Source: Shewanella sp. MTB7
Lineage (GTDB): Bacteria; Pseudomonadota; Gammaproteobacteria; Enterobacterales; Shewanellaceae
Assembly (NCBI RefSeq): GCF_027571385.1
Contig: NZ_CP085636.1
Location: 3,910,001-3,974,000 of the forward strand
Length of the DNA stretch: 64,000 nt
Direction: 5' to 3'
The position numbers and the translations under genes were made by a program. This document shows, piece after piece, positions 1-64,000 of the stretch (positions are counted from its first letter, which is position 1; each line of letters starts with the position of its first letter). The notes under the pieces are model-generated. The model saw nothing but the letters and a program-made list of their open reading frames with translations. It made no database searches and was not told the origin of the DNA.

Positions 1-43
1 AAAAGTTGTGGATAAAACTTACAAGAAAATTTTATTTCAAATG

Positions 44-757
44 TTAATATTTTCCTAAAGCTAAGTAACTATTGAGCTGTCCGCCAGCTTGCTGACTATC
101 CCCCATAGAGGAAGCCAGTTGCATCAAGGATTTAAGCCCTTGCCATTGATCTTTATCTTTCGCACTCATCTCAACATCGGCCTGTAGGTAAACATTCAGT
201 TGAGAGGAAACCCGTGCGGCTTCTTGGCTGGTTTCTTTACTTTGTACACTGTCCATATTATCTAACACGGACTCTGCGTCATCCAATAACGTGATCAATA
301 CATTCGACATAGACTTGTCATCTTGAGATGTTTTTTCAAATTCATTGCGCTTTGATTGGATAAATGTCTTCATATCTTGCACTTTATCTTGAGACTTTGG
401 CAGTTCGATGCCTCCCTGTGACAAACGGTTTAGTTGAGTTTCTGATAAAATACCGTCTTGATATAATCTCTGAACCAACTTAGGCAAATCAGTGCTTGAG
501 AAATTACCATCAGCAAAAAAATCTTTCGCCATACTCTCAATCTTCTGCGCTCGAACGGCTCTAGGTGACAGGGACACCGACTCATCTTTAACCTGCTCCT
601 TGCTGCCAACCTTCGACGAGTGACTGGTCTGACTTAAGCTCACTTTATCGCTATGCTTTCCTGCTTCAGCTTGGTTACTGTTGATACCATATTTATCAGC
701 AAGACTAGTGTTAGTCAGCTGACTTGCTGTGCTTGTAGTATTAACGATTGGATTCAT
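44..757 (-). CDS. Hypothetical protein, coiled/helical, function unknown
   Basis: I do not recognise this 237-residue protein. It has no signal peptide or membrane segment. The first ~65 residues are rich in Ser, Thr, Asn and Gln and look disordered. A more ordered part begins near the VSLSPRAVRAQKIES stretch and runs into charged helices. A leucine-rich patch follows, and the C-terminus is helical and Gln/Ser-rich. The frame could begin at a TTG at 763, but the ATG six bases inside (757) is the more natural start; neither has a clear ribosome binding site. It stands alone on the minus strand next to a broken receiver gene. The SLS-rich N-terminus recalls proteins linked to flagella or anti-sigma factors, but that is only an impression. 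Confidence 0.6.
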   Translation of the reverse strand: MNPIVNTTSTASQLTNTSLADKYGINSNQAEAGKHSDKVSLSQTSHSSKVGSKEQVKDESVSLSPRAVRAQKIESMAKDFFADGNFSSTDLPKLVQRLYQDGILSETQLNRLSQGGIELPKSQDKVQDMKTFIQSKRNEFEKTSQDDKSMSNVLITLLDDAESVLDNMDSVQSKETSQEAARVSSQLNVYLQADVEMSAKDKDQWQGLKSLMQLASSMGDSQQAGGQLNSYLALGKY

Positions 758-874
758 TGTCAAAAATTCGGCGTATTAGGAAGATATGAACATTCATATG
801 CATTAATTACGCCGAAACTAATCTTTTAAATAAGGATTTGAAAATAAAGATGAAGAGGAATAAAACTCACTCAA

Positions 875-1244
875 TTAATGTAAATTAAGCAGTTGCAACA
901 CAGTAGGCATTAACTCATTTTGTTTGATGGGTTTACAAAACCAACCAGTAGCTCCAGCAAGTTTTGCCTGATCTTTAAGCGCTGAACAGTTTGACTGTCG
1001 ATACTATTAAGATAGGTATGCCGATATAAGATCTTAACTCTCTTAACTTTTGGATCAGCTCAATACCATTAAATTTCGGCATATAAAAATCAGTAATAAC
1101 CATATCATAATCCACCAATTGAGCCGCTCGGTAAGCTAGAGCACCATTTTCAGCAAGGGTAACCTCAACACCATCATAGACTAGAATTTTCTTAAACATA
1201 TTTCGCATAGCAAGTTGATCATCGACCACTAAAATTTTCTTCAT
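875..1244 (-). pseudogene. CheY-like receiver domain, broken by frameshifts
   Basis: The first 84 residues are a good response-regulator receiver: acidic pair Asp8/Asp9, phospho-acceptor Asp52 in VITDFYMP, and a switch Ser82 in ILIVSTV. The frame then runs into KLFSA and stops at 975. The missing end is still present in other frames. A short SQTVQ piece lies in one frame, and ALKDQAKLAGATGWFCKPIK, with the conserved receiver lysine, lies in a third and ends at a stop at 875–877. A single-domain CheY-like protein of about 122 residues was therefore probably broken by two small indels, or there are two read errors. As it stands the product lacks the Lys, beta5 and alpha5 and should not work. 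It would be a stand-alone receiver with no output domain. Confidence 0.75.
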
Positions 1245-1361
1245 ATATTCAGTCCCGTTGACTACATACTAGAAACTTAGGGCTAAATGAATAACCCATA
1301 TCCTGTATATTGTTCACTATTAGACCAAAAAGCGTAAAAAATAAGGATAAACAATTGTTTA

Positions 1362-2297
1362 TCAGTAACCCTCCAATCTCACCTCAATTTGATGTCTGGC
1401 AAGTTTGACCGCTAACTCACCTGCGGCAATCGCCTCTTCAGCGCGATGAAATTCCATGGTACCGATATCTCCAACGTCTGGAATGAGACAGATATCAGGT
1501 GGATCACCCATTAACCTCGCTCGCTTATAGCGTTGCTCGAGTATGTCCATAGACTGTGACATTACAGCTAACATGCCAGGGTTTGAGCGACTGCCCATTG
1601 AAAATTTATCAGTCAAGTTAGTGACATAATCTCTACCTCGGGCGAGCAAATCCATAAACCCTGTTTCTTCATGAGCTTGGGCTTGTACTCGCTCTTCAAC
1701 CGAAGGCTTATTACAGGCCATATCGATAGGTAGAACCTGCATGCGACCTCGCCTTTGGCCATTAAGATCCACCGCTATCACCACATCGACATCCATGGCC
1801 CGACTAACAGACACTGGCACAGGATTCACCACTGCACCATCGACAAGCCAACGATCACCTAGTTTCACCGGCGGTAAAATACCAGGCATAGAGCAAGAAG
1901 CGCGAATCGCATGGCGTAGATCCCCCTCTTTAAACCAGATCTCCTGTCCAGAATAGAGATCCGTAGCCACTGCAATTAAGGGACGCTGAAGCTGCTCTAT
2001 CTGTAGATCGCCGATCCGACTTTGGATCACATCGAACACTTTCTCACCGCCAATCAGCCCACCTTTGCGCCAACTCAAATCCATCAAGCCCAATACGTCC
2101 CAACTGGAAAAGCTACGCACCCAAGTTTCAAGTTCATCTAGTTGATCGTTCGCATAAGCCGCACCAACAAGCGCACCAATTGAACAACCTGAGACTTTAT
2201 CAGGTTTAATCCCCATCTCCGCCAACCCATTGAGCACCCCAATATGTGCCCAGCCTTTAGCAGCACCACTGCCTAACGCAATTCCAATCGTTGCCAT
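1362..2297 (-). CDS. rssA: Patatin-like phospholipase, RssA family
   Basis: Predicted serine acyl hydrolase of 311 residues with a Ser-Asp dyad. The oxyanion-hole glycine-rich motif is at residues 5–12 (IALGSGAA). The nucleophile motif GCSIG lies near residue 39 and the catalytic DGA sits in LVDGAVVNPVPV near residue 153. This arrangement is standard for bacterial patatins, and the length matches the E. coli RssA/YchK group. No signal peptide is visible, so it is probably cytosolic or peripheral to the inner membrane. It is a single gene divergent from the helicase downstream. Its lipid substrate cannot be deduced from sequence. Confidence 0.85.
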   Translation of the reverse strand: MATIGIALGSGAAKGWAHIGVLNGLAEMGIKPDKVSGCSIGALVGAAYANDQLDELETWVRSFSSWDVLGLMDLSWRKGGLIGGEKVFDVIQSRIGDLQIEQLQRPLIAVATDLYSGQEIWFKEGDLRHAIRASCSMPGILPPVKLGDRWLVDGAVVNPVPVSVSRAMDVDVVIAVDLNGQRRGRMQVLPIDMACNKPSVEERVQAQAHEETGFMDLLARGRDYVTNLTDKFSMGSRSNPGMLAVMSQSMDILEQRYKRARLMGDPPDICLIPDVGDIGTMEFHRAEEAIAAGELAVKLARHQIEVRLEGY

Positions 2298-2469
2298 TAT
2301 CGACTCTCTACTTTCATTAATAACCCCTTATATCGCGACAAACGAATATTCGCAATAATAAAAGATCATCACCTAAAACGGAAATGAGATGAATCAAGTG
2401 TTCTCTATGGCTGAACAGCATAAACTTAGGTTATAATGCTCGGTCAAATTAATCTTGGAGCACCCCCCT

Positions 2470-3810
2470 TTGCAATTTACCGAATTTTCCCTGGACACTC
2501 GTCTATTACAGACTCTCGATCATATGGGTATCACGACACCTACTGAGATTCAGGAGAAGGCGATTCCCGTTGGTCTTGCAGGAAAAGACCTGATGGCGTC
2601 ATCAAAAACAGGCTCGGGTAAAACCTTAGCGTTTTTGTTACCGGCAATGCAGAGAGTCATTTCAAGCAGAGCCTTGAGCAAGCGTGACCCAAGAGTACTT
2701 ATTTTACTGCCGACTCGAGAGCTTGCTAATCAGGTTTACAGCCAGTTGCGTCTGTTAGTCGCCAATACTCAATACAAAGCCATGAAAATTCTCGGTGGTG
2801 AGAATTTTAACGATCAAGCTAAATTATTATCTCGTGAGCCTCACTTTATCGTTGCCACGCCAGGCCGACTTGCAGACCACTTAGCACAGCATCATATACA
2901 CCTGAATGGCCTAGAGTTGCTTATTCTAGATGAAGCTGACCGTATGCTCGACTTAGGTTTCGCCCAACAGCTTAAAGCCATCAATGCCGCAGCCGATCAT
3001 AAGCGTCGTCAAACCTTGATGTTTTCAGCAACCTTAGATCATGGTGAGATTAACGAGATTGCCGCAGAGTTATTGAAAGACCCTAAGCATGTGGCTGTGG
3101 GGGCTGGCAATATTGAAAACCAAGATATTACTCAGAAAATCTACCTGTGTGATCACCTTGACCATAAAGAAGCTTTATTACTCAGCATTCTTAAAAGTGG
3201 TAATCAAAAGCAAGTCATTATCTTTACCGCAACTCGCCAAGATACCGACCGTTTAGCCAAGAAGCTCGCCGAAGATGGCTTTAACACAGCCTCGCTCAGT
3301 GGCGATCTTAACCAAAACGCCCGTAATCAAATCATGGATCAATTTAGCCGTGGCATGCAGGATATTTTGGTGACAACCGATGTCGCATCCCGTGGTCTCG
3401 ATCTATTGAATGTCTCTTTGGTTATTAACTTCGATATGCCTAAGCTACCCGAAGAGTATGTACACCGAATCGGTCGTACTGCGCGTGCAGGCGCTAAAGG
3501 AGACGCGGTATCTTTAGTTGGACCTAAAGATTGGGTTAACTTTAAACAGGTGCAACAGTTTTTGAATAGAGGCTTCGAATTGAGCACTATCGAAGGTCTT
3601 AAAGGCAAGTTCTCAGGCCTAAAAGATAGGCCTAAGGCTGGCAAGAATGTATCAAGTAATGCCAAGCGTACTAAAGTAACGCCTAAGAAAAATGCTAAGC
3701 CGAAGCCTAAAGTGGCTAAAGATAAGCGCTTTATCACGGGCATCGATATTGGTGATGCGCCTATGTTAAGAAAGCCTAAATCTAAGCTGCAAGATACACC
3801 TGAAGATTAA
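2470..3810 (+). CDS. DEAD-box ATP-dependent RNA helicase
   Basis: All helicase motifs are visible in order: Q motif (GITTPTEIQEKAIP), Walker A SSKTGSGKT, PTRELA, TPGR, DEAD, SAT, VASRGLD and HRIGRTARAG. A Lys-rich basic tail of about 80 residues follows, typical of ribosome-assembly or cold-shock helicases of the SrmB/RhlE type. Which of these it is cannot be fixed here. No ATG is available near the front. A TTG at 2455 is in frame, but the TTG at 2470 is preceded by GGAG at 2457–2460 with a nine-base spacer and gives the usual MQFTEF-type start, so I prefer 2470 (446 residues). A strong terminator follows. Growth at low temperature often depends on such enzymes. Confidence 0.9.
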   Translation: MQFTEFSLDTRLLQTLDHMGITTPTEIQEKAIPVGLAGKDLMASSKTGSGKTLAFLLPAMQRVISSRALSKRDPRVLILLPTRELANQVYSQLRLLVANTQYKAMKILGGENFNDQAKLLSREPHFIVATPGRLADHLAQHHIHLNGLELLILDEADRMLDLGFAQQLKAINAAADHKRRQTLMFSATLDHGEINEIAAELLKDPKHVAVGAGNIENQDITQKIYLCDHLDHKEALLLSILKSGNQKQVIIFTATRQDTDRLAKKLAEDGFNTASLSGDLNQNARNQIMDQFSRGMQDILVTTDVASRGLDLLNVSLVINFDMPKLPEEYVHRIGRTARAGAKGDAVSLVGPKDWVNFKQVQQFLNRGFELSTIEGLKGKFSGLKDRPKAGKNVSSNAKRTKVTPKKNAKPKPKVAKDKRFITGIDIGDAPMLRKPKSKLQDTPED

Positions 3811-3833
3811 TCTTCTTTAATATGATTAACATT

Positions 3834-3872
3834 AAAAAGCCCTACCGCTGTAACCGTGATAGGGCTTTTTTG
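3834..3872. terminator. Bidirectional Rho-independent terminator
   Basis: AAAAGCCCTA pairs with TAGGGCTTTT around a ~16-base loop. There are A and T tracts on either side, so it can end both the helicase (+) and the convergent YHS gene (-). Confidence 0.8.
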
Positions 3873-3883
3873 TAACGAGGCGC

Positions 3884-4333
3884 TTATTTTGTTAACTTCT
3901 TGTCCCACTGCTTATCGGCGCGATCGACATAACTTTTGGTGTCTTCAAGCCAAGTTTCTCTGACCCCTAAGCTGTAATTCAGGTATAACTTATCATTAAG
4001 AACAGTAAAGGCTTCCGGTACCGTGTCGACCACAAAACCGTGAGACATGGCATAGGCACAGTAACCGCCATATTGCGGCAGATACCGCTCTGGCTGATAT
4101 TCAAACTGAGCTAGATTCTCAGCAGAGCTAAATAGCCAAATCACCTGTTCATGCTCGACCTTAAATAGCTCACTTCCCTTCACAGGGGCATTTTCTGCAA
4201 AATAAGCAACAGGATCATAGCCATTAATTGCCACTCCCTTTTCGACATAAACTGGATGTTTATCTAAACTGGTGCAAGCTGATAAGAAAAGCACTAGCAC
4301 CGCGACTAAGTAGCCATATCGAATATTGTTCAT
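3884..4333 (-). CDS. YHS-domain lipoprotein
   Basis: This 149-residue protein has an N-terminal hydrophobic segment and a lipobox (LSAC, Cys20), so it should be lipid-anchored and face the periplasm. The rest is a YHS domain (NGYDPVAYFAENAPVKG...; YGGYCAYAMSHG). This small fold is found in proteins that touch metals or bind the copper-handling machinery, but its role here is unknown. The start has an AGGGG ribosome binding site nine bases upstream. No metal-transport gene lies next to it. Confidence 0.8.
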   Translation of the reverse strand: MNNIRYGYLVAVLVLFLSACTSLDKHPVYVEKGVAINGYDPVAYFAENAPVKGSELFKVEHEQVIWLFSSAENLAQFEYQPERYLPQYGGYCAYAMSHGFVVDTVPEAFTVLNDKLYLNYSLGVRETWLEDTKSYVDRADKQWDKKLTK

Positions 4334-4541
4334 CCTTTATCCCCTCTAATGATTTTTCTGATCCTTGTTCTCATGCAATAGAAGACCTTTAAACCTTAAA
4401 GTTAATTTCATGAGCAAATATAAACCCACTGTACTTTTATGGTTTTTTCAAAGGAAAATCTCATTCAGTTAAATCTAAACGCTGACCCTCGACACGTTTC
4501 ACTGTACAATGCGCGCAATATTGTTTTATTTAAGGTGTAAC

Positions 4542-4988
4542 ATGAGAGTTTGTGGCGTTGAATTAAAAGGTGGCGAAGCCGTTGTCTGCTTATTGAGCTA
4601 TGAAGGTGAGACTTTTAACGTGCCTGATTGTCGCCAACAATCATTTGTAATTTCACACTCAGAAGCGACAGAATCGATCCGTGATTTTCACTTTGCATTC
4701 AGTAAATTGATGCAAGATTACCATGTCGATAAAATCGTGATTATTGCCCGTGAGCAAAAAGGTAAACTAGCCGGTAGTGCGACCAGCTTTAAAGCTGAAG
4801 CCGCCATCCAGTTACTCGATTTGCCAGTGATATTAATGTCACCTGTCACAGTGAAAGAGCGCCTAAAGCGTAATCCACCTCTTGTCGACTTTGATGGGTT
4901 AGAGCTTAAACGCTTTCAAAAGCCTGCATTTGACGTAGCTTATGCTTATCACAATCAGCATATCTTCAATGTTTGGGACAATGTGTAA
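4542..4988 (+). CDS. DUF3010 family protein
   Basis: A 148-residue cytosolic protein matching the DUF3010 family known from Vibrio, Shewanella and relatives (MRVCGVELKGGEAVVCLL at the front, KIVIIAREQKGKLAGSATSFKAE in the middle). The frame is open further upstream to 4509, but the ATG at 4542 has AAGGTG about five bases ahead and is where the family begins. The alternating strand and helix pattern and the GVELKGGEAVV start recall RNase H-fold proteins, but the biochemical function is unknown. It is transcribed alone with a hairpin downstream. Confidence 0.8.
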   Translation: MRVCGVELKGGEAVVCLLSYEGETFNVPDCRQQSFVISHSEATESIRDFHFAFSKLMQDYHVDKIVIIAREQKGKLAGSATSFKAEAAIQLLDLPVILMSPVTVKERLKRNPPLVDFDGLELKRFQKPAFDVAYAYHNQHIFNVWDNV

Positions 4989-5027
4989 CCTAACCTGAAC
5001 AAGGGGATAAGTTACAGTCTCAACAGA

Positions 5028-5064
5028 GCACGAGCCTAGTATCTACTAGGTTCGGCTTTCTCAT
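5028..5064 (+). terminator. Hairpin after the DUF3010 gene
   Basis: GAGCCTAGT and ACTAGGTTC form a stem with a four-base loop, extended by AGC/GCT and followed by TTTCTC. It is a probable but imperfect terminator. Confidence 0.5.
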
Positions 5065-5105
5065 CACGCTATGCTCTCAATATATTCACCACAGTCTGAC
5101 TTATT

Positions 5106-5612
5106 ATGAATCCACTCAAATACCTCAATGGCTATCGGCAAGAGATACAAGATCAAGTTTCCAACCTACTTAACGATGATAAACTGAAAACGGTCTTACT
5201 CAAACGCTACCCTAAAGCCCATGAAATTCGTACCGATAAAGCACTGTATGACTATACGATGGCAATTAAAAACCAGTATTTGCGTAAGTCTCAGCCACTA
5301 TCGAAAGTTCTCTTTGATGATAAAATTAGCTTAAGCCACCAAGCACTAGGCTTGCACTCTTATGTGTCTCGAGTGCAAGGAAGTAAGACTAAGGCTAAAA
5401 ATGAGATCCGTATATCGTCACGATTAAAGCGCGTGCCGGAGCCATTTCTGCGTATGTTGGTCGTCCATGAATTGGCCCATCTGAAAGAGAAAGATCATAA
5501 CAAAGCCTTCTATCAACTTTGCTGTCATATGGAAGGGGATTACCACCAGCTCGAATTTGATCTGCGCTTGTTACTAACCCAAATCGATCACCACTCGAAC
5601 CCATACGCTTAG
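5106..5612 (+). CDS. YgjP-like (DUF45) metallopeptidase domain protein
   Basis: The 168-residue protein carries a zinc-peptidase signature VVHELAHLKEKDHNKAFY, i.e. HExxH with a third downstream histidine, as in the YgjP/SprT-like gluzincin group. It has no signal peptide, so it is predicted cytosolic. The N-terminal ~70 residues are charged helices. Substrate is unknown. The ATG has no obvious ribosome binding site. A bidirectional terminator separates it from the convergent M23 peptidase. Confidence 0.75.
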   Translation: MNPLKYLNGYRQEIQDQVSNLLNDDKLKTVLLKRYPKAHEIRTDKALYDYTMAIKNQYLRKSQPLSKVLFDDKISLSHQALGLHSYVSRVQGSKTKAKNEIRISSRLKRVPEPFLRMLVVHELAHLKEKDHNKAFYQLCCHMEGDYHQLEFDLRLLLTQIDHHSNPYA

Positions 5613-5626
5613 CACTCAGTATTGTA

Positions 5627-5664
5627 ACCAAAACGCCAGTATCTCTCTGCTGGCGTTTTGGTTT
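5627..5664. terminator. Bidirectional Rho-independent terminator
   Basis: ACCAAAACGCCAG and CTGGCGTTTTGGT form a 13-base perfect stem with a short loop. It serves both the YgjP-like gene (+) and the M23 gene (-). Confidence 0.85.
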
Positions 5665-5680
5665 GTAATGAACAATAAGC

Positions 5681-6994
5681 TTAGCTCATGCCCATCATCA
5701 TTTGGCGTATTCTAACCAGCTGCTGAAACTCGCTCATCTCTTTATTCGATAACTGGCTTGCCATGGGAATATTGGCTTTCATCGCATTCACCGGACGACC
5801 ATTTACATGGAACTCATAGTGAAGATGGGGACCCGTTACCCGTCCAGTATTGCCAGATAGCGCAATAACTTGACCACGGGAAACCCGCTGACCTTTATGC
5901 ACCAATGCCTTAGAAAGATGAAGGTAACGAGTACGGTATTTATTTCCATGCTCAATCACTACATAGGTTCCAGCATAAGGATGTTTAGTCACCATTGAGA
6001 CTATACCATCACCTGGAGCGACAATCTTGGTGCCTATTGGCGTAGCGAAATCGGTGCCGTTATGGTGCGTGACACGCCCAGTGACGGGATGATGTCGATT
6101 ACGATTAAAGCTGGAGCTGATACGATAATTGGCCTGCAACGGTATACGCTGAAAAGCGCGGGATAAGCTACGACCTTGATCATCATAAAAATTTCCGTCA
6201 CGGTTTTGATAAGCATTAATATCGCTGCGACCACGGTGGATGGTAACCCCTAATATTTCACTTGCCCCAGTTTCATTACCGTCAATAAACTGATCGTTCA
6301 TCAAAACAGAGAAAGTATCGTCAGCTCTAAGGTCTCTGGAAAAATTTAACTTCTCTTTTAGCAAGGACTCGACACGCTGAATTTCAGCAGCATTCAAGCC
6401 TGCTCTTTTCGCTGACACATAGAAAGAACCTTGAATATCGCCAGAAACGGTGCGACTTTGCCAGATCCCATCGATATTGATCTCTTCAACCTTATAATCA
6501 CCATCATCAAAACGACTAAACACCACTTGTCGTGCAGCCGAAAAATAAAGCTCAAGTTTTTGCAACTCGCCTTTATCATCCAGCCAGAAACTGATCTTAT
6601 TGCCTGGTTTTAGCGTGTCCAATGCTAGAACATCAAGATCAGCCTCAAGCACATGATGCATGGTATTTTGATCTACACCCGCCTCAACAAACAAACCACT
6701 TAAGGTATCGCCAGAAGCAATACTCTTGACATAATCGGGCTTACTGCTTAACGCTTCAAAAGGGGGTGAGGGTGTCAACTGTGCCACTAAGGTGTCAATA
6801 TCGAGATCGATGGGAATACGTTGAGGTAAAAATTCCTGTTGACTGGGCCATAAAATCGCCGCGCCTAACAGCAGTCCAGCACCCAAAATAAGTTTCTTGT
6901 GAACATTCGACTTCTGCGAAAATGACAACACCTGAACATTTAACTGCGGCATCTTAAAAAATGATGTTTTACGAATATGCAACTTTAGCCCCAT
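5681..6994 (-). CDS. M23 family murein DD-endopeptidase (MepM/YebA-like)
   Basis: This 437-residue envelope protein has a cytosolic N-terminus, one membrane anchor near residues 34–50 and a LysM/OapA-like region (SIASGDTLSGLF). A linker domain precedes the C-terminal LytM/M23 peptidase. Zinc ligands appear as HNGTD (H and D) and GPHLHYEF (HxH). It should cut D-Ala–mDAP cross-links to allow cell-wall growth. The size and domain order match MepM. The frame begins with ATG at 6994; an internal ATG 14 codons later is possible, but neither has a strong ribosome binding site. It is a single gene. Confidence 0.85.
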   Translation of the reverse strand: MGLKLHIRKTSFFKMPQLNVQVLSFSQKSNVHKKLILGAGLLLGAAILWPSQQEFLPQRIPIDLDIDTLVAQLTPSPPFEALSSKPDYVKSIASGDTLSGLFVEAGVDQNTMHHVLEADLDVLALDTLKPGNKISFWLDDKGELQKLELYFSAARQVVFSRFDDGDYKVEEINIDGIWQSRTVSGDIQGSFYVSAKRAGLNAAEIQRVESLLKEKLNFSRDLRADDTFSVLMNDQFIDGNETGASEILGVTIHRGRSDINAYQNRDGNFYDDQGRSLSRAFQRIPLQANYRISSSFNRNRHHPVTGRVTHHNGTDFATPIGTKIVAPGDGIVSMVTKHPYAGTYVVIEHGNKYRTRYLHLSKALVHKGQRVSRGQVIALSGNTGRVTGPHLHYEFHVNGRPVNAMKANIPMASQLSNKEMSEFQQLVRIRQMMMGMS

Positions 6995-7311
6995 CTAACT
7001 TTATTATATTTTACATCGAACTTAACTCACATGAAACTGGAGCAATCCTGACATGAATACATCACCTATCATTGCAATGAAATTACAATATCCTCAGTGA
7101 CTTTCACGGTTTAGTTACAAGTGTAAAAAACTGAAACGATTAGTCTTAAAATTATACTAGCAAGTCAATTTATACCAAAAAAAAACCAATTTACAAACTG
7201 TTCCACGAAACAAATTCAATAATTATTATTAATGAATACCTAAGCTCAGGCTAACAGCTGAGCTTTAGATCCCTTCCGCTTTCAACTTTAAAGCTTAAAA
7301 AGCTTAAAAAG
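6995..7311. other. Intergenic stretch between M23 peptidase and sbcC
   Basis: It is AT-rich with no gene. It should hold the promoter of the M23 gene and the end of the sbcDC message. A perfect inverted repeat, AAGCTCAG–N8–CTGAGCTT at 7242–7265, may be the sbcC terminator, although the T-run is weak. Confidence 0.5.
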
Positions 7312-10300
7312 CTATGGCAATACAATGACCGTCTTACTGCCATTGATCGTTTTGATGATATCGATGCGAGTACCAATCTGTTCTTTCATCTCTGACACAT
7401 GGGAGATAACCCCAATCATGCGGCCCGCAGACTGCAGATCCATCAAGGTGCGAATGGCTAAATCCAGCGAGTCTTGATCTAAGCTGCCAAACCCTTCATC
7501 GATAAACAGAGTATCTAGCTTAATTCCTCCCGCATAAGCCTGCACCACCTCTGATAATCCCAATGCCATCGATAAAGCAGCCATAAAGCTCTCGCCACCG
7601 CTTAAGGTCGCAACAGGACGCACCTTGGAGGTGTAAGCGTCTTCAACTTCCAATTCAAGCCCAGAAGCCTTATTACCTTTAGACCTATCTTCTTTGCGTA
7701 TTAATCGATAACGCCCTTTACTCATTAACTGCAGACGATGACTCGCTTCGAGTAGCACATCGTCGAGTAACACGCTAAGGACAAACCGCTGCAAGCTAAT
7801 TTTATTGCCTGTCTGACCGTTGGTGACATCAGACAAAGTGCCGATAATCGCGTATTCATCCTCTAACTTCTTGGCCCGAGCATCGGCATCCTTCAACTGT
7901 TTTTGCGTTTGAGTCAATTGTGTCACTCGGCCATGTAAGACTTGCCATAGCTGTTCGGCTTCTCGTTGCTTAGCCTTAGTCGCCACTAAACACGCTTCAA
8001 CTTCACTCAGTTCAGGTTTAACCTGTTCGAACAACTTCTCATTAAGTTGGGTTAATGACGTTTGGTTAGCAATACATGCCTGTTGATAATCTGCAATGTC
8101 ATCACTTATCCGTTTAACCTCTTCAGCCGACAACAAGGCCTGTACTAATGCTTGTTTATCATTAAAACCGGATGACGATAGATGTGAAATAAGCTCTGCT
8201 TGCGCCCTATCACTTTGATTTTTTGCCTGACTAAAGCTTGACTGAGCCGCTGCAAATGCTGCTTTGTGCATAGCATCTTGCTCAAGAGCTTGAGTATGCG
8301 ACTGGCGAATCGTGCTTATGTTTTGCTGAATAATTGTTAACTTCTGTTTCACTTGATTTATCGCACTGTTAAGCACATCTAAGCTACGCTCTTGTTCAGG
8401 TACTGTGGCGAGCACCTGTTCCAACTTTCCCTGAAGCTCAGAGACTCTATTCTGTAGCCCTTGAAAGATATCTCGCTCAAGGTCAAGTTGAATCTGTAAC
8501 GCCCTCTCTTTTGACTGCCACTCTTGGATCTTCTGCCTAAGTTTAGTTAACATCTTAGCTGCGGTATTAGCTTGCTCAGCTTGCCCCTGTAACTGTTGTT
8601 GATGTACCTGTAGCGAATCTAAAGAGTGAGATGACCACTCACCGAGTCTTTGTTGATACTCATCCCTTAGCTTCACCTGCTCCTGTAACTGGGCCTTTAA
8701 TCCTTTGTAGTCGGAAATAAGTTGATTTAAGGCATAATTTGCCACTTCACACGCCTGCTTGCTTGATTCTAAATCCTCTTCAGAGGGCAAAGCATGCTCG
8801 CTATAAGCAAGATTGGGGTGCACAGCACTACCACATACAGGACAAGGCTCTCCAGGGTTAAGTTTTTGCGCTAATACACTGGCCTGCCCGCGATGCCAGA
8901 TCAGTTGTAGTTGATCATAAACATCTTCTCTGTCTTTGGCATCGAGACGAAGCTGCTTGCCTTTCTCCTCGGCTTTCAGCAACGCTTGTTGGGTTTTATC
9001 TGCATTACCTCTCGCTAGCTGCCATTGATGATAGCGCTCAACAGTGTCATTGTGAGCGGTCACAGTTTGCTGGACATTCACCAGCTCAGTAGCCTGCAGT
9101 TCCAGTTGGGGAAGTTGCAGTTCAGCACCGTGCTTATCTGCCAATAAAGCATCTAATATAGCTTTGCCTTTAATCCCTTTATCTTTAGCTTGCCCAAGAC
9201 TACTATTGGCTTGGATTAGCTCTTTTTGCAGATTATCCAGCCCCTGCAACTGTGGGATCAGCTGAGTTAATCTCATCTCTTCACCCTGAGACTGTTGTAA
9301 TTTCAGATCTTCTTCGTCCAAAGTAGTAAATTTAGCTTGAGCAAGTGTAAGATCTTGCTCACTGTGCAGCTTGGCTGACTGGGCTTGTGTTATCACGTTC
9401 TGAGCTTGAACCACCTCAGACTCACGAGCCAGCGACGCATCTAACATCGGCTTGATTTGCAGTGCTTTTTGGCCATTTTCAATTTGATATTGACGCTGTT
9501 CAATACCCACTTTTTGCTCAGCCAACAATGTCGCCATCTGTTGCAATTTAGCTTGAGAGTAGAAATCACTGATCAACACTTTGGCAGATTCAAACTGTTT
9601 ATTAACCTCAATCAACGCCGACGTCGCCAGCTCTTTACTCTCAGAGGCACTGGCGAGCTTAGGCGATATATCTGTCAGCTCAGCAGTCAAGGCTTCATCA
9701 GAGCCGAGCTCGACGCTTTGAAGTATACCGTCACGTTTATTACGCCCATCTCGCACTTCATTACGGATAGCTGATGCTTGAAGTTTCAATTTATCTTCAA
9801 TCTTTCGATAAATTTGCGTCTGGAACAGCTGACTAAATATCTTCTCTCTGTCTTTAGAGTCTGCCATCAACAACTCACGGAACTTGCCTTGGGGCAATAC
9901 CATTACCTGACGGAACTGATCGGCATCAAGGCCAGTAAGTTGCTCAATCTCTGCAGTGGCTTCAGAGACCTTGCTCGCCACCAGCAGATGCTCTGAGCCA
10001 TCTTTGTCTATCCGATACAACTGAGCTTCCGGCTTTTGCACCGTAAAACCCTCGCCACTTTTTTTGGCTCGATGCTGCTCTGGTACTCGACGGATGCGAT
10101 ACTGAAACTCACCTAAGCTGAAACTAAAGGTCACCTCTGTCAGTAGGTTATTATCTGCCACATCACAGCGCATCTGACTGCCTTCACGCTCATCACCAGT
10201 GGTTTTACCATAAAGCGCAAAGCAGATAGCATCGAGGATGGTGGTTTTACCCGCACCAGTCGGTCCATTGATTAAAAAAAGCGGGTTGGTGCCTAAAGCA

Positions 10301-10368
10301 GAGAAATCAACCTCTTGAGTCGAAGCAAACGGACCAAATGCAGACATACTCAGAATAAGTGGCCTCAT
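7312..10368 (-). CDS. sbcC: Exonuclease subunit SbcC
   Basis: The 1018-residue SMC-like ATPase of the SbcCD nuclease cuts DNA hairpins and palindromes and processes blocked ends. Walker A GPTGAGKTT is at residues ~35–43. Two long coiled-coil arms surround a zinc hook (PCPVCGS near residue 510). The C-terminal lobe carries the ABC signature LSGGESF and the Walker B/D-loop LDTLFIDEGFGSLD. Length is normal for the family. Its ATG overlaps the sbcD stop by four bases (10365–10368), so the two are translationally coupled. No anomalies seen. Confidence 0.95.
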   Translation of the reverse strand: MRPLILSMSAFGPFASTQEVDFSALGTNPLFLINGPTGAGKTTILDAICFALYGKTTGDEREGSQMRCDVADNNLLTEVTFSFSLGEFQYRIRRVPEQHRAKKSGEGFTVQKPEAQLYRIDKDGSEHLLVASKVSEATAEIEQLTGLDADQFRQVMVLPQGKFRELLMADSKDREKIFSQLFQTQIYRKIEDKLKLQASAIRNEVRDGRNKRDGILQSVELGSDEALTAELTDISPKLASASESKELATSALIEVNKQFESAKVLISDFYSQAKLQQMATLLAEQKVGIEQRQYQIENGQKALQIKPMLDASLARESEVVQAQNVITQAQSAKLHSEQDLTLAQAKFTTLDEEDLKLQQSQGEEMRLTQLIPQLQGLDNLQKELIQANSSLGQAKDKGIKGKAILDALLADKHGAELQLPQLELQATELVNVQQTVTAHNDTVERYHQWQLARGNADKTQQALLKAEEKGKQLRLDAKDREDVYDQLQLIWHRGQASVLAQKLNPGEPCPVCGSAVHPNLAYSEHALPSEEDLESSKQACEVANYALNQLISDYKGLKAQLQEQVKLRDEYQQRLGEWSSHSLDSLQVHQQQLQGQAEQANTAAKMLTKLRQKIQEWQSKERALQIQLDLERDIFQGLQNRVSELQGKLEQVLATVPEQERSLDVLNSAINQVKQKLTIIQQNISTIRQSHTQALEQDAMHKAAFAAAQSSFSQAKNQSDRAQAELISHLSSSGFNDKQALVQALLSAEEVKRISDDIADYQQACIANQTSLTQLNEKLFEQVKPELSEVEACLVATKAKQREAEQLWQVLHGRVTQLTQTQKQLKDADARAKKLEDEYAIIGTLSDVTNGQTGNKISLQRFVLSVLLDDVLLEASHRLQLMSKGRYRLIRKEDRSKGNKASGLELEVEDAYTSKVRPVATLSGGESFMAALSMALGLSEVVQAYAGGIKLDTLFIDEGFGSLDQDSLDLAIRTLMDLQSAGRMIGVISHVSEMKEQIGTRIDIIKTINGSKTVIVLP

Positions 10369-11510
10369 GACGTACTCTCCACTTTATGTAGCTCATCAAT
10401 GGCATTGACCATCACGGCTTGCTGCGCATCAGTCATAGGCTCACCAGAGACTTGAGAGAAAAAATCAGTGAACATATCGAGTTCGCCCTTTTTAATATGA
10501 TCACGACCGATAGCAAGCTGGCTATTATTAGCCATCAAACCGGTACGTTCCAGATGCAATACATTGGGATAAACGGCTCTGAGCTTGCCCATGGGATCTA
10601 AAATAGCCTTCTTGTCCAGCAACCTAACCATCAGGTAATCGTCTCGATGCAAGTCAACTTTACCCAGTTCAAGTAGCATATCGAGCTCACCTTCAATAAT
10701 ACGTACATCGCGCATCGCACTCAGAGGTAACAGTTCAATGCTCGCCTTGCCCTCGGGCGTCAGCTCCACTAAAGTCACTGACTTCTTCTGATGCTGCTCA
10801 CTAAATGAATATTTTAAGATGGAACCTGAATAGCGAACATGCTCCTCGCCCTTATACTGTGGTCCGTGAAGATGACCTAAAGCAGCGTAACTAAAAGGAG
10901 TAAACACAGTGGGAGAAATTTTATCCGCGCCGCCAATACTCAGAGGACGCTCAGATTCAGACTCACAGCCGCCATCGAGGAAACAGTGACTTATCACTAC
11001 CTTGGGTAAATCTTGGCTATCATGCTCAATAACCTGTTCAAGCAGTTGCGCCATCGCTTGTTCGTGGGTGCTCACGTCAGAATCAAACACATGACGCACC
11101 ATCGCAGGGTCGGCATAGGGCAAACCATAGAAAATGGCATTACCAGACTTACCCACTATTTCTATCGGCACCAACACATTATTGAGAGGGCCTATAATAT
11201 GTAAACCGCTCTCCCTCATCTGCCTAGAGGCAAAGCCTAAACGTTCATGACCATCATGGTTACCAGCGATCATAACAACGGGGATATTGAGTTCATTGAC
11301 TAAGCGATTGACCACTTCATCAAGTAAAGCAACCGCATTGGCTGGCGGTATAGAACGGTCATAGATGTCACCGGCAATAATCACTGCGTCGACATCATGG
11401 GTCACTGCCAACTCAACAATTTGCGTCAACACATGACGCTGATCTTCAAGCAAACTCTGGTTATGAAGTTGACGGCCAATATGCCAATCCGAAGTATGGA
11501 TAAATTTCAT
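10365..11510 (-). CDS. sbcD: Exonuclease subunit SbcD
   Basis: The manganese-dependent nuclease partner of SbcC. The calcineurin-like phosphoesterase motifs are all present: DWHIG, GDIYDR, GNHDG, a histidine in VISHCFLDGG and GHLHGP. The frame stays open 25 codons further upstream, but those codons are Lys/Phe-rich and atypical. The ATG at 11510 gives the family start MKFIHTSDWHIG, for 381 residues. It forms a two-gene operon with sbcC through a four-base overlap. The C-terminal region carries the SbcC-binding domain. Confidence 0.95.
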   Translation of the reverse strand: MKFIHTSDWHIGRQLHNQSLLEDQRHVLTQIVELAVTHDVDAVIIAGDIYDRSIPPANAVALLDEVVNRLVNELNIPVVMIAGNHDGHERLGFASRQMRESGLHIIGPLNNVLVPIEIVGKSGNAIFYGLPYADPAMVRHVFDSDVSTHEQAMAQLLEQVIEHDSQDLPKVVISHCFLDGGCESESERPLSIGGADKISPTVFTPFSYAALGHLHGPQYKGEEHVRYSGSILKYSFSEQHQKKSVTLVELTPEGKASIELLPLSAMRDVRIIEGELDMLLELGKVDLHRDDYLMVRLLDKKAILDPMGKLRAVYPNVLHLERTGLMANNSQLAIGRDHIKKGELDMFTDFFSQVSGEPMTDAQQAVMVNAIDELHKVESTS

Positions 11511-11642
11511 GCATTCTCGTTTAAAAATGAGGAAGATAGTCAAACATTTGAGCTTGCTATAGTAAGAAAACTGAAGCTTTTTCACAAGAACAAAGGCGCT
11601 GCCAGATAAAAATGTTGTCGCTTATGAGATAACAAATTGGGG

Positions 11643-11690
11643 ACTTGTCCGATAACAAGTTTCAAGTCTCTTTATGGTTGGCTCATTGGG
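11643..11690 (+). repeat. Degenerate intergenic repeat, copy A
   Basis: ACTTGTCCGATAACAAGTTT at its front matches 20124–20143 at all but one base, and the similarity continues at roughly 80% for about 25 further bases, through a GGTTGG stretch. The front half is itself a short inverted repeat. Origin and function are unknown. Confidence 0.45.
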
Positions 11691-12003
11691 CAGGTTTGAT
11701 GTTTATTTGAATTATTGATTGGCATGGCTTTCATTTGTATAAATTGCTTGCAGCAGGCCAAACGTGCAGATACTTCTGAGGGACGCTGTAAAACCATCCC
11801 TGGCCGCTTAACAAAAACATCCTTTTGATACCCTCAGCCGTATCACCACCTGGTTATCAATCTCTTAGATTAGGCTTTCTAATATGAATTAAAATAAAAG
11901 ATAAAGTGTAAAAGCTTTTGAACTTATCGCAGCAAAGCGCTCTAGCAGTGAGCTTGCGAACGAACTCGCAGGCACAAAGTGCCATCCTATCCACTTCAAC
12001 AAA

Positions 12004-12036
12004 ACAAAAAAGCCCTTATTAATGAATAAGGGCTTT
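12004..12036 (-). terminator. Rho-independent terminator of the TonB receptor gene
   Basis: On the minus strand AAGCCCTTATT pairs with AATAAGGGCTT around a four-base loop and is followed by six Ts. Confidence 0.85.
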
Positions 12037-12073
12037 GGTCTTAACCTGCGTATTACTGTTTTTTAAGTATTAA

Positions 12074-14023
12074 CTATAGTTGCCAGTTAATGCCGACAAA
12101 GACTTGGCGACCCGCTTGTGGCATAAAGTCACTTTGATAATAAAGTTCATCAAACAAGTTAGTAGCTCTAACATATAGCTCTAAATTATCATGCAGTATC
12201 TGTTGGCTCACGCTGAAATCAACTAATGTATAGTTGTTTAACTGAACGCCTTTGCCGTTCACTTGATCGATGATACGTTCTGCATTTAAACGCGTCGTTA
12301 AACCAAATGAGAAATCATAACTCGCTTGTAAGCGTAGGTTGTGAGTAGGACGGTATTGTAGACGTTCATTCGTCACACTATCTTCTGTGTCAATATAGCT
12401 ATAAGCAAAGGTTAATCCTAAGTTATCAAAATAACGATTAGTTAGCTGCAGATCGACGCCCATAAAACGGTAGTCACCAATATTTTGCTCTTGCTTGTTG
12501 TCATCTTTAGCTATGTAATCATCAGCTTCAGTAATGTAACTACTAATATCTAATTGGCTATCAAAAGGTAAAGATTGCTGTAAGCCAAGTTCAAACTGGT
12601 GAGCAACTTCCGCTTTAAGGTTTATATTACCTCCCTCAACCGCGTATAAATCGCTAATTGATGGATAACGTACTTTTCGAGCAAAACCGGTGTGTATACG
12701 ACTTGAATCTGTGATTTGATAAAATGCTGATGCTTGCACTGAAAAGTCAGTTTCGCTATTAATATCGCGATCATAATTATGCACCGCAGCACCTAAGCTG
12801 TAACCATATTGACCATCGTCTTGATATTGGTATTCTGCAGCGCCCGTATAAACGATGATACTTTCATCAATATCGCCAGAGCCTCCTTGACCACCACCTG
12901 AACCTGACCCGTCACCACCGGCTTTAACGCTGCGCATGTTACTGGTATGAGAGAACCAATCTTGCTTTTCTACAATAACCGATGTGGTTAATACGGCGCC
13001 ATAATCAAATTCGCTAATAAATTGAATATTAGTACCACTGACTGTCGAGGTGCTTTCGACAATGCTATTCAAATTATTCATTCTGTGGTTATAGAAGTTC
13101 TCAACCATATCTGTTTGGTTATAGTAAACAAAACCACGAACAGCATATTGCTCGTTTATTTCATGTGCGGCACCAAGTTGAATGCTTTGTTCGTTATAAT
13201 CTTCTACCCTTGATGGCGCTTTTTTACGATCAACTGTGGGTGATTTACCCCATTCACCATCACGTTGGCTATAGTTTGCCATCAACTTAGTTGAGTCATT
13301 GATGAAATAACTACCTTGAGCATAATAGTTAGTTAACTTTCTATCCGAGTTAAAACGCACATCACCGATTTGATTACGCGTATCTTCAAAATCATCTGAC
13401 ATCGGCGTGCCATCAGTTTCTTGATGAGTGACACTCATAATACCTTGCCAGTTATCACCAGAACCCGCCGCGCTTATATCTGCATTGAGGGTATTGTCTG
13501 GGGCTGATTCAACTTTACCTGACAGTGACGATGATTCATCACCTTGTTTGGTGATAATGTTGATGACACCTGCACTACCACCAGGTCCGTATAGTACAGA
13601 ACTTGGACCCACAGAGACTTCAACTTGTGCGATTTGATTAGTTGGGATCACACTTGGATCAAACTGACCATCTTCAGTGCTACTTGCAGGTACGCCGTTA
13701 ATTAAAAAAGTAATATGGCGAGTTTTTAAACCACGAATATCAACACGTGGTGTAGAGTCACCGCCGACTCGAACATATACACCTGGTACATTCTCAATGA
13801 CTTGATCAAATGTTTGTGCGCCTGAAGCAGCGATCTCATCTGCATCGATGACCCACTTAGTGGTAGACATTTCGCTTGCTTGAAGATGTTCCCCTTTTAC
13901 AACAATAACCTCTGCGATATCAAAGATACGATCGCGTTCAATCTCATCTGCAGAAACAGGACTGACTAAGCCCATCGCAAGCGTTAGGCTACTTAATGTG
14001 AAGATATTTCGGGTTATAGACAT
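12074..14023 (-). CDS. TonB-dependent outer-membrane receptor
   Basis: The protein has 649 residues with a signal peptide of about 25 (cleavage near PVSA|DE). A TonB-box-like stretch AEVIVVKGE follows, then a plug domain (ENVPGVYVRVGGDS...GPSSVLYGPGGSAGVINIITK) and a 22-strand-type barrel ending ...FVGINWQL. The size fits siderophore, haem or cobalamin receptors. The substrate cannot be fixed, and I saw no convincing Fur box or cobalamin riboswitch upstream. An odd glycine/serine-rich insert (GGDGSGSGGGQGGSGD) in mid-barrel is probably an extracellular loop. It is a single gene with its own terminator. Its sequence is unlike the three large receptors at 35–46 kb. Confidence 0.9.
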   Translation of the reverse strand: MSITRNIFTLSSLTLAMGLVSPVSADEIERDRIFDIAEVIVVKGEHLQASEMSTTKWVIDADEIAASGAQTFDQVIENVPGVYVRVGGDSTPRVDIRGLKTRHITFLINGVPASSTEDGQFDPSVIPTNQIAQVEVSVGPSSVLYGPGGSAGVINIITKQGDESSSLSGKVESAPDNTLNADISAAGSGDNWQGIMSVTHQETDGTPMSDDFEDTRNQIGDVRFNSDRKLTNYYAQGSYFINDSTKLMANYSQRDGEWGKSPTVDRKKAPSRVEDYNEQSIQLGAAHEINEQYAVRGFVYYNQTDMVENFYNHRMNNLNSIVESTSTVSGTNIQFISEFDYGAVLTTSVIVEKQDWFSHTSNMRSVKAGGDGSGSGGGQGGSGDIDESIIVYTGAAEYQYQDDGQYGYSLGAAVHNYDRDINSETDFSVQASAFYQITDSSRIHTGFARKVRYPSISDLYAVEGGNINLKAEVAHQFELGLQQSLPFDSQLDISSYITEADDYIAKDDNKQEQNIGDYRFMGVDLQLTNRYFDNLGLTFAYSYIDTEDSVTNERLQYRPTHNLRLQASYDFSFGLTTRLNAERIIDQVNGKGVQLNNYTLVDFSVSQQILHDNLELYVRATNLFDELYYQSDFMPQAGRQVFVGINWQL

Positions 14024-14586
14024 TCGTTTATACTCAATTAGGCGGTTGTAATATCATTTTCGCGGCGATTATTAACAGCCCACTAATATCGGTCAAGCTT
14101 AAGCTACCAGAACAGGGATCTAACCGACTTATTACTCCATTTAACGGCGAGATATCACAGGAAATAGGCCGTATTCAGTCATTTTGGGATACTCTTTCTA
14201 TCAAACCTTAGTCAAACTTCGAATTTAAACTACGTCAATGTCATTATTAAATTACACTGCACATTTAATAACCAATATTATTTCCTATTTCTTACAATGA
14301 CTTAACTCGAGATCGTAAAATTAACTAACTGATTAAGCGAACATTTATAGACACGAGTTTTATCATATTACGTCTGAATATCAGGAGGTGACCAAATAGT
14401 CTCATCACGCCTAAACTTGGACATTATGTCCCTTACAATAAGAATGGACAGCAGATACTTAGCTAAAAAGTTGACTCTTATCTGTTTATTAAACTAAATC
14501 ACTTGCTGCGGCGTTATATTGCATAACCAACAAGTATGGAAACGAGGGTAACTCAGCCAGATTGGATAATTTGTTAAAACTATTTT
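14024..14586. other. Intergenic stretch upstream of the TonB receptor
   Basis: About 560 bases without a gene. It should hold the receptor promoter and the 3' end of the diguanylate cyclase message. I see no clear Fur box, riboswitch core or terminator. Confidence 0.4.
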
Positions 14587-15531
14587 TCAAGTAGATATAA
14601 CTCTATTTTTTCCATTTCGTTTTGCTTTATATAAAGCATCATCCGCACGTTTTAAGGCTGTTCCATAGGAAGAGTCTCTCAATGAAATAGTTGTCACACC
14701 GATACTGACAGTGGTGCATGCTCCTTCAAAACTCCACTTATTGAGTTCCAAGTTAAAAAGTTCGCGCAATCGATTAGCAAGGTGAACCGCCTCCGCCAGT
14801 TCAATACTTGGTAAGACAATAACGAACTCATCTCCGCCCAAACGATATGCAGTATCAATTTTCCTTAGTTCTGACCGACAAACATTTGCAACAGCAATGA
14901 TGGCTTCATCACCGACATGATGTCCATACGTGTCGTTGAGTAGCTTTAGGTTATCGAGATCGAAGAGCAAAATAGAAGTTGGTTCTGAATATCGTGCAAA
15001 TGCTTCATATTGCAGTATTAAATCTTGCTCAAGCCTCCTTCGATTGAAAAGGTTTGTAAGCTGATCTTTATCACTTAATTCACGAAGTTTGATTTCCTGC
15101 TCATGTCGAACTGAAATATTACTTGCAACCCATAGCACAATTTCTTCATCATCGATAAGGAAATCAAGTGCATAAATACGTCCTTCGAACCAGATCGGTT
15201 TATCTGGTCCTTCATCAAGTAAACCTTTTACATCTTTATTGCTAAGTTCATATTCTACTATCAGCAACTTTCTAGATTGAAGAGCCTCAACAATTTTCTC
15301 ATCAAACCAATCCGCTTTTTCCGGTTTAATCAAATCAGATATATATAGACCGACAAGCTTAGAGCCATCATGATAATAACGGGGATCTCTACCACCAAAC
15401 ACTGCCAAATATCTACCGCTACGGGACAATAAAAATGCAGGATCAGGTAATGAAGCAAGAACGCAGGACATGTGCTCGACATTACTCATTAAACAATCCA
15501 TGAAATTGACTTGAGAAATGGTTGAATTCAT
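14587..15531 (-). CDS. PAS-GGDEF diguanylate cyclase
   Basis: A 314-residue enzyme predicted to make cyclic di-GMP from two GTP. Residues ~22–145 look like a PAS sensor (SLPDPAFLLSRSGRYLAVFGG..., ending VLWVASNISVRHEQE). A short helical linker joins it to the GGDEF domain. The active site GGDEF is intact at residues 232–236, and the product-inhibition site RKID (223–226) sits exactly five residues before it. No membrane segment is visible, so it should be cytosolic. AGGAG lies about ten bases ahead of the ATG. Its signal is unknown. Confidence 0.9.
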   Translation of the reverse strand: MNSTISQVNFMDCLMSNVEHMSCVLASLPDPAFLLSRSGRYLAVFGGRDPRYYHDGSKLVGLYISDLIKPEKADWFDEKIVEALQSRKLLIVEYELSNKDVKGLLDEGPDKPIWFEGRIYALDFLIDDEEIVLWVASNISVRHEQEIKLRELSDKDQLTNLFNRRRLEQDLILQYEAFARYSEPTSILLFDLDNLKLLNDTYGHHVGDEAIIAVANVCRSELRKIDTAYRLGGDEFVIVLPSIELAEAVHLANRLRELFNLELNKWSFEGACTTVSIGVTTISLRDSSYGTALKRADDALYKAKRNGKNRVIST

Positions 15532-15962
15532 ATATTCACAACTCCTTTTAATTCCATCTAAGTTGGTTAGAATATGCTTATGTAACGTTAACGAAAATAA
15601 TGCTTTTACTTATAAAGTAATATCTTACTGACTTATGGCTGCAAGGCAAGTGAACTAAGTTTATTAGTCTTCTTTTTACAAAATCTATCCTATGCCAGCG
15701 ATTTTAATATTATAATTAAAACATCGGTAGCATCGTAAATCCTTTTCTTAAACTTTTCACTTAGTGCTCCTAAGGTTGGTAAACCTAGCTCAATGTTAAT
15801 CAATGGTTAACATAAGGCTAGGCACGTAACCAAGATAAGGGTTAAAAGTCTTATACCTTTATAAATCTCAGTCAGATTATTAATTGAACTTTATTTTACC
15901 CAATGACTGTTTATAATAGTCTCCTTTAAAATATAAGCTGATTTCCACAAAGGAGATTAGCC
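15532..15962. other. Divergent intergenic region with long inverted repeat
   Basis: It separates the diguanylate cyclase from the glycosyltransferase block and must carry both promoters. A two-part inverted repeat lies at 15784–15822: CCTAGC and TGTTAA, mirrored by TTAACA and GCTAGG. It could be an operator or an old terminator. Nothing else stands out. Confidence 0.45.
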
Positions 15963-16784
15963 TTGAGTTCATTTCACATTGATAATCTACCTATTATGAA
16001 AAAACATACATTATCCGTTATATTAATCACTAAAAATGAAGCCGACCGAGTCGAAGCTTGTTTGCGCTCAGTCGTTGACATTGCAGATGAGATTATAGTG
16101 CTAGACAGTGGCTCAACCGATAATACTGTTGGTATATGTCAAAACTACACTGATAATGTCACGATCACCGATTGGCCAGGTTTTGGTAAGCAAAAGCAAC
16201 GTGCGTTAGATAAAGCGAACTGTGATTGGGTACTCTCCATTGATGCTGATGAAGCATTAGATGAAGAGATGAAGCAGGCTATCATTGCTCTGCTATCACA
16301 AGATGCCATTAAAGAGACTTCATATCGCCTACCTTGGGGGGTAACACTCTATGGTAAAACCCTTAAATATGGTCGAAGCGCCCGAGCGGTATTACGTCTA
16401 TTCCTTAGAGAAGGTTCTCGTTATACACTCGATGAAGTGCATGAAACAGTCATACCTGCGACAGGTTCCACTGGCAAACTTCAAGGCTTACTGTTGCATT
16501 ATACCCACAGAGACTATGGCCACGGACTGAACAAAGCCGCCCAATACGCTTGGCTTGGATCACAGAAGTACTATAGAAAGGGCAAGAAATCAAAAGGATT
16601 AGGACTGGCACTGCTGCGAGGCTTATGGACCTTTTTCCTTATTTACTTTATTCGTCGTGGATTTTTAGATGGCAGCATAGGTTTTATTGTCGCCATGACC
16701 TATGCACAAGTTAGCTTTAATAAATATGTAGGGCTTTGGTTGATTGAGCAGGAAAGAAATAAATCTGACACAAGTAACAAGTAA
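15963..16784 (+). CDS. Family 2 glycosyltransferase (WaaE-like, LPS core)
   Basis: The 273-residue protein has a GT2 fold: nucleotide-binding front LSVILITKNEADRVEACLRSV, LDSGSTDNT, and the DxD-type SIDADEAL. A C-terminal hydrophobic stretch (LLRGLWTFFLIYFI) suggests attachment to the inner membrane. It resembles WaaE/KdtX enzymes that add a hexose to the LPS inner core. The start is TTG at 15963, supported by AGGAG at 15951–15955; the in-frame ATG at 15996 has no ribosome binding site. Three perfect CAAGTAA repeats (16771–16791) cover its stop codon. It leads a likely operon with the pyruvyl transferase. Confidence 0.8.
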   Translation: MSSFHIDNLPIMKKHTLSVILITKNEADRVEACLRSVVDIADEIIVLDSGSTDNTVGICQNYTDNVTITDWPGFGKQKQRALDKANCDWVLSIDADEALDEEMKQAIIALLSQDAIKETSYRLPWGVTLYGKTLKYGRSARAVLRLFLREGSRYTLDEVHETVIPATGSTGKLQGLLLHYTHRDYGHGLNKAAQYAWLGSQKYYRKGKKSKGLGLALLRGLWTFFLIYFIRRGFLDGSIGFIVAMTYAQVSFNKYVGLWLIEQERNKSDTSNK

Positions 16785-16791
16785 CAAGTAA
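16771..16791 (+). repeat. Triple heptamer repeat over a stop codon
   Basis: CAAGTAA occurs three times in tandem. The GT2 stop codon lies in the second copy, so a change in copy number would alter only the last residues. Confidence 0.6.
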
Positions 16792-16818
16792 GTATAATTA
16801 TAGTAACGGTAATTTGAT

Positions 16819-17763
16819 ATGTTGAATACAAACGAAAGAAACTGGCAGAGTAACCTCGATAGTCTGAAGAATATGCATTCTGAAATAGCAAAGAGCTTGA
16901 AAGGAAAGAAAGTAGCTTATATTGACATTCCACTTTATTACAATGTAGGTGACATTCTTATATATCTCGGTACTGAACAATTTATTGAAGATAATGATAT
17001 CAATGTCATACATAGAGCATATCAAAAGAACATTGATTACAGCAAGCTCGAACATGCGGACGTAATAATGTTTCAAGGAGGTGGGAATTTTGGCGATTTG
17101 TATATAAAACATCAAAATCTTAGGGAAAGAATTATAAAAAAATATCCACATAAGGATATTATAATGCTCCCCCAAACCATCTATTTTAAATCTCAAGAAG
17201 AAGAGATTCGTTCAGCAAAAGTATTTAACGAACATAAAAACTTAACCTTCTATGTTAGAGACAAAAGATCATTCGATATTGCTCAATCTTTTAGTAATAA
17301 GGTTATATTAATGCCCGATATGGCTCACAGTCTCCATCCTTTAGTTGATATTCAAGAGGTTGTGGATAATAACAGACCCATTAGAAGAGTGTTGAATTTA
17401 GGAAGGAAAGATGTAGAAAGTACTGGACAGTCTAATGCGTTGAATAAAAAGACATTTGATTGGGTAAATATGCTTTCTCTATCAGATCATATTATTCTCA
17501 AGTGTTTCAAAAAACTGCAGAAGGTACCAGTGCTAAAGTATAAAACAGCTAGCAACTGGAAAATACAATCCGACTCTCTACTATTTAGATCTTCAAATTT
17601 CTTCCTTCAGCATGAAATAGTTCATACCGACAGGCTTCATGGTTTAATTTTATCTGTTTTATTAGGGAGAAAGGTAATTCTGTCCGATAACTCTTATGGT
17701 AAAAACACTGCATACCACAAGCAATGGCTTTCAGAGAATCCACTAATTACAAAGAAATATTAA
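16819..17763 (+). CDS. Polysaccharide pyruvyl transferase family protein
   Basis: A 314-residue protein of the pyruvyl-transferase group seen in exopolysaccharide clusters (EpsI/EpsO/WcaK-like). Markers are the N-terminal VAYIDIPLYYNVGDILIYLG, the glycine-rich FQGGGNFGDLY, LPQTIYF and the C-terminal DRLHGLILSVLLGRKVILSDN. It should add a pyruvate ketal from phosphoenolpyruvate to a sugar, giving the surface glycan negative charge. It lies 34 bases after the GT2 gene. Its composition is noticeably AT-richer than the housekeeping genes, which suggests acquisition. The exact acceptor is unknown. Confidence 0.75.
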   Translation: MLNTNERNWQSNLDSLKNMHSEIAKSLKGKKVAYIDIPLYYNVGDILIYLGTEQFIEDNDINVIHRAYQKNIDYSKLEHADVIMFQGGGNFGDLYIKHQNLRERIIKKYPHKDIIMLPQTIYFKSQEEEIRSAKVFNEHKNLTFYVRDKRSFDIAQSFSNKVILMPDMAHSLHPLVDIQEVVDNNRPIRRVLNLGRKDVESTGQSNALNKKTFDWVNMLSLSDHIILKCFKKLQKVPVLKYKTASNWKIQSDSLLFRSSNFFLQHEIVHTDRLHGLILSVLLGRKVILSDNSYGKNTAYHKQWLSENPLITKKY

Positions 17764-17800
17764 TTAAGTATTTAAAACATAAACAAAAACATTCTATTTT

Positions 17801-17831
17801 TAACAATCGCTATTGGGTATGGCGATTGTTA
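17801..17831. terminator. Bidirectional terminator-like hairpin
   Basis: TAACAATCGC pairs perfectly with GCGATTGTTA around an 11-base loop. T-rich and A-rich flanks lie between convergent genes. Confidence 0.7.
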
Positions 17832-17850
17832 AAACATCACTACATCTACA

Positions 17851-18567
17851 TCACTTATTTTTCTTATTATAGGCAGATTGAGCGACTTTTTTAGTAAACC
17901 TATAGAGTTCTGCACTGACTTTATTCAATGTACCAAGACGTGACTTGTCTTTACGCTTTCCAATAACCGAGCTAGCATCACTTCTAGAAACTAATTTCGG
18001 ATGATAACTGTACAGTGTTTGCTCTGTACGCCATTCATTATCCATGAAATCATCTACGGGTTCAAAAAAACCAGCAACGTGTTCAAGATAATTCTGTGCA
18101 GCTTTGGGTGTTATTGCATATGCAGATGTACCACATGCACCTTTCAAGTTCGAAATAAGTGTATATTTCTCATCTATTCTTTGGATCTCTGTATATTTTC
18201 TCTCGAAGATATTTCCAAGTTTTACAACACCATACTCTATAACTAAAGATTTAATGTTACTAAGCTGTTTATTTAAATCGCCGAACAAAGACAAATTGTC
18301 TTCAAAAATCAAATATTCTTCCCCATCAGCAACACACTGTCTCCATAATGAAATATGACTGGCGAAACAACCTAACTCTGGAATGGTTAAATCATAGCCT
18401 TTATACCTTTTTGTTTTCGCCTTGTCGTATAAGGAAAAAATAAAATGATCTGGGTTTTCTTTTAAATTGGAAGCATCAAAGAAAGAAAAAGGTATCCCTT
18501 TCAACTCTTTTGCTGCTGTTTCTCGACGTGATACTGAGCTTTTTAAACTAATAACAAAAATCTTCAT
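17851..18567 (-). CDS. Family 25 glycosyltransferase (LPS biosynthesis)
   Basis: The 238-residue protein begins MKIFVISLKSSVSRRE, the standard GT25 front. It carries GCFASHISLWRQC, and YLIFEDNLSL in place of the usual EDD acid cluster. Later GACGTSAYAITPKAA and PVDDFMD complete the fold. Family members such as LgtB and Lex2B add galactose to lipooligosaccharide. The EDN variant might alter metal binding but is not proof of inactivity. The basic tail would favour membrane binding. It is convergent with the pyruvyl transferase and AT-rich, fitting a variable surface-sugar block. Confidence 0.8.
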   Translation of the reverse strand: MKIFVISLKSSVSRRETAAKELKGIPFSFFDASNLKENPDHFIFSLYDKAKTKRYKGYDLTIPELGCFASHISLWRQCVADGEEYLIFEDNLSLFGDLNKQLSNIKSLVIEYGVVKLGNIFERKYTEIQRIDEKYTLISNLKGACGTSAYAITPKAAQNYLEHVAGFFEPVDDFMDNEWRTEQTLYSYHPKLVSRSDASSVIGKRKDKSRLGTLNKVSAELYRFTKKVAQSAYNKKNK

Positions 18568-18861
18568 TGATGACTCTACCTAACTAACACAGAAAACCCG
18601 ATCGCTAATTGACCAAAAGCAATATGGCTAAGACATATTATACACCGTGAGACTATAGCCTTGATACAAAAATATCGGATATAGAGTTTTGCTCTATTTA
18701 ATACCTGTGAACAAGTGAAAGAACAATTATTCAGCGATTTGTTGACACATCCTTAATAAAGACAAAATTATTCACTAAAAAGAGAAAAAAGAAGTGCGTT
18801 TATCCTGAAATATGTTACTACAGGCACTCTTAAGCAATTTTGGTTTTCAGGTACCGTTTTC

Positions 18862-20124
18862 ATGCAGTTTTCAAAGTTTGGTGAAAAGTTTAATCGTTAC
18901 TCAGGTATTACCCGTTTAATGGATGATCTCAATGAAGGTCTTCGTACACCAGGGGCCATTATGCTAGGTGGTGGTAATCCAGCGGCTATTCCAGCAATGC
19001 AAGATTATTTTCACAAGGCAACTGCTGAGATGCTTGAAAATGGTGAATTGGTGTCAGCCTTAGGTAATTATGATGGACCTCAAGGGAAAGACTCTTTCTT
19101 AAAAGCCTTAGCCGATCTGTTAAAAGACACCTATGGATGGAATATCAGTGAAAAAAATATCAGTCTGACTAACGGTAGCCAAAGCGCTTTTTTCTATCTG
19201 TTTAATTTGTTGGCCGGTAAACAGTTGGATGGCAGCCACAAGAAAATCCTTCTACCACTGGCGCCTGAATACATAGGCTACAGTGATGCTGGTCTAGATG
19301 ATGATATTTTTGTCTCTTACAGACCAGATATCGAACTGTTGGATAACCGCATGTTTAAATACCATGTGGACTTTGAGCAACTAGAAGTCGATGACTCGGT
19401 TGCGGCTATTTGTGTGTCTAGACCCACAAACCCTACGGGAAATGTACTCACCGACACTGAGATCTTCAAGCTTGATAAATTAGCCCAGTCCAAAGGGATC
19501 CCTCTTATCATTGATAATGCCTATGGCACGCCCTTCCCTAATATCATCTTTGAAGAAGTGACACCATTTTGGAACAGTAACACCATACTGTGCATGAGTT
19601 TGTCTAAACTCGGACTTCCAGGGGTTCGCTGCGGCATCGTCATAGCCAATGAAGAGATAACTCAAGCGCTGACTAACTTGAACGGGATTATCAGTCTAGC
19701 CCCTGGTGGATTTGGTCCAGCCATTGCCAAACATATGATTGATTCAGGTGATCTACTGCGTTTAAGTGAATCAGTCATCAAGCCCTTTTATCACAAACGA
19801 GCAGAGTTTGCAGTCACCTTGCTGCAAGAGTCAATTCGCGATGAGCGCTTTAAAATTCATAAACCTGAAGGCGCCATCTTCCTCTGGCTATGGTTTGACG
19901 AACTCCCTATATCTACAATGGAGTTGTATAAACGATTAAAAGCGAGAGGTGTATTAATCGTTCCAGGAGATTATTTCTTCTTTGGCCAGAAAGACCAACC
20001 TGAGGGAAAGTGGCAACATGCTCACCAATGCCTGCGCATGAACTATGTCCAAGATGAAACCAAGATGCGAGATGGCATAGCAATTATCGCAGAGGAAGTG
20101 ATAAAGGCTTACGCAAACGACTAA
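18862..20124 (+). CDS. avtA: Valine–pyruvate aminotransferase
   Basis: A fold-type I PLP aminotransferase of 420 residues, the usual length for AvtA (transaminase C). It interconverts valine with pyruvate and 2-oxoisovalerate with alanine. Recognisable are the N-terminal MQFSKFGEKFNRYSGITRLM, LGGGNPAAIP, IIDNAYG with the PLP-contacting Asp, and SLSKLGLPGVR with the PLP lysine. It is cytosolic and a single gene. Its stop codon runs into a short dispersed repeat (20124 on) and an inverted repeat that may act as terminator. Confidence 0.92.
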   Translation: MQFSKFGEKFNRYSGITRLMDDLNEGLRTPGAIMLGGGNPAAIPAMQDYFHKATAEMLENGELVSALGNYDGPQGKDSFLKALADLLKDTYGWNISEKNISLTNGSQSAFFYLFNLLAGKQLDGSHKKILLPLAPEYIGYSDAGLDDDIFVSYRPDIELLDNRMFKYHVDFEQLEVDDSVAAICVSRPTNPTGNVLTDTEIFKLDKLAQSKGIPLIIDNAYGTPFPNIIFEEVTPFWNSNTILCMSLSKLGLPGVRCGIVIANEEITQALTNLNGIISLAPGGFGPAIAKHMIDSGDLLRLSESVIKPFYHKRAEFAVTLLQESIRDERFKIHKPEGAIFLWLWFDELPISTMELYKRLKARGVLIVPGDYFFFGQKDQPEGKWQHAHQCLRMNYVQDETKMRDGIAIIAEEVIKAYAND

Positions 20125-20172
20125 CTTGTCAGATAACAAGTTTAAGTATCTATTTGGTTGGTTTCATTTGGC
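20124..20172 (+). repeat. Degenerate intergenic repeat, copy B
   Basis: Second copy of the element at 11643. Its front ACTTGTCAGATAACAAGTTT differs from copy A by one base. It begins on the last base of the avtA stop codon. Confidence 0.45.
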
Positions 20173-20177
20173 TGACG

Positions 20178-20204
20178 TGGTATTTGGTTGCATACCAAGT
20201 ACCA
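20178..20204 (+). terminator. Inverted repeat after avtA
   Basis: TGGTATTTGGT and ACCAAGTACCA form an 11-base stem with one mismatch and a five-base loop. No long T-run follows, so terminator function is tentative. Confidence 0.4.
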
Positions 20205-20244
20205 ATAAGCTTTTAGACAGAGATACCGTTGCAAGCATATTCAT

Positions 20245-20619
20245 TTACCTTTCAATTAAGCCTTGCTTTTTAAGCTCCGAAGTAATTGCATTTTTAGTTC
20301 GTCCATGCGTTTTAGCAAGATTAGGAACTCGTTCATCAGCTTCAAATTGACTTGCAAGTTCATCTCTTTGCTCTTTTGTCCAAGGTAGTCCCGCATTTTC
20401 AGGAAAACCATTTCCAACATTTTCTGATTGTTTTTGTTCAATCGTTTTCTTTACTTTAGGTCGCTTACTCGAAGGGAGCTTCATACGATTAACTGCAGCA
20501 GAGCCCTTAATAACATCAGGGTGACTATAAGGAGATTCATTAGTCAGCTCTTCCCCTGTTACAGGATTGATACCATTAGCTAATGCCTCAATAATTTTCA
20601 AGTGTGTATCAAGACTCAT
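20245..20619 (-). CDS. Small protein with C-terminal helix-turn-helix motif
   Basis: I do not recognise a named family for this 124-residue protein. The first 40 residues (ANGINPVTGEELTNESPYSHPDVI) resemble a short module common in bacterial DNA-related proteins. The middle is basic. The last 45 residues (LPWTKEQRDELASQF...LAKTHGRTKNAITSEL) have the spacing of a SANT/Myb-like or homeodomain-type helix-turn-helix, like tails found on some helicases. Its start overlaps the stop of an upstream gene remnant (20609–20791), so it was probably once the second gene of an operon. It may bind DNA. Confidence 0.6.
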   Translation of the reverse strand: MSLDTHLKIIEALANGINPVTGEELTNESPYSHPDVIKGSAAVNRMKLPSSKRPKVKKTIEQKQSENVGNGFPENAGLPWTKEQRDELASQFEADERVPNLAKTHGRTKNAITSELKKQGLIER

Positions 20620-20791
20620 TTATATCCCCAATATTTGAAATCCACATCGATTCATCTTCTATGTTTTGCCATGCTTCAAAGTTAAAATATAGATCCTTTC
20701 TAACTTTATTTATTTCTTTTTTGATAAATAAAGTTAGATTACGACATCCACCAGTTCTAAGTCTTTCTAGGCACTCATTACAAACTTTGGT
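20609..20791 (-). pseudogene. 3' remnant of an unknown gene with a Cys pair
   Basis: An open frame of 60 codons with no start codon ends in TGA inside the first codons of the helix-turn-helix gene (sequence ATGAGTCTTGA). It reads TKVCNECLERLRTGGC at its front, a CxxC pair plus a third Cys, and SMWISNIGDINES at its end. An in-frame stop lies directly upstream. The coding look and the coupled stop/start suggest the 3' end of a truncated gene. Nothing upstream restores the missing part. Confidence 0.5.
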
Positions 20792-21020
20792 TTATGCAAT
20801 AAAGTAATGAGATGACGATTCAAAAAAGCCATAACTGAATATATCAATATCTAATTGCCAAGGTGAATGTATACACCTTGGCTGATGTAAAACGGTAGGA
20901 TTAGATTGGCACCTGATGATTTGTGAGGCGGCAAACCTTCATCATATAGATAGTCTAGGAAGAGGTCAGCTACCTATTAAGTCGCTGTAACTGTTTAATC
21001 TTCATTCGAGGCACTGACAC
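20792..21020. other. Intergenic stretch after the TSUP gene
   Basis: It holds an 8-base perfect inverted repeat (CCAAGGTG/CACCTTGG, 20858–20881) without a T-run, possibly the TSUP terminator. No gene seen. Confidence 0.4.
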
Positions 21021-21800
21021 CTAAATCCAGAAAAACAGATCATATTGAGTTGATAGTAACTTAACGCTCATGATCAATGACATTGTCACCACTAATGGCT
21101 TGATAATTTTAGTGCCTTTCGTCAATACCATGCGTGAGCCCAGTGTCGCACCTATGGCTTGACCCACTAACATTATGCCGCCTAGTAGCCAGAAGACCTT
21201 GCCACCGATGGCAAAGAAGATAAGCGAAGCTATGTTAGTTGAGAAGTTCAACACCTTAGCATGGGCGGTTGCCTTGGCTAGGCCGTAACCTGCCAATGAC
21301 ACAAAGGCTAAAGCAAAGAAACTGCCAGTACCAGGACCAAAAAAACCGTCGTAGAGTCCAACCCCAAGCGCAGCTGTTAATGCAAACAAACTAGGAGTTA
21401 ATACTTGATGTTTGTCATCTTCACTGATCTTTTTGGAAAACAAAAAGTAGCCACCTATGGCTAACATGAGAAATGGCAATAACACCTCCAAAAAAGCAGT
21501 GTCGACCAGTTGTACAGCAATGGTACCTATGGCTGAGCCAATAAATGCACAGAGTATCGCCAATTTCATTTCTCTGAGTTTCACCATACCTTTACGCACA
21601 AAATAGAGACTAGCAAAGAAACTGCCTCCACAGGCTTGAAGCTTATTGGTCGCCAACGCTACCGTTGGAGGTAAGCCCGCCCACATCAATACAGGAATCG
21701 TCAACAAGCCACCACCGCCAGCAATAGAGTCTATAAAGCCAGCCAGTACCGCGACAGCAAACAGTATTGCGATCAGTTCATAGGTGAGTTCTATGCCCAT
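21021..21800 (-). CDS. TSUP family transporter (TauE/SafE, YfcA-like)
   Basis: A 259-residue inner-membrane protein with about eight hydrophobic segments. It has the family marks GFIDSIAGGGGLLTIPVL near the front and GLYDGFFGPGTGSFFALAF in the second half, the two repeated glycine-rich loops of TSUP carriers. Members export sulfite, sulfoacetate or other small anions; the substrate here is unknown. It is divergent from a LysR-type regulator 132 bases away, which is the likely controller. Confidence 0.85.
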   Translation of the reverse strand: MGIELTYELIAILFAVAVLAGFIDSIAGGGGLLTIPVLMWAGLPPTVALATNKLQACGGSFFASLYFVRKGMVKLREMKLAILCAFIGSAIGTIAVQLVDTAFLEVLLPFLMLAIGGYFLFSKKISEDDKHQVLTPSLFALTAALGVGLYDGFFGPGTGSFFALAFVSLAGYGLAKATAHAKVLNFSTNIASLIFFAIGGKVFWLLGGIMLVGQAIGATLGSRMVLTKGTKIIKPLVVTMSLIMSVKLLSTQYDLFFWI

Positions 21801-21887
21801 GGGGATTGATTCTCTATATGAGTATTGAAAGTTCCATAATTAAACGCGGTTTGCAGAAGGAACACAAAGGAGTTATTGTCTTCACAT

Positions 21888-21904
21888 TGTGAGAAAAACT
21901 CACA
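21888..21904. promoter_or_regulatory. Inverted repeat in the TSUP/LysR promoter region
   Basis: TGTGAG–AAAAA–CTCACA, with perfect six-base arms, sits midway between the divergent genes. It is similar to but one base wider than a CRP site. It could be an operator for the LysR protein or a CRP-like site. Confidence 0.45.
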
Positions 21905-21932
21905 CAATATTAATATCGTATGGATATAATAA

Positions 21933-22823
21933 ATGCACACAGCGTTTCCCCCTCTCAATGCACTGCTGGCGTTTGAAGCAGCCTCGAGACATTTAAGCTT
22001 TTCACATGCAGCGGATGAGCTTTTTGTGACTCATGGAGCCATTAGTAAACAGATAAAAGGACTTGAAACATATTTGGGCGTGGCCCTTTTTCTTCGTCAA
22101 CATAGAAAATTGGCACTCACCGATGATGCCAAACGATATCTGCCACAAATACAGGCCGCACTGCAAACAATCAGGACTGCAACAGATGAGATTAAGTCAC
22201 ATCAGATGCAGTCACAGTCCTTAGCCATAAATGTCTTGCCTAGCCTGACCATTAACTGGCTTATTCCTCGTATGGAGGAGTTTAAACAACGTTACCCTCA
22301 CCTGTATGTGGATCTATCAATTGGTGACTTTACGGTCAATTTTAAACAACAGCGCTGCGATATTGCCATTAGAAGTGCAACTCAGCCTCCAAAAGAGGTT
22401 AATTACCTTAAGTTAATGGATGAGGATCTTTGTCTGGTCTGTGCACCACAACTGCTTAATGAACTCAATTGCTTAGATGATATTAACAAGATGACACTAC
22501 TGAAACATACCACTCGCCCAGAACTCTGGCCCTACTGGGCAAATCAGCTTGGTCTAAGTTTGACGACAGAAAAAAAATTCGGCATGGAACATTTCTATAT
22601 GTTGAGTCAGGCGGCGGTCAGTGGCATGGGAGTTGCGTTGATACCGCGTTTTTTCATAGAGGAACAACTCGCTGACGGCAGCCTAGTCATCCCCTTTGAT
22701 GCTGGCTTTACCAGTCCTTATACTTATTATGTAATAACCCCAAAATCGAAAAATATGCCATTGAAAGCCCAAGTCTTTATCGATTGGTTATTAGAGATAT
22801 TCGCCCCATACCGCAACGTTTAA
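21933..22823 (+). CDS. LysR-type transcriptional regulator (GcvA-like)
   Basis: The 296-residue regulator has an N-terminal winged helix-turn-helix (LLAFEAASRHLSFSHAADELFVTHGAISKQIKGLE). The effector domain of periplasmic-binding-protein type starts near residue 90. The PLNALLAFEAA front is typical of the GcvA/AmpR subgroup. It is divergent from the TSUP transporter, and regulators of this type usually control the adjacent divergent gene and themselves. The effector is unknown. Confidence 0.88.
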   Translation: MHTAFPPLNALLAFEAASRHLSFSHAADELFVTHGAISKQIKGLETYLGVALFLRQHRKLALTDDAKRYLPQIQAALQTIRTATDEIKSHQMQSQSLAINVLPSLTINWLIPRMEEFKQRYPHLYVDLSIGDFTVNFKQQRCDIAIRSATQPPKEVNYLKLMDEDLCLVCAPQLLNELNCLDDINKMTLLKHTTRPELWPYWANQLGLSLTTEKKFGMEHFYMLSQAAVSGMGVALIPRFFIEEQLADGSLVIPFDAGFTSPYTYYVITPKSKNMPLKAQVFIDWLLEIFAPYRNV

Positions 22824-22853
22824 CCAAATATCACCCAATAAAAAAGGCGTCAC

Positions 22854-24824
22854 TTAAACCAAACTATCGACCACATCAAACGCTTCAAGATAATTATCAC
22901 CAGGCTTAACATCGAATTCAAAATTTAAGACTTTCATGCAAGTATCAAACGTCTTCTCACCAAACCAGGCTTTATCGAATGAATTTAATGCCTGAATAAT
23001 CCCAGTCTGTCCTTCGTCACCTTGCAAAGCAATAGGCGCTAGTGTGGCAATAAAGCTGGCAACCAAACCATAAAGATCTTTCTCAGCTTCCCCTTCAGCC
23101 GCCCATAGCTGTGGATCGGCATACTGACTTGCGTAATGGCTTGTTGCGATATCCAAACCTATCCCAAAGTTCACCAGTATCGCTTTCTCTTGGTTACAAA
23201 TGATATTTTTAGGACAGATAGCACCATGGTGAATATCCATCTGGTGCATATATTGTAAAGCCGACAACAGTTGCGTAAACCACATAACAGGTTGGCCTAG
23301 TTCAATCGTTGATAACTCATCGAGCGAAGCACCATATTCCCATGATCTGGCAATAAACAACTCTTCGCTTTGAGGCAGTTGGCCAAACGCTAGCACCTTT
23401 TCCACATGGGGATGATACAGTTTTGACAAACTTCGATATAAGCTGCTCAAAGTGGGCCATTTAGCCTCAACCTTGCTATAAATAGATACGCCGCATTTAA
23501 ATTGACCTTGAATATGAGTCGCTCGCCAAAATTGACTAGTGGGCGTCGCCGCAATAAACTGCTCGAGTCGATAGTGATGATCTATAATCGCACCTATATT
23601 CACGGTCAGCTTTTCTGGAATAGTGTCACATACACCATTATCTATCAGGGCTGACAAATCACATCTTAGACCATCAACATCTAACGTTTCCCCCTTCGCC
23701 GCTTGCTGATACCACTGATAGATCCGTGGCTGCTTTGTCTGAACAGCTAAATGTAGGAAGCCTTCAGCATAAGCTTTAACGTCTTCATTCGATGTTAAAC
23801 TATCTTTTATATCGATAAATTCAACGTCCCCCAAGTCAGAGACAAAAACACAGTTGCTAGTCCAGCCCCCCACCGTATAACCACGGCGGTGGATCTGTTG
23901 TAAGCCAGAGACTGAACGGCGTAAAATCTCCAGCAATTGATAGGTCGATAAACTATCAAGATCTAATACATTGAGCGGCACACCACGGGGCATACGAATA
24001 GGAAGTACTAACTGCTCACCATCATGGATAAGTGGTGCACAATAGGGAACACCACCGCAACCAGTTAATGCTTGAAGTCGTTTGAACTCCTCTCTCAGTT
24101 GCAGCTCATGAGTCTGAGATTGCCGCTGATCGGCAAACTGATTAGGGGTAAGTATCTTAAGCAACCAAGGCGCAGTCCAATCACCTGGATTGTATTCCGC
24201 TTGCCACACCTCCAAACCACTCTGAATAAACAGGCATTTGAGTTTAGTAAAGTCTTGTATCTTGTTATTGCGCTGCTCTACAAGTGCAACTTGACCTATG
24301 GTCTTAAGCACTAACTCTTTTTGCTCATCTGTTACCTGATGGCTATGGGGAGCAGTAAGTCCCCACTCTTTAGTTAATGCATCAACTATCTGCTTAGGCG
24401 TATAGATACTTAATGAACCTTGCTGTTTCTCTAGCTCAATCTCTTCACCTTTTCTGCCGGTGACAAATACCATCCCCTGGCACCAAGGCGCGTAAACGCC
24501 AACTGGAATGGTATGTTTAACGTTCCCTGCGAGAACACGGGCCACGTAATTAGCCTTAGACAGGCTATTATCAACTTCGCGCCCATCGAGGGACCAAGCA
24601 TGCAGCCCCGCATCTAAGCGGCCAATATAGCCTTTAACATCGACCACATACACGCCCCACTCACCTATCACAAGGGCATCAACTTCCATCGCTTGACCAG
24701 ATTTAGTAGGGATTTCAACATTAGTCAGTAAAATATAATTTTCTGGGAGCTCATCGGCCAGAAGTGAAAATGCCCACCGCTCGGCATCATTAACTGGAGT
24801 TCCGAAACTTATCTGCTTTGCCAT
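22854..24824 (-). CDS. NERD domain protein with two degenerate kinase domains
   Basis: A 656-residue protein. Residues ~10–120 form a NERD (nuclease-related) domain with a restriction-fold acid/lysine pattern (EVDALVIGEWGVYVVDVKGY; Asp49, Asp62, Lys64). Residues ~190–390 and ~415–620 each look like a protein kinase fold, but the catalytic residues are gone. In the second, HRDxKPxN has become HGAICPKN (533–540) and DFG has become NFG (552–554). In the first, the HRD region reads TVGGWTSN and DFG reads DIK. NERD–kinase fusions occur in phage-defence proteins such as PglW, but here neither kinase should phosphorylate. The ATG at 24824 is preferred because GGAG lies six bases ahead. It is a single gene. 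Confidence 0.75.
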   Translation of the reverse strand: MAKQISFGTPVNDAERWAFSLLADELPENYILLTNVEIPTKSGQAMEVDALVIGEWGVYVVDVKGYIGRLDAGLHAWSLDGREVDNSLSKANYVARVLAGNVKHTIPVGVYAPWCQGMVFVTGRKGEEIELEKQQGSLSIYTPKQIVDALTKEWGLTAPHSHQVTDEQKELVLKTIGQVALVEQRNNKIQDFTKLKCLFIQSGLEVWQAEYNPGDWTAPWLLKILTPNQFADQRQSQTHELQLREEFKRLQALTGCGGVPYCAPLIHDGEQLVLPIRMPRGVPLNVLDLDSLSTYQLLEILRRSVSGLQQIHRRGYTVGGWTSNCVFVSDLGDVEFIDIKDSLTSNEDVKAYAEGFLHLAVQTKQPRIYQWYQQAAKGETLDVDGLRCDLSALIDNGVCDTIPEKLTVNIGAIIDHHYRLEQFIAATPTSQFWRATHIQGQFKCGVSIYSKVEAKWPTLSSLYRSLSKLYHPHVEKVLAFGQLPQSEELFIARSWEYGASLDELSTIELGQPVMWFTQLLSALQYMHQMDIHHGAICPKNIICNQEKAILVNFGIGLDIATSHYASQYADPQLWAAEGEAEKDLYGLVASFIATLAPIALQGDEGQTGIIQALNSFDKAWFGEKTFDTCMKVLNFEFDVKPGDNYLEAFDVVDSLV

Positions 24825-24895
24825 TCTTATCTCCATCAGTGGCATTTTTTATCTTATATTTAATAAGTTATATCAAAATAGTCAAAAAAAAGACA

Positions 24896-24921
24896 TAAAA
24901 AAAGCCACCAAAATGGTGGCT
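24896..24921 (-). terminator. Rho-independent terminator of the rraB operon
   Basis: On the minus strand AGCCACCA–TTT–TGGTGGCT is followed by seven Ts. It ends transcription coming from rraB. Confidence 0.85.
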
Positions 24922-25013
24922 TAATACAAAATATCGGTCGTCTCATGACTTGACGTTAATAATCCAATAAATACGTTACAGGGTAACATCAATCGAGATG
25001 CGCAGCAGATCGA

Positions 25014-25400
25014 TTAGTGCTTACAACTGTCACTGCATTCATGGTCATCATCGGCATAATCATCATCGCCTTCTTGATGCTGCATTACGCCCCAACCATC
25101 AGTTGCACCGCCAAACTCTTCGGCAAACTGATTTAAATGTAGCTCTTGATCTACGATAGCCTGATACTCAGGTACCATCTTGATGCAAACAATCAGTTCC
25201 CACTTACCCACTTCATCATTTAAATGAAGTTCCATCTCTCCTTCCAGATCTGAGTTGGCAAGCTCTTCTGTGGCTGATTCTGCATCTCTTTGATCATCAA
25301 AGATAAGGAAGAAATCAATATCAAGCAGCTTAGACAGATCAATACCTGCTTCACTCATTGCCGCAAGCATTTTACCGTTATCATCATCAGGGAATTGCAT
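25014..25400 (-). CDS. rraB: RraB-like regulator of RNase E activity
   Basis: A 128-residue acidic cytosolic protein of the RraB family, which binds RNase E and modulates RNA decay. Family features are the MQFPDDDNGKMLAAMSEAGIDLSK front, the FDDQRDAESA segment and EFGGATDGWGVMQ near the end. The tail is rich in Asp, His and Cys (DDDYADDDHECSDSCKH) and could bind a metal ion. GGAG lies ahead of the ATG. It sits 25 bases after the S4 gene, probably in the same operon, and ends at a strong terminator. Confidence 0.85.
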   Translation of the reverse strand: MQFPDDDNGKMLAAMSEAGIDLSKLLDIDFFLIFDDQRDAESATEELANSDLEGEMELHLNDEVGKWELIVCIKMVPEYQAIVDQELHLNQFAEEFGGATDGWGVMQHQEGDDDYADDDHECSDSCKH

Positions 25401-25425
25401 TATTTACTCCATCTAGCTTCAAAGA

Positions 25426-25659
25426 CTAAGGTGCTGCCACGATTTGAACTGACTCACCATTAAAGGCAACCACTTCACCGGCTCTTACTTTCTTACGCTT
25501 ACGGGTCTCAACCACACCGTCAACTGTCACCTTACCTTCGCTGATCACGAATTTGGCTTCCCCGCCACCACCGATCATGGCCTGGACTTTTAAAATCTTG
25601 TATAACTCGATGTATTCTTCACCAGCCAATAATGCCAATGTCTCAATTTGTGCTGTCAC
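25426..25659 (-). CDS. S4-domain RNA-binding protein (YbcJ-like)
   Basis: A 77-residue stand-alone S4 domain (YIELYKILKVQAMIGGGGEAKFVISEGKVTVDG, then KVRAGEVVAFNGESVQIV). The fold binds structured RNA, often rRNA, and resembles E. coli YbcJ. It starts with GTG at 25659 after an AGGT-type ribosome binding site. It lies just ahead of rraB on the same strand, linking two small RNA-related proteins. Confidence 0.85.
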   Translation of the reverse strand: MTAQIETLALLAGEEYIELYKILKVQAMIGGGGEAKFVISEGKVTVDGVVETRKRKKVRAGEVVAFNGESVQIVAAP

Positions 25660-25713
25660 GCGATTTACCTTTAATCAAATTTCTAGGGAGATTATAGCAT
25701 TCAGAGTAAAGGA

Positions 25714-26250
25714 TTAGCGCGATCTTTCTTCGCTTAATAAGCCATAGACGTTGTCATCAATCCAACGCTCATCTATTTTGAAATTATGCCTAAGCACACC
25801 TTCTAACTTGAAACCTGCTTTCTCAAGCACCCGCACTGAAGCAAGATTACCAGTAGAGCAGGTTCCAATAAATTTATGCACATTGCAGCTTAAACAAGCC
25901 CAATCAATTACTGCCTTGAGGCTTTCTGTTGCATAACCTTTCCCTTGACCTTCAACCGCTAGCATATAGCCAACCTCTGCATGCCCTAATACTAGGTTTG
26001 AGCAGTACAAGCCAGTAAAGCCGATAAAGCGGTTAGAGCTGATTTCCTCGATAGTGAGTGTTAACCAATCACCAGACTCATAAGCCCAGGGAGATAATTT
26101 ATGCTCAAACTGTTCAAGTATGACAGCTTCAGACTCTGGAACTCTGACAAATTGATTGACTATTGGGTCGTGATGAACACGCAAAAAATCTTGCACGTCC
26201 TCTCTCTTAAGTGTTCTTAATCTCAATCTCTGAGTGTACAGTTCGAGCAT
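25714..26250 (-). CDS. GNAT N-acetyltransferase (RimJ/RimL-type)
   Basis: The 178-residue protein begins with the LYTQRLRLRTLKREDVQDF signature of the RimJ/RimL branch. The acetyl-CoA binding loop VEGQGKGYATES is near residue 100, and NLASVRVLEKAGF is the C-terminal GNAT motif. It likely acetylates an amino group of a protein N-terminus or small molecule. It is 21 bases downstream of the parvulin gene on the same strand. Confidence 0.85.
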   Translation of the reverse strand: MLELYTQRLRLRTLKREDVQDFLRVHHDPIVNQFVRVPESEAVILEQFEHKLSPWAYESGDWLTLTIEEISSNRFIGFTGLYCSNLVLGHAEVGYMLAVEGQGKGYATESLKAVIDWACLSCNVHKFIGTCSTGNLASVRVLEKAGFKLEGVLRHNFKIDERWIDDNVYGLLSEERSR

Positions 26251-26271
26251 AATGATGAAACCTTACAGTGA

Positions 26272-26550
26272 TTAAGCGCGACTTGTTACTTCAAGTAGGT
26301 GGTAACCAAACTGAGTTTTAACGGGACCTTGAACTTCGTTCAATGGTGCACTGAACACAACTTCATCAAACTCTTTAACCATCATTCCTGGGCCAAAAGA
26401 ACCAAGATCACCACCTTGAGCACCTGATGGACAAGATGAGTTAGCTTTAGCTACATCGCCAAAATCTGCACCAGCAAGGATCTCTTGCTTAAGCGCTTCA
26501 CATTTTTCTTCACTGCTAACTAATAAATGTCTTGCTGTAGCTTGTGCCAT
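26272..26550 (-). CDS. ppiC: Parvulin-type peptidyl-prolyl isomerase (PpiC)
   Basis: A 92-residue single-domain parvulin (ATARHLLVSSEEKCEALK, ANSSCPSGAQGGDLGSFGPG, VQGPVKTQFGYHLLEV), the usual length of PpiC. It catalyses cis–trans isomerisation of prolyl bonds in the cytosol. The ATG at 26550 has AGGAG upstream. The frame is open 11 codons further, but those do not fit the family. Confidence 0.92.
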   Translation of the reverse strand: MAQATARHLLVSSEEKCEALKQEILAGADFGDVAKANSSCPSGAQGGDLGSFGPGMMVKEFDEVVFSAPLNEVQGPVKTQFGYHLLEVTSRA

Positions 26551-26778
26551 GGTAAAAACTCCTAAATTTTGATAACTTGCCAATAAATCTATACTGTTAT
26601 AGAAAGTGACAATTATAAATAATTAACCCTAACCAAGCACCTAAGATACTTGGTCTCACAAAGTAAAGGGCACTATTCAATCCCGCTGGGAGTAAATAAA
26701 CCCAACCAGTATATTGATAAAAGCCGAGTTTAAAAAGCAATAAAAATGAAAGTCTACATAAATTGACTTATGTCAGAT

Positions 26779-28629
26779 TCACTTCTGTGTTTCAATCCAT
26801 TGATGAATTTTCGACTCCATTACCGCCATTGGTAGAGAACCAGATACGAGAATTTGATCGTGAAACCCTTTTAGATCAAACTTATCACCCAGTGTACTTT
26901 CCGCTTCAGCACGCAAAGATAGGATTTTTAACTGACCTACTTTATAGGACAAAGCTTGGCCCGGAATCGCCATATAGCGTTCAACTTCAGCGGTGATATC
27001 CGACTCAGCCATCGGTGAGTTATCCTTCATATATTGAATGGCTTGCTCACGAGTCCATCCCTTAGAGTGCAATCCGGTGTCGACCACTAGGCGCATCGCT
27101 CTAAGCATTTCATCAGATAACTTCCCAAAATATTGGTAAGGGTCATTAAATAGTCCCATTTCAATGCCTAAATTCTCTGCATACAGTGCCCAGCCCTCTT
27201 CAAATGCGGTATAACCACCAAAACGTTGAAATTCTGGTACGCCGATCAACTCCTGTTTTATCGCTATTTGAAAATGGTGACCAGGGGCTGCTTCATGTAA
27301 TGAAAGTGTTGTCATTCCCCATTTCGGCTGAGCTTTCAAATTATAGGTATTGATATAGAATACACCAGGGCGTGAACCATCGACCGCGGGAGACTCATAG
27401 GAAGCACCTGCAGCCGATTGTTCACGAAAGCTTTCAACAGGCTTAACCACGTAATCCGCTTTAGGCGTCACGTTGAAGTATTTAGGAAGCTCAAGATTAA
27501 TCTTATCCTTAATCTCCATGTAACCATCGATTAATCCCTGACGATCGGTAAAAAAGTACTGCGATTCAGAAGAAAGTGAAGCAAAGAATGCGCTTAAATC
27601 ACCTTCAAACGCTACCTGCTGTCGCACTTTATCCATTTCAGACAAGATACGCTTTACTTCACTTAGGCCTATTTGGTGTATTTCATCCACTGGCATTGTC
27701 GTTGTGGTATGGGAATTAGCCAAATGTTGATACCAAACTTTGCCATTTGGAAGCCCCCACCACCCATCAGTTCCTCTGGCGACAGGCAGATACGTAACCA
27801 CGAAATAGTCTTTTAACGAAGTCAAAGCGGGTAACAATTCATCTTTAATTAACTGAGTATATTGTGCTGTGAGTTCATCTTTTTGAGCTTGGGTGAAGCT
27901 CTCTGGTAAATTATTAATAGGGGCATAGAAAAGACTGTCTGATGGGTTTTCAACAAGCTGGGCATCTAACTGAGGGATGATCCGCTCAACAAGTACTCTA
28001 GGTAAAACAACTTTACTCTTTATCCCTTCATCCATACGCGACTGTGCAAGCTTAGTCCAAGCAATAAAGCCAGAAAGACGCGACGCCCAGTTCTGATAAT
28101 CTTGTACTGTTTTGAATGGTTGAGCACTCTCTCCACTGCCGAGCTGAACCATGCTTATCACAGTGCTATAAAACTGATTCATCGGCATAAAACGTTCGGG
28201 GAAAGTCTCATTTACCAAAGCTATATTTCGATTATAGGCAAACATGTCATAACTAAGTTGCAGCTCGGAGGACAGCATACTGCGATCAATATCTTCTACT
28301 TGTGTGAGGTAACGAGTATTTAGATCATGTCGTGCTTTTAAATATTCTTCGGTTAGATCACCACCGAACTGATCGTTATAATCATTTACGCCAACAAACG
28401 TTGCATAGATAGGTTCTAACATTAAGTGATCGTTGAAAAACTGGTCAACTAATGCAAGGTAGGCTTGTTCTTGCTTTTGAATTTCAAGGTTTTTAGATGA
28501 TTCAACCTCTGTTTTCGATACTAAATCAACTGCCGTTACTAGTGGTTTGTTTGTGTTTTTTTCACTTTCAGAACAGGCTGTTAGGCTAATAACTAGGCCA
28601 ATCGATATGGCAAGTAACGTTTTATTCAT
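26779..28629 (-). CDS. DUF885 family lipoprotein, predicted metallopeptidase
   Basis: A 616-residue protein with a lipobox (SLTAC, Cys near residue 19), so it is lipid-anchored. The body matches DUF885, with the zinc-site motif LHEAAPGHHFQ near residue 440 and a conserved EGWALYAE stretch. The family is thought to be peptidases, but its substrates are mostly untested. A GGGAG ribosome binding site abuts the ATG at 28638 and stands nine bases before the ATG at 28629, so the latter is preferred. It is a single gene. Confidence 0.85.
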   Translation of the reverse strand: MNKTLLAISIGLVISLTACSESEKNTNKPLVTAVDLVSKTEVESSKNLEIQKQEQAYLALVDQFFNDHLMLEPIYATFVGVNDYNDQFGGDLTEEYLKARHDLNTRYLTQVEDIDRSMLSSELQLSYDMFAYNRNIALVNETFPERFMPMNQFYSTVISMVQLGSGESAQPFKTVQDYQNWASRLSGFIAWTKLAQSRMDEGIKSKVVLPRVLVERIIPQLDAQLVENPSDSLFYAPINNLPESFTQAQKDELTAQYTQLIKDELLPALTSLKDYFVVTYLPVARGTDGWWGLPNGKVWYQHLANSHTTTTMPVDEIHQIGLSEVKRILSEMDKVRQQVAFEGDLSAFFASLSSESQYFFTDRQGLIDGYMEIKDKINLELPKYFNVTPKADYVVKPVESFREQSAAGASYESPAVDGSRPGVFYINTYNLKAQPKWGMTTLSLHEAAPGHHFQIAIKQELIGVPEFQRFGGYTAFEEGWALYAENLGIEMGLFNDPYQYFGKLSDEMLRAMRLVVDTGLHSKGWTREQAIQYMKDNSPMAESDITAEVERYMAIPGQALSYKVGQLKILSLRAEAESTLGDKFDLKGFHDQILVSGSLPMAVMESKIHQWIETQK

Positions 28630-28752
28630 GGATTTCATCTCCCTCTTATTCTGTGCAAATGCTTGTTATTTTCTATACTTATTAGCAAAAGATACCATTT
28701 CACATTCTATTTTCCCCTAAAAGCAGTGTAGGTATGGAAAGGAGTCAGCCCA

Positions 28753-29265
28753 ATGATCTATTCATTTCGTAACTCAGGTTTCAGAGATCCTGAAACCGGC
28801 GTCTATAACCAAACTTACTTTATGGAAGTATTCAACCGAGAATGGCATCGGCATATACGAGAACATCAAAGTTTGGCCTTATTGTATCTGCGCCCGCACA
28901 TACATGAAACAGTTAAACAACCTCATTTACTTGAATTCTTTATGAAACAAGTTCAAGAAGCCATTCTCAGAACCACAGATCTCGTCGCTAGACTCGATGA
29001 CAGCAACTTTGTATTAGGTTTGTTTAATATCGATGAAGATGGCACTACAGTCGTCCTTGGGAGAATAGAAGAAAAAATTGAGCAGTTTAATTTAGAGTAT
29101 GGAAAACAGCACACGAGTCATGTCGATTATGATCTCGCAGCCTGCATCTGCATACCCGAGCGAGATCTGAACATTGAATTGCTATTTGAAGATGTTGAAA
29201 AGCTTAGCCATGAATTAGAGCTTGAACAAAATAAGCATATCGAATTCAGGAAATTGCAGCAATAG
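28753..29265 (+). CDS. Degenerate GGDEF domain protein, I-site kept
   Basis: A 170-residue soluble protein with the outline of a GGDEF domain (DPETGVYNQTYFMEVFNREW front). The active-site motif GGDEF is replaced by DDSNF (82–86), so it should not make cyclic di-GMP. The inhibitory-site motif RTTD (73–76) remains exactly five residues before it, so it could act as a cyclic di-GMP sensor. An AAGGAG ribosome binding site precedes the ATG. It is a stand-alone gene ending at a terminator. Confidence 0.75.
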   Translation: MIYSFRNSGFRDPETGVYNQTYFMEVFNREWHRHIREHQSLALLYLRPHIHETVKQPHLLEFFMKQVQEAILRTTDLVARLDDSNFVLGLFNIDEDGTTVVLGRIEEKIEQFNLEYGKQHTSHVDYDLAACICIPERDLNIELLFEDVEKLSHELELEQNKHIEFRKLQQ

Positions 29266-29311
29266 GGTATTTATGACATCCATGGCAAATTGACATAAGT
29301 GTTCTAGACAC

Positions 29312-29337
29312 AAAAAAGCCCCTTGCGGGGCTTTTTT
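29312..29337. terminator. Bidirectional Rho-independent terminator
   Basis: AAAAAAGCCCC–TTGC–GGGGCTTTTTT is a perfect 11-base stem between convergent genes. It also ends the TonB2 operon. Confidence 0.9.
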
Positions 29338-29351
29338 AATAAGACACTAGA

Positions 29352-30611
29352 TTATAGTGTGACGTCATGTATGCGAGCTTTCTCTTTGATATAAGAGATA
29401 TAGCTTTTCGCAGAACGCGCTGTCTTCTTATCATTTGCCGCCAATTTAGCACGGGAATAAGCAGACTTGTATTGCTTCAGACCTAAGTAAGACAAAGCAA
29501 GCTCAAAGTGAGCTTCACCTGGATTATCTATACCCGCATCAAGCGCTTTTTTCAATGCAGCAATAGCTGGCTTATGCTTACCATCCAAAGACAAGATGCG
29601 TCCTTGTCTTAGATAATATTTACCATTATTGCCAGCATCTGCAGCTTTACCATAGAAAATTGCCGCTTCCTTAAACTCTTTAGCGTTATGATAGAAACCC
29701 GCTAAAATCGCAAGCGACTTTTCATTTTCAATGATCAAGCCTGATTTAAAGTGCTTCTCATAGATTTTAGCTGCACGGTATGGCGAACCATTTTGTGCAA
29801 GTAATTGAGTAAGACGAGTAATGTTACCCGGCGTCTCTAAAAATCCATTCATATAAGCGAGATCATAGGTCGCCAATGACTTACTATACTTCTCTGTCAT
29901 CAGATAAAACTGAGCTAACTGAACCCAAAGACGTTTATCATCCTGAAAAAGTGGCACCATAGTCTCTAATACACCGACAGCCTCTGGATACTTTTTCTGG
30001 TTAAAGTATGCCGTCAACTTCATCTGATAAAGCCCTTTATCGGGTTTATCAGAGATAGTCAGTCCTTTATTTGCAACTTCTAACACCTTACTCCAGTTTT
30101 TCTGCTCAGAGTATGCAATGCCAATACGACGATAGGTTTGAGCATCTTCTTTACAAGTAAACTCCATCCATTTGTAGTATTGAGGAATTGATTCTTTGAA
30201 CTTCTTTTCCTGAATAAGTAAATCAGCGTATAGTTTAAGAGTTGCAGCGTGATCGACACCACCTAAGATGTCAGCCTCAACCGCTTTTTTTAGGTACTTA
30301 ATTGCGGTGCCCATTTGAGATTTTTCGGCGTAAAAATTACCCAACATGCGGTCAATATACGCTTTATCAAACTCATTCTTTGCATTCGCTTCAAGTAAGA
30401 TGGCAATGGCTTCATCGACATTGCCTTCCTGATACGCTTCAAAAGATTTACCAACCTTTTTTGCTGCACTTTGGCCAACTGCTTTAGATTTTCTCAGTTC
30501 TATTGGACACTTTTCAGCAGCATTAACTGCGGGTACTAATGCTAAGCTACCTCCGACAGAGAGTAATAAAGCAGCGGCTATACTAGTTGTTTTAAAACTA
30601 ATCTTAGTCAT
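29352..30611 (-). CDS. Periplasmic TPR protein of the TonB2 operon
   Basis: The 419-residue protein has a signal peptide (cut near NAA|EK) and then many tetratricopeptide repeats, e.g. DRMLGNFYAEKSQMGTAIKYLKKA and LRQGRILSLDGKHKPAIAALKKAL. It is the last gene of the operon, two bases after tonB. A TPR protein is a regular partner of TonB2-type clusters in Shewanella and Vibrio, where it probably scaffolds or stabilises the envelope complex. Its exact role is not established. Confidence 0.85.
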   Translation of the reverse strand: MTKISFKTTSIAAALLLSVGGSLALVPAVNAAEKCPIELRKSKAVGQSAAKKVGKSFEAYQEGNVDEAIAILLEANAKNEFDKAYIDRMLGNFYAEKSQMGTAIKYLKKAVEADILGGVDHAATLKLYADLLIQEKKFKESIPQYYKWMEFTCKEDAQTYRRIGIAYSEQKNWSKVLEVANKGLTISDKPDKGLYQMKLTAYFNQKKYPEAVGVLETMVPLFQDDKRLWVQLAQFYLMTEKYSKSLATYDLAYMNGFLETPGNITRLTQLLAQNGSPYRAAKIYEKHFKSGLIIENEKSLAILAGFYHNAKEFKEAAIFYGKAADAGNNGKYYLRQGRILSLDGKHKPAIAALKKALDAGIDNPGEAHFELALSYLGLKQYKSAYSRAKLAANDKKTARSAKSYISYIKEKARIHDVTL

Positions 30612-30613
30612 CT

Positions 30614-31234
30614 CTATCTACCTCCCTTATCTAAAGTGAAATCTAGTTGTACAGTTTGACCTGGCACTCTCAACGCTTTGCCGTCAATGATCTTAGGCTT
30701 ATATTTCCACTTCTTTAGAGCACGTTTAGCTTCTCTATCAAAAACTCGCTTAGGATCAGCCTTGATAACTTTCACGTCCTCAACACCACCAAGTTCGTTA
30801 ATAGTAAAGCTGAGTTGTACCCATCCTTCTTTACCATCTCGTGCTGCTGCGATTGGATATTGTGGCTCGATTCGTACGATAGGTGTCGCATCACCATCAC
30901 GTGTCATCATGTTGCCCAATTTAAAACCTGTGTTTGCATTACCTGCCGCTACACCACCCATGTTAAATGACATATTGGTATCGATGTCAGATGAACTGTC
31001 TGGCGGAGTTGTATCCGGCTTAGGCGGTTGCTCAGGTGGCGTTGGTGGCTTAGGTTTTACCCTAGGCTTTTTCTGTGCTGATGCATCATCTTTGTTCATG
31101 GTAATTTCAATGACAGGACTTTCTGTCGAGGCATCGTGGCGGGTTGGACCGCCACCTACCAAAAAGGCCATGAAAACAAACAGAGCAAAAGTCACAGCAG
31201 CACCAACTATCAGTGATACTATTCCTCTTAGCAT
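30614..31234 (-). CDS. tonB: TonB energy-transducing protein (TonB2 type)
   Basis: A 206-residue protein with one N-terminal membrane segment (residues ~4–24) and a proline-rich periplasmic spacer (KPRVKPKPPTPPEQPPKPDTTPP). The C-terminal TonB fold spans ~120–206 (PIVRIEPQYPIAAARDGKEGWVQL). It carries proton-motive energy to outer-membrane receptors. The spacer is shorter than in E. coli TonB, as is usual for TonB2. The ATG at 31234 lies one base after the exbD stop; the longer frame upstream overlaps exbD and is not needed. Confidence 0.92.
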   Translation of the reverse strand: MLRGIVSLIVGAAVTFALFVFMAFLVGGGPTRHDASTESPVIEITMNKDDASAQKKPRVKPKPPTPPEQPPKPDTTPPDSSSDIDTNMSFNMGGVAAGNANTGFKLGNMMTRDGDATPIVRIEPQYPIAAARDGKEGWVQLSFTINELGGVEDVKVIKADPKRVFDREAKRALKKWKYKPKIIDGKALRVPGQTVQLDFTLDKGGR

Positions 31235-31235
31235 A

Positions 31236-31640
31236 TTACTCGTTCCCCGCCGATACAGAAATTTTATCAATACCCGCCGCTTTCACGTTATCCAAAACTT
31301 TAACCACTAAGCCATGTTTGGCATCTTGGTCTGCTTGAATAAGGACTGCAGCTTCCGGTGCTTCTGCTAGCATACGTTCAACGTTTGCAGTTACACGTTC
31401 GATATCAACCTGACGATTTTCCATCATGATGACGCCAGTCTTGCTTACACCAATAAAGATGTTAGCTGAAGGCTTCTTCGTCGCTTGTGATGCCTCTGGC
31501 TTGTTATAGTCAAGACCTGATGGTTTAACAAACGATGTCGTTACAATGAAGAAGATAAGCATGATAAACACGATGTCTAGCATCGGTGTCATATCAATCT
31601 CAGCTTCCTCGTCTACGCTTGAATGCTTTCTACGTGCCAT
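31236..31640 (-). CDS. exbD: Biopolymer transport protein ExbD
   Basis: A 134-residue inner-membrane protein with one transmembrane helix (MLDIVFIMLIFFIVTTSF). It carries the conserved proton-path aspartate in DMTPMLDIVF and a periplasmic ExbD/TolR domain ending KVLDNVKAAGIDKISVSAGNE. With ExbB it forms the motor that drives TonB. It lies between exbB (12-base gap) and tonB. Confidence 0.93.
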   Translation of the reverse strand: MARRKHSSVDEEAEIDMTPMLDIVFIMLIFFIVTTSFVKPSGLDYNKPEASQATKKPSANIFIGVSKTGVIMMENRQVDIERVTANVERMLAEAPEAAVLIQADQDAKHGLVVKVLDNVKAAGIDKISVSAGNE

Positions 31641-31652
31641 ATTAATTTCTCT

Positions 31653-32177
31653 CTAGTGGTGCGGCAGGCTGTCTTTTAGCTTCTCTAAACTGATTTTCAT
31701 TTTAGCGTCTAGGCGAGTACTAAAAAATACTCCCGATAACGCTGCAACCATTCCCGCCATTGTCGGCATGGTTGCCATTGAAATACCAGCTGCCATCATA
31801 CGAGCGTTACTCGTGCCATGAACTGCCATCACATCGAACACTGATATCATACCAGTTACGGTTCCTAGCAGACCTATCATAGGACAGATAGCAACTAAGG
31901 TTTTGATAAGCAGCATACGTGCTGTTAAGTCTTGCTTCGCTTGGGATACCCAGGCTTCACGGATGCGGTGTGCATACCAAGAGGTTGAATCCTCTCGTGC
32001 TTCCCATGCTGCGATGATTGCTTTGTGCTCTTTAGGTGATACCCAATTAAGGTACCAGTAGCGCTCAAGCATCAATACCCACATAGCAAACAATACAGCT
32101 GCAACGAGCCAGAGGACGTCGCCCCCGGCGGCCATGAAGCCCCTGACGGAATCCCAGATATCCATCAGGAATAACAT
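31653..32177 (-). CDS. exbB: Biopolymer transport protein ExbB
   Basis: A 174-residue MotA/TolQ/ExbB-type proton-channel protein with three membrane helices. The conserved block ICPMIGLLGTVTGMISVFDVMAVHG and GISMATMPTMAGMVAA marks the ion-path helices. It is short for an ExbB, as expected for the ExbB2 of TonB2 systems. Its ATG shares one base with the preceding stop (TAATG at 32177). Confidence 0.92.
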   Translation of the reverse strand: MLFLMDIWDSVRGFMAAGGDVLWLVAAVLFAMWVLMLERYWYLNWVSPKEHKAIIAAWEAREDSTSWYAHRIREAWVSQAKQDLTARMLLIKTLVAICPMIGLLGTVTGMISVFDVMAVHGTSNARMMAAGISMATMPTMAGMVAALSGVFFSTRLDAKMKISLEKLKDSLPHH

Positions 32178-33532
32178 TAGGCTTTCCTCTTCTCAGCGTG
32201 TGAAGCAATTATGCCCGCACTTTGTTCTTCAAGAACTTGGACGATGGACTTACTACGTGCAATCACAATTGCATGCATAAGCATCAGTGGAAGTGCTGCA
32301 ACTAAACCTTGTACTGTGGTCATAAGTGCCATAGAAATACCACCTGCCATCAACTTAGGATCACCCGTACCAAACAACTGAATGCTTTGGAAGGTTGCAA
32401 TCATACCGGTTACAGTACCTAGCAGACCCATCATAGGTGCAATAGCCGCTAGAACCTTAATGATTGAGATACGAGCTTCAAGTGCTGGTGTTTCTTTAAG
32501 AATAGCTTCGTCAAGCTTTAACTCTAATGTTTCAACATCAACATCTTTGTTGTCTTGGTAAGCTTGCAGTACACGACCCAATGGGTTATTACCAGGTTTA
32601 TCAAGATGCTTACGCTGGGCTTTAACTTTAGCGCCAACAATGCCTAACGTAACCAAACGCTCAATAGAGATCAGCGCACCAAGTGCTAACAACACCATAA
32701 TGATGTAACCAATGGTTCCACCCGCTTCTATGCGCTCTTCAATCGTTGCCTTTTGAGTAAAGATGTTCAGTAGCACACCTTTAACAGGGTCAATGTAGAG
32801 CCTTGCTGCACCAGAAGTCGTCTCTTCAAACTCTCCAACAGTCTTAACTTGATATCCATCAGGTTGCTGAGAAAGCTGCTGGATAAGACCAAGATCGGCG
32901 TTATAAACAACATACTGACCGTCGGCTAATAGGTTAAATGGCCCAACACGAGTAATTGTGGTACTAGAAACACTACCATCTATATCCGTGACTGCACCTT
33001 CAAATTTAACGACTTTTCCTGACTCAGCCATCTCAAATAGCTGCTCTTCCCAGAAACGTTCTAACTCGTCAATTTTAGGAAGCTGCTTACGAGCACCAAG
33101 TTCTGCGATAAACACTTCACGACCAGGATACTGGGCAGAAATATTTGAACCCGCTAGTTTTCCAGCGAAATCTCCTGCATCACCTTTAACAACACCAAAC
33201 ATTTCACCCAAGTCACCTTGAGCTGTTTTCAAGTCTTCTTCTAACTGGCCGATTTTACGTTCGTTATCCAAAAACGCTTGGTTTAGATCTTTACCACGTT
33301 GCCTTTCAGCAGCTAGGGCATTTTTTTCATTTTTGAGCAATTGAGCTTTATCGCCACGTTCATTTCTGAACTCTTGCTCACGTTTCTTATTCGTATTTGA
33401 TGCATTGGCACGCTCTGTTTGAACTTGCTTAAGCAACTGATCAATTGTCTTAGGTGCATCTGCAGCACTAGCAATACCTGCAGAAAGCGACAGGGTCGCA
33501 GCAACGATTGCTGTAGTAATTAACTTCTTCAT
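32177..33532 (-). CDS. ttpC: TtpC-type MotA/TolQ/ExbB protein
   Basis: The 451-residue protein has a signal peptide (ASA|AD) and a long coiled-coil periplasmic part (residues ~30–110, Lys/Glu/Gln-rich). A small domain follows, then three membrane helices with the ExbB signature APMMGLLGTVTGMIATFQSI near residue 375. It matches TtpC, the extra ExbB-like component that Vibrio TonB2 systems need for function. Its start codon overlaps the DUF3450 stop by one base, and its stop overlaps the exbB start by one base. Confidence 0.9.
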   Translation of the reverse strand: MKKLITTAIVAATLSLSAGIASAADAPKTIDQLLKQVQTERANASNTNKKREQEFRNERGDKAQLLKNEKNALAAERQRGKDLNQAFLDNERKIGQLEEDLKTAQGDLGEMFGVVKGDAGDFAGKLAGSNISAQYPGREVFIAELGARKQLPKIDELERFWEEQLFEMAESGKVVKFEGAVTDIDGSVSSTTITRVGPFNLLADGQYVVYNADLGLIQQLSQQPDGYQVKTVGEFEETTSGAARLYIDPVKGVLLNIFTQKATIEERIEAGGTIGYIIMVLLALGALISIERLVTLGIVGAKVKAQRKHLDKPGNNPLGRVLQAYQDNKDVDVETLELKLDEAILKETPALEARISIIKVLAAIAPMMGLLGTVTGMIATFQSIQLFGTGDPKLMAGGISMALMTTVQGLVAALPLMLMHAIVIARSKSIVQVLEEQSAGIIASHAEKRKA

Positions 33533-34314
33533 TATTGTGCAGCCTCCGCAGCAGGAATTGGTAGCGAGAATAGATCCGGTGCACCCTGTTTACGTGCAAT
33601 ACGAATGCCTTTAGTGATCTCACGAAGATAGCTATCTTCTAACTGATCCCATCCCTTAGTTTCGTCGTTATACATCCAAGCAGACCTTCCGTCTAAGCTC
33701 TGAGCATAAAGTGCAACACGACCTAAGTTGAAGTAATCAACCAAAACCTCTTTCCCATCTAACTGCAGTTGACCCGTTTTAACGGCAATAAACCCACCAT
33801 ACTCACGCTCAATACTGTATGCATCTAAGATAAGACGATATTTCTCAGCAAGGGTAACTTCTGCACTGTTCAATAGAGCTTTGAGGTTATTAACACGTTC
33901 AACACGGGTTTCAGTGTTAAATGGAAGATCAAGCGCAATAAACTGCTCTAACGCATCAACCATTTTAAACATTAATGGCACAACGCCCTGACGAAGTGCG
34001 TCGACACCATTGATGTCACCTTGAATAGATTTCATGGTAGCTTCTTGATCTGCTACCAGACCAGCTACGTAATCGTTGTAAGATTTCAGTGACTCACGTT
34101 CATCTGCAACTGAACCGTACTCGAACACCATGTCCTGAGCTTGGTCAAAGTACTTATCGACTTTCTTTTGAGATGTTGCTGCTTCAGCGTGAATTTTGCT
34201 GTCAGCCTTCTGAACATCAGAAAGGGGATCGGCAATCACTAAGTTACTGCCGGCTAAGGCTAATGCGCCTACGAGCGCTATAGCGATTTTTGTTTTATTG
34301 CTTACCTTGGACAT
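33532..34314 (-). CDS. DUF3450 periplasmic coiled-coil protein
   Basis: The first gene of the TonB2 operon, 260 residues. A signal peptide (GSNLVIA|DP) is followed by helical, coiled-coil-like sequence (QKADSKIHAEAATSQKKVDKYFDQAQ) typical of DUF3450. In Shewanella and Vibrio this family always precedes ttpC and is presumed to be a periplasmic part of the complex. The frame can be extended to a TTG at 34323, but the ATG at 34314 with GGGA just ahead is preferred. Confidence 0.88.
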   Translation of the reverse strand: MSKVSNKTKIAIALVGALALAGSNLVIADPLSDVQKADSKIHAEAATSQKKVDKYFDQAQDMVFEYGSVADERESLKSYNDYVAGLVADQEATMKSIQGDINGVDALRQGVVPLMFKMVDALEQFIALDLPFNTETRVERVNNLKALLNSAEVTLAEKYRLILDAYSIEREYGGFIAVKTGQLQLDGKEVLVDYFNLGRVALYAQSLDGRSAWMYNDETKGWDQLEDSYLREITKGIRIARKQGAPDLFSLPIPAAEAAQ

Positions 34315-34425
34315 AGTTCCCAACCAATTTGAAGTAAAATTAAAAAGGTTAACTTATTAATAACATAGGTTTCTGCTTATATTTGCAAGAATCCCTAGCT
34401 CCTAAGTACGTCTTTCTTTTGTGAT

Positions 34426-34440
34426 TGTTAATTATTATCT
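34426..34440. promoter_or_regulatory. Candidate Fur box of the TonB2 operon
   Basis: TGTTAATTATTATCT matches the 7-1-7 Fur consensus TGATAATNATTATCA at 12 of 14 defined bases. It lies about 110 bases upstream of the DUF3450 start, so the operon is probably repressed when iron is plentiful. Confidence 0.55.
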
Positions 34441-34847
34441 TATTTTTCTACGCCGTATAAGGCGTAGCACCACTAGCATCATTTCACAAATTGTTGACCT
34501 GTGTCAACAATTGGACAGGGCTAAAACTAGTAGAAAAGTGCCTTAAAGGCGGTAAAAGTAGCAAAATGGAGTTTTTTAGACAAACAAGACTAAAATGTAT
34601 TAATAAAGCTTTAATAGCAAAGCTGAAATAAAGTTATTACCCATTGAAAATTAAGAGATTAATTGCAGTAACCAACATTTAACAAGTTTAACATCTCAGC
34701 AACTCAATCTGATTATACCAGTATAACTACACGGTTTAGAAAAATTAAATGAGTTACTCATGAGAAATAATTAAATATAATTGTATTTATAACGATAAAA
34801 TAACGACTATAAATAGAGTCAAAATATAAGACCTATCGTACTCTAAA

Positions 34848-34890
34848 TAAAAAATGGCCTAATGAATGCACTTCACAGGCCGTATTTTGT
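34848..34890 (-). terminator. Terminator of the small lipoprotein gene
   Basis: On the minus strand GGCCT and AGGCC form a short stem around a ~16-base loop and are followed by six Ts. Confidence 0.6.
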
Positions 34891-34896
34891 AACTTA

Positions 34897-35139
34897 TTAT
34901 AATCCACTAGTTTGAGTCTGACCTTTTCTCATTGCATCTCTTAGATCTTGCTTGTTTTGCTCATATAACTCTTTAGCTAAAGTTTTTGTCATACATGTTT
35001 TTTTCTTTAAATTGCTCCCTGTTTTAGCACGATATTCACAAACTAGTTCTTCGTTATTTGATGCGGACTGCTTCTCCGTTTCTGTCGAGGCACAACCTGC
35101 CAATAGAACAAACAAACCACTGACTATATACTTTTTCAT
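34897..35139 (-). CDS. Small lipoprotein
   Basis: An 80-residue protein with lipobox LLAGC (Cys16), predicted to be anchored in the outer membrane. The mature part is about 65 residues with two further Cys (ELVCEYRAKTGSNLKKKTC) that may form a disulfide, and a charged helical tail. AGGG precedes the ATG. It lies between the TonB2 operon and the first of three TonB receptors, with its own terminator. I do not recognise a named family. Confidence 0.7.
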   Translation of the reverse strand: MKKYIVSGLFVLLAGCASTETEKQSASNNEELVCEYRAKTGSNLKKKTCMTKTLAKELYEQNKQDLRDAMRKGQTQTSGL

Positions 35140-35218
35140 ATAATGACCCTTGTAATTTAGCTAGAAAATCGAAGTTGGTTAATTCTCAACATTTAATAAA
35201 AATATACACTTACAAATG

Positions 35219-35254
35219 AAAAAGGCATGTTTCATACTACGAAACATGCCTTTT
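35219..35254 (-). terminator. Terminator of TonB receptor 1
   Basis: AAAGGCATGTTTC pairs perfectly with GAAACATGCCTTT around a seven-base loop, with a T-run on the minus strand. Confidence 0.85.
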
Positions 35255-35281
35255 TACAGTTAAAATAACACTACTTATAAC

Positions 35282-38122
35282 TTAGAACGTTACACCTACT
35301 GCTAAGTAGAGGTGTCGACCAGTTGTCTCATAAGTACGTGGATCTGTATTATCATTAAATCCAGTATTGGCAAATGATGGATCTTCATCGAAGAGATTAT
35401 TCACTCCAATAGTTGTACTTACATTATCAAAGAAATATGTGAATCTTACATCGTTGATAATTTGGCTATCAACGGTGCGTGAATCACTAGGATCTGCTAA
35501 ATCAGTTGTGCCATCAGCATTTGCATCAAATGGTTCTAACACTTCACCAATGTAACGAACCTTCCAATATGCAGACCAATCATTACTCGCTAACTTCACA
35601 TTTAAGTTAGTTTTCCATTCAGGGAAGTTACCATCACCACTATTTTGACGGTACCAACCTGCATTTTCAACTACAGAGCCATCAGCCTGTGTAATATCAT
35701 ATGTCTGGTAATAAGTACTGTCTAAACCAAAGCTCAAAGTACCAATCTGAGTGTCCATGGTATATAAGGCATTGAAATCATAACCCTGTGAATGGATTGA
35801 ACCTACATTGATGTTTCGATCATCAATGTCACTGGAGTTACCATAAAGTGAACCAGCGTCAGCCCCATAACGAGTGATCAGATCACAGTACAAGCCTTCA
35901 TCAGCACACTTATCTAGAATCAATTGCTCACCAATTGTTGAAATAGCACTGGTTAAATCAATATCCCAATAATCAATAGTCAATGACAAGCCTTCTATAA
36001 AGTCAGGGCTATAAACGATACCAACTGTCAACGTATCAGCTTCTTCAGGTGTTAAATTGGCATTACCACCTTTAGTCGATGATAACTGGTCTCCGATAGG
36101 CTCAAAACCACCAGCTGGCACGCCATCAGCAATACAGAATGGAGTCGGATTTGTGGCACATTTATCTACAACGGTAGGACTATTGTCAGAACTTCCAGCA
36201 TACAACTCACTTGTAGAAGGTGCACGGAATGCTGTTGAAAGAGTACTTCTGATCATTACTTCTTCAATTGGTCTCCACTTTAATCCAATCTTATAGTTGG
36301 TCGTGTCACCAAAAGTATCATAATCAGAATAACGAACAGCGCCATCAAGTTCTAAACTTTCAGCACCAACAACACCACTTAGTAACGGAACGTTGATTTC
36401 AGTGAATAGTTCGTTGACAGAGTAATCACCCTCAGTTTTCGTTCTACTTGAACCAGATGTAATACCAAGCGCAATCAATGCATCGGGTAAATCACTACCT
36501 GATTCTGTTCGATGCTCAGCACCAAATACCATTCCTACAGTACCAGCAGGTAACTCAAAAACATCACCGAAGACACTAGCACTTAACACTGTTTGTTCAT
36601 TTGAACCAAAATCATGAGCTTCAAAAGTGATGTAATCAAGCATCTCTTGAGTCACTTGAGTGTCTGTTCCTGGAATACCAAACGTATTTAATGACACACA
36701 GCCCTCAATGGGGTTCGCAGCAGTACCACAAACTACATTTCCTTGAGCATCCATGAAAGATGGACCTACAGCATTATTGACTTTTTCGAAATTAACGCCA
36801 CCTTGAGCTGCTGTACCAGCCTCATTGGAGCCAAATACATAGGAAACTTCATATCCCCAGCTGTTATCAAACTCACCACTAAGACCAAAAACAGCTCTTA
36901 CAGTATCAACTCTGAATGTCGTGTCTCGACCACCAGTTTCGACCATACGACGACGCCAATCAGCTATCTCAACAGTATTACCATCTTTATCTTTTGGACC
37001 AAACTGCTGGTTATAATAGTTATCTGCTGAATAGGGAGCATCACCCCAACCAAAGAAAGCTAAAGGTGCCAAAGGCAGTGGAGCCAACTTTGTTTTTGAT
37101 GTACGTCTATTAAAAGACAGCTCTGAGAAGAAACGTAAAGAATCGGCTATTTCATACTCACCTGAAGCATAGAAGCCGTATCTTTCTTGTGGCGTTAAAT
37201 GGTAGTTTGCAGGCGCATAGTTATAGGTATCTTTACCCCAATCCCAACATTCATAGCCCGTTGGATTAGTAAAATCAGAAGGATCTGATTGTCCAGGTCC
37301 ATTAGCAGCACCATGAGTAAAAGAGCTACAACCTCCAGCTCCGTCGATACCATTGTAACGACCCCAAGGTGGCGCAGAAGATCCCCCTTTATTTAATTCA
37401 CCAGTTTCAGGATCCAACGCATATTCAAATGCTGACCAATCTCTATCACCTGACATCTGTTCAGTTTGCTGAGTGTAATAAGCACTAACAACAGCATTAC
37501 CTTTATCGTTGTTAAAGCCCATCGTTACATCGACAGTTTTAGTTTCTCCATCCCAATTCTCAGTAGAACCATCATATGAAACATTCGCTTCAAAACCTTC
37601 GAAATCATCTCGAGTGATAACGTTAATTACACCAGCTACCGCGTCTGAACCATAGACAGCAGACGCACCATCTTTAAGCACTTCTATCCGCTTAATAATT
37701 GCTACTGGAATAGTACTTAAATCAGCAGAAGAGTTAGCACCTGAACCTGAGTGAACCAATCTACGACCATTAATCAATACGAGTGTTCTTTGACTGCCTA
37801 AACCACGAAGTGAAACACGTACCGCTCCACCTCCGCCATTGTTAATAGCAGTATTAGTTGCTGCACCAGCTACTGCTGGGATTTCTTGTAGGATATCACC
37901 TATATTAGATATACCCGATTGAACAAGATCTTCGCGAGTAATAATTTGGACAGGGTTTGCACCTTCCATATCAACTCGCTTAATACGTGAGCCAGTGACT
38001 TCGATACGCTCAACTTTTTCTTCATCTGCTGCATATACGGCTGGAGCAGTAAATGCTGTAGCAGCCGCACCACCAATTAGTGCGAAACGCACTGAATTAG
38101 CTAGAAAACTATTTTTATACAT
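35282..38122 (-). CDS. TonB-dependent receptor 1 of a tandem trio
   Basis: A 946-residue outer-membrane receptor. The signal peptide (APAVYA|AD) is followed by a TonB-box-like stretch EKVERIEVTGSRIKR and a plug domain (residues ~55–170; LRGLGSQRTLVLINGRRLV, DGASAVYGSDAVAGVINVI). A long barrel ends in Phe. These large receptors import bulky nutrients such as peptides, glycans or chelates; the ligand is not deducible. The first ~30 residues and the 25 bases before the start nearly match those of receptor 2. Several Cys pairs in the barrel loops may form disulfides. Energy presumably comes from the TonB2 system just downstream. Confidence 0.9.
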   Translation of the reverse strand: MYKNSFLANSVRFALIGGAAATAFTAPAVYAADEEKVERIEVTGSRIKRVDMEGANPVQIITREDLVQSGISNIGDILQEIPAVAGAATNTAINNGGGGAVRVSLRGLGSQRTLVLINGRRLVHSGSGANSSADLSTIPVAIIKRIEVLKDGASAVYGSDAVAGVINVITRDDFEGFEANVSYDGSTENWDGETKTVDVTMGFNNDKGNAVVSAYYTQQTEQMSGDRDWSAFEYALDPETGELNKGGSSAPPWGRYNGIDGAGGCSSFTHGAANGPGQSDPSDFTNPTGYECWDWGKDTYNYAPANYHLTPQERYGFYASGEYEIADSLRFFSELSFNRRTSKTKLAPLPLAPLAFFGWGDAPYSADNYYNQQFGPKDKDGNTVEIADWRRRMVETGGRDTTFRVDTVRAVFGLSGEFDNSWGYEVSYVFGSNEAGTAAQGGVNFEKVNNAVGPSFMDAQGNVVCGTAANPIEGCVSLNTFGIPGTDTQVTQEMLDYITFEAHDFGSNEQTVLSASVFGDVFELPAGTVGMVFGAEHRTESGSDLPDALIALGITSGSSRTKTEGDYSVNELFTEINVPLLSGVVGAESLELDGAVRYSDYDTFGDTTNYKIGLKWRPIEEVMIRSTLSTAFRAPSTSELYAGSSDNSPTVVDKCATNPTPFCIADGVPAGGFEPIGDQLSSTKGGNANLTPEEADTLTVGIVYSPDFIEGLSLTIDYWDIDLTSAISTIGEQLILDKCADEGLYCDLITRYGADAGSLYGNSSDIDDRNINVGSIHSQGYDFNALYTMDTQIGTLSFGLDSTYYQTYDITQADGSVVENAGWYRQNSGDGNFPEWKTNLNVKLASNDWSAYWKVRYIGEVLEPFDANADGTTDLADPSDSRTVDSQIINDVRFTYFFDNVSTTIGVNNLFDEDPSFANTGFNDNTDPRTYETTGRHLYLAVGVTF

Positions 38123-38443
38123 AATGTTTCTCCCTGGACTTATATTTTTTATTTATATTATTTCAAGATGAGCGATAATATAGGCACAATACACCCACAT
38201 GAGGCCATCTTGAAGCAGATAAAACCACAGTTGAAACATTTAATCAACAACACCAGTAAAAGCGCAACAGGGGGCGCACAGTCAAATCCCGAGAATTTTA
38301 TTCAGTATTTTTTTAAACCTATGTTTAATCAACAACATAACGAATGTAAAAAAATATCTATTGTAAAGAGGACTATACAGTTACACCTCTGTGTTCACCA
38401 ACCAGGCTATTTTTAATCTAAAAAGTTTATAGTAAGTAGTGTA

Positions 38444-38692
38444 TTATGCTGAAATGAGTAACCTGACTTTGGTAAGCGAATCAAAGAGAGGTTTAAATTG
38501 ATGAAGTTCAACTTCTGTAATTTCTGTATTCATGGATTTGTTCTTTAAAAAAAACTGTTAGCTGAACAACAAATGCCCAGCACCTAGAACAGACTTAGTG
38601 ATAACAGTTCTTATTAAAGTGTTTTCAGCAGGGAAATACTGAGGAAATTTGACATCGAAGTGAATACATCCGCTCTCATTAGCGTAGCCGCC
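38444..38692 (-). pseudogene. Fragments of degraded coding sequence
   Basis: Two minus-strand pieces. 38558–38692 reads a 44-codon open frame (GGYANESGCIHFDVKFPQYF...) with no start. 38444–38533 reads a 29-residue frame starting MNTEITEVELHQFKPLFDSL and then stopping. Both look more protein-like than chance, and receptors of this type are often followed by accessory enzyme genes. The parent families are not recognised. Confidence 0.35.
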
Positions 38693-39059
38693 TTAAAAAA
38701 TAAACCTTAGAGTCAGTATGAGTGGACATCGTTGTTTTGTTTCATAAAGCTGAACTAGAGATAATCAATTGAATTAAGCAGCCTTGGTTGTGATCAAAAC
38801 TTTCAACCAAGGTTAATCAATCACCAGATGGCGTATGGATGTATTTTATTCTTCAAGGGAAAGCACAATATAAATCCAAGTAGAGGCCACCAATGACCAG
38901 TTAAAAACATCCCACAAAAAGAACACACAAGATATCTGAAAATATCAGTGAGTAATCGTCATTATCAAAACCATGCCGGTCACCACACAAATAAAGGTTA
39001 AGAATATTGATCAGCGTCTACCGGTCACCAATAGAGTAGAGTGGTATCAGAGCATCAAT

Positions 39060-39425
39060 GACAGATGGATATGAATGTTACCAAATAGCACTGACAAACG
39101 CGTCAATGGAATTTTGAAGCATATCGAGTAGGGTGAGGCGACCCCAGTTATTACACCGACTCCCTGTAAGACTAACTTCTCAATTGTATCAGCCACCTCA
39201 CTAAATAGGTCTGACTAACTTTCGTATCAAATAGAGTGGGCTTCGCGCTATTTCGGACACTTACCCACCTATACCGTAGAAACAGGTTACAGTTAGTTGT
39301 GTACACCTTACTTCCTATGGCTTCCTTCAGATCTCATCGTTAGCCAGCAACGCCCTTGCGATTGGATTATCTTCCCCTCTGTCAGGGTGATTCAGGTTTC
39401 TTGAAACTGACAGCTTCGCTGGGCA
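39060..39425 (-). mobile_element. Possible group II intron 5' remnant
   Basis: Read on the minus strand, the pieces CAATCGCAAGGGCGTTG, GATGAGATCTGAAGGAAGCC, AACTAACTGTAACC and TTTCTACGGTATAGGTGGG recall the domain I region of bacterial group II introns as I remember them. No reverse transcriptase frame or domain V was found. This is a tentative recognition. Confidence 0.35.
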
Positions 39426-39431
39426 AACGAC

Positions 39432-39462
39432 AAAAGGCCACGCGTTTGTACGCATGGCCTTA
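39432..39462 (-). terminator. Terminator of TonB receptor 2
   Basis: AAGGCCA-C-GCGT and ACGC-A-TGGCCTT form a stem with one internal mismatch, followed by a T-run on the minus strand. Confidence 0.75.
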
Positions 39463-39498
39463 TCAGTTGCTAAAATGTACTAACTAGCAGGGTTCCCC

Positions 39499-42279
39499 TT
39501 AGAAGGAGTAACCTGCCTGCAAGTAGAAGGTACGACCGTATGAATCAACGTAACGTGGATCGTAACCTACCTGGTGACCAGCACCACCACTACGCAATGA
39601 CAAATCAGGCTTGGTGTCAGTGAAGTTAGTAATACCGAAGCTTACAGTCAATTCATCAGTCGCCATTAACGTTGTTTGGTAATCAAACGTTGTGTATGAA
39701 GAGATATTTAACTGAATACTCACTGGATCACCAAAGGCATCATTTTCGGTTACTGTCTGTAACTGATCTTTGTAGCCAGACTTGTAGTTTGCACGAACAG
39801 TATGCGCAAACTCACCAATTGGTGAAGAGTGGTCTAGAGTGGCTTGCAATTGAGAGATCACACGGAAGGTAACCGATTCGTTATCACCGAAGCGCCCCAT
39901 GCTACTGATGTATTCGTCAGTGCCTGGCTTGGTGTACTCACTGTCAATCATGTAAGTACCCGTAAAGCCAGTAGTCAATGTACCAAATGACAATTCATTA
40001 ACTACTTGTGCATTCCAGTCAATACCTGAATATTTCGCATTACCAACATTCACTGACCCCTGAATGATTGCCAGTTCCTCTTCGCCTGTACCACTGTTCA
40101 ACTTCGTTGTGAACAACTCACGGTAAAGTTCAGCATCTTCGAAGATCTGAGACTGGGTCAGGCTTGCCACCTGATCCTTCATCTCTACATTCCAATAGTC
40201 CAAGGTCAAACTGAATTCTTGAGATGGCGCATATACAAGGCCGAACGAGTACTGTTCTGACTTTTCTGGCTCAAGCTCTTCGTTGCCTTTCAAGAAAACA
40301 CTGTACTGTGACTTACCCGACAAACAATACTGTGCCAAGGGATCACCGCTTGGGAACGGACAATCGTAGCTGCCACCAGTTACGCCAAACTCACTTTGTG
40401 GACGGGCAATGCCTAGCATGCTTGGTGCTTTAAAACCTGTGCCGTAAGAACCACGCAGTAATAAGTCTTCAGTTACTTGGTAACGGGTGCTCAACTTGTA
40501 AGTAATGTCGTCCATTGAGTTACCTACGGTACCACCATTGAGTTTGTCATCGATCGCATCGATTTTATCATAACGAACAGATGCTGTGACATTCAGATCT
40601 TCAATTACTGGGATCTGGACTTCAGAGAATACTCCGTAGTTTTGACGCTCAAGTTCGTAAGCGGTATCGGTACCCAAGAACAGGATCACTGCATCTTGGT
40701 TTGCTTGAGAGATAGATACATCATAGCTTGTACTGCGCCAGTCAAAACCGGCTGCCATGTATACGTCACCGGCAGGTAGGCTAAACAAGCTAGTTGATGC
40801 CTTACCATCAAAACCATACATTTTAGTCTTGGTGTTAGACCAGTTGCCGCTGTAAATAGTTTTATCTAGTGCCGCCTGACTTGCGTCATCAAATCCGTCA
40901 GCAGGTGCAAATATATCGATTTGACCTGAGCTGACCGCAGCCTTGAATGGGTCTTCTAACAACCAGCCAGTTGGGTAGTTTTGGTCAGAATCATTGCTTG
41001 AATAGAAACCCGCAACTGAGTAATCCACATCACCAACTAAACCTTCTACACCAAATACGGTGTGGATAGTTCTAGTGTCGTATTCGGTAGTACGATTACC
41101 TGCAGGCAGAGCTCTCCAACGAGCCTGAGTGGTCAGATCACCTGCATCGTAAGCCGCTTTTTCTGCGTCGTTCAGGTAAGGAACGATGTACTCGTCAACT
41201 AATCCAGCATCAACTGGCAAGTTAAACCAACCAGTAGGATACGGAGCAATACGAGAAACCATTTTGGTATTAGCAAAGTTTGCTTCCAAAAAGAGGGTCG
41301 TATCGTCATTTATCGCTAACTGACCGTTAGCAAAAATAGTATCACGCTCTATTTCAGGCACAATTTCGATGGTAGAGGTGTAGTCAAACCAACACTCTTC
41401 TAAAATAGCAGACGTGTTTTCTGCACAACCACCGTTCTTTTGTGAGAATGGGTTAAATGCGCGGCGGACAGTGTCACCATTAGCATCTTTGTAACTTACA
41501 CGTGCGTTCCCAGGGATCGCGTTACCAGAACCGTTAAAGAAGTACAGGTCGCGGCCTTCATTTTGGAAGGAGATAATACCAGTTTTAGCAAAATCTCGAT
41601 CCTTAGAAGCCAATTGCTCTTGCGTATCGTGAGAGTATGACAGCAGGACATTAAAGCCATCGTTATCGATATCACCGAAACCACCGGTGATGCTGCCATT
41701 CCAGCTCTCACCACCTGTTTCCTGAGGTTTATCGTAACGACCAGTAACATTGAAGCCTTGGTAATTATCCTTCAAGATAAAGTTCAATACACCAGCGATA
41801 GCGTCAGAGCCATAAAGTGCTGATGCACCATCTGTCAGTATTTCGACACGCTCAATTGCCGCAAAAGGGATTGAGTTCAGATCGATGGTACTGCCAGACG
41901 TCGATGGCGCAAGGCGACGACCATTAAGCAACACCAGCGTGTAGGAAGCACCCAAATCGTGAATAGAAGCAGTTTGCAAACCACCGCCACCGCCACCAAC
42001 TGAGTCTGGTGCAGTGGTAAAGCCCTGCATGGCTGGCAGTTGTTGAATCAATTCAGGAACGTTAGTTACGCCAGATCTGGCGATTTGTTCCGCGGTAATT
42101 ACCTGAACAGGTAATGCCCCTTCCATGTCAGTCTGCTTAATAGCAGAACCTGTTACCGTTATACGTTCTACCTTTTCTTCATCTGCTGCATAAATGGCTG
42201 GTGCCGCGAAAGCTGCCGCTGCAGCACCGCTAATGAGTGCGAAACGCACTGAATTAGCTAAAAAACTATTCTTATACAT
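39499..42279 (-). CDS. TonB-dependent receptor 2 of a tandem trio
   Basis: A 926-residue paralogue of receptor 1. It has an almost identical signal peptide (MYKNSFLANSVRFALI...AIYA|AD), EEKVERITVTGSAIKQ, a plug with a glycine run (SVGGGGGGLQTASIHDLG) and DGASALYGSDAIAGVLNFIL, and a barrel ending FYLQAGYSF. The barrels of 1 and 2 differ much more than their fronts, which suggests duplication followed by a change of ligand. The ligand is unknown. It has its own terminator and a conserved GGGAGA ribosome binding site. Confidence 0.9.
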   Translation of the reverse strand: MYKNSFLANSVRFALISGAAAAAFAAPAIYAADEEKVERITVTGSAIKQTDMEGALPVQVITAEQIARSGVTNVPELIQQLPAMQGFTTAPDSVGGGGGGLQTASIHDLGASYTLVLLNGRRLAPSTSGSTIDLNSIPFAAIERVEILTDGASALYGSDAIAGVLNFILKDNYQGFNVTGRYDKPQETGGESWNGSITGGFGDIDNDGFNVLLSYSHDTQEQLASKDRDFAKTGIISFQNEGRDLYFFNGSGNAIPGNARVSYKDANGDTVRRAFNPFSQKNGGCAENTSAILEECWFDYTSTIEIVPEIERDTIFANGQLAINDDTTLFLEANFANTKMVSRIAPYPTGWFNLPVDAGLVDEYIVPYLNDAEKAAYDAGDLTTQARWRALPAGNRTTEYDTRTIHTVFGVEGLVGDVDYSVAGFYSSNDSDQNYPTGWLLEDPFKAAVSSGQIDIFAPADGFDDASQAALDKTIYSGNWSNTKTKMYGFDGKASTSLFSLPAGDVYMAAGFDWRSTSYDVSISQANQDAVILFLGTDTAYELERQNYGVFSEVQIPVIEDLNVTASVRYDKIDAIDDKLNGGTVGNSMDDITYKLSTRYQVTEDLLLRGSYGTGFKAPSMLGIARPQSEFGVTGGSYDCPFPSGDPLAQYCLSGKSQYSVFLKGNEELEPEKSEQYSFGLVYAPSQEFSLTLDYWNVEMKDQVASLTQSQIFEDAELYRELFTTKLNSGTGEEELAIIQGSVNVGNAKYSGIDWNAQVVNELSFGTLTTGFTGTYMIDSEYTKPGTDEYISSMGRFGDNESVTFRVISQLQATLDHSSPIGEFAHTVRANYKSGYKDQLQTVTENDAFGDPVSIQLNISSYTTFDYQTTLMATDELTVSFGITNFTDTKPDLSLRSGGAGHQVGYDPRYVDSYGRTFYLQAGYSF

Positions 42280-42968
42280 GTTGTTTCTCCCTGGACTTAT
42301 ATTTTTATTTTTTCAGTACATCGACCCTGACACACGAGCCGTTACATATGCGCACTGATACAGCCAAATAAAACATAAGAGCAACACTTTAGCAACAGTT
42401 AGCGGTGATTTTTCACCTTTGCAATCAATATGACAACAAAAAAATAAAAACATAAAATGCGGTACAGGTGAAAAGTAACAACACACACACCCATCACAGG
42501 TGAAGTCTACAATCAAAAAAACCACGCAAGACCACACTGACAGAGCAAGCAACTAGCTTGCGCCGAAGGTATTTCGACCGAATCGAAACAGCGATAGCTC
42601 AAATAGCAATCAGGCGTTCCATCTAGAACTTTATATTCTCCTAGTTCAGATAAAAAATAGAAAGGAGCATACAACCAAGGTTTTACAGTTTAAAAACAGT
42701 ACGTTAATAATTTTAAAGGGAATATTTTAGTTAAATATTGGATATGTAATTCGAGGTAAAGCATTGTGAAAAATTACAACTAGAGCCCTCAACTAAACAT
42801 TATGTAAAGAAATCAAGACAGTATATGAACTAAATATGGAACCGAAGTGTGGTTAAGCCCGTAGTTTTTCTCCAATACAACCCTATCCGTAAAGAAATAG
42901 TAAGGAAAAACGCAGGTTGATTACTCAACCTGCGTTTTTCCTGTGAACGTCTTTCTTGTATTACTATG
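42280..42968. other. Intergenic stretch between receptors 2 and 3
   Basis: About 690 AT-rich bases with the receptor 2 promoter and, at 42904–42941, the receptor 3 terminator. A 79-codon minus-strand frame here looks non-coding. No other structure seen. Confidence 0.45.
42904..42941 (-). terminator. Terminator of TonB receptor 3
   Basis: A perfect 17-base stem (GGAAAAACGCAGGTTGA and its complement) with a four-base loop. It is strong in both directions. Confidence 0.9.
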
Positions 42969-45773
42969 TTAGAACTTTACTTTAATCCCCCCGTAGTAAT
43001 AACGACCGAATACGTCATACACATCCGATGCCGTATTCGTACCAGTAGCATCACCAGGTACGCCTTGACCTAAGAAAGGTGGCTTTTTATCGAACACGTT
43101 ATTTGCACCAGCATAAAGCTCTAGATTATCGTTAAAATGATATCGAGCTTGCATATTATGATAGACATAAGTTGGTAGAGTGCCAAACGCCTCAACTGAG
43201 TCATTTTCTACGTTTACTCCCTCAATATACCTAACCGTCCACGCAAGCTTCAGATCTTCTAAAGAGTATATAATATTAAAGTTGGCCTTAAGATCGGGCG
43301 CTCCAATCTCACCTTGACTATCTACAACTTCACCACCTGTAAACGGCACAAAATCATTTGATAATGAATACGTACCTATCAGACCTAAATCTAAGTCACC
43401 AACAGGAAGTTCAAAACGATAATCAGCTGTAAAATCAATACCAGAAACTTCAAAATCGGCAACGTTAATGGCTAAAGCATTAATCCGATCTACCAGACCA
43501 GTGGTTGGATCACGTTTAATTAAGTCACAGAAAGGATTATTAGGGTAATCAGGTTGACGTACACACTGATCTACCGTGGTTTGTGCGCCAAAATCATTAA
43601 TGGCATCTTCGATGTTAATTTTGAAATAATCAACGGTAAAACTTAACCCTTCAACTTGAGATGGGGAATATACAAACCCAACAGTTTTCGCTTTTGAAGT
43701 CTCCTCTTTTAAGTCAGGGTTACCTGCTGACAAACCACCAGCACTACGAATATTCAAAGCAAATGGATCTAATGTTGCTGAACCAGGGATTTGAGCACAA
43801 TTAGCCTGCACTGCTGCTGATTGAACCTGATAAACTTCACCCGTTGCGCTCGTTCCTCCCTTACCGCCTAAAGCACACGGATCAACAAAGGAGCGGAATG
43901 TCTCACTGCCGGGATCAAAGAGCTCACCAATGTTTGGTGCCCTAACAGCTGTAGATACTCCACCTCGTATCTTCAAGTCATCAAACGGAGACCAATCTAA
44001 AGCAACTTTATAGGTTGATGCTCCCCCAATAGTGCTATAATCAGAATATCGATATGCCAGTTCTAAACCTACATATTGGGCTAAAGGTAAGTCTGACAGT
44101 ATTGGAATATTTACTTCCATAAAGTATTCAGAAACATCATAGTCACCTTTCGTATTAGGCGTAGTGTTTCCTGATGTTAAACCAGACTGTGCCAACGCAT
44201 CTGAATTAAATTTACTTTCTTCTGAACGCCATTCATAACCAAAAGCAACACCTAAATCACCCGCTGGTAGTTCAAATGCAACGCCAGTAATGCTAGCTCC
44301 GAAAACTTGTTGCTTCATTGTTGACGTTAACTGACTATCAACAGATACCCAATCAAGGGCATCACCACTTATCGCCCCAGCACCAAATACATCAACTGGC
44401 ACACAACCTAAGTCTCGAGCAAAGGAATCAGCACATTGTACTTTGCCGTCTGCATCTAGCTCTGTTTGTAATGAATTATAAAAATTAAGTGTATTAAAAA
44501 CGCCACCGTTAGTTTGGGATTGCGAAAAGCTACCGTATTGATAATAAGCATTGTAATCCCAATTATCATTTATAGCGCCTTCTACTCCAAATGCAGTTCT
44601 AAACACTTTTCTATCTACATCACTGCTACGAGGACCAAGCTCAACAAAACGGCGATACATATCAAAATCGGTCGCATCAGGATCACCTGCAAGTACTGCG
44701 TTTCTTAATTCAGTTGGAACAAAATAGTTATTAATAGGAATAGTTATATTAGGAATACTATTGCCCACACTGATAAATCTACCTACTATTGTAGGTTCCA
44801 ACTGTGAGCTGGATGTGAGCTGACTATATGCACTTTCACTAAAGAAGTTAACATGTTCATTTAAGTCGTATTTAATGTTCGCGTTGAGTTGAACTCGCTC
44901 AGTAGGTACTCGAATTAAGCGAACTGCGTTTCGGTCAAACCCATCTTCTGCCGCAACAAAAGGTTTATCCCATAAACCTGTAGTGTCATCTTGAGTAATA
45001 ATACCTTGGCCAGGAACAAAAAAGTTACCTTTTGGACCGAATGTACTATTAACTGCATCATGCGCTGAAATATCTCTATCACTTGATCTTAAAACGCTCT
45101 TGTCACTATAACCAACATGTACAACTGCATTACCTTTATCTTCAGCAAAATTACCACCAAGTGTAACGGTAAAATCTTTCTCTTCACCGCCTCCATCAGA
45201 TGAATCACCGAAACGAGAATTGAACTCTATCCCTTCAAACTCATCTTTCATAATGAAGTTAATAACACCTGCAATTGCTTCCGACCCATAAACGGCAGAG
45301 GCGCCACCAGTAACAACCTCGACTCGCTTAACCAGATCAATTGGTATCATAGAAACATCAACCGTTGGACTTCCTGCAGAGCCGCCAATATGGCGACGAC
45401 CATTAACTAAGATCAATGTCCTGTTACTGCCTAAATTACGCAAATCGACAGTACTTATCCCTGTTGTTGAAGTTCTGAAGTTAGAAGCGGTATCCGTTGT
45501 TCCCGGAATACCAGCAGACGGCAACTCGTTAATAAAGGTTGCGACGTTATTTGCCCCTGTTATCTCTATCTGAGCCTCACTGATCGTGATAATGGGGGAC
45601 GTTGCTTCAATCTCAGTTCTCTTAATTCGAGAACCAGTAACTTCAATTCGTTCTACTTTGTCTGTCGCTTCTTCGTCAACAGCAAAAGCTGTGGACGAAG
45701 TAAAAGTTGCCGCCGTTATACCACCAATGATCGCAAGACGCACTGATTTGGCTATTAGATTATTATTAAACAT
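42969..45773 (-). CDS. TonB-dependent receptor 3 of a tandem trio
   Basis: A 934-residue receptor related to the other two but more distant. The signal peptide ends STAFA|VD, followed by DKVERIEVTGSRIKRTEIE. The plug contains LRNLGSNRTLILVNGRRHIGG and TGGASAVYGSEAIAGVINFIM. The barrel ends YYGGIKVKF. The frame is open 56 codons upstream, but the ATG at 45773 is preceded by GGGAGA and begins the typical signal peptide, so the longer reading is rejected. The ligand is unknown. Confidence 0.9.
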   Translation of the reverse strand: MFNNNLIAKSVRLAIIGGITAATFTSSTAFAVDEEATDKVERIEVTGSRIKRTEIEATSPIITISEAQIEITGANNVATFINELPSAGIPGTTDTASNFRTSTTGISTVDLRNLGSNRTLILVNGRRHIGGSAGSPTVDVSMIPIDLVKRVEVVTGGASAVYGSEAIAGVINFIMKDEFEGIEFNSRFGDSSDGGGEEKDFTVTLGGNFAEDKGNAVVHVGYSDKSVLRSSDRDISAHDAVNSTFGPKGNFFVPGQGIITQDDTTGLWDKPFVAAEDGFDRNAVRLIRVPTERVQLNANIKYDLNEHVNFFSESAYSQLTSSSQLEPTIVGRFISVGNSIPNITIPINNYFVPTELRNAVLAGDPDATDFDMYRRFVELGPRSSDVDRKVFRTAFGVEGAINDNWDYNAYYQYGSFSQSQTNGGVFNTLNFYNSLQTELDADGKVQCADSFARDLGCVPVDVFGAGAISGDALDWVSVDSQLTSTMKQQVFGASITGVAFELPAGDLGVAFGYEWRSEESKFNSDALAQSGLTSGNTTPNTKGDYDVSEYFMEVNIPILSDLPLAQYVGLELAYRYSDYSTIGGASTYKVALDWSPFDDLKIRGGVSTAVRAPNIGELFDPGSETFRSFVDPCALGGKGGTSATGEVYQVQSAAVQANCAQIPGSATLDPFALNIRSAGGLSAGNPDLKEETSKAKTVGFVYSPSQVEGLSFTVDYFKINIEDAINDFGAQTTVDQCVRQPDYPNNPFCDLIKRDPTTGLVDRINALAINVADFEVSGIDFTADYRFELPVGDLDLGLIGTYSLSNDFVPFTGGEVVDSQGEIGAPDLKANFNIIYSLEDLKLAWTVRYIEGVNVENDSVEAFGTLPTYVYHNMQARYHFNDNLELYAGANNVFDKKPPFLGQGVPGDATGTNTASDVYDVFGRYYYGGIKVKF

Positions 45774-46317
45774 ATTTGAATCTCCCTGGATTTTAATTCC
45801 ATCACTTTTGGGGTTGAAGTAATCAACTAAAAACTCACCCCTTCGCAACACAATAAACCACGAGGCGAACAAAAGATCAACGTAAATAACCACTAAGCCA
45901 CAACTTAGACAAGCTAAATACTTTTTGCGGAGAAAATACAATATAAACTTACATATGTTTTGTAATAAAATTTAATTGAAATACAAAAGAGAGGCGATAT
46001 GGAACATATAAAACTCTAGAGTTAATCCTTTGAACTAACTTAAAATAATAAACATCACTTGCTTTCAACAAACACAAAAACTTATTCTTCGACATGGTAA
46101 GAAACAAACCCTTACATATGGAAATTTTTTGTAGCATTGTTCAAAAGTGTATATTTAAGAGATTTATTAAGTGTAACTGTAGGTATGAGCTGAAGTTTAA
46201 CTAAAAGAAATTGAATTAATTTCAAATTTGCTGTTTTAGTTTGTTTTACTAACACTAGAAAGAGACATAAAAAACGCCCATAAATGGGCGTTGGTCAACT
46301 TATGGTTTTAGCAGGTA
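45774..46317. other. Intergenic stretch upstream of receptor 3
   Basis: About 540 AT-rich bases. CTTACATATG occurs twice (~45951 and ~46112), possibly by chance. The porin terminator lies at 46268–46292. No gene seen. Confidence 0.4.
46268..46292 (-). terminator. Terminator of the porin gene
   Basis: On the minus strand AACGCCCA–TTTA–TGGGCGTT is followed by five Ts. Confidence 0.85.
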
Positions 46318-47523
46318 TTACATGTAATACCTGATTCCGATAGCAACACCGTCATCTTCATCTGCAGCTTGGTTACCTATACTAAACTCACTAAAGTCTT
46401 TACGGACTTCAATGTAAAGCATGGTCTGTAAATCCCATACATAATGTAGGCCTGCTACAATAAACTGACGTTTAAATTCACCACTATCAGCACTATTGCT
46501 ATACAAGGCTTCATATTCATCGCCCGCTTTTAGGTAGTTATAGGCAAAGATAGGCTTAAGACCATTATCAAACTTGTAGGTAAACAATGACTCAAGACCG
46601 ATAGCGTCTGGCATCATACGACCCATGTTATCTGTGTCATGGTATTTTTGCTCATTAACGTTAACTGCAGCGTAGAAACCTGGAGCTTCAAACCCACCCC
46701 AAGTTAAACCAGCACCATAGATAGAATCAGTTTTAGTAGAACGCTTACCTGTAGAAGTCGTCGCTTCAAACTCACCTAGGTTGAAACCTGCTGTCAGGGT
46801 TAACATATCGGTTGCATTATAAATAACTGCACCACCATAGGTGTAGTTATATTCAACCGTGGTGGTTACTGCTTGATTAGCATTATCAGCCATGCCTTTT
46901 GCAGACAAAAAAGCTGCAGTTGATGAAGTTGAAATTTCATCAATTTTAAATTCATCATTCTTTAACTGAGCCTGAAGACCGAAGCTAAAATCACCGAAGC
47001 TATTGCGGTACTGAACGGTTTTGTCACCACGGCCAGTGCCGTTTACAGAACCATCACCCTTGTTGTAAGTATAAGTTCCCGATGCGTTGCCATCCCAAGT
47101 GTTGACTAGGTTAGTGTTATTAACCACGTCATACCATACGCCCCACTGCTTACCTATGGTCAGATAACCATATTCCTCATGACCGAGCCCGACATAACCA
47201 TGACGATTGTTAAGAAACTCATCGCTTTTAGACTGAAAACGACTTTCATTGCTGTAAACGATATCACTATTACCGAATGGGTTAACGCCCCACTCTAATT
47301 TAGTAAAGGTTTTCCAGCCATCACCCATATCACGGGTAAATTCAAAACTAATGCGTGATGCACCGTTAACGACTTCTGTCTCGCCTTGAGTATTGATGAT
47401 ACGAGCATCCATCCAACCACCGATCGCTACTGCGTTCTTGTCGTCTTTATAGATCTCAATAGCTGAAGCTGTTGGAACGAATATAACGGCTGCTAAAGCC
47501 GATGCAACTAACGTTTTTTTCAT
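46318..47523 (-). CDS. Gram-negative outer-membrane porin
   Basis: A 401-residue protein with a signal peptide (PTASA|IE) and a barrel of alternating strands. It shows the porin-type front VAIGGWMDARI, KLEWGVNPFG and GYLTIGKQWGVWYD. It ends in an aromatic strand, IGIRYYM. It is probably a trimeric general diffusion porin. A few Asp/Glu-rich loops suggest cation selectivity, which is only a guess. It is a single gene with its own terminator. Confidence 0.85.
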   Translation of the reverse strand: MKKTLVASALAAVIFVPTASAIEIYKDDKNAVAIGGWMDARIINTQGETEVVNGASRISFEFTRDMGDGWKTFTKLEWGVNPFGNSDIVYSNESRFQSKSDEFLNNRHGYVGLGHEEYGYLTIGKQWGVWYDVVNNTNLVNTWDGNASGTYTYNKGDGSVNGTGRGDKTVQYRNSFGDFSFGLQAQLKNDEFKIDEISTSSTAAFLSAKGMADNANQAVTTTVEYNYTYGGAVIYNATDMLTLTAGFNLGEFEATTSTGKRSTKTDSIYGAGLTWGGFEAPGFYAAVNVNEQKYHDTDNMGRMMPDAIGLESLFTYKFDNGLKPIFAYNYLKAGDEYEALYSNSADSGEFKRQFIVAGLHYVWDLQTMLYIEVRKDFSEFSIGNQAADEDDGVAIGIRYYM

Positions 47524-47755
47524 CTGTTATCTAACCTTAATGTTTCCAGTCTGCTTGGTTTTATTATTTTTACAATTCCGTTGTTTTATTTCTATCCTAC
47601 TTCTTTGCAAGATTAACAAACGATCATCTTTCTCTCAAAGCAGAAAATCACAAAAACAAAGCATTTATCATAGGAATTAGCTAAACAAACCAATCGGTAG
47701 CAATAAGCCAACCAAGTGGCAACACAAGGCATTAGATTAATTAAGAAGCAACACT

Positions 47756-50152
47756 TTAAATTAACGGGAGCTGTTTCGATATCAGATTCGAGAAATTTTC
47801 TCCCAATATGGTAAGAATAGGATCAGCTATTGGTCCAAGCTGTTTCTCTATATAGTATTGATAATCTATTTTGGCTTGCCTATATTTTACTGGCTCAGCG
47901 CCATTAATGGTCATTAGGTAATCAATACGAGTCCCCTTCTTTGACAAGCTCTCCAAGCCCGATAACTGATATTGAATTTGCGCAGCTTTAACGTGAGGTG
48001 ATGATTTAGCTGTGTAGTCACAAATGTCTCTGCGCAGCCTCTTAGAAAATATCAGTTCACTATCTAGTTTTCCCGCCAGAAGGTCATTAATAACATCCAG
48101 TAGAAAAACAGTTACATCTTGCTTAGTAAACAAGCGGTAATAAAGCGCTTCTTGAACCCGTCTTGCCAATGGACTCCAATCACTTCGTACCTGCTCCATT
48201 CCTTTAAAGGTTAACTTCAGTTCACCATCCGGTTTAGTATAGGCACCGACGTAACGCTTTTTAGATCCCTCTATTGAACCTCTTAAGGTCGGCATAAAAA
48301 ACTGTTCATAATGGGATTCATATTCAAGCTCCAAAAAACATTCTATGTTCATTGTTGCCGCTAGTTTGTGCTGCCACTTGCTATTGACCTTTTCAACGAG
48401 TCCTTTAGCAACAACGTCAACATCAAAATCAAGGGGATCAGCGCCCAACCAAACAAACGTTGAATCGGTATCACCGTAGATCACCTGATAGCCACACTCC
48501 TCTATCCAGACCTTGGTCTGTTTCATGATCTCATGCCCTCTTAAAGTAATAGAACTCGCAAGCCTGGCATCATGAAACACGCACCCTCTCGAACCTAACA
48601 CCCCATAGAGTGAGTTCATGATGATTTTAATCGCTTGAGAAAGAGGTGCATTCCTCTCCCGTTTTGCCTTTTCTCTGTGTTCCGATAATGTTTTGATAAG
48701 CTGAGGAAGAATAGGATCTTCTCGACTAAATCGTCCACCAAGAAAACCAGCAACAGTTTCTGACTCAGGCATAGTCAATCCTTGAACTAGACCTTTGGGG
48801 TCAATCATAAAAGTTCGGATAATTGAGGGGTACAGACTCTTAAAATCAAGTACTACGATGTTTTGATACAATCCAGGCAGAGAGTCCATCACATACCCAC
48901 CCGGACTCTCTAGCCCTTGACTGGTCGCCATAGGGGGAGCAACAAATCCAGCTCTGTGTAGATGGGGCAAATAAAGATTATTAAATGCAGCAACTGAACC
49001 GCCAACTCGTCCCAATTCTAGCCCTGTCAATCTTGAACGCTCAATGGCAAACTCAAAAAGTTCTGTTTTTTCAAATATCTCCCAAACAAGGCGGCAATCG
49101 GTCAAGTTATAATGAGCCAGCGCTGTTTTATCATTTTTAAATAACTCTGTTATCTCTCCTCCTCGGTTATCTATCCCCTTTTCGCCACTGGGTAACGCTT
49201 TTCCTTCATCAAGTAGAGCTCGAGAGACATTCTCTAACGAAAAACTGTCAAATTGATAAAAAGCGGCTCTAAGCCAATCGATACCATCAAGTACCACGCG
49301 CCCAGGTAGTGATAGGGTTTCTGGACGATATTTATCCTGTACCTTCCAGGAAAGAGCCTCTCCACCTCTGCCAATTGCCAGTTTAATGCCATGATGATTT
49401 GCTCTTCTAAAAAGCAGGGCAAGATCAAAAGTCACCACTGCCCAGCCGATAATAATGTCCGGATCATAATCTTCAAACCAAGCAATGAGTTTATGGATCA
49501 GAGCCACTTCACTATCCACCCACTCGATATACTCAGGCCCCGCAGTTTTTCTGTGACTGTCACAGTCTGAGATCATAATAACTTTACTGTAGGGTACAGC
49601 GTTATGAACCCCATATAGTCCAACTGAGTACAACACACCTGACATGCTACATTCAAAGTCTAATGAGATAGCCTTAAGAGGAATATCGAGTGAACATTTA
49701 CGGGCTCGTTTAGCTGAAAACTGGGGGAAACTTGAATCAATGTTGATAAAGTCGCCAGCAAATTCAACATCAAGCGCAATATAACGCTCAATAAGAAAAC
49801 GATGCTCCGGTCGAATATCCGTTTCAAATAGGCAAATGTTAAGATCTGTGGCCGTACGGATCAGCATGCGAAAACGCTGCGATGAATGGCAATATATTGC
49901 CGAAACAGGCTCATGAGCAAAGCTTTTAAGCGGAAGGTGTTGAACTCTGAATTTTGCCGTTCCAAAATGCGATTCAAGCATCCCCACCTGCTCTGTTGAG
50001 CAAAAGCAGACATATTCCCCATGTGGCACGTTAACGAGAACAGGACCTGAGTGGGTCTTTATATAATAGTGAAAGCTAAGTTCGCCAGAACAAACTCTGA
50101 GGTGCCGCGTTAGAATGCGTCCAGTAACAGTCAAAGAGGAGGAGTTGGTCAT
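47756..50152 (-). CDS. polB: DNA polymerase II (family B)
   Basis: A 798-residue family B polymerase. The exonuclease motif I aspartate/glutamate is in ISLDFECSMSG, the polymerase motif A is DFKSLYPSII, and motif C is YGDTDSTF. KIIMNSLYGVLG is motif B. The enzyme takes part in lesion bypass and replication restart. In E. coli it is under SOS control, but no clear LexA box is seen upstream here. Length is normal for PolB. It is a single gene with no strong ribosome binding site. Confidence 0.93.
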   Translation of the reverse strand: MTNSSSLTVTGRILTRHLRVCSGELSFHYYIKTHSGPVLVNVPHGEYVCFCSTEQVGMLESHFGTAKFRVQHLPLKSFAHEPVSAIYCHSSQRFRMLIRTATDLNICLFETDIRPEHRFLIERYIALDVEFAGDFINIDSSFPQFSAKRARKCSLDIPLKAISLDFECSMSGVLYSVGLYGVHNAVPYSKVIMISDCDSHRKTAGPEYIEWVDSEVALIHKLIAWFEDYDPDIIIGWAVVTFDLALLFRRANHHGIKLAIGRGGEALSWKVQDKYRPETLSLPGRVVLDGIDWLRAAFYQFDSFSLENVSRALLDEGKALPSGEKGIDNRGGEITELFKNDKTALAHYNLTDCRLVWEIFEKTELFEFAIERSRLTGLELGRVGGSVAAFNNLYLPHLHRAGFVAPPMATSQGLESPGGYVMDSLPGLYQNIVVLDFKSLYPSIIRTFMIDPKGLVQGLTMPESETVAGFLGGRFSREDPILPQLIKTLSEHREKAKRERNAPLSQAIKIIMNSLYGVLGSRGCVFHDARLASSITLRGHEIMKQTKVWIEECGYQVIYGDTDSTFVWLGADPLDFDVDVVAKGLVEKVNSKWQHKLAATMNIECFLELEYESHYEQFFMPTLRGSIEGSKKRYVGAYTKPDGELKLTFKGMEQVRSDWSPLARRVQEALYYRLFTKQDVTVFLLDVINDLLAGKLDSELIFSKRLRRDICDYTAKSSPHVKAAQIQYQLSGLESLSKKGTRIDYLMTINGAEPVKYRQAKIDYQYYIEKQLGPIADPILTILGENFSNLISKQLPLI

Positions 50153-50352
50153 ATTAAGTTTTAATTAGTACTAAGTTTTCATCATTTACAGATTACTATA
50201 CTAATACTCATCTCACTAATTAGATGATCTATTCATTGCTTGTCTGTGGTTTCAATTCAAAGAACATTGAGCATTACTTACCCATTTTAATCCCAAGTAA
50301 TGCAGAGATAGAGGTCCGAAACTTGACCAATGAAAGCTTTCGAATCCTTCAT

Positions 50353-50390
50353 AATAAAAAGGCTGAGTAGATATTGCTAATCAGCCTAGT
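50353..50390 (-). terminator. Terminator of the MFS–hydrolase operon
   Basis: AGGCTGA and TCAGCCT form a seven-base stem with a 14-base loop, followed by five Ts on the minus strand. Confidence 0.7.
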
Positions 50391-50412
50391 CAATGGTTAT
50401 TAAATTGTTCTT

Positions 50413-51348
50413 CTAACGATTCAAAAACTCACCTATTAAACGATAAACCTGCTCACACTCCTCTTTAACGAGATCTTCCATATTCATGAAGGTATGGATC
50501 ATATCATCAAAATGAATAAGCTCAGCCTTACCACCAGCTTCATTAACCTTCTGACAGTAAGATTGACCTTCATCTCTTAATGGACAAAACTCTGCGGTAA
50601 ACACCAAGGTTTCAGGTAGCGCTTTGGTGATGTCACCGTACAATGGTGAGGCTTTGACTCTATCATCTGTTGCACTAAAGTAATTATCGAAGTACCAGCC
50701 AATTTTACCTTTCTGTAATAAGTAACCTACCCCATTTTGCTCCATTGAAGGGCTATCCATAGTGTAATCTAGGCTTGGGTAGATCATAACCTGTTTTTTA
50801 ATGGTTACAGACTCATCAAACTGAGCACGACTAGCCACACTGGCCACGAGTGCGCCGCCGCCAGAATCTCCGACAACCGATAACACTTTAAGGTAATTGA
50901 TCTCACGCAAATCAAGTGTAGCCCAGATATTTTGCATCACCGCATAGCCATCATTAACACCTGCTGGATATCGACACTCTGGGGCTAGTCGATAATCTAC
51001 CGACACGACGATATGCTGCGTTGCATTGGCAAGCTTACGGCAAATGGGATCGTAAACCGTGATACTTCCTGCCATATGCCCACCACCATGGAAGTACACA
51101 ATTACAGGTAGCTTTTGTTCTGGGGCTGGATGATAAATTCGAACAGGAACATTGTACTGTTCGTTCATTACAAGATCATCTGCAACCCAAGCGATCTCAG
51201 GAATATCTGTCACTAGGCCTTTCGTCAGATTAGCCAGTCCTTCCCGTGCGTTGGTTGCTGTGGGCTTAAAGCCATTTTCAACTAATATAGCAACCTGTTG
51301 ATTGAAATTTTCTAGCCAAGGCTTTAACTTTTCACTGACATTTCTCAT
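50413..51348 (-). CDS. Alpha/beta hydrolase, hormone-sensitive-lipase family
   Basis: A 311-residue cytosolic esterase. It has the oxyanion-hole motif FHGGGH (86–91), VDYRLAPE, and the nucleophile GDSGGG with Ser162. The likely catalytic histidine is in DDMIHTFMNM. Such enzymes cut short-chain esters. Placed after an MFS transporter and beside a predicted PHB locus, it could split imported 3-hydroxybutyrate oligomers, but this is inferred from context. The start at 51348 has AAGGGGAA upstream; the longer frame overlaps the MFS gene. Confidence 0.85.
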   Translation of the reverse strand: MRNVSEKLKPWLENFNQQVAILVENGFKPTATNAREGLANLTKGLVTDIPEIAWVADDLVMNEQYNVPVRIYHPAPEQKLPVIVYFHGGGHMAGSITVYDPICRKLANATQHIVVSVDYRLAPECRYPAGVNDGYAVMQNIWATLDLREINYLKVLSVVGDSGGGALVASVASRAQFDESVTIKKQVMIYPSLDYTMDSPSMEQNGVGYLLQKGKIGWYFDNYFSATDDRVKASPLYGDITKALPETLVFTAEFCPLRDEGQSYCQKVNEAGGKAELIHFDDMIHTFMNMEDLVKEECEQVYRLIGEFLNR

Positions 51349-51358
51349 ATTGTTCCCC

Positions 51359-52564
51359 TTACGCTTTTTTAGCTGTAGCAGATGGTATCGCCAGTTTTTT
51401 CTTGCCGGTCTCAGGCAGGAAGAAACTGGCAAGGAAGAAGGTTGAAGAGCAAGCAACAGCAAAGGTTGCAGATATCGCGATGTTCCCAGTCACATCCGCT
51501 AAGACGCCAGCAATATACATTAGCCCTGTTTCAATCGCATAAGAGAGTGACCAGAACATACCGAAGACCACTGTAATACGTGCAGGCGTCATATTAGGTA
51601 ACTCCTGTGGAAGGGTGATTAGCGCAGTCATGGGGACAAACATAAAGAAACCAGCCATAAATGCGGCGAAATAAGCAACATCGGCACTTGAGGTCGTGAT
51701 CATAAGCGCAGCAAATGCGGTCATAGCTAAACCACAGTAACGGATAACAGGGACACGAAATGGATAGCGTTTAGCTGTGATAATACCAGCAATAGTTCCC
51801 ACCATACCGGCACCAATCATAATCGATGATAGATATTTAGCCTCTGCTGCAAAGCTTGGAACCATAGGGAAAAGTGCAAATACTGAGATATAGCAAAACA
51901 ACAAACCTGAGTAAGCGATAGGAAGCCAGAAATTAATAGGGTCTTTAAAACCATCTTTTAATGTATAAGTCTCCTTTACAGCTCCCCCCTTAGCGCCCCC
52001 ATCAAGAGAGAAATCATCACTGACAAACCACCAGATAACTAATACAACAAAACTGGCTAACGAGATGACCAAAATAACATTCTGCCAAGTCTGAAAGTTA
52101 GCTATCAAGGTACCTGTTAGTAGAATAGCAAGAAGGTTACCTGTGTTAAACGCCGCGGCATTGATACCGTTGATCATCGGACGCTCTTCAGCAGAAAAAT
52201 ACTTCACTACGATAGGGTTGAAGTAAACAATAACGAATGCACCACCGAACCCCATCACTAATCGAGAGATAACGTACAGTGGATAACTTGATGCAAAAGC
52301 ACCGAGTGCACCTAAAACAATCAAAATAGAAGCGAAAGTAAAGGCTTTCTTAGGGCCCATCTTCACCAATAGCCAAGCAGCCGCTAAATTACCAATGATC
52401 TTGGCAATGGTAATAGCATTGGTCATCCAAGTCGCTGCAGCAATCCCCTCAATTTCATAATAACTCATGATATCTGTTGTCATCATAGAGCCTGCTACCC
52501 AAGACATAGCGAAAAGCGCATATGTCATAAAAATTATCATCTCAATTAGATGTTTTCTTGTCAT
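51359..52564 (-). CDS. MFS transporter, probable carboxylate carrier
   Basis: A 401-residue inner-membrane protein with about 12 helices of the major facilitator type. It contains VISRLVMGFGG between helices, and LLVKMGPKKAFTF resembles the loop 2–3 signature. It lacks any drug-pump hallmark. It is ten bases upstream of the HSL-type hydrolase and forms an operon with it. Context suggests import of a short carboxylate or ester such as 3-hydroxybutyrate or its oligomers. A motif shared with other promoters of the locus lies ~75 bases upstream. Confidence 0.8.
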   Translation of the reverse strand: MTRKHLIEMIIFMTYALFAMSWVAGSMMTTDIMSYYEIEGIAAATWMTNAITIAKIIGNLAAAWLLVKMGPKKAFTFASILIVLGALGAFASSYPLYVISRLVMGFGGAFVIVYFNPIVVKYFSAEERPMINGINAAAFNTGNLLAILLTGTLIANFQTWQNVILVISLASFVVLVIWWFVSDDFSLDGGAKGGAVKETYTLKDGFKDPINFWLPIAYSGLLFCYISVFALFPMVPSFAAEAKYLSSIMIGAGMVGTIAGIITAKRYPFRVPVIRYCGLAMTAFAALMITTSSADVAYFAAFMAGFFMFVPMTALITLPQELPNMTPARITVVFGMFWSLSYAIETGLMYIAGVLADVTGNIAISATFAVACSSTFFLASFFLPETGKKKLAIPSATAKKA

Positions 52565-52638
52565 TTTAGACCCCAGTATATAAAGATATTATTTTTAACT
52601 GACTCCTATAGTACCCAATAATAATCATGACGATCTTC

Positions 52639-52653
52639 CCGATTTCGCAATAT
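52639..52653 (+). promoter_or_regulatory. Partial copy of the locus motif upstream of MFS
   Basis: TCCCGATTTCGCAAT-like sequence matches the core of the 18-base motif at 62744 in about 13 of 15 bases. Its orientation is opposite to the MFS gene. It overlaps an inverted repeat GCAAT–ATACA–ATTGC. Confidence 0.3.
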
Positions 52654-52755
52654 ACAATTGCATTGGGGATCTCAGTTCACTCTCATTTTTTCACACCAAC
52701 TTCCATCTTGCTCACAGTTTAACGTCTTTATATCATTGACTATTTAGATTGCCAT

Positions 52756-52790
52756 ATAAAAAAGCACCGAATGTCTCCATTCAGTGCTTT
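52756..52790 (-). terminator. Terminator of the CoA-transferase–maoC–fabV operon
   Basis: AAAGCACCGAAT pairs with ATTCAGTGCTTT (one mismatch) around a six-base loop, with a T-run on the minus strand. Confidence 0.85.
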
Positions 52791-52828
52791 ATGTGGTCAA
52801 TAATGGTTTAGTCTATTGCATACTTTAC

Positions 52829-54028
52829 TTAAGGCTGTAGTCGAGTGAGTGAATCAAAATCAACACGCGCCTGATAATCTACCTCTGGAAAACCAAAGCC
52901 ATTTAGCTGCATAAACTCAGCCTTATATCCTTTATAGTCACCCATTTCAGCAAAATTATCTGGAGTGATCTTAGCCATCAACTTATCAACTTCTTGTTGC
53001 ACCGAAACATCGAGTTCCCAGTCATCAACACGAATTAATCGATCTTTATCAACTGGAATGTCTGCAGTGCCATATACACGATCAGCAAAGAGCCTTTGCA
53101 TCTGCTCAATACAGGTCTCATGAGTTCCCTTGCGCTTCATGACTCGATACAGCGCAAGGATATAAGGAGAAAATGCAGGAATGTAAACACTCGCCTTGGT
53201 GACTAACGCCTTACATACTGATACATGAGCACTGCCACCGATAGCACTCAGCTTGTCGTTGAGCTTATTCCCCGTGGCATGCAGATGTGTCTTAGCACGC
53301 CCTAAAGTACCTTGGTGGTAGATAGGATAAGTGCTCTTACCGCCGATATAGGAGTAGGCAAGTGTCTTACATCCCGTTGCCAGCACACCCGCTTCAGATA
53401 GAATGTCTATCCAGCTTTCCCAGTCTTCCCCCCCCATCACCTTCTCTGTATCAAAGATCTCCTGCTCTGTCGCAGTACCTACTGTCATCAGCTCCATAGT
53501 ATCAGTTTCAATATTGATCGTTGGCCCTGTTACCGGCTCACCGACAGTTTTGATACTTGAACGCCACATACCACCGGTTTCAGGATTAGGTCTAATGCCC
53601 GTTGCTAAGCTATAAACAACAAGGTCAACCTTGCCACCAAACTCGGTGCGAATATACTCAATCACCTGAGCACGCATAGCGGGGGAAAACGCATCACCAA
53701 CAAAGTTTTTAGCGATTAGGCTTGCCTGCTCCGCCTGCTCACGAAAATAGATGTTGTTATACCAACCTGCACTGCCGACACCTTTTTCACTGGGACCACG
53801 CTCAAATGACACTCCTATGGTGTCAGCGGATGCTCCGCCAAAAGCCAATGACACTCTTGATGCCAGTCCAAAACCTGAAGAAGCACCTAAAATCAATACT
53901 TTTCTAGCACCTGACTCGATGGCTTTCGCTGATTTAACATAGTTAATCTGGTTTAAGATGGATTGCTTACAACCTGCTGGATGTGAGTTACGTGCAACAA
54001 CACCTTTAACAATGGGTTCGATAATCAT
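52829..54028 (-). CDS. fabV: FabV/TER-type trans-2-enoyl-CoA/ACP reductase
   Basis: A 399-residue reductase of the FabV family, which uses NADH to reduce trans-2-enoyl-ACP or -CoA. The nucleotide-binding GASSGFG is at 48–54. The active-site Tyr237-x8-Lys246 (YHQGTLGRAK) is intact. Length matches the family. It is the last gene after the CoA-transferase and the MaoC hydratase, 22 bases from maoC, so crotonyl-CoA is a plausible substrate. It may therefore serve a butyryl-CoA route rather than, or as well as, fatty acid synthesis. Confidence 0.9.
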   Translation of the reverse strand: MIIEPIVKGVVARNSHPAGCKQSILNQINYVKSAKAIESGARKVLILGASSGFGLASRVSLAFGGASADTIGVSFERGPSEKGVGSAGWYNNIYFREQAEQASLIAKNFVGDAFSPAMRAQVIEYIRTEFGGKVDLVVYSLATGIRPNPETGGMWRSSIKTVGEPVTGPTINIETDTMELMTVGTATEQEIFDTEKVMGGEDWESWIDILSEAGVLATGCKTLAYSYIGGKSTYPIYHQGTLGRAKTHLHATGNKLNDKLSAIGGSAHVSVCKALVTKASVYIPAFSPYILALYRVMKRKGTHETCIEQMQRLFADRVYGTADIPVDKDRLIRVDDWELDVSVQQEVDKLMAKITPDNFAEMGDYKGYKAEFMQLNGFGFPEVDYQARVDFDSLTRLQP

Positions 54029-54050
54029 AAAAGTTCCTAGATTTAGTCTG

Positions 54051-54470
54051 CTAAACGGCTTTGGGAGGCATTACAGTTGCTACACCTTCGATCACGACTA
54101 CGCCGTTCTGATTAATACTTTGTGTTTTAAGCTTGACGATATTCTTGTCGCTAATGATCTCATCTACCGTCACTTCAGCTCTTATTGTATCGCCGATATA
54201 CACAGGTGCTTTAAAGCGCAATTCTTGTCCTAAATAGATAGTTCCAGGACCAGGTAACTGCATTCCAAGTACTGCAGAGGTTAAACCTGACACTAATATT
54301 CCGTGGGCAACTCGTGCACCAAATACACTATCTTTACCCGCAAGATCACTGACATGCACAGGGTTAATATCACCACTCACACCACAAAAAAGCTGAACAT
54401 CTGTCTCTGTGATGGTTTTCTCAAAACGAGCTTTCTGCCCAAGATGTAACTGTTCAATTGTGTAACTCAT
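54051..54470 (-). CDS. MaoC-like (R)-specific enoyl-CoA hydratase (PhaJ type)
   Basis: A 139-residue single hot-dog domain. The catalytic Asp and His are in CGVSGDINPVHVSD, the standard PhaJ hydratase-2 motif, with GARVAHGILVSG following. It should interconvert (R)-3-hydroxyacyl-CoA and trans-2-enoyl-CoA, e.g. 3-hydroxybutyryl-CoA and crotonyl-CoA. It sits between the CoA-transferase and fabV, which would then act in sequence. AGGTAAG precedes the ATG. Confidence 0.88.
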   Translation of the reverse strand: MSYTIEQLHLGQKARFEKTITETDVQLFCGVSGDINPVHVSDLAGKDSVFGARVAHGILVSGLTSAVLGMQLPGPGTIYLGQELRFKAPVYIGDTIRAEVTVDEIISDKNIVKLKTQSINQNGVVVIEGVATVMPPKAV

Positions 54471-54497
54471 ACTACTTACCTATTTGTGCTTTAATGC

Positions 54498-56090
54498 TTA
54501 CGCTGCGGTGTCAATTTGGGAGCTGAAGTGCTTGTCACCCAATGTGAGTCCCATCGGAGCATCAATGAAGATACGTCTGTCCATCACTTTTAGATTGGCA
54601 CTAATGCTTGGCATGAAATCCATTTTTTGCAAAATGTCTTTATCTAGATCAACACCGGGGGCTATTTCGATAAGCTCAATACCTTTTTCAGCCAGCTTGA
54701 ATACGGCTCTCTCGGTAATGTAGAGGACTTTTTTGCCATTTTTTCTTGCGACATCGGCGGCAAAAGTGATCTGAGCCACTTTTGGAATAAGCTTGCAGAT
54801 ATGACCATCTTTAACGATCTCAAGCTCGCCACTCCCCGTCTCTATCTGCAGTTTTCCTGCGGTAAAGGTGCCACAGAAAAATACCTCCTTAGCATTTTGA
54901 GTGATATTGATAAAACCACCACAACCAGCGATTTTCGATCCAAATTTGGACACGTTAAGATCGCCATTTTCATCACATTCCGCTAACCCCAAAAACGCTT
55001 GGTCAATACCACCACCATCGTAAAAATCAAACATCTGATCTTGGGTAATGATAGCCTCAGGAAATGCCGATGCGCCGAAGCTCAAACCACCAGCAGGCGT
55101 ACCACCAATGGCTCCGGGCTCAACAGTGGCAATCATCTGATCAGTTATGCCCTCTTCATCGGTCACACTAGCAATCACCTCTGGCGCACCAATACCGTAA
55201 TTGAGAATGGCCCCTCTTTTTAACTCCATCGCAGCGCGGCGAGCAATAATTTTTTTAGCATCTAAAACCCTAGGTACCTGCTTATCATCACCTTGCTCCC
55301 CACGTCCACAATAGGCTGGATTCATGTCCTCAGCAAAGGTTTGCATATGGTGTTCTTCGTCGGTGTTCACCACGACTGCATTAACAAAAATACCTGGTAT
55401 ACGCACCTGCTGTGGATCTAACTCACCGACTTTTACAATACGTTTAACCTGCACAATTACTGTGCCGCCCATATTAGTCACTAACTGAGCTGCAGCTAAG
55501 TTTTCTAAGAAAAGGCACTCATCCTCCATGGTAATATTGCCATTTTCATCGGCTGTCGTACCTCTAAGCAGAGCAACATTGGCATCCATGCGCTTATAAA
55601 ATAGATAATCATTGTTATCTATGTTCATTACAGACACGCGTTCCTCTTTGGTTACACTATTAATCTTGCCACCATCAATACGTGGGTCGATAAAAGTACC
55701 AAGCCCAACATGTGAAATAGTGCCAGGCTTGCCAGCTGCAGAATCACGCAACAGCTGTGCGATGACCCCCTGAGGAAAGTTGTAGGCTTGAATTAAATTT
55801 TCATTAACAAGCTTTTGTAAGCGAGGGATAAGTCCCCAGTGGCCACCCATAGCCATTTTGACCATCCCTTGGTGCGCCATATGGTTAGCGGCTTTAGTGG
55901 AACCGTCACCTTGGCCCGCGGTAAAGTAGAGTTCTAATGCTTTAGGGTGGCCAGAGCTTAGGAATCGCTCACCGATGGCTTTCTCTATTGCTTCGGGAAC
56001 AACTGCACCGATAAAGCCGCCTAAAATCACTTTATCTTCATCCTTAATCAAAGATGCTGCCTGCGTTGCTGTCAGTACTTTCACTTTCAT
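54498..56090 (-). CDS. Acyl-CoA transferase (class I, YdiF/propionate type)
   Basis: A 530-residue fused-subunit CoA-transferase. The glycine-rich front DKVILGGFIGAVVPEAI starts the alpha half. The beta half holds the catalytic glutamate in ATVEPGAIGGTPAGG (Glu near residue 324). Such enzymes transfer CoA from acetyl- or other acyl-CoA to short acids; here 3-hydroxybutyrate, acetoacetate or butyrate are likely. The ATG at 56090 has AGGAA ahead of it and is preferred over the ATG at 56111. It is first in an operon with maoC (27-base gap) and fabV. Confidence 0.88.
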   Translation of the reverse strand: MKVKVLTATQAASLIKDEDKVILGGFIGAVVPEAIEKAIGERFLSSGHPKALELYFTAGQGDGSTKAANHMAHQGMVKMAMGGHWGLIPRLQKLVNENLIQAYNFPQGVIAQLLRDSAAGKPGTISHVGLGTFIDPRIDGGKINSVTKEERVSVMNIDNNDYLFYKRMDANVALLRGTTADENGNITMEDECLFLENLAAAQLVTNMGGTVIVQVKRIVKVGELDPQQVRIPGIFVNAVVVNTDEEHHMQTFAEDMNPAYCGRGEQGDDKQVPRVLDAKKIIARRAAMELKRGAILNYGIGAPEVIASVTDEEGITDQMIATVEPGAIGGTPAGGLSFGASAFPEAIITQDQMFDFYDGGGIDQAFLGLAECDENGDLNVSKFGSKIAGCGGFINITQNAKEVFFCGTFTAGKLQIETGSGELEIVKDGHICKLIPKVAQITFAADVARKNGKKVLYITERAVFKLAEKGIELIEIAPGVDLDKDILQKMDFMPSISANLKVMDRRIFIDAPMGLTLGDKHFSSQIDTAA

Positions 56091-56439
56091 AATATTTTCC
56101 TTCAAAACCATTAATTCGACCGTCTAATAGCCTTTTGACAAAATAGCTCTTAGGTAATGACTAAAGTTTAAGCCCCATAGATTAATGAGGAAATAGACAA
56201 AAGATGAAAGGATAATTGCAAAAATGGGATAATGTGAGGTTGATTGTTTTACACACGTTTCAAGTAGATAGATAAATCGAAAATAGACATGACTAATTTA
56301 ACAATAGTTAGATTACTTATTATTTAAGAGGACACTATTCATATTTTGATGAGTTGAATTGAGAAAAATATCGAAATAAAGAGCTGCTATATAATATCTC
56401 TATACCAGCTCTTTTGCTCAATTACTATATTAACCAATA
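56091..56439. other. Promoter region of the CoA-transferase operon
   Basis: About 350 bases containing the shared motif (56215–56232) and, at the far end, a weak terminator for the porin (56379–56415: GAGCTG–N19–CAGCTC). No gene seen. Confidence 0.5.
56215..56232 (-). promoter_or_regulatory. Shared 18-base motif, copy upstream of CoA-transferase
   Basis: On the minus strand it reads TTATCCCATTTTTGCAAT, matching 16 of 18 bases of the copy at 62744. It ends 124 bases before the CoA-transferase start, in the same orientation as that gene. Confidence 0.5.
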
Positions 56440-57765
56440 CTAGCCAAAGCTGACTCGTAGCGTTGTCATAACAGCGGTATCATCGATATCTTCATCTGCA
56501 TGACCAGCCCTAAGTTCTATAGTGTTACCTTTGCTGAATTTGTACAGGGCTTTTACATCATAAAAAGTACCGTATGTATTATCTCGATAGTTTTCAGGCA
56601 ACACACTATGTAGGTCGGCGTTGTATAAGTCTAACTCCATTCGCCCAACAGCAACCGTAAATTCAAGTTCATCAGAATGGTGCCAATTTGCTCTTAAACC
56701 ATAGATGACTCCATCTTTACCCGCGTTGCCATTAAAATCACCTAAACCGCCAAAGAATTCAGTACGAGTCGGGTTTATCTCGTTTCTAGGTGAGTTGTTG
56801 ATCAGCATTGAGTAACTGTCCCACCCTCTTCCCACTTGTCCACCATCACCGATCCCTGCAATTTGAGCCTGCAACTGAAATTCAGGTGTGATCTGATAGC
56901 CAGCCTCTAAGAATGCAGCCCAGCTATTGTTCCCCCAAAAATAGATGGCATCATCGTCATTGGCATCTGATAAATTAATGTTTGCAGCCGTTTTAAATGA
57001 AAATTTCCCAATCGTTTTACCTAGATATGGGGAGATATTATGGAAGTTTTTAATATAATAAGGATTTGATATTTCAGAAAAATCACTCGGTGCTGATTCA
57101 CCATCAAAATATGACCATAACATCCCCCAGTCAAGACCATTTTGATTACCGATTGCTGCTAGGGCATACATATTAAGATCACCGGTCGAAAAATCTTCCA
57201 GGCTATTATCAGAAAAATCCTCGGAGAAGCGCAGATCATACAAACCAAGTAAACCAACATAACCACCATCGGTCATATAGGTTTTCATTGCGAGGATTCG
57301 ATCCCTCCGATCATCGGCAATATTAAAGCCATAAGCCCAGCTAGCCTCTTGGCGACCAGCACGAAATAACCATCCATCTTCACCTTTATATTCGAGATAA
57401 GCGACATCTAATGACAAGGAGTCAAGATTATCGTCACTGGTATAGTCATTACCAGAGCCTCCACTATGACGACGATCCCCAGCCCAATCATAGAAGCCGA
57501 GCAAACGGGTATTAATCGACCAACCGGTTTCGTTTGTAACATTAAGAGTGAATCTTACTTGCGATTGAGCACCGTTTATACTGTCACCAGTATTAAAATT
57601 ACCCTCACCGTTATCAACGTTGTAAGCTTTTATGAATGCGTCGGCTTTATATTCAATTTTACCCACGTTCTCAATTTCCACTGATGCCGCAATTAAAGCC
57701 GGAGATATCAATCCTAAAGAGCAAGCCAAAGCTATTTTTGTTAATTTAGTTCTCATATTATTCAT
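56440..57765 (-). CDS. Outer-membrane beta-barrel porin
   Basis: A 441-residue protein with a signal peptide (PALIAA|SV) and a long series of amphipathic strands (FTLNVTNETGWSINTRLLGFYD, LFRAGRQEASWAYGFNIADDRRDR). The arginine-rich constriction-like stretch resembles OprD-, AlgE- or FadL-like specific porins; the family is not certain. It lies directly beside the PhaZ7-like gene and is probably the outer-membrane channel for its products. The ATG at 57765 has AGGAA eight bases upstream. The frame open beyond this overlaps the end of the depolymerase gene and is not used. Confidence 0.75.
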   Translation of the reverse strand: MNNMRTKLTKIALACSLGLISPALIAASVEIENVGKIEYKADAFIKAYNVDNGEGNFNTGDSINGAQSQVRFTLNVTNETGWSINTRLLGFYDWAGDRRHSGGSGNDYTSDDNLDSLSLDVAYLEYKGEDGWLFRAGRQEASWAYGFNIADDRRDRILAMKTYMTDGGYVGLLGLYDLRFSEDFSDNSLEDFSTGDLNMYALAAIGNQNGLDWGMLWSYFDGESAPSDFSEISNPYYIKNFHNISPYLGKTIGKFSFKTAANINLSDANDDDAIYFWGNNSWAAFLEAGYQITPEFQLQAQIAGIGDGGQVGRGWDSYSMLINNSPRNEINPTRTEFFGGLGDFNGNAGKDGVIYGLRANWHHSDELEFTVAVGRMELDLYNADLHSVLPENYRDNTYGTFYDVKALYKFSKGNTIELRAGHADEDIDDTAVMTTLRVSFG

Positions 57766-57815
57766 TTCCAATTTTCCTGATTTTATTAGTATTTTTATAT
57801 TTAACAGAGTGTAAT

Positions 57816-58922
57816 TTAAAGCGCATTGCTGACCGGACCACTCAGATAGTTGATAGCGCAAGTAATACCTTCACAGTCACTTGTCAGCATCTCGACCAAT
57901 ATGGCACCGCTGTTTATTTTGCTATTAAAATGTCCAACGCCATCCAGATCCCCACCGGATAAGTTATAAGGACTTAAATCACTAAAATTGAAGTCAAGTG
58001 CACTTGCTGTCGTGCCCGCTCCCAGTTGTAGTTGTGCAATAACATTGCTGTCAGGTGTGAATAGTGCCCCATTAACACAAGTTCTCTGTCCCGACATTGT
58101 TGTACAGTGGATTTGGTCGTGTAGCCCCGCAGTCAAACTGTAGAATCGACTACCGAGTACCTGTGAAGGAAAATGGCGCATACTGAGGGAATCATTATTA
58201 CCAGTCCAAGCATTCTTTCCCCATATTGGTGAAAAGCTGCCATTATCAGGATAGAGTCCAAAAGTGTTCGCCTCATATAGGTTTTGGCTACCACAAGTTG
58301 GAATGAGAGCATTCGCATATCCAATATAGAGACACGACTCTAACCCCCTAATTGCACCACCAATATTAATAAATCGGTCAACTTTGTTCCAAGCGTGATG
58401 TTTATGTAGACTTGAAATAGCTAATGAAACCCCTAGAGAATGAGCCACTATATTGACCTTATTCTGGCCCGTATATATCAGGACATCCTCAATAAATTGA
58501 GCAATAGTTTGTTGCGGAACTGCGTCATGGTAATTAAGCTGAGGAGATTGGCGCTGCTCGTTAGAAAGATAAGTTAACCCGAACAATTCACAGTCATTGT
58601 AGCCAGCTTGTTTAAATGACTCATAAACAGAAAATGGGACTTGCGGGTAGTTTTCAGGTTGAACACTTGGTGGCAAAGCCCAACCGATGGCATTGTCTCC
58701 ATTACCATGGAGAAATATAATTGGTGTTTTACTTGCCTGACAGTTTCCGCCGCCAAATCCACCGTCAATATATTTATCTTGGTCTACGAAATTATCCGAA
58801 AATTGATAATTTGAATCTGAACAAACAAATCCATTGTGATTATTACATTCTACTGAATAAGCATTAGTTGATATAAGTGATATTGATAGCACCCAAAAAA
58901 TAATGACGATTTTGTTACGCAT
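57816..58922 (-). CDS. PhaZ7-like extracellular PHB depolymerase
   Basis: A 368-residue secreted protein with a signal peptide (residues 1–23, AYS|VE). The front after it (GGFGGGNCQASKTPIIFLHG, GNGDNAIG), YNDCELFGLTYLS, IRGLESC and PTCGSQN closely match Paucimonas lemoignei PhaZ7 as I remember it. The catalytic triad aligns: Ser162 in AHSLG (AHSMG in PhaZ7), Asp269 in AGLHDQ and His331 in GVGHF. Cys spacing is also shared. PhaZ7 cleaves amorphous poly(3-hydroxybutyrate) without a substrate-binding domain, and none is present here. AAGGTG precedes the ATG at 58922. It lies 50 bases before the porin gene, probably one operon. Confidence 0.82.
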   Translation of the reverse strand: MRNKIVIIFWVLSISLISTNAYSVECNNHNGFVCSDSNYQFSDNFVDQDKYIDGGFGGGNCQASKTPIIFLHGNGDNAIGWALPPSVQPENYPQVPFSVYESFKQAGYNDCELFGLTYLSNEQRQSPQLNYHDAVPQQTIAQFIEDVLIYTGQNKVNIVAHSLGVSLAISSLHKHHAWNKVDRFINIGGAIRGLESCLYIGYANALIPTCGSQNLYEANTFGLYPDNGSFSPIWGKNAWTGNNDSLSMRHFPSQVLGSRFYSLTAGLHDQIHCTTMSGQRTCVNGALFTPDSNVIAQLQLGAGTTASALDFNFSDLSPYNLSGGDLDGVGHFNSKINSGAILVEMLTSDCEGITCAINYLSGPVSNAL

Positions 58923-59098
58923 TTTTAACACCTTAATACCGTTAACAACACACAACCATATTAACCAATTGCAAAACTTTCTTATCTAATAAATTCGGGA
59001 TTCTTTTTTTCATTAACGGGATGTTAATAGGGTAACTAAGAAATGAAAACACAGATATTATTAGCGAACTTTCAGTTAATAATATTAGGAGCAAGTCT

Positions 59099-59983
59099 AT
59101 GTGCCAACAAATAAATACTGAAAAAGTGATCTTAACGAATGGTGAACAGATTTATTATAGAGAATGTGGTACAGGGCCAGTTTTAGTTATATTACATGGT
59201 AATATGACCTCGTCTTTTCATCTTGAAGAGTTTATGAAATCTATCTCTTCAAAGTTAAGGGTTATTGCTCCTGATATGCGGGGATTTGGCCTGTCTAGCT
59301 ATAAAAACCCCATTTCCAGCTTGAATGATCTCTCTGATGATATTGCAAATCTACTCAAACAACTCAATATAGAATCCTATGCCATCGCGGGTTGGTCTAC
59401 CGGTGGAGGAGTTGCAATTCAACACTGTATCAATCATAGCGAAAAAATCAGTCAACTCGTACTCATTAGCAGCATAGGAATGGATGGCTATCCGATTAAG
59501 GCCAACGGGGGGCAAGGAGATTACCTTAAAAGTAAACAAGCAATATTAGATGATCCAATGTTTGCGCCTATTTTCACTGCATTCAAAAATAAAGATAAGG
59601 ATTTTGTACGTGGCTTATGGGATATGGTGGTCTATAACCATAATAAACCAACCGCACAAGACTACGAATTACTAATTGATGATGTGTTAACACAAGTCAA
59701 CTTAGCCGATATCTATTTTTCATTATCCATCTTCAATTTAACTCACGATTTTAACGGTGTTATTAATGGCACGGGCCAAATTCATCAATTTAAGACACCG
59801 ACTTTAATTTTACACGGTGAGGATGACCTGATTATTTCGATAGATACCGCGCTACACACCCATAAAATGATAACGGATCTTGAGATCCCTATCACAATAA
59901 AAACATATCCTAATAGTGGACACTCATTGTTTATCGATCAACTTGACGACATCAGTCATCAAGTTCTAACTTTTATTAAATAA
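59099..59983 (+). CDS. Alpha/beta hydrolase, possible 3HB-oligomer hydrolase
   Basis: A 294-residue alpha/beta hydrolase with no signal peptide. The oxyanion loop is ILHGN, the nucleophile Ser100 is in GWSTGG, and the acid and histidine are in HGEDDLII and NSGHSLF. It is divergent from the PhaZ7-like gene, 176 bases away, and 17 bases ahead of a lipoprotein hydrolase in the same direction. Context suggests cytosolic hydrolysis of 3-hydroxybutyrate oligomers. AGGAG stands eight bases ahead of the ATG. Confidence 0.8.
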   Translation: MCQQINTEKVILTNGEQIYYRECGTGPVLVILHGNMTSSFHLEEFMKSISSKLRVIAPDMRGFGLSSYKNPISSLNDLSDDIANLLKQLNIESYAIAGWSTGGGVAIQHCINHSEKISQLVLISSIGMDGYPIKANGGQGDYLKSKQAILDDPMFAPIFTAFKNKDKDFVRGLWDMVVYNHNKPTAQDYELLIDDVLTQVNLADIYFSLSIFNLTHDFNGVINGTGQIHQFKTPTLILHGEDDLIISIDTALHTHKMITDLEIPITIKTYPNSGHSLFIDQLDDISHQVLTFIK

Positions 59984-60000
59984 TAACTAGGGTCTATAAA

Positions 60001-61557
60001 ATGAATAGAAGTATCAAGTTTCACCTACTCTCATTATCACTGTTCACACTTTTAGCAGGCTGTACAACGACTCAATATCCAGTGAAGAATATGCAAGCTT
60101 TAAGCGTGACACAAGAATGTGACGGTAGCTATTGGCAAGACTGTGTTACTTATCCGTTTGCTGTGCAATATGCGCAGGTGAAAGATGACTCGGGGCTTGA
60201 ATGGCAAGTTGCCTATATGGACGAATATGCCGGTGACCAGATCACACCTGAGACCGTCGTACTAATCCATGGTAAAGGTGTATATGGCGGTTATTTTGCA
60301 GATCTAATGAATGCCTTACTGACTGAGGGTTACCGTGTCATTGTGCCCGACCTACCCAATTATGGTAAATCCATCCCAGGGAACCTAGAGAACCCAGTGA
60401 CACGTTCACTAGATGATACCCGTAGCGCCATTCATGATCTGTTAACACATAAATTAAATGTAAATAAAGCCAGCTTTCTCGGCCACTCAATGGGAGGCCA
60501 GTGGGTAATAGGTTATGCCTTAGCATATCCGGAGCAAGTAAATAAAATAATACTTGAAGCTTCCGGTGGTATGGAAGAGTTTCCAACAAACATTGCTGGA
60601 CTGTCATTTTTTGGTGATGAACAACAAACATCATATGATAATTGGGAGAAAATCTGGGGCAGTACCCTGAAAAAGGAACAAGTTAAAACAGCAGAAGATA
60701 TCGCATTGTTTAACTATTTTAAGGCAAGGAATCCTGACAGCGGCGAGATAATGGATTCTCCAGCTGGATATTTTATCAATAAAACTCCAATGACAGAGTA
60801 TATAACCCAAAATCGTCAGTATATGATTAATAATTCAGCTGAAGAATATAAGTCATACACAGAAACCTATATCAGAGATATCTATTCAATGGGCGTTGAA
60901 GTCCGCATTGAAGACCCTACAAGCCTAGTTAAAAAGATTGATCAGATTAAAGCACCAATGCTTATCACTTATGGTGAGAAAGAACCTTTTATTCCAACAA
61001 CCATTTTTAGTGGTCAGCAAAGTTTACGTTGGGACATCATTAAGCCCGTGTATGACAAATTAGCAAGTAATAATAACGAGCCTACAGTGATAATTTATCC
61101 AAATGTTGGCCATTTCATCCATACAGATATTCCTGAAAAATTTAATCAAGACGTCATTAAATTTCTTGCTGGCGATAGGATCTCCGGTGCTGAAAAAGTC
61201 TCAACTTATAAACCGCCAGTAATTGTGCCACCAGAAGAAGTAACCGCTTTTTTTAATAAGTTCAAGCATGCTTTAGTGAGTCAGCATAAGGCCAGCATAG
61301 CCACTTTCTATGCAGAAGACTTTGTTGAAAATGGCTATGATAAATCAGCCTTCTTAGCGATCTTATATAGCCAAATGGCCAATGTTAACGATTACAAGGT
61401 CTCGTTAATCAAGTTTGAGAAAGATCCCAACAAAACAGATGAGTATTTCGTTGAAGGAATGGTGAATTTAGGCAACATATCTGTTCCCTTTAGTAAAGGG
61501 AGCAAAGTACTTAAGACTTTAGATGGATGGAAGTGGTTGGGTAACAGAAAATCCTGA
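60001..61557 (+). CDS. Surface-lipoprotein alpha/beta hydrolase with C-terminal extra domain
   Basis: A 518-residue protein with lipobox LLAGC (Cys21) followed by Thr, so outer-membrane sorting is likely. Residues ~60–395 are an alpha/beta hydrolase: VLIHGKG oxyanion loop, nucleophile Ser163 in GHSMGG, TYGEKEPFIP near the acid, and NVGHFIHTD with the histidine. Residues ~405–518 look like an NTF2/SnoaL-like domain, an unusual addition. It may degrade polymer fragments at the cell surface or in the periplasm. It is co-transcribed with the upstream hydrolase. Substrate is not proven. Confidence 0.75.
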   Translation: MNRSIKFHLLSLSLFTLLAGCTTTQYPVKNMQALSVTQECDGSYWQDCVTYPFAVQYAQVKDDSGLEWQVAYMDEYAGDQITPETVVLIHGKGVYGGYFADLMNALLTEGYRVIVPDLPNYGKSIPGNLENPVTRSLDDTRSAIHDLLTHKLNVNKASFLGHSMGGQWVIGYALAYPEQVNKIILEASGGMEEFPTNIAGLSFFGDEQQTSYDNWEKIWGSTLKKEQVKTAEDIALFNYFKARNPDSGEIMDSPAGYFINKTPMTEYITQNRQYMINNSAEEYKSYTETYIRDIYSMGVEVRIEDPTSLVKKIDQIKAPMLITYGEKEPFIPTTIFSGQQSLRWDIIKPVYDKLASNNNEPTVIIYPNVGHFIHTDIPEKFNQDVIKFLAGDRISGAEKVSTYKPPVIVPPEEVTAFFNKFKHALVSQHKASIATFYAEDFVENGYDKSAFLAILYSQMANVNDYKVSLIKFEKDPNKTDEYFVEGMVNLGNISVPFSKGSKVLKTLDGWKWLGNRKS

Positions 61558-61657
61558 TCCATTTATGCAAAAATAACTTTAAATAGCGTTAGCGTAGGTG
61601 CATAAGCGCCTATGCTATGGAATATATCACCCACCATTTTCTAACCGAGTGCAACGA

Positions 61658-62575
61658 TCATCTGCTTTCTAACTCTGCAGCTATCTCGGTCACCCGCCGT
61701 ATCAAAAAGTCTTTAAAATTCACACAACGAGTTGGCATTTGCTTTCTTGGCCTAAAATAGAGTCCAAATTCAAAATGGCTATTACTGTAATCATCTAGGA
61801 TTGGCACCAGCGCTCCCTCATCTAACTCTTGCTGTATTAAACTGGTAGGAAGATAAGCAATCCCAGCTCCCGTTAACGCGACACTTTTTAAGAATTCACT
61901 GTCTTCAACCTCGACAGTTTGAGCGATCTCAACCGTTGTAAACTCACCATCTCGCTCAAAGACCCATTTATTCCCCCCAACCAATGTGGACGCATATAAG
62001 CAATTATGCTTTTTTAGCTCTTCGGGTGTATGAGGTACAGAAAAACGTTCGATGTAACTTGGAGAACAACACACTTTAAGGGGATATCTGAGCAATGATC
62101 GCTTGACCAACAAACTGTCCTTTTCTTGGTAGCCTTGATAAGTCGCGTTAGCACGAATAGCAAAATCAACCTCCCCGATATGATCCATCTCATAAGCGGT
62201 TTCAACAATCTTAAATGAGACATAGGGATATTCACACAGATACTCACCCACAACTTTACTGAGAAATTTATTGGCAAATAGAGGGGTACTGGCAATACGA
62301 ATAACTCCTCTATCATCATTGCCTAAGTTCTGGATCTCAGTAAGAATGTCATCAATCTCGGTATTTACATGACAAAAGCGATCAAACAGACGCTCACCTG
62401 CTTGTGTCGGAACCACTTTACGAGTTGAGCGCTTTAGCAAGCTCACCCCCATATTATCCTCTAACTCAATAATCCAACGACTACCTGCTGAAGCAGAAAT
62501 ACCATACTGCTTGGCTGCATCACTAAAAGATCCTGTTCTAACTACATGCAAAAAATAGACAATTTTATCTAGCAT
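61658..62575 (-). CDS. LysR-type regulator of the PHB-like locus
   Basis: A 305-residue LysR protein. The winged helix-turn-helix is at the front (DKIVYFLHVVRTGSFSDAAKQYGISASAGSRWIIELE), and the effector domain runs from ~residue 90 (VIRIASTPLFANKFLS). It is divergent from the SDR–thiolase genes, the usual layout for a LysR regulator and its target. The upstream frame begins at a TTG; the ATG at 62575 is preferred. It may bind the shared motif at 62744 and 56215. Confidence 0.85.
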   Translation of the reverse strand: MLDKIVYFLHVVRTGSFSDAAKQYGISASAGSRWIIELEDNMGVSLLKRSTRKVVPTQAGERLFDRFCHVNTEIDDILTEIQNLGNDDRGVIRIASTPLFANKFLSKVVGEYLCEYPYVSFKIVETAYEMDHIGEVDFAIRANATYQGYQEKDSLLVKRSLLRYPLKVCCSPSYIERFSVPHTPEELKKHNCLYASTLVGGNKWVFERDGEFTTVEIAQTVEVEDSEFLKSVALTGAGIAYLPTSLIQQELDEGALVPILDDYSNSHFEFGLYFRPRKQMPTRCVNFKDFLIRRVTEIAAELESR

Positions 62576-62743
62576 AGAGACTTCACTGTTGATGAATGTT
62601 GGGGTCAATCACAAATTAACCGTTTGAAATACATGCTGAACAAGTGAAGCTTAATGCCGATAGCATCACTTATAAAGCCATATCGTAAGCATAACCCCAC
62701 AATTACCAAACACTATCCCATATAAATTGTAGAGAAATGTTTT

Positions 62744-62761
62744 TTATCCCTATTTTGCAAT
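62744..62761 (+). promoter_or_regulatory. Shared 18-base motif, copy upstream of SDR–thiolase
   Basis: TTATCCCTATTTTGCAAT lies 118 bases before the SDR start, in the same orientation. It is nearly identical to the copy 124 bases before the CoA-transferase start. It sits in the LysR/SDR divergent region. Confidence 0.5.
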
Positions 62762-62879
62762 AGTGTTTTGTTCCATTAACGCTAAACATTCAATGATCCT
62801 GCGCCTAAAATAGTTTCAAATCTAAGCAAATATCGCTTCTTAGTAGACATTTGCTCACTCTCAAAATGGTGGAATAATT

Positions 62880-63614
62880 ATGCTAAATAACAAGATCTGT
62901 ATTGTCACTGGTGGCGCACAAGGTATTGGCCGCTGTATCGTAGAAACTTTCGCTAAACAAGGTGCGCTTAAGGTTTACGCTTGTGACATGAACCTTGAAG
63001 CGATGCGTGACCTTGAAACTTTATACAGTAATGTATCAGCCAAGCAACTTAACGTCTGTGATCGCAACGGTATTCAAGCGCTAATCGAAACACTAAAAGC
63101 TGAACATGGCAAAATTGATGTATTGGTCAATAATGCAGGCATTACCCGTGACAACTTGCTCAACAAAATGAGTGAGGATGACTGGGATATGGTCATCAAC
63201 GTTAACCTTAAAGGTGTGTTCAATATGACACAAGCTGTGGCGCCGTTAATGATTGAAAATGGTACTGGTTCAATCATTACTATGTCTTCTGTTGTTGGTA
63301 CTGACGGTAATATCGGACAGACAAACTATGCAGCCACTAAAGGCGGTGTGATCACCATGACCAAAGGTTGGGCTAAAGAGTTTTCCCGTAAGGGCGCACA
63401 AGTACGCGCAAACTGTGTGGCTCCTGGATTTATCGAAACACCTATGACCATTGAGCTGCCAGAAAAAGTACTCAATTTTATGAAAAGTAAAACACCACTT
63501 GGACGTATGGGCAAGCCTGAAGATATTGCAAATGGTGTACTTTTCCTTGCGAGTGACAGTGCCAGTTTCATCACTGGTCAGACACTAAAAATTGATGGAG
63601 GTCTTGTAATATAA
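62880..63614 (+). CDS. Short-chain dehydrogenase, acetoacetyl-CoA reductase/FabG-like
   Basis: A 244-residue SDR. The cofactor motif TGGAQGIG is at 10–17, NNAG at 84–87, and the catalytic Ser137, Tyr150 and Lys154 are all present. SFITGQTLKIDGGLVI closes the fold. The size and sequence fit FabG/PhaB. Next to a thiolase gene it most likely links acetoacetyl-CoA and (R)-3-hydroxybutyryl-CoA. It could also be a 3-hydroxybutyrate dehydrogenase. GGTGGA precedes the ATG. Confidence 0.87.
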   Translation: MLNNKICIVTGGAQGIGRCIVETFAKQGALKVYACDMNLEAMRDLETLYSNVSAKQLNVCDRNGIQALIETLKAEHGKIDVLVNNAGITRDNLLNKMSEDDWDMVINVNLKGVFNMTQAVAPLMIENGTGSIITMSSVVGTDGNIGQTNYAATKGGVITMTKGWAKEFSRKGAQVRANCVAPGFIETPMTIELPEKVLNFMKSKTPLGRMGKPEDIANGVLFLASDSASFITGQTLKIDGGLVI

Positions 63615-63699
63615 CTGAATAACATTCAATAACGTGTTGCTCGAGCATCGATTATTAAGCGTTACTCTAGTGTCAAAATAACTCAGTTTAGGAAAAAGT

Positions 63700-64000
63700 A
63701 TGAAAAAAGTATTTATTGTAGGTGCTAAGCGAACGGCGCTTGGTAGTTTTGGCGGAACACTTGCTTCAGTCCCTGCTCACCAACTTGGTGGGGAAGCCAT
63801 TAAAGCAGCATTGGCACAGTCTCAAGTTTTACCAGAGTATCTTGATGAAGTGATTGTCGGTAACGTACTCAGTGCAGGTCAAGGAATGGGACCTGGTAGA
63901 CAAGCGTCTCGCTATGCGGGAGTTCCTGATACAATTCCGGCTTATACCCTCAATATGATCTGCGGCAGCGGTATGAAAGTGGTTATCGAAGCTGCGACAA
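63700..64000 (+). CDS. Acetyl-CoA acetyltransferase (thiolase), cut by window end
   Basis: The first 100 codons of a thiolase. It starts MKKVFIVGAKRTALGSFGGTL, and the acylated active-site Cys88 is in NMICGSGM. The family would run to about 390 residues, so most of it lies beyond the window. GGAAAAA stands before the ATG. With the SDR 85 bases upstream it forms a phaB–phaA-like pair, able to split acetoacetyl-CoA to two acetyl-CoA or to make it. Confidence 0.9.
   Translation, partial: MKKVFIVGAKRTALGSFGGTLASVPAHQLGGEAIKAALAQSQVLPEYLDEVIVGNVLSAGQGMGPGRQASRYAGVPDTIPAYTLNMICGSGMKVVIEAAT

Follow-up and report, generated by a model that had tools for sequence, protein, structure and literature searches.

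Poly(3-hydroxybutyrate) (PHB) is widespread as a storage polymer and is sold as a bioplastic, and a marine Shewanella carries a gene block that appears to allow the digestion of PHB left by other bacteria. The locus, part of a 64,000-nucleotide stretch of the Shewanella sp. MTB7 genome (the window), raises the question of what becomes of the polymer after cleavage: whether the 3-hydroxybutyrate (3HB) is simply respired or, if the reading of the enzymes is right, may allow the organism to live from PHB by fermentation to acetate and butyrate and not by respiration alone. The use of PHB or 3HB oligomers by the locus as one unit is well supported, and we assign a probability of about 0.5 to its being a PHB scavenging island able to run as a fermentation, the dismutation of 3HB to acetate and butyrate.

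Organization of the locus

A sequence-only reading of the window had named a secreted PhaZ7-like protein and the genes around it; all were present where that reading had placed them, with a Pfam or NCBIfam match for each except the porin.

50413..51348, minus strand: abhydrolase_3 (HSL-like) esterase, putative cytoplasmic 3HB-oligomer hydrolase (PF07859, E 3e-56)
51359..52564, minus strand: MFS carrier (PF07690), putatively for the import of 3HB or oligomers
52761..52790, minus strand: terminator-like stem of 13 pairs (consensus scan)
52829..54028, minus strand: TER-like trans-2-enoyl-CoA reductase (FabV/TER family), probable dedicated second copy (NCBIfam, structure matches, tree)
54051..54470, minus strand: MaoC/PhaJ-type (R)-specific enoyl-CoA hydratase (PF01575, solved relatives)
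54498..56090, minus strand: two-domain YdiF-type acyl-CoA:carboxylate CoA-transferase (PF01144, 2ahu)
56215..56231, minus strand: conserved TATCCC-N6-GCAAT motif in the promoter of the CoA-transferase gene (putative operator for LysR)
56440..57765, minus strand: putative outer-membrane barrel protein (porin; by eye)
57816..58922, minus strand: PhaZ7-type secreted native-PHB depolymerase (NF050060, triad alignment)
59099..59983, plus strand: intracellular-type scl-PHA depolymerase or 3HB-oligomer hydrolase (NF050089)
60001..61557, plus strand: putative lipoprotein alpha/beta hydrolase with an extra C-terminal region, putative periplasmic oligomer esterase
61658..62575, minus strand: LysR-type regulator (Pfam; orthologue adjoins the SDR in relatives)
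62745..62761, plus strand: conserved TATCCC-N6-GCAAT motif between the LysR and SDR genes
62880..63614, plus strand: FabG-family SDR, putative NAD-dependent (R)-3-hydroxybutyryl-CoA dehydrogenase
63700..64000, plus strand: acetyl-CoA acetyltransferase (thiolase), partial at the window end (full gene, 408 aa)

The thiolase gene continues beyond the end of the window, to window position 64926 in the genome. The open reading frames of the CoA-transferase and the LysR regulator open at 56111 and 62608, with a conserved ATG at 56090 and a probable ATG at 62575, respectively; the porin gene, 50 bases after PhaZ7, has an uncertain start codon. The terminator-like stem after the reductase gene separates the CoA-transferase, MaoC and reductase genes from the MFS carrier and hydrolase, and the region holds 8 terminator-like sites by consensus scan, compared with 10.2 in shuffles. 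A relic of ackA or pta was sought in the window between the MFS and reductase genes and none was found.

Depolymerases, hydrolases and uptake

The gene at 57816-58922 encodes a PHB depolymerase of the PhaZ7 type, for which hydrolysis of amorphous PHB is predicted. The protein scores 524.9 bits against the NCBIfam equivalog model NF050060 (cut-off, 450) and matches the solved PhaZ7 of Paucimonas lemoignei (PDB 2vtv; E 2e-99) over its whole length, bearing out the homology proposed by the sequence-only reading and ruling out an unrelated lipase group; the Lipase_2 match is at the superfamily level, and an ordinary lipase was rejected as the PhaZ7 equivalog model was passed. The triad that had been proposed, Ser162/Asp269/His331, is correct when numbered from the ATG at 58922 and is invariant in all six aligned PhaZ7-family proteins (S. 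marina, whose match begins at query residue 67, was excluded). The P. lemoignei enzyme resembles the locus protein in whole-length homology, catalytic triad and secreted type, the last resting on a signal-peptide-like hydrophobic N-terminal leader, recognized by eye, that makes the Shewanella protein putatively secreted.

The neighbouring protein at 59099-59983 is assigned to the intracellular PHA-depolymerase family, an affiliation missed by the sequence-only reading, with 313.6 bits against NF050089 (intracellular scl-PHA depolymerase; cut-off, 300), and such an enzyme lies beside PhaZ7, over the cut-off, in this genome and in all five relatives tested. The hydrolase at 60001-61557 has a lipoprotein-type leader, LLAGC, recognized by eye (the LAGC leader and GHSMG align), with profile matches to meta-cleavage hydrolases and a weaker one to PHB depolymerase 8ynv (E 2e-10). 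The esterase at 50413-51348 stays under the curated cut-offs of all NCBIfam families listed and is 39% identical to a paralogue in a second PHB locus; orthologues occur in S. benthica, S. marina, two further relatives within the genus (G011 and G053) and two genomes of another family (G814 and G987), while the S. canadensis stretch stops short of this position. The MFS carrier, 42% identical to its own paralogue in the second locus, is present in G053, G814 and G987; the stretches fetched for G011, S. benthica and S. marina showed no such gene. The porin has no Pfam, NCBIfam or PDB match, including by PDB profile search; its orthologues adjoin PhaZ7 in five relatives, and the G814 and G987 relatives are 41-47% identical. 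AlphaFold models of the porin (mean pLDDT, 28) and the lipoprotein hydrolase (46) were too poor for structure search. For all of these proteins we infer localization, transport and substrates from sequence.

Enzymes of the catabolic runs

The gene families for 3HB fermentation occur together in the locus: CoA-transferase, 3HB-CoA dehydrogenase, thiolase, hydratase and enoyl reductase. The CoA-transferase matches YdiF (2ahu) with 473 bits. The best solved relatives of the MaoC protein are the (R)-specific enoyl-CoA hydratases 5cpg (114 bits) and 1iq6 (103 bits), with which it aligns over D-x-NPxH; it combines the MaoC fold with the Asp and His expected of a PhaJ active site, which we take to be the catalytic residues of this motif. 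The SDR has an Asp36, invariant in all nine aligned sequences, that presumably marks NAD use, and its top structures are 4nbt and 4nbu, which we take to be NADH-dependent FabGs. It passes the FabG subfamily model NF009466 (247 vs 222) and is over the cut-off only for FabG and broader SDR models, scoring below those for PhaB (203 vs 436), acetoacetyl-CoA reductase (TIGR01829, 241 vs 302) and the BdhA family (157.7 vs 307 bits).

The reductase appears nearer to Clostridium acetobutylicum TER than to the core FabV of the same genome, and NADH-dependent crotonyl-CoA reduction is predicted for this TER-like enzyme. It passes the NCBIfam FabV equivalog model (484 vs 400), and its best solved relative is C. 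acetobutylicum TER (CA_C0462, 4eue), with 415 bits compared with at most 382 for FabV; at 51% identity about half of the residues differ. For the core copy, FabV scores 760 bits and C. acetobutylicum TER 353, last but one, and with this separate copy present a housekeeping FabV role was rejected for the locus enzyme. A tree of 11 sequences agrees with the TER-like placement, subject to a long-branch warning, and groups Treponema denticola TER with FabV; T. denticola TER and 24yk also score below FabV for the locus reductase.

Distribution and regulation

A survey of 117 genomes of the genus found PhaZ7 in five, and the locus CoA-transferase in those five and no others; these are also exactly the ones with a second full-length FabV-family gene. 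The sequence-only reading had proposed a check of gene order in other Shewanella, and the genes remain neighbours through rearrangement in six species. MaoC and the TER-like reductase are present in all eight loci compared (this genome, five relatives within the genus, G814 and G987). Acetate kinase (AckA) and phosphotransacetylase (Pta) genes come after the reductase gene in G011, G053 and S. benthica and are absent from the locus itself in this genome, S. marina, G814 and G987; the S. canadensis stretch does not extend to their position. The catabolic block of G814 and G987 lacks PhaZ7, so the module is not strictly a polymer module, and its being specific to PhaZ7 everywhere was rejected. 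Four further genomes (G568, G789, G794 and G995) have LysR, CoA-transferase, SDR and thiolase genes with no MaoC or TER-like gene in the fetched stretch, those of G789 lying next to a gene for a DctP-type binding protein. The order contains 14 other genomes with a CoA-transferase match; the PhaZ7 search took in 11 of these (all but G972, G1029 and G1080), and six were examined beyond about 1.5 kb of flank.

The two catabolic runs share a promoter motif. TATCCC-N6-GCAATW occurs three times in 6.37 Mb, twice at the promoters of the CoA-transferase and of the SDR and thiolase, where TATCCC-N6-GCAAT is retained across eight loci as a putative LysR operator. At the PhaZ7 promoter the motif is incomplete, with repeats of ATCCC. 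FNR, CRP or ArcA control was rejected, four intergenic regions of this genome giving only matches with 2 mismatches.

A second PHB locus at 1.42 Mb encodes a PHB depolymerase (NF050058), BdhA, ScoAB and the MFS and HSL-like esterase paralogues. It resembles the locus in having a PHB depolymerase, an SDR, a CoA-transferase and the homologous carrier and esterase, but its depolymerase is from a different family than PhaZ7 and, by its enzymes, free 3HB would be oxidized to acetoacetate ahead of CoA transfer; no MaoC, TER or AckA-Pta was seen in its list of open reading frames. The absence of a PHA synthase, noted for the window, extends genome-wide for PhaC_N (PF07167), the model used in the search for synthases including class III/IV; a PhaC_N protein is likewise absent from S. 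marina, G011 and S. benthica, with one in G053.

Fermentation or respiration of 3HB

Beyond the family identities, linkage, co-occurrence and shared motif, the locus suggests a route in which secreted PhaZ7 would cut amorphous PHB to 3HB oligomers that enter via the porin, with the lipoprotein esterase, MFS carrier, intracellular-type PHA depolymerase and HSL-like esterase completing uptake and hydrolysis to (R)-3HB. Transfer of CoA from acetyl-CoA or butyryl-CoA by the CoA-transferase would then give (R)-3HB-CoA. One share may be oxidized by the SDR with NAD+ and converted by the thiolase to acetyl-CoA, which could yield ATP through the phosphotransacetylase and acetate kinase found in the gene run of three relatives; the other may lose water through the PhaJ-like hydratase, after which the TER-like enzyme would use that NADH for reduction to butyryl-CoA, the source of butyrate. 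The predicted net reaction is 2 3HB to 2 acetate and butyrate, with about one ATP. Reverse flux could also occur, the specificities being predicted.

The sequence-only reading had proposed one pathway from polymer to acetyl-CoA or butyryl-CoA. Scavenging as a unit holds up (co-occurrence in 5 of 117 genomes, synteny, shared motif); the end of the pathway is revised, as dismutation fits better than plain oxidation to acetyl-CoA given both oxidative and reductive branches and the AckA/Pta of three relatives. We infer the fermentation, including anaerobic use and flux direction, from PhaZ7 identity, the PHA-depolymerase-family neighbour, the co-occurrence, the second FabV-family copy, the C. acetobutylicum TER scores and tree, the PhaJ-like MaoC, SDR Asp36, AckA-Pta in relatives, the shared motif, the paralogues near BdhA/ScoAB and Ilyobacter physiology. 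Counted against it are the FabV model passed by the reductase, the two TERs scoring below FabV, the SDR scores under the PhaB and acetoacetyl-CoA reductase cut-offs, the lack of AckA/Pta in this locus, the G814/G987 block, the incomplete motif at PhaZ7, the lack of a convincing FNR/CRP/ArcA site and the mainly respiratory life of Shewanella.

That respiratory habit is the starting point of an alternative we consider unlikely, in which scavenged PHB is only respired, 3HB-CoA passing through acetyl-CoA to the TCA cycle, and MaoC and the reductase act as a minor NADH valve or on crotonate, 3-hydroxyvalerate and the like. It would suit a locus without AckA/Pta, the SDR-thiolase run standing apart from the CoA-transferase run, and the four genomes with no MaoC or TER-like gene beside their LysR-CoA-transferase-SDR-thiolase genes, but BdhA and ScoAB already provide an oxidative route, and MaoC and the reductase are retained in all eight loci compared, followed by AckA-Pta in three. 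It is improbable that the module makes butyrate from acetyl-CoA as a general fermentative electron sink with PhaZ7 an unrelated neighbour: thiolase, SDR, MaoC and TER in order do constitute an (R)-type reverse beta-oxidation, and G814 and G987 carry them without PhaZ7, but PhaZ7 tracks the CoA-transferase in the genus, adjoins a PHA-depolymerase-family gene, and lies in a locus sharing its carrier and esterase with the BdhA locus, and even in G814 and G987 the porin and esterase accompany the module. 3HB is also a piezolyte in Photobacterium profundum, and the locus is present in S. benthica. Shewanella is listed with deep-sea PHA producers in PMC5877338, which cites a title on oligo(hydroxyalkanoate)s; turnover of self-made 3HB or its oligomers as a pressure or osmotic solute, with no foreign polymer, is nevertheless very improbable given the PhaZ7 leader, the porin and MFS carrier suggestive of uptake, and the lack of PhaC_N in four of the genomes, G053 excepted.

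More tentatively than the fermentative island itself, we suggest that PHB fermentation is genetically encoded in a respiratory gammaproteobacterium, with dismutated 3HB-CoA, substrate-level phosphorylation and a separate oxidative locus kept, so that the polymer would be usable with or without an electron acceptor.

Relation to known systems

The predicted net reaction is that of Ilyobacter polytropus and I. delafieldii, a likeness at the level of physiology, and these are strict anaerobes of the Fusobacteriaceae; for I. polytropus, passages give 2 3HB to 2 acetate and butyrate (PMC10096456) and no use of the polymer (PMC3035301). PhaZ7-like proteins of S. sediminis and another Shewanella, both of the same family and genus as the locus PhaZ7, are named in PMC7830162 as sequences without experimental data, with no locus in the passages available. 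No title, abstract start or passage in the literature covered, poor for subscription journals, describes a PHB locus of such a kind, and in those texts the anoxic conversion of PHB to acetate and butyrate is treated through physiology and mixed cultures, not genes. Outside the genus, two PhaZ7 matches over the cut-off (L038 and L039) are 44-46% identical; in stretches of 19.9 and 14.6 kb the 14 remaining queries of the comparison set are all missing there, as are AckA/Pta.

With a defined set of genes from a culturable genus, the question of who ferments PHB, and by which enzymes, could be put directly to the test, and the combination of PhaZ7, TER-like and CoA-transferase genes, plus the TATCCC-N6-GCAAT motif, could serve as metagenome markers. 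A tblastn search of plasmids returned two weak matches, haloarchaeal, and recent transfer was rejected on composition, with a G+C content of 0.411 in the locus and 0.412 in the remainder of the window.

A conserved, putative PHB/3HB island with a PhaZ7 gene

The genes at 50413..64000 of the window form a real, conserved island with a putative role in the utilisation of poly(3-hydroxybutyrate) (PHB) and 3-hydroxybutyrate (3HB). From left to right, the minus strand encodes an Abhydrolase_3 esterase, an MFS carrier, a FabV/TER-family reductase, a MaoC hydratase, a two-domain CoA-transferase, a porin-like barrel protein (barrel assigned by eye), and PhaZ7, followed by two alpha/beta hydrolases (+), a LysR regulator (-), and an SDR and a thiolase (+). 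The thiolase gene is truncated at the window edge and complete in the genome, a single contig of 6,367,435 bases in which the window spans 3910001-3974000. The G+C content of the locus does not differ from that of the rest of the window. Flanking genes were assigned by eye as a polB-type DNA polymerase at the left and a DinG-type helicase at the right. Three proteins may bear on the polymer:

57816-58922 (-), PhaZ7
59099-59983 (+), depolymerase-family hydrolase
60001-61557 (+), protein with a lipoprotein-like leader

The PhaZ7 pattern noticed in the sequence-only reading was borne out, with the protein scoring 524.9 bits against a cut-off of 450 for NCBIfam NF050060 (‘extracellular native scl-PHA depolymerase PhaZ7’) and the solved Paucimonas lemoignei enzyme aligning across nearly its whole length (E 2e-99). 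Ser162, Asp269, and His331 lie at the positions first proposed and are invariant in all six aligned family members. True PhaZ7 relatives are rare, passing the cut-off in five of 117 genomes of the genus, 3/369 in a class sample, and 2/398 in a phylum sample (each count including MTB7); admitting weaker matches, at E 0.001, lifts the latter two to 10 and 16. The 59099-59983 protein exceeds the cut-off of NF050089 (‘intracellular scl-PHA depolymerase’; 313.6 vs 300), as do its counterparts in 5/5 relatives (314–322 bits), and its nearest solved structures are the PHB depolymerase 8ynv and 8ynw (220 and 219 bits), the next scoring 64 bits. For the 60001-61557 protein, the 8ynv/8ynw match is weaker and ranks below meta-cleavage hydrolases.

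Linkage across Shewanella

The locus is carried by six species: MTB7, S. canadensis (stretch L002), S. benthica (L003/L042), S. marina (L012), and the genomes G011 (L010/L040) and G053 (L011/L041). PhaZ7, the porin, and the two hydrolases, which face away from PhaZ7, form a single block in all six. This block lies between LysR and the CoA-transferase in MTB7 and G053, while in the other four species LysR adjoins the CoA-transferase with the PhaZ7 block to one side; thus the gene order has been shuffled, yet the genes have stayed neighbours. The position of the PHB genes relative to their surroundings also varies between species, since in G053 the polymerase gene is next to the helicase gene, and the PHB genes have their esterase end ~3 kb beyond the helicase. 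At E 1e-40 the CoA-transferase was found in 5/117 genus genomes, the same five as PhaZ7, and the remaining 112 (one 52% complete) had neither, a co-occurrence among genomes with shared history that is no test of independence. In S. marina the CoA-transferase, LysR, and core FabV genes are each in two pieces, which may reflect assembly errors or real decay. A methyl-accepting chemotaxis protein adjoins the thiolase in three relatives (L002:12908-14575, L010:11123-12790, L042:5977-7665), with an sCache_2 domain found in the L002 and L042 proteins and assigned by likeness in L010; it possibly directs chemotaxis toward 3HB or related acids.

A candidate route for 3HB dismutation

Where the sequence-only reading had proposed scavenging of extracellular PHB through one pathway to acetyl-CoA or butyryl-CoA, the PHB/3HB island stands and is more interesting than was stated, because its enzyme families, found for each step, spell a dismutation. 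Our preferred reading, given roughly even odds (0.5) as a whole, is that PHB is cleaved to (R)-3HB, which is dismutated to acetate and butyrate with a yield of about one ATP. One acetyl-CoA would activate the oxidised 3HB, butyryl-CoA would activate the reduced 3HB, and the other acetyl-CoA would give one ATP, with both the direction of flux and operation without an electron acceptor being what we infer. In MTB7 the step from acetyl-CoA to ATP would need acetate kinase and phosphotransacetylase encoded outside the locus. Genes for these two enzymes were not found in the loci of MTB7, S. marina, G814, or G987 (the last two from another family) and immediately follow the reductase gene in G011, G053, and S. 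benthica (TIGR00016 and TIGR00651 cut-offs passed); the S. canadensis stretch stops within the reductase gene.

Among the other enzymes, the MaoC protein is closest to (R)-specific enoyl-CoA hydratases of solved structure and the CoA-transferase to YdiF. The SDR is closest to FabG and scores below the PhaB and acetoacetyl-CoA reductase cut-offs; its second strand ends in Asp36, conserved in 9/9, which we take to be a mark of NAD(H) use.

For the reductase, ‘TER-like’ is a lead and not a membership. FabV matches occur in 116/117 genus genomes (115 over cut-off; the one genome lacking a match is 52% complete), and exactly the five PhaZ7 genomes have a second full-length, lower-scoring copy (579–591 bits vs ~650–690 for intact core copies), all other extra matches being fragmentary (61 aa in G101, a broken-up gene in G055, and the split core copy of S. 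marina). Against solved structures, the MTB7 core FabV matches FabV 5xi0 first (760 bits) and the Clostridium acetobutylicum TER last but one (353), while the locus reductase matches this TER first (415 bits; FabV ≤382). An 11-sequence tree, which carries a long-branch warning, also groups the locus copies with the C. acetobutylicum TER. The lead goes no further because the locus copy matches the Treponema denticola TER less well than FabV, because this TER groups with FabV in the tree, and because the locus reductase passes the NCBIfam FabV equivalog model (484 vs 400).

PMC10096456 gives the balance of Ilyobacter polytropus as 2 3HB -> 2 acetate + butyrate + H+. PHB-degrading Shewanella are thus not new to the literature: PMC5877338 cites Shewanella that degrade PHA, together with work on a PHB depolymerase from a marine Shewanella, and S. 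sediminis is named for a PhaZ7-like protein in PMC7830162 (further sources: PMC3035301, PMC10817984). A literature search found no description of such a locus or its fermentative reading.

A shared promoter motif

In an alignment, TATCCC-N6-GCAAT was present upstream of both LysR-SDR and the CoA-transferase. The exact motif occurs in both promoters at five of eight loci (MTB7, L002, L010, L011, L066), in one of the two at L012, L042, and L068, and in none of 11 comparison stretches (two overlapping). With a trailing W, added after the sites had been seen, there are three sites in the MTB7 genome, two of them at the locus, and none for the reversed control. When one mismatch is tolerated, the three sites in the window are unremarkable (1.3 expected; at least as many in 12/100 shuffles). 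From the motif's place, LysR would be the protein that binds it. A regulon joining PhaZ7 to the catabolic genes is not supported by the motif, because upstream of PhaZ7 the promoter carries two ATCCC repeats and lacks the full motif.

The module beyond PhaZ7

At E 1e-80 the CoA-transferase matched in 15/295 genomes of the order (MTB7 included). G814 and G987, which belong to one genus, hold the thiolase, SDR, LysR, CoA-transferase, MaoC, reductase, MFS, esterase, and porin genes in a single block at 70–85% identity (porin, 41–47%); both have PhaC and neither a PF10503 depolymerase, and PhaZ7 was found in 0/11 genomes searched, these two among them. The catabolic module is therefore probably one for 3HB or its oligomers in general, with PhaZ7 and the two hydrolases probably adapting it to the polymer in Shewanella. 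A shorter version (LysR-CoA-transferase-SDR-thiolase) occurs in G568, G789, G794, and G995, where neither hydratase nor reductase lies within the 4.5 kb retrieved (20 kb in G789). The G789 version (L071) adjoins an sCache_2 histidine kinase, a response-regulator-like ORF, and a DctP-type binding protein, and is possibly a locus for 3HB uptake and sensing. G915 (L052/L070) has a 72% identical CoA-transferase beside an MFS-like ORF, with no MaoC, reductase, SDR, or LysR matches within the fetched 17 kb.

The MTB7 genome also holds a second PHB locus and a further depolymerase:

G000:C1:1420158-1430171 (L086), second PHB locus with ScoA, ScoB, BdhA, a 700-aa type-1 extracellular PHB depolymerase, an MFS paralogue, and an Abhydrolase_3 paralogue
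1444019-1445008, further NF050058 depolymerase

The second-locus paralogues are 42% (MFS) and 39% (esterase) identical to the window genes, with a few other genes interspersed at that locus. A carrier and esterase pair common to both loci speaks independently for handling of 3HB or its oligomers by the window locus. Among 10 genomes checked, PF10503 matched only in MTB7 and G281, and BdhA passed its cut-off only in MTB7 and G915. Short ORFs that by eye resemble REP-associated (RAYT-like) transposases lie near both MTB7 loci (L001:7000-8070 and L086:14704-15709).
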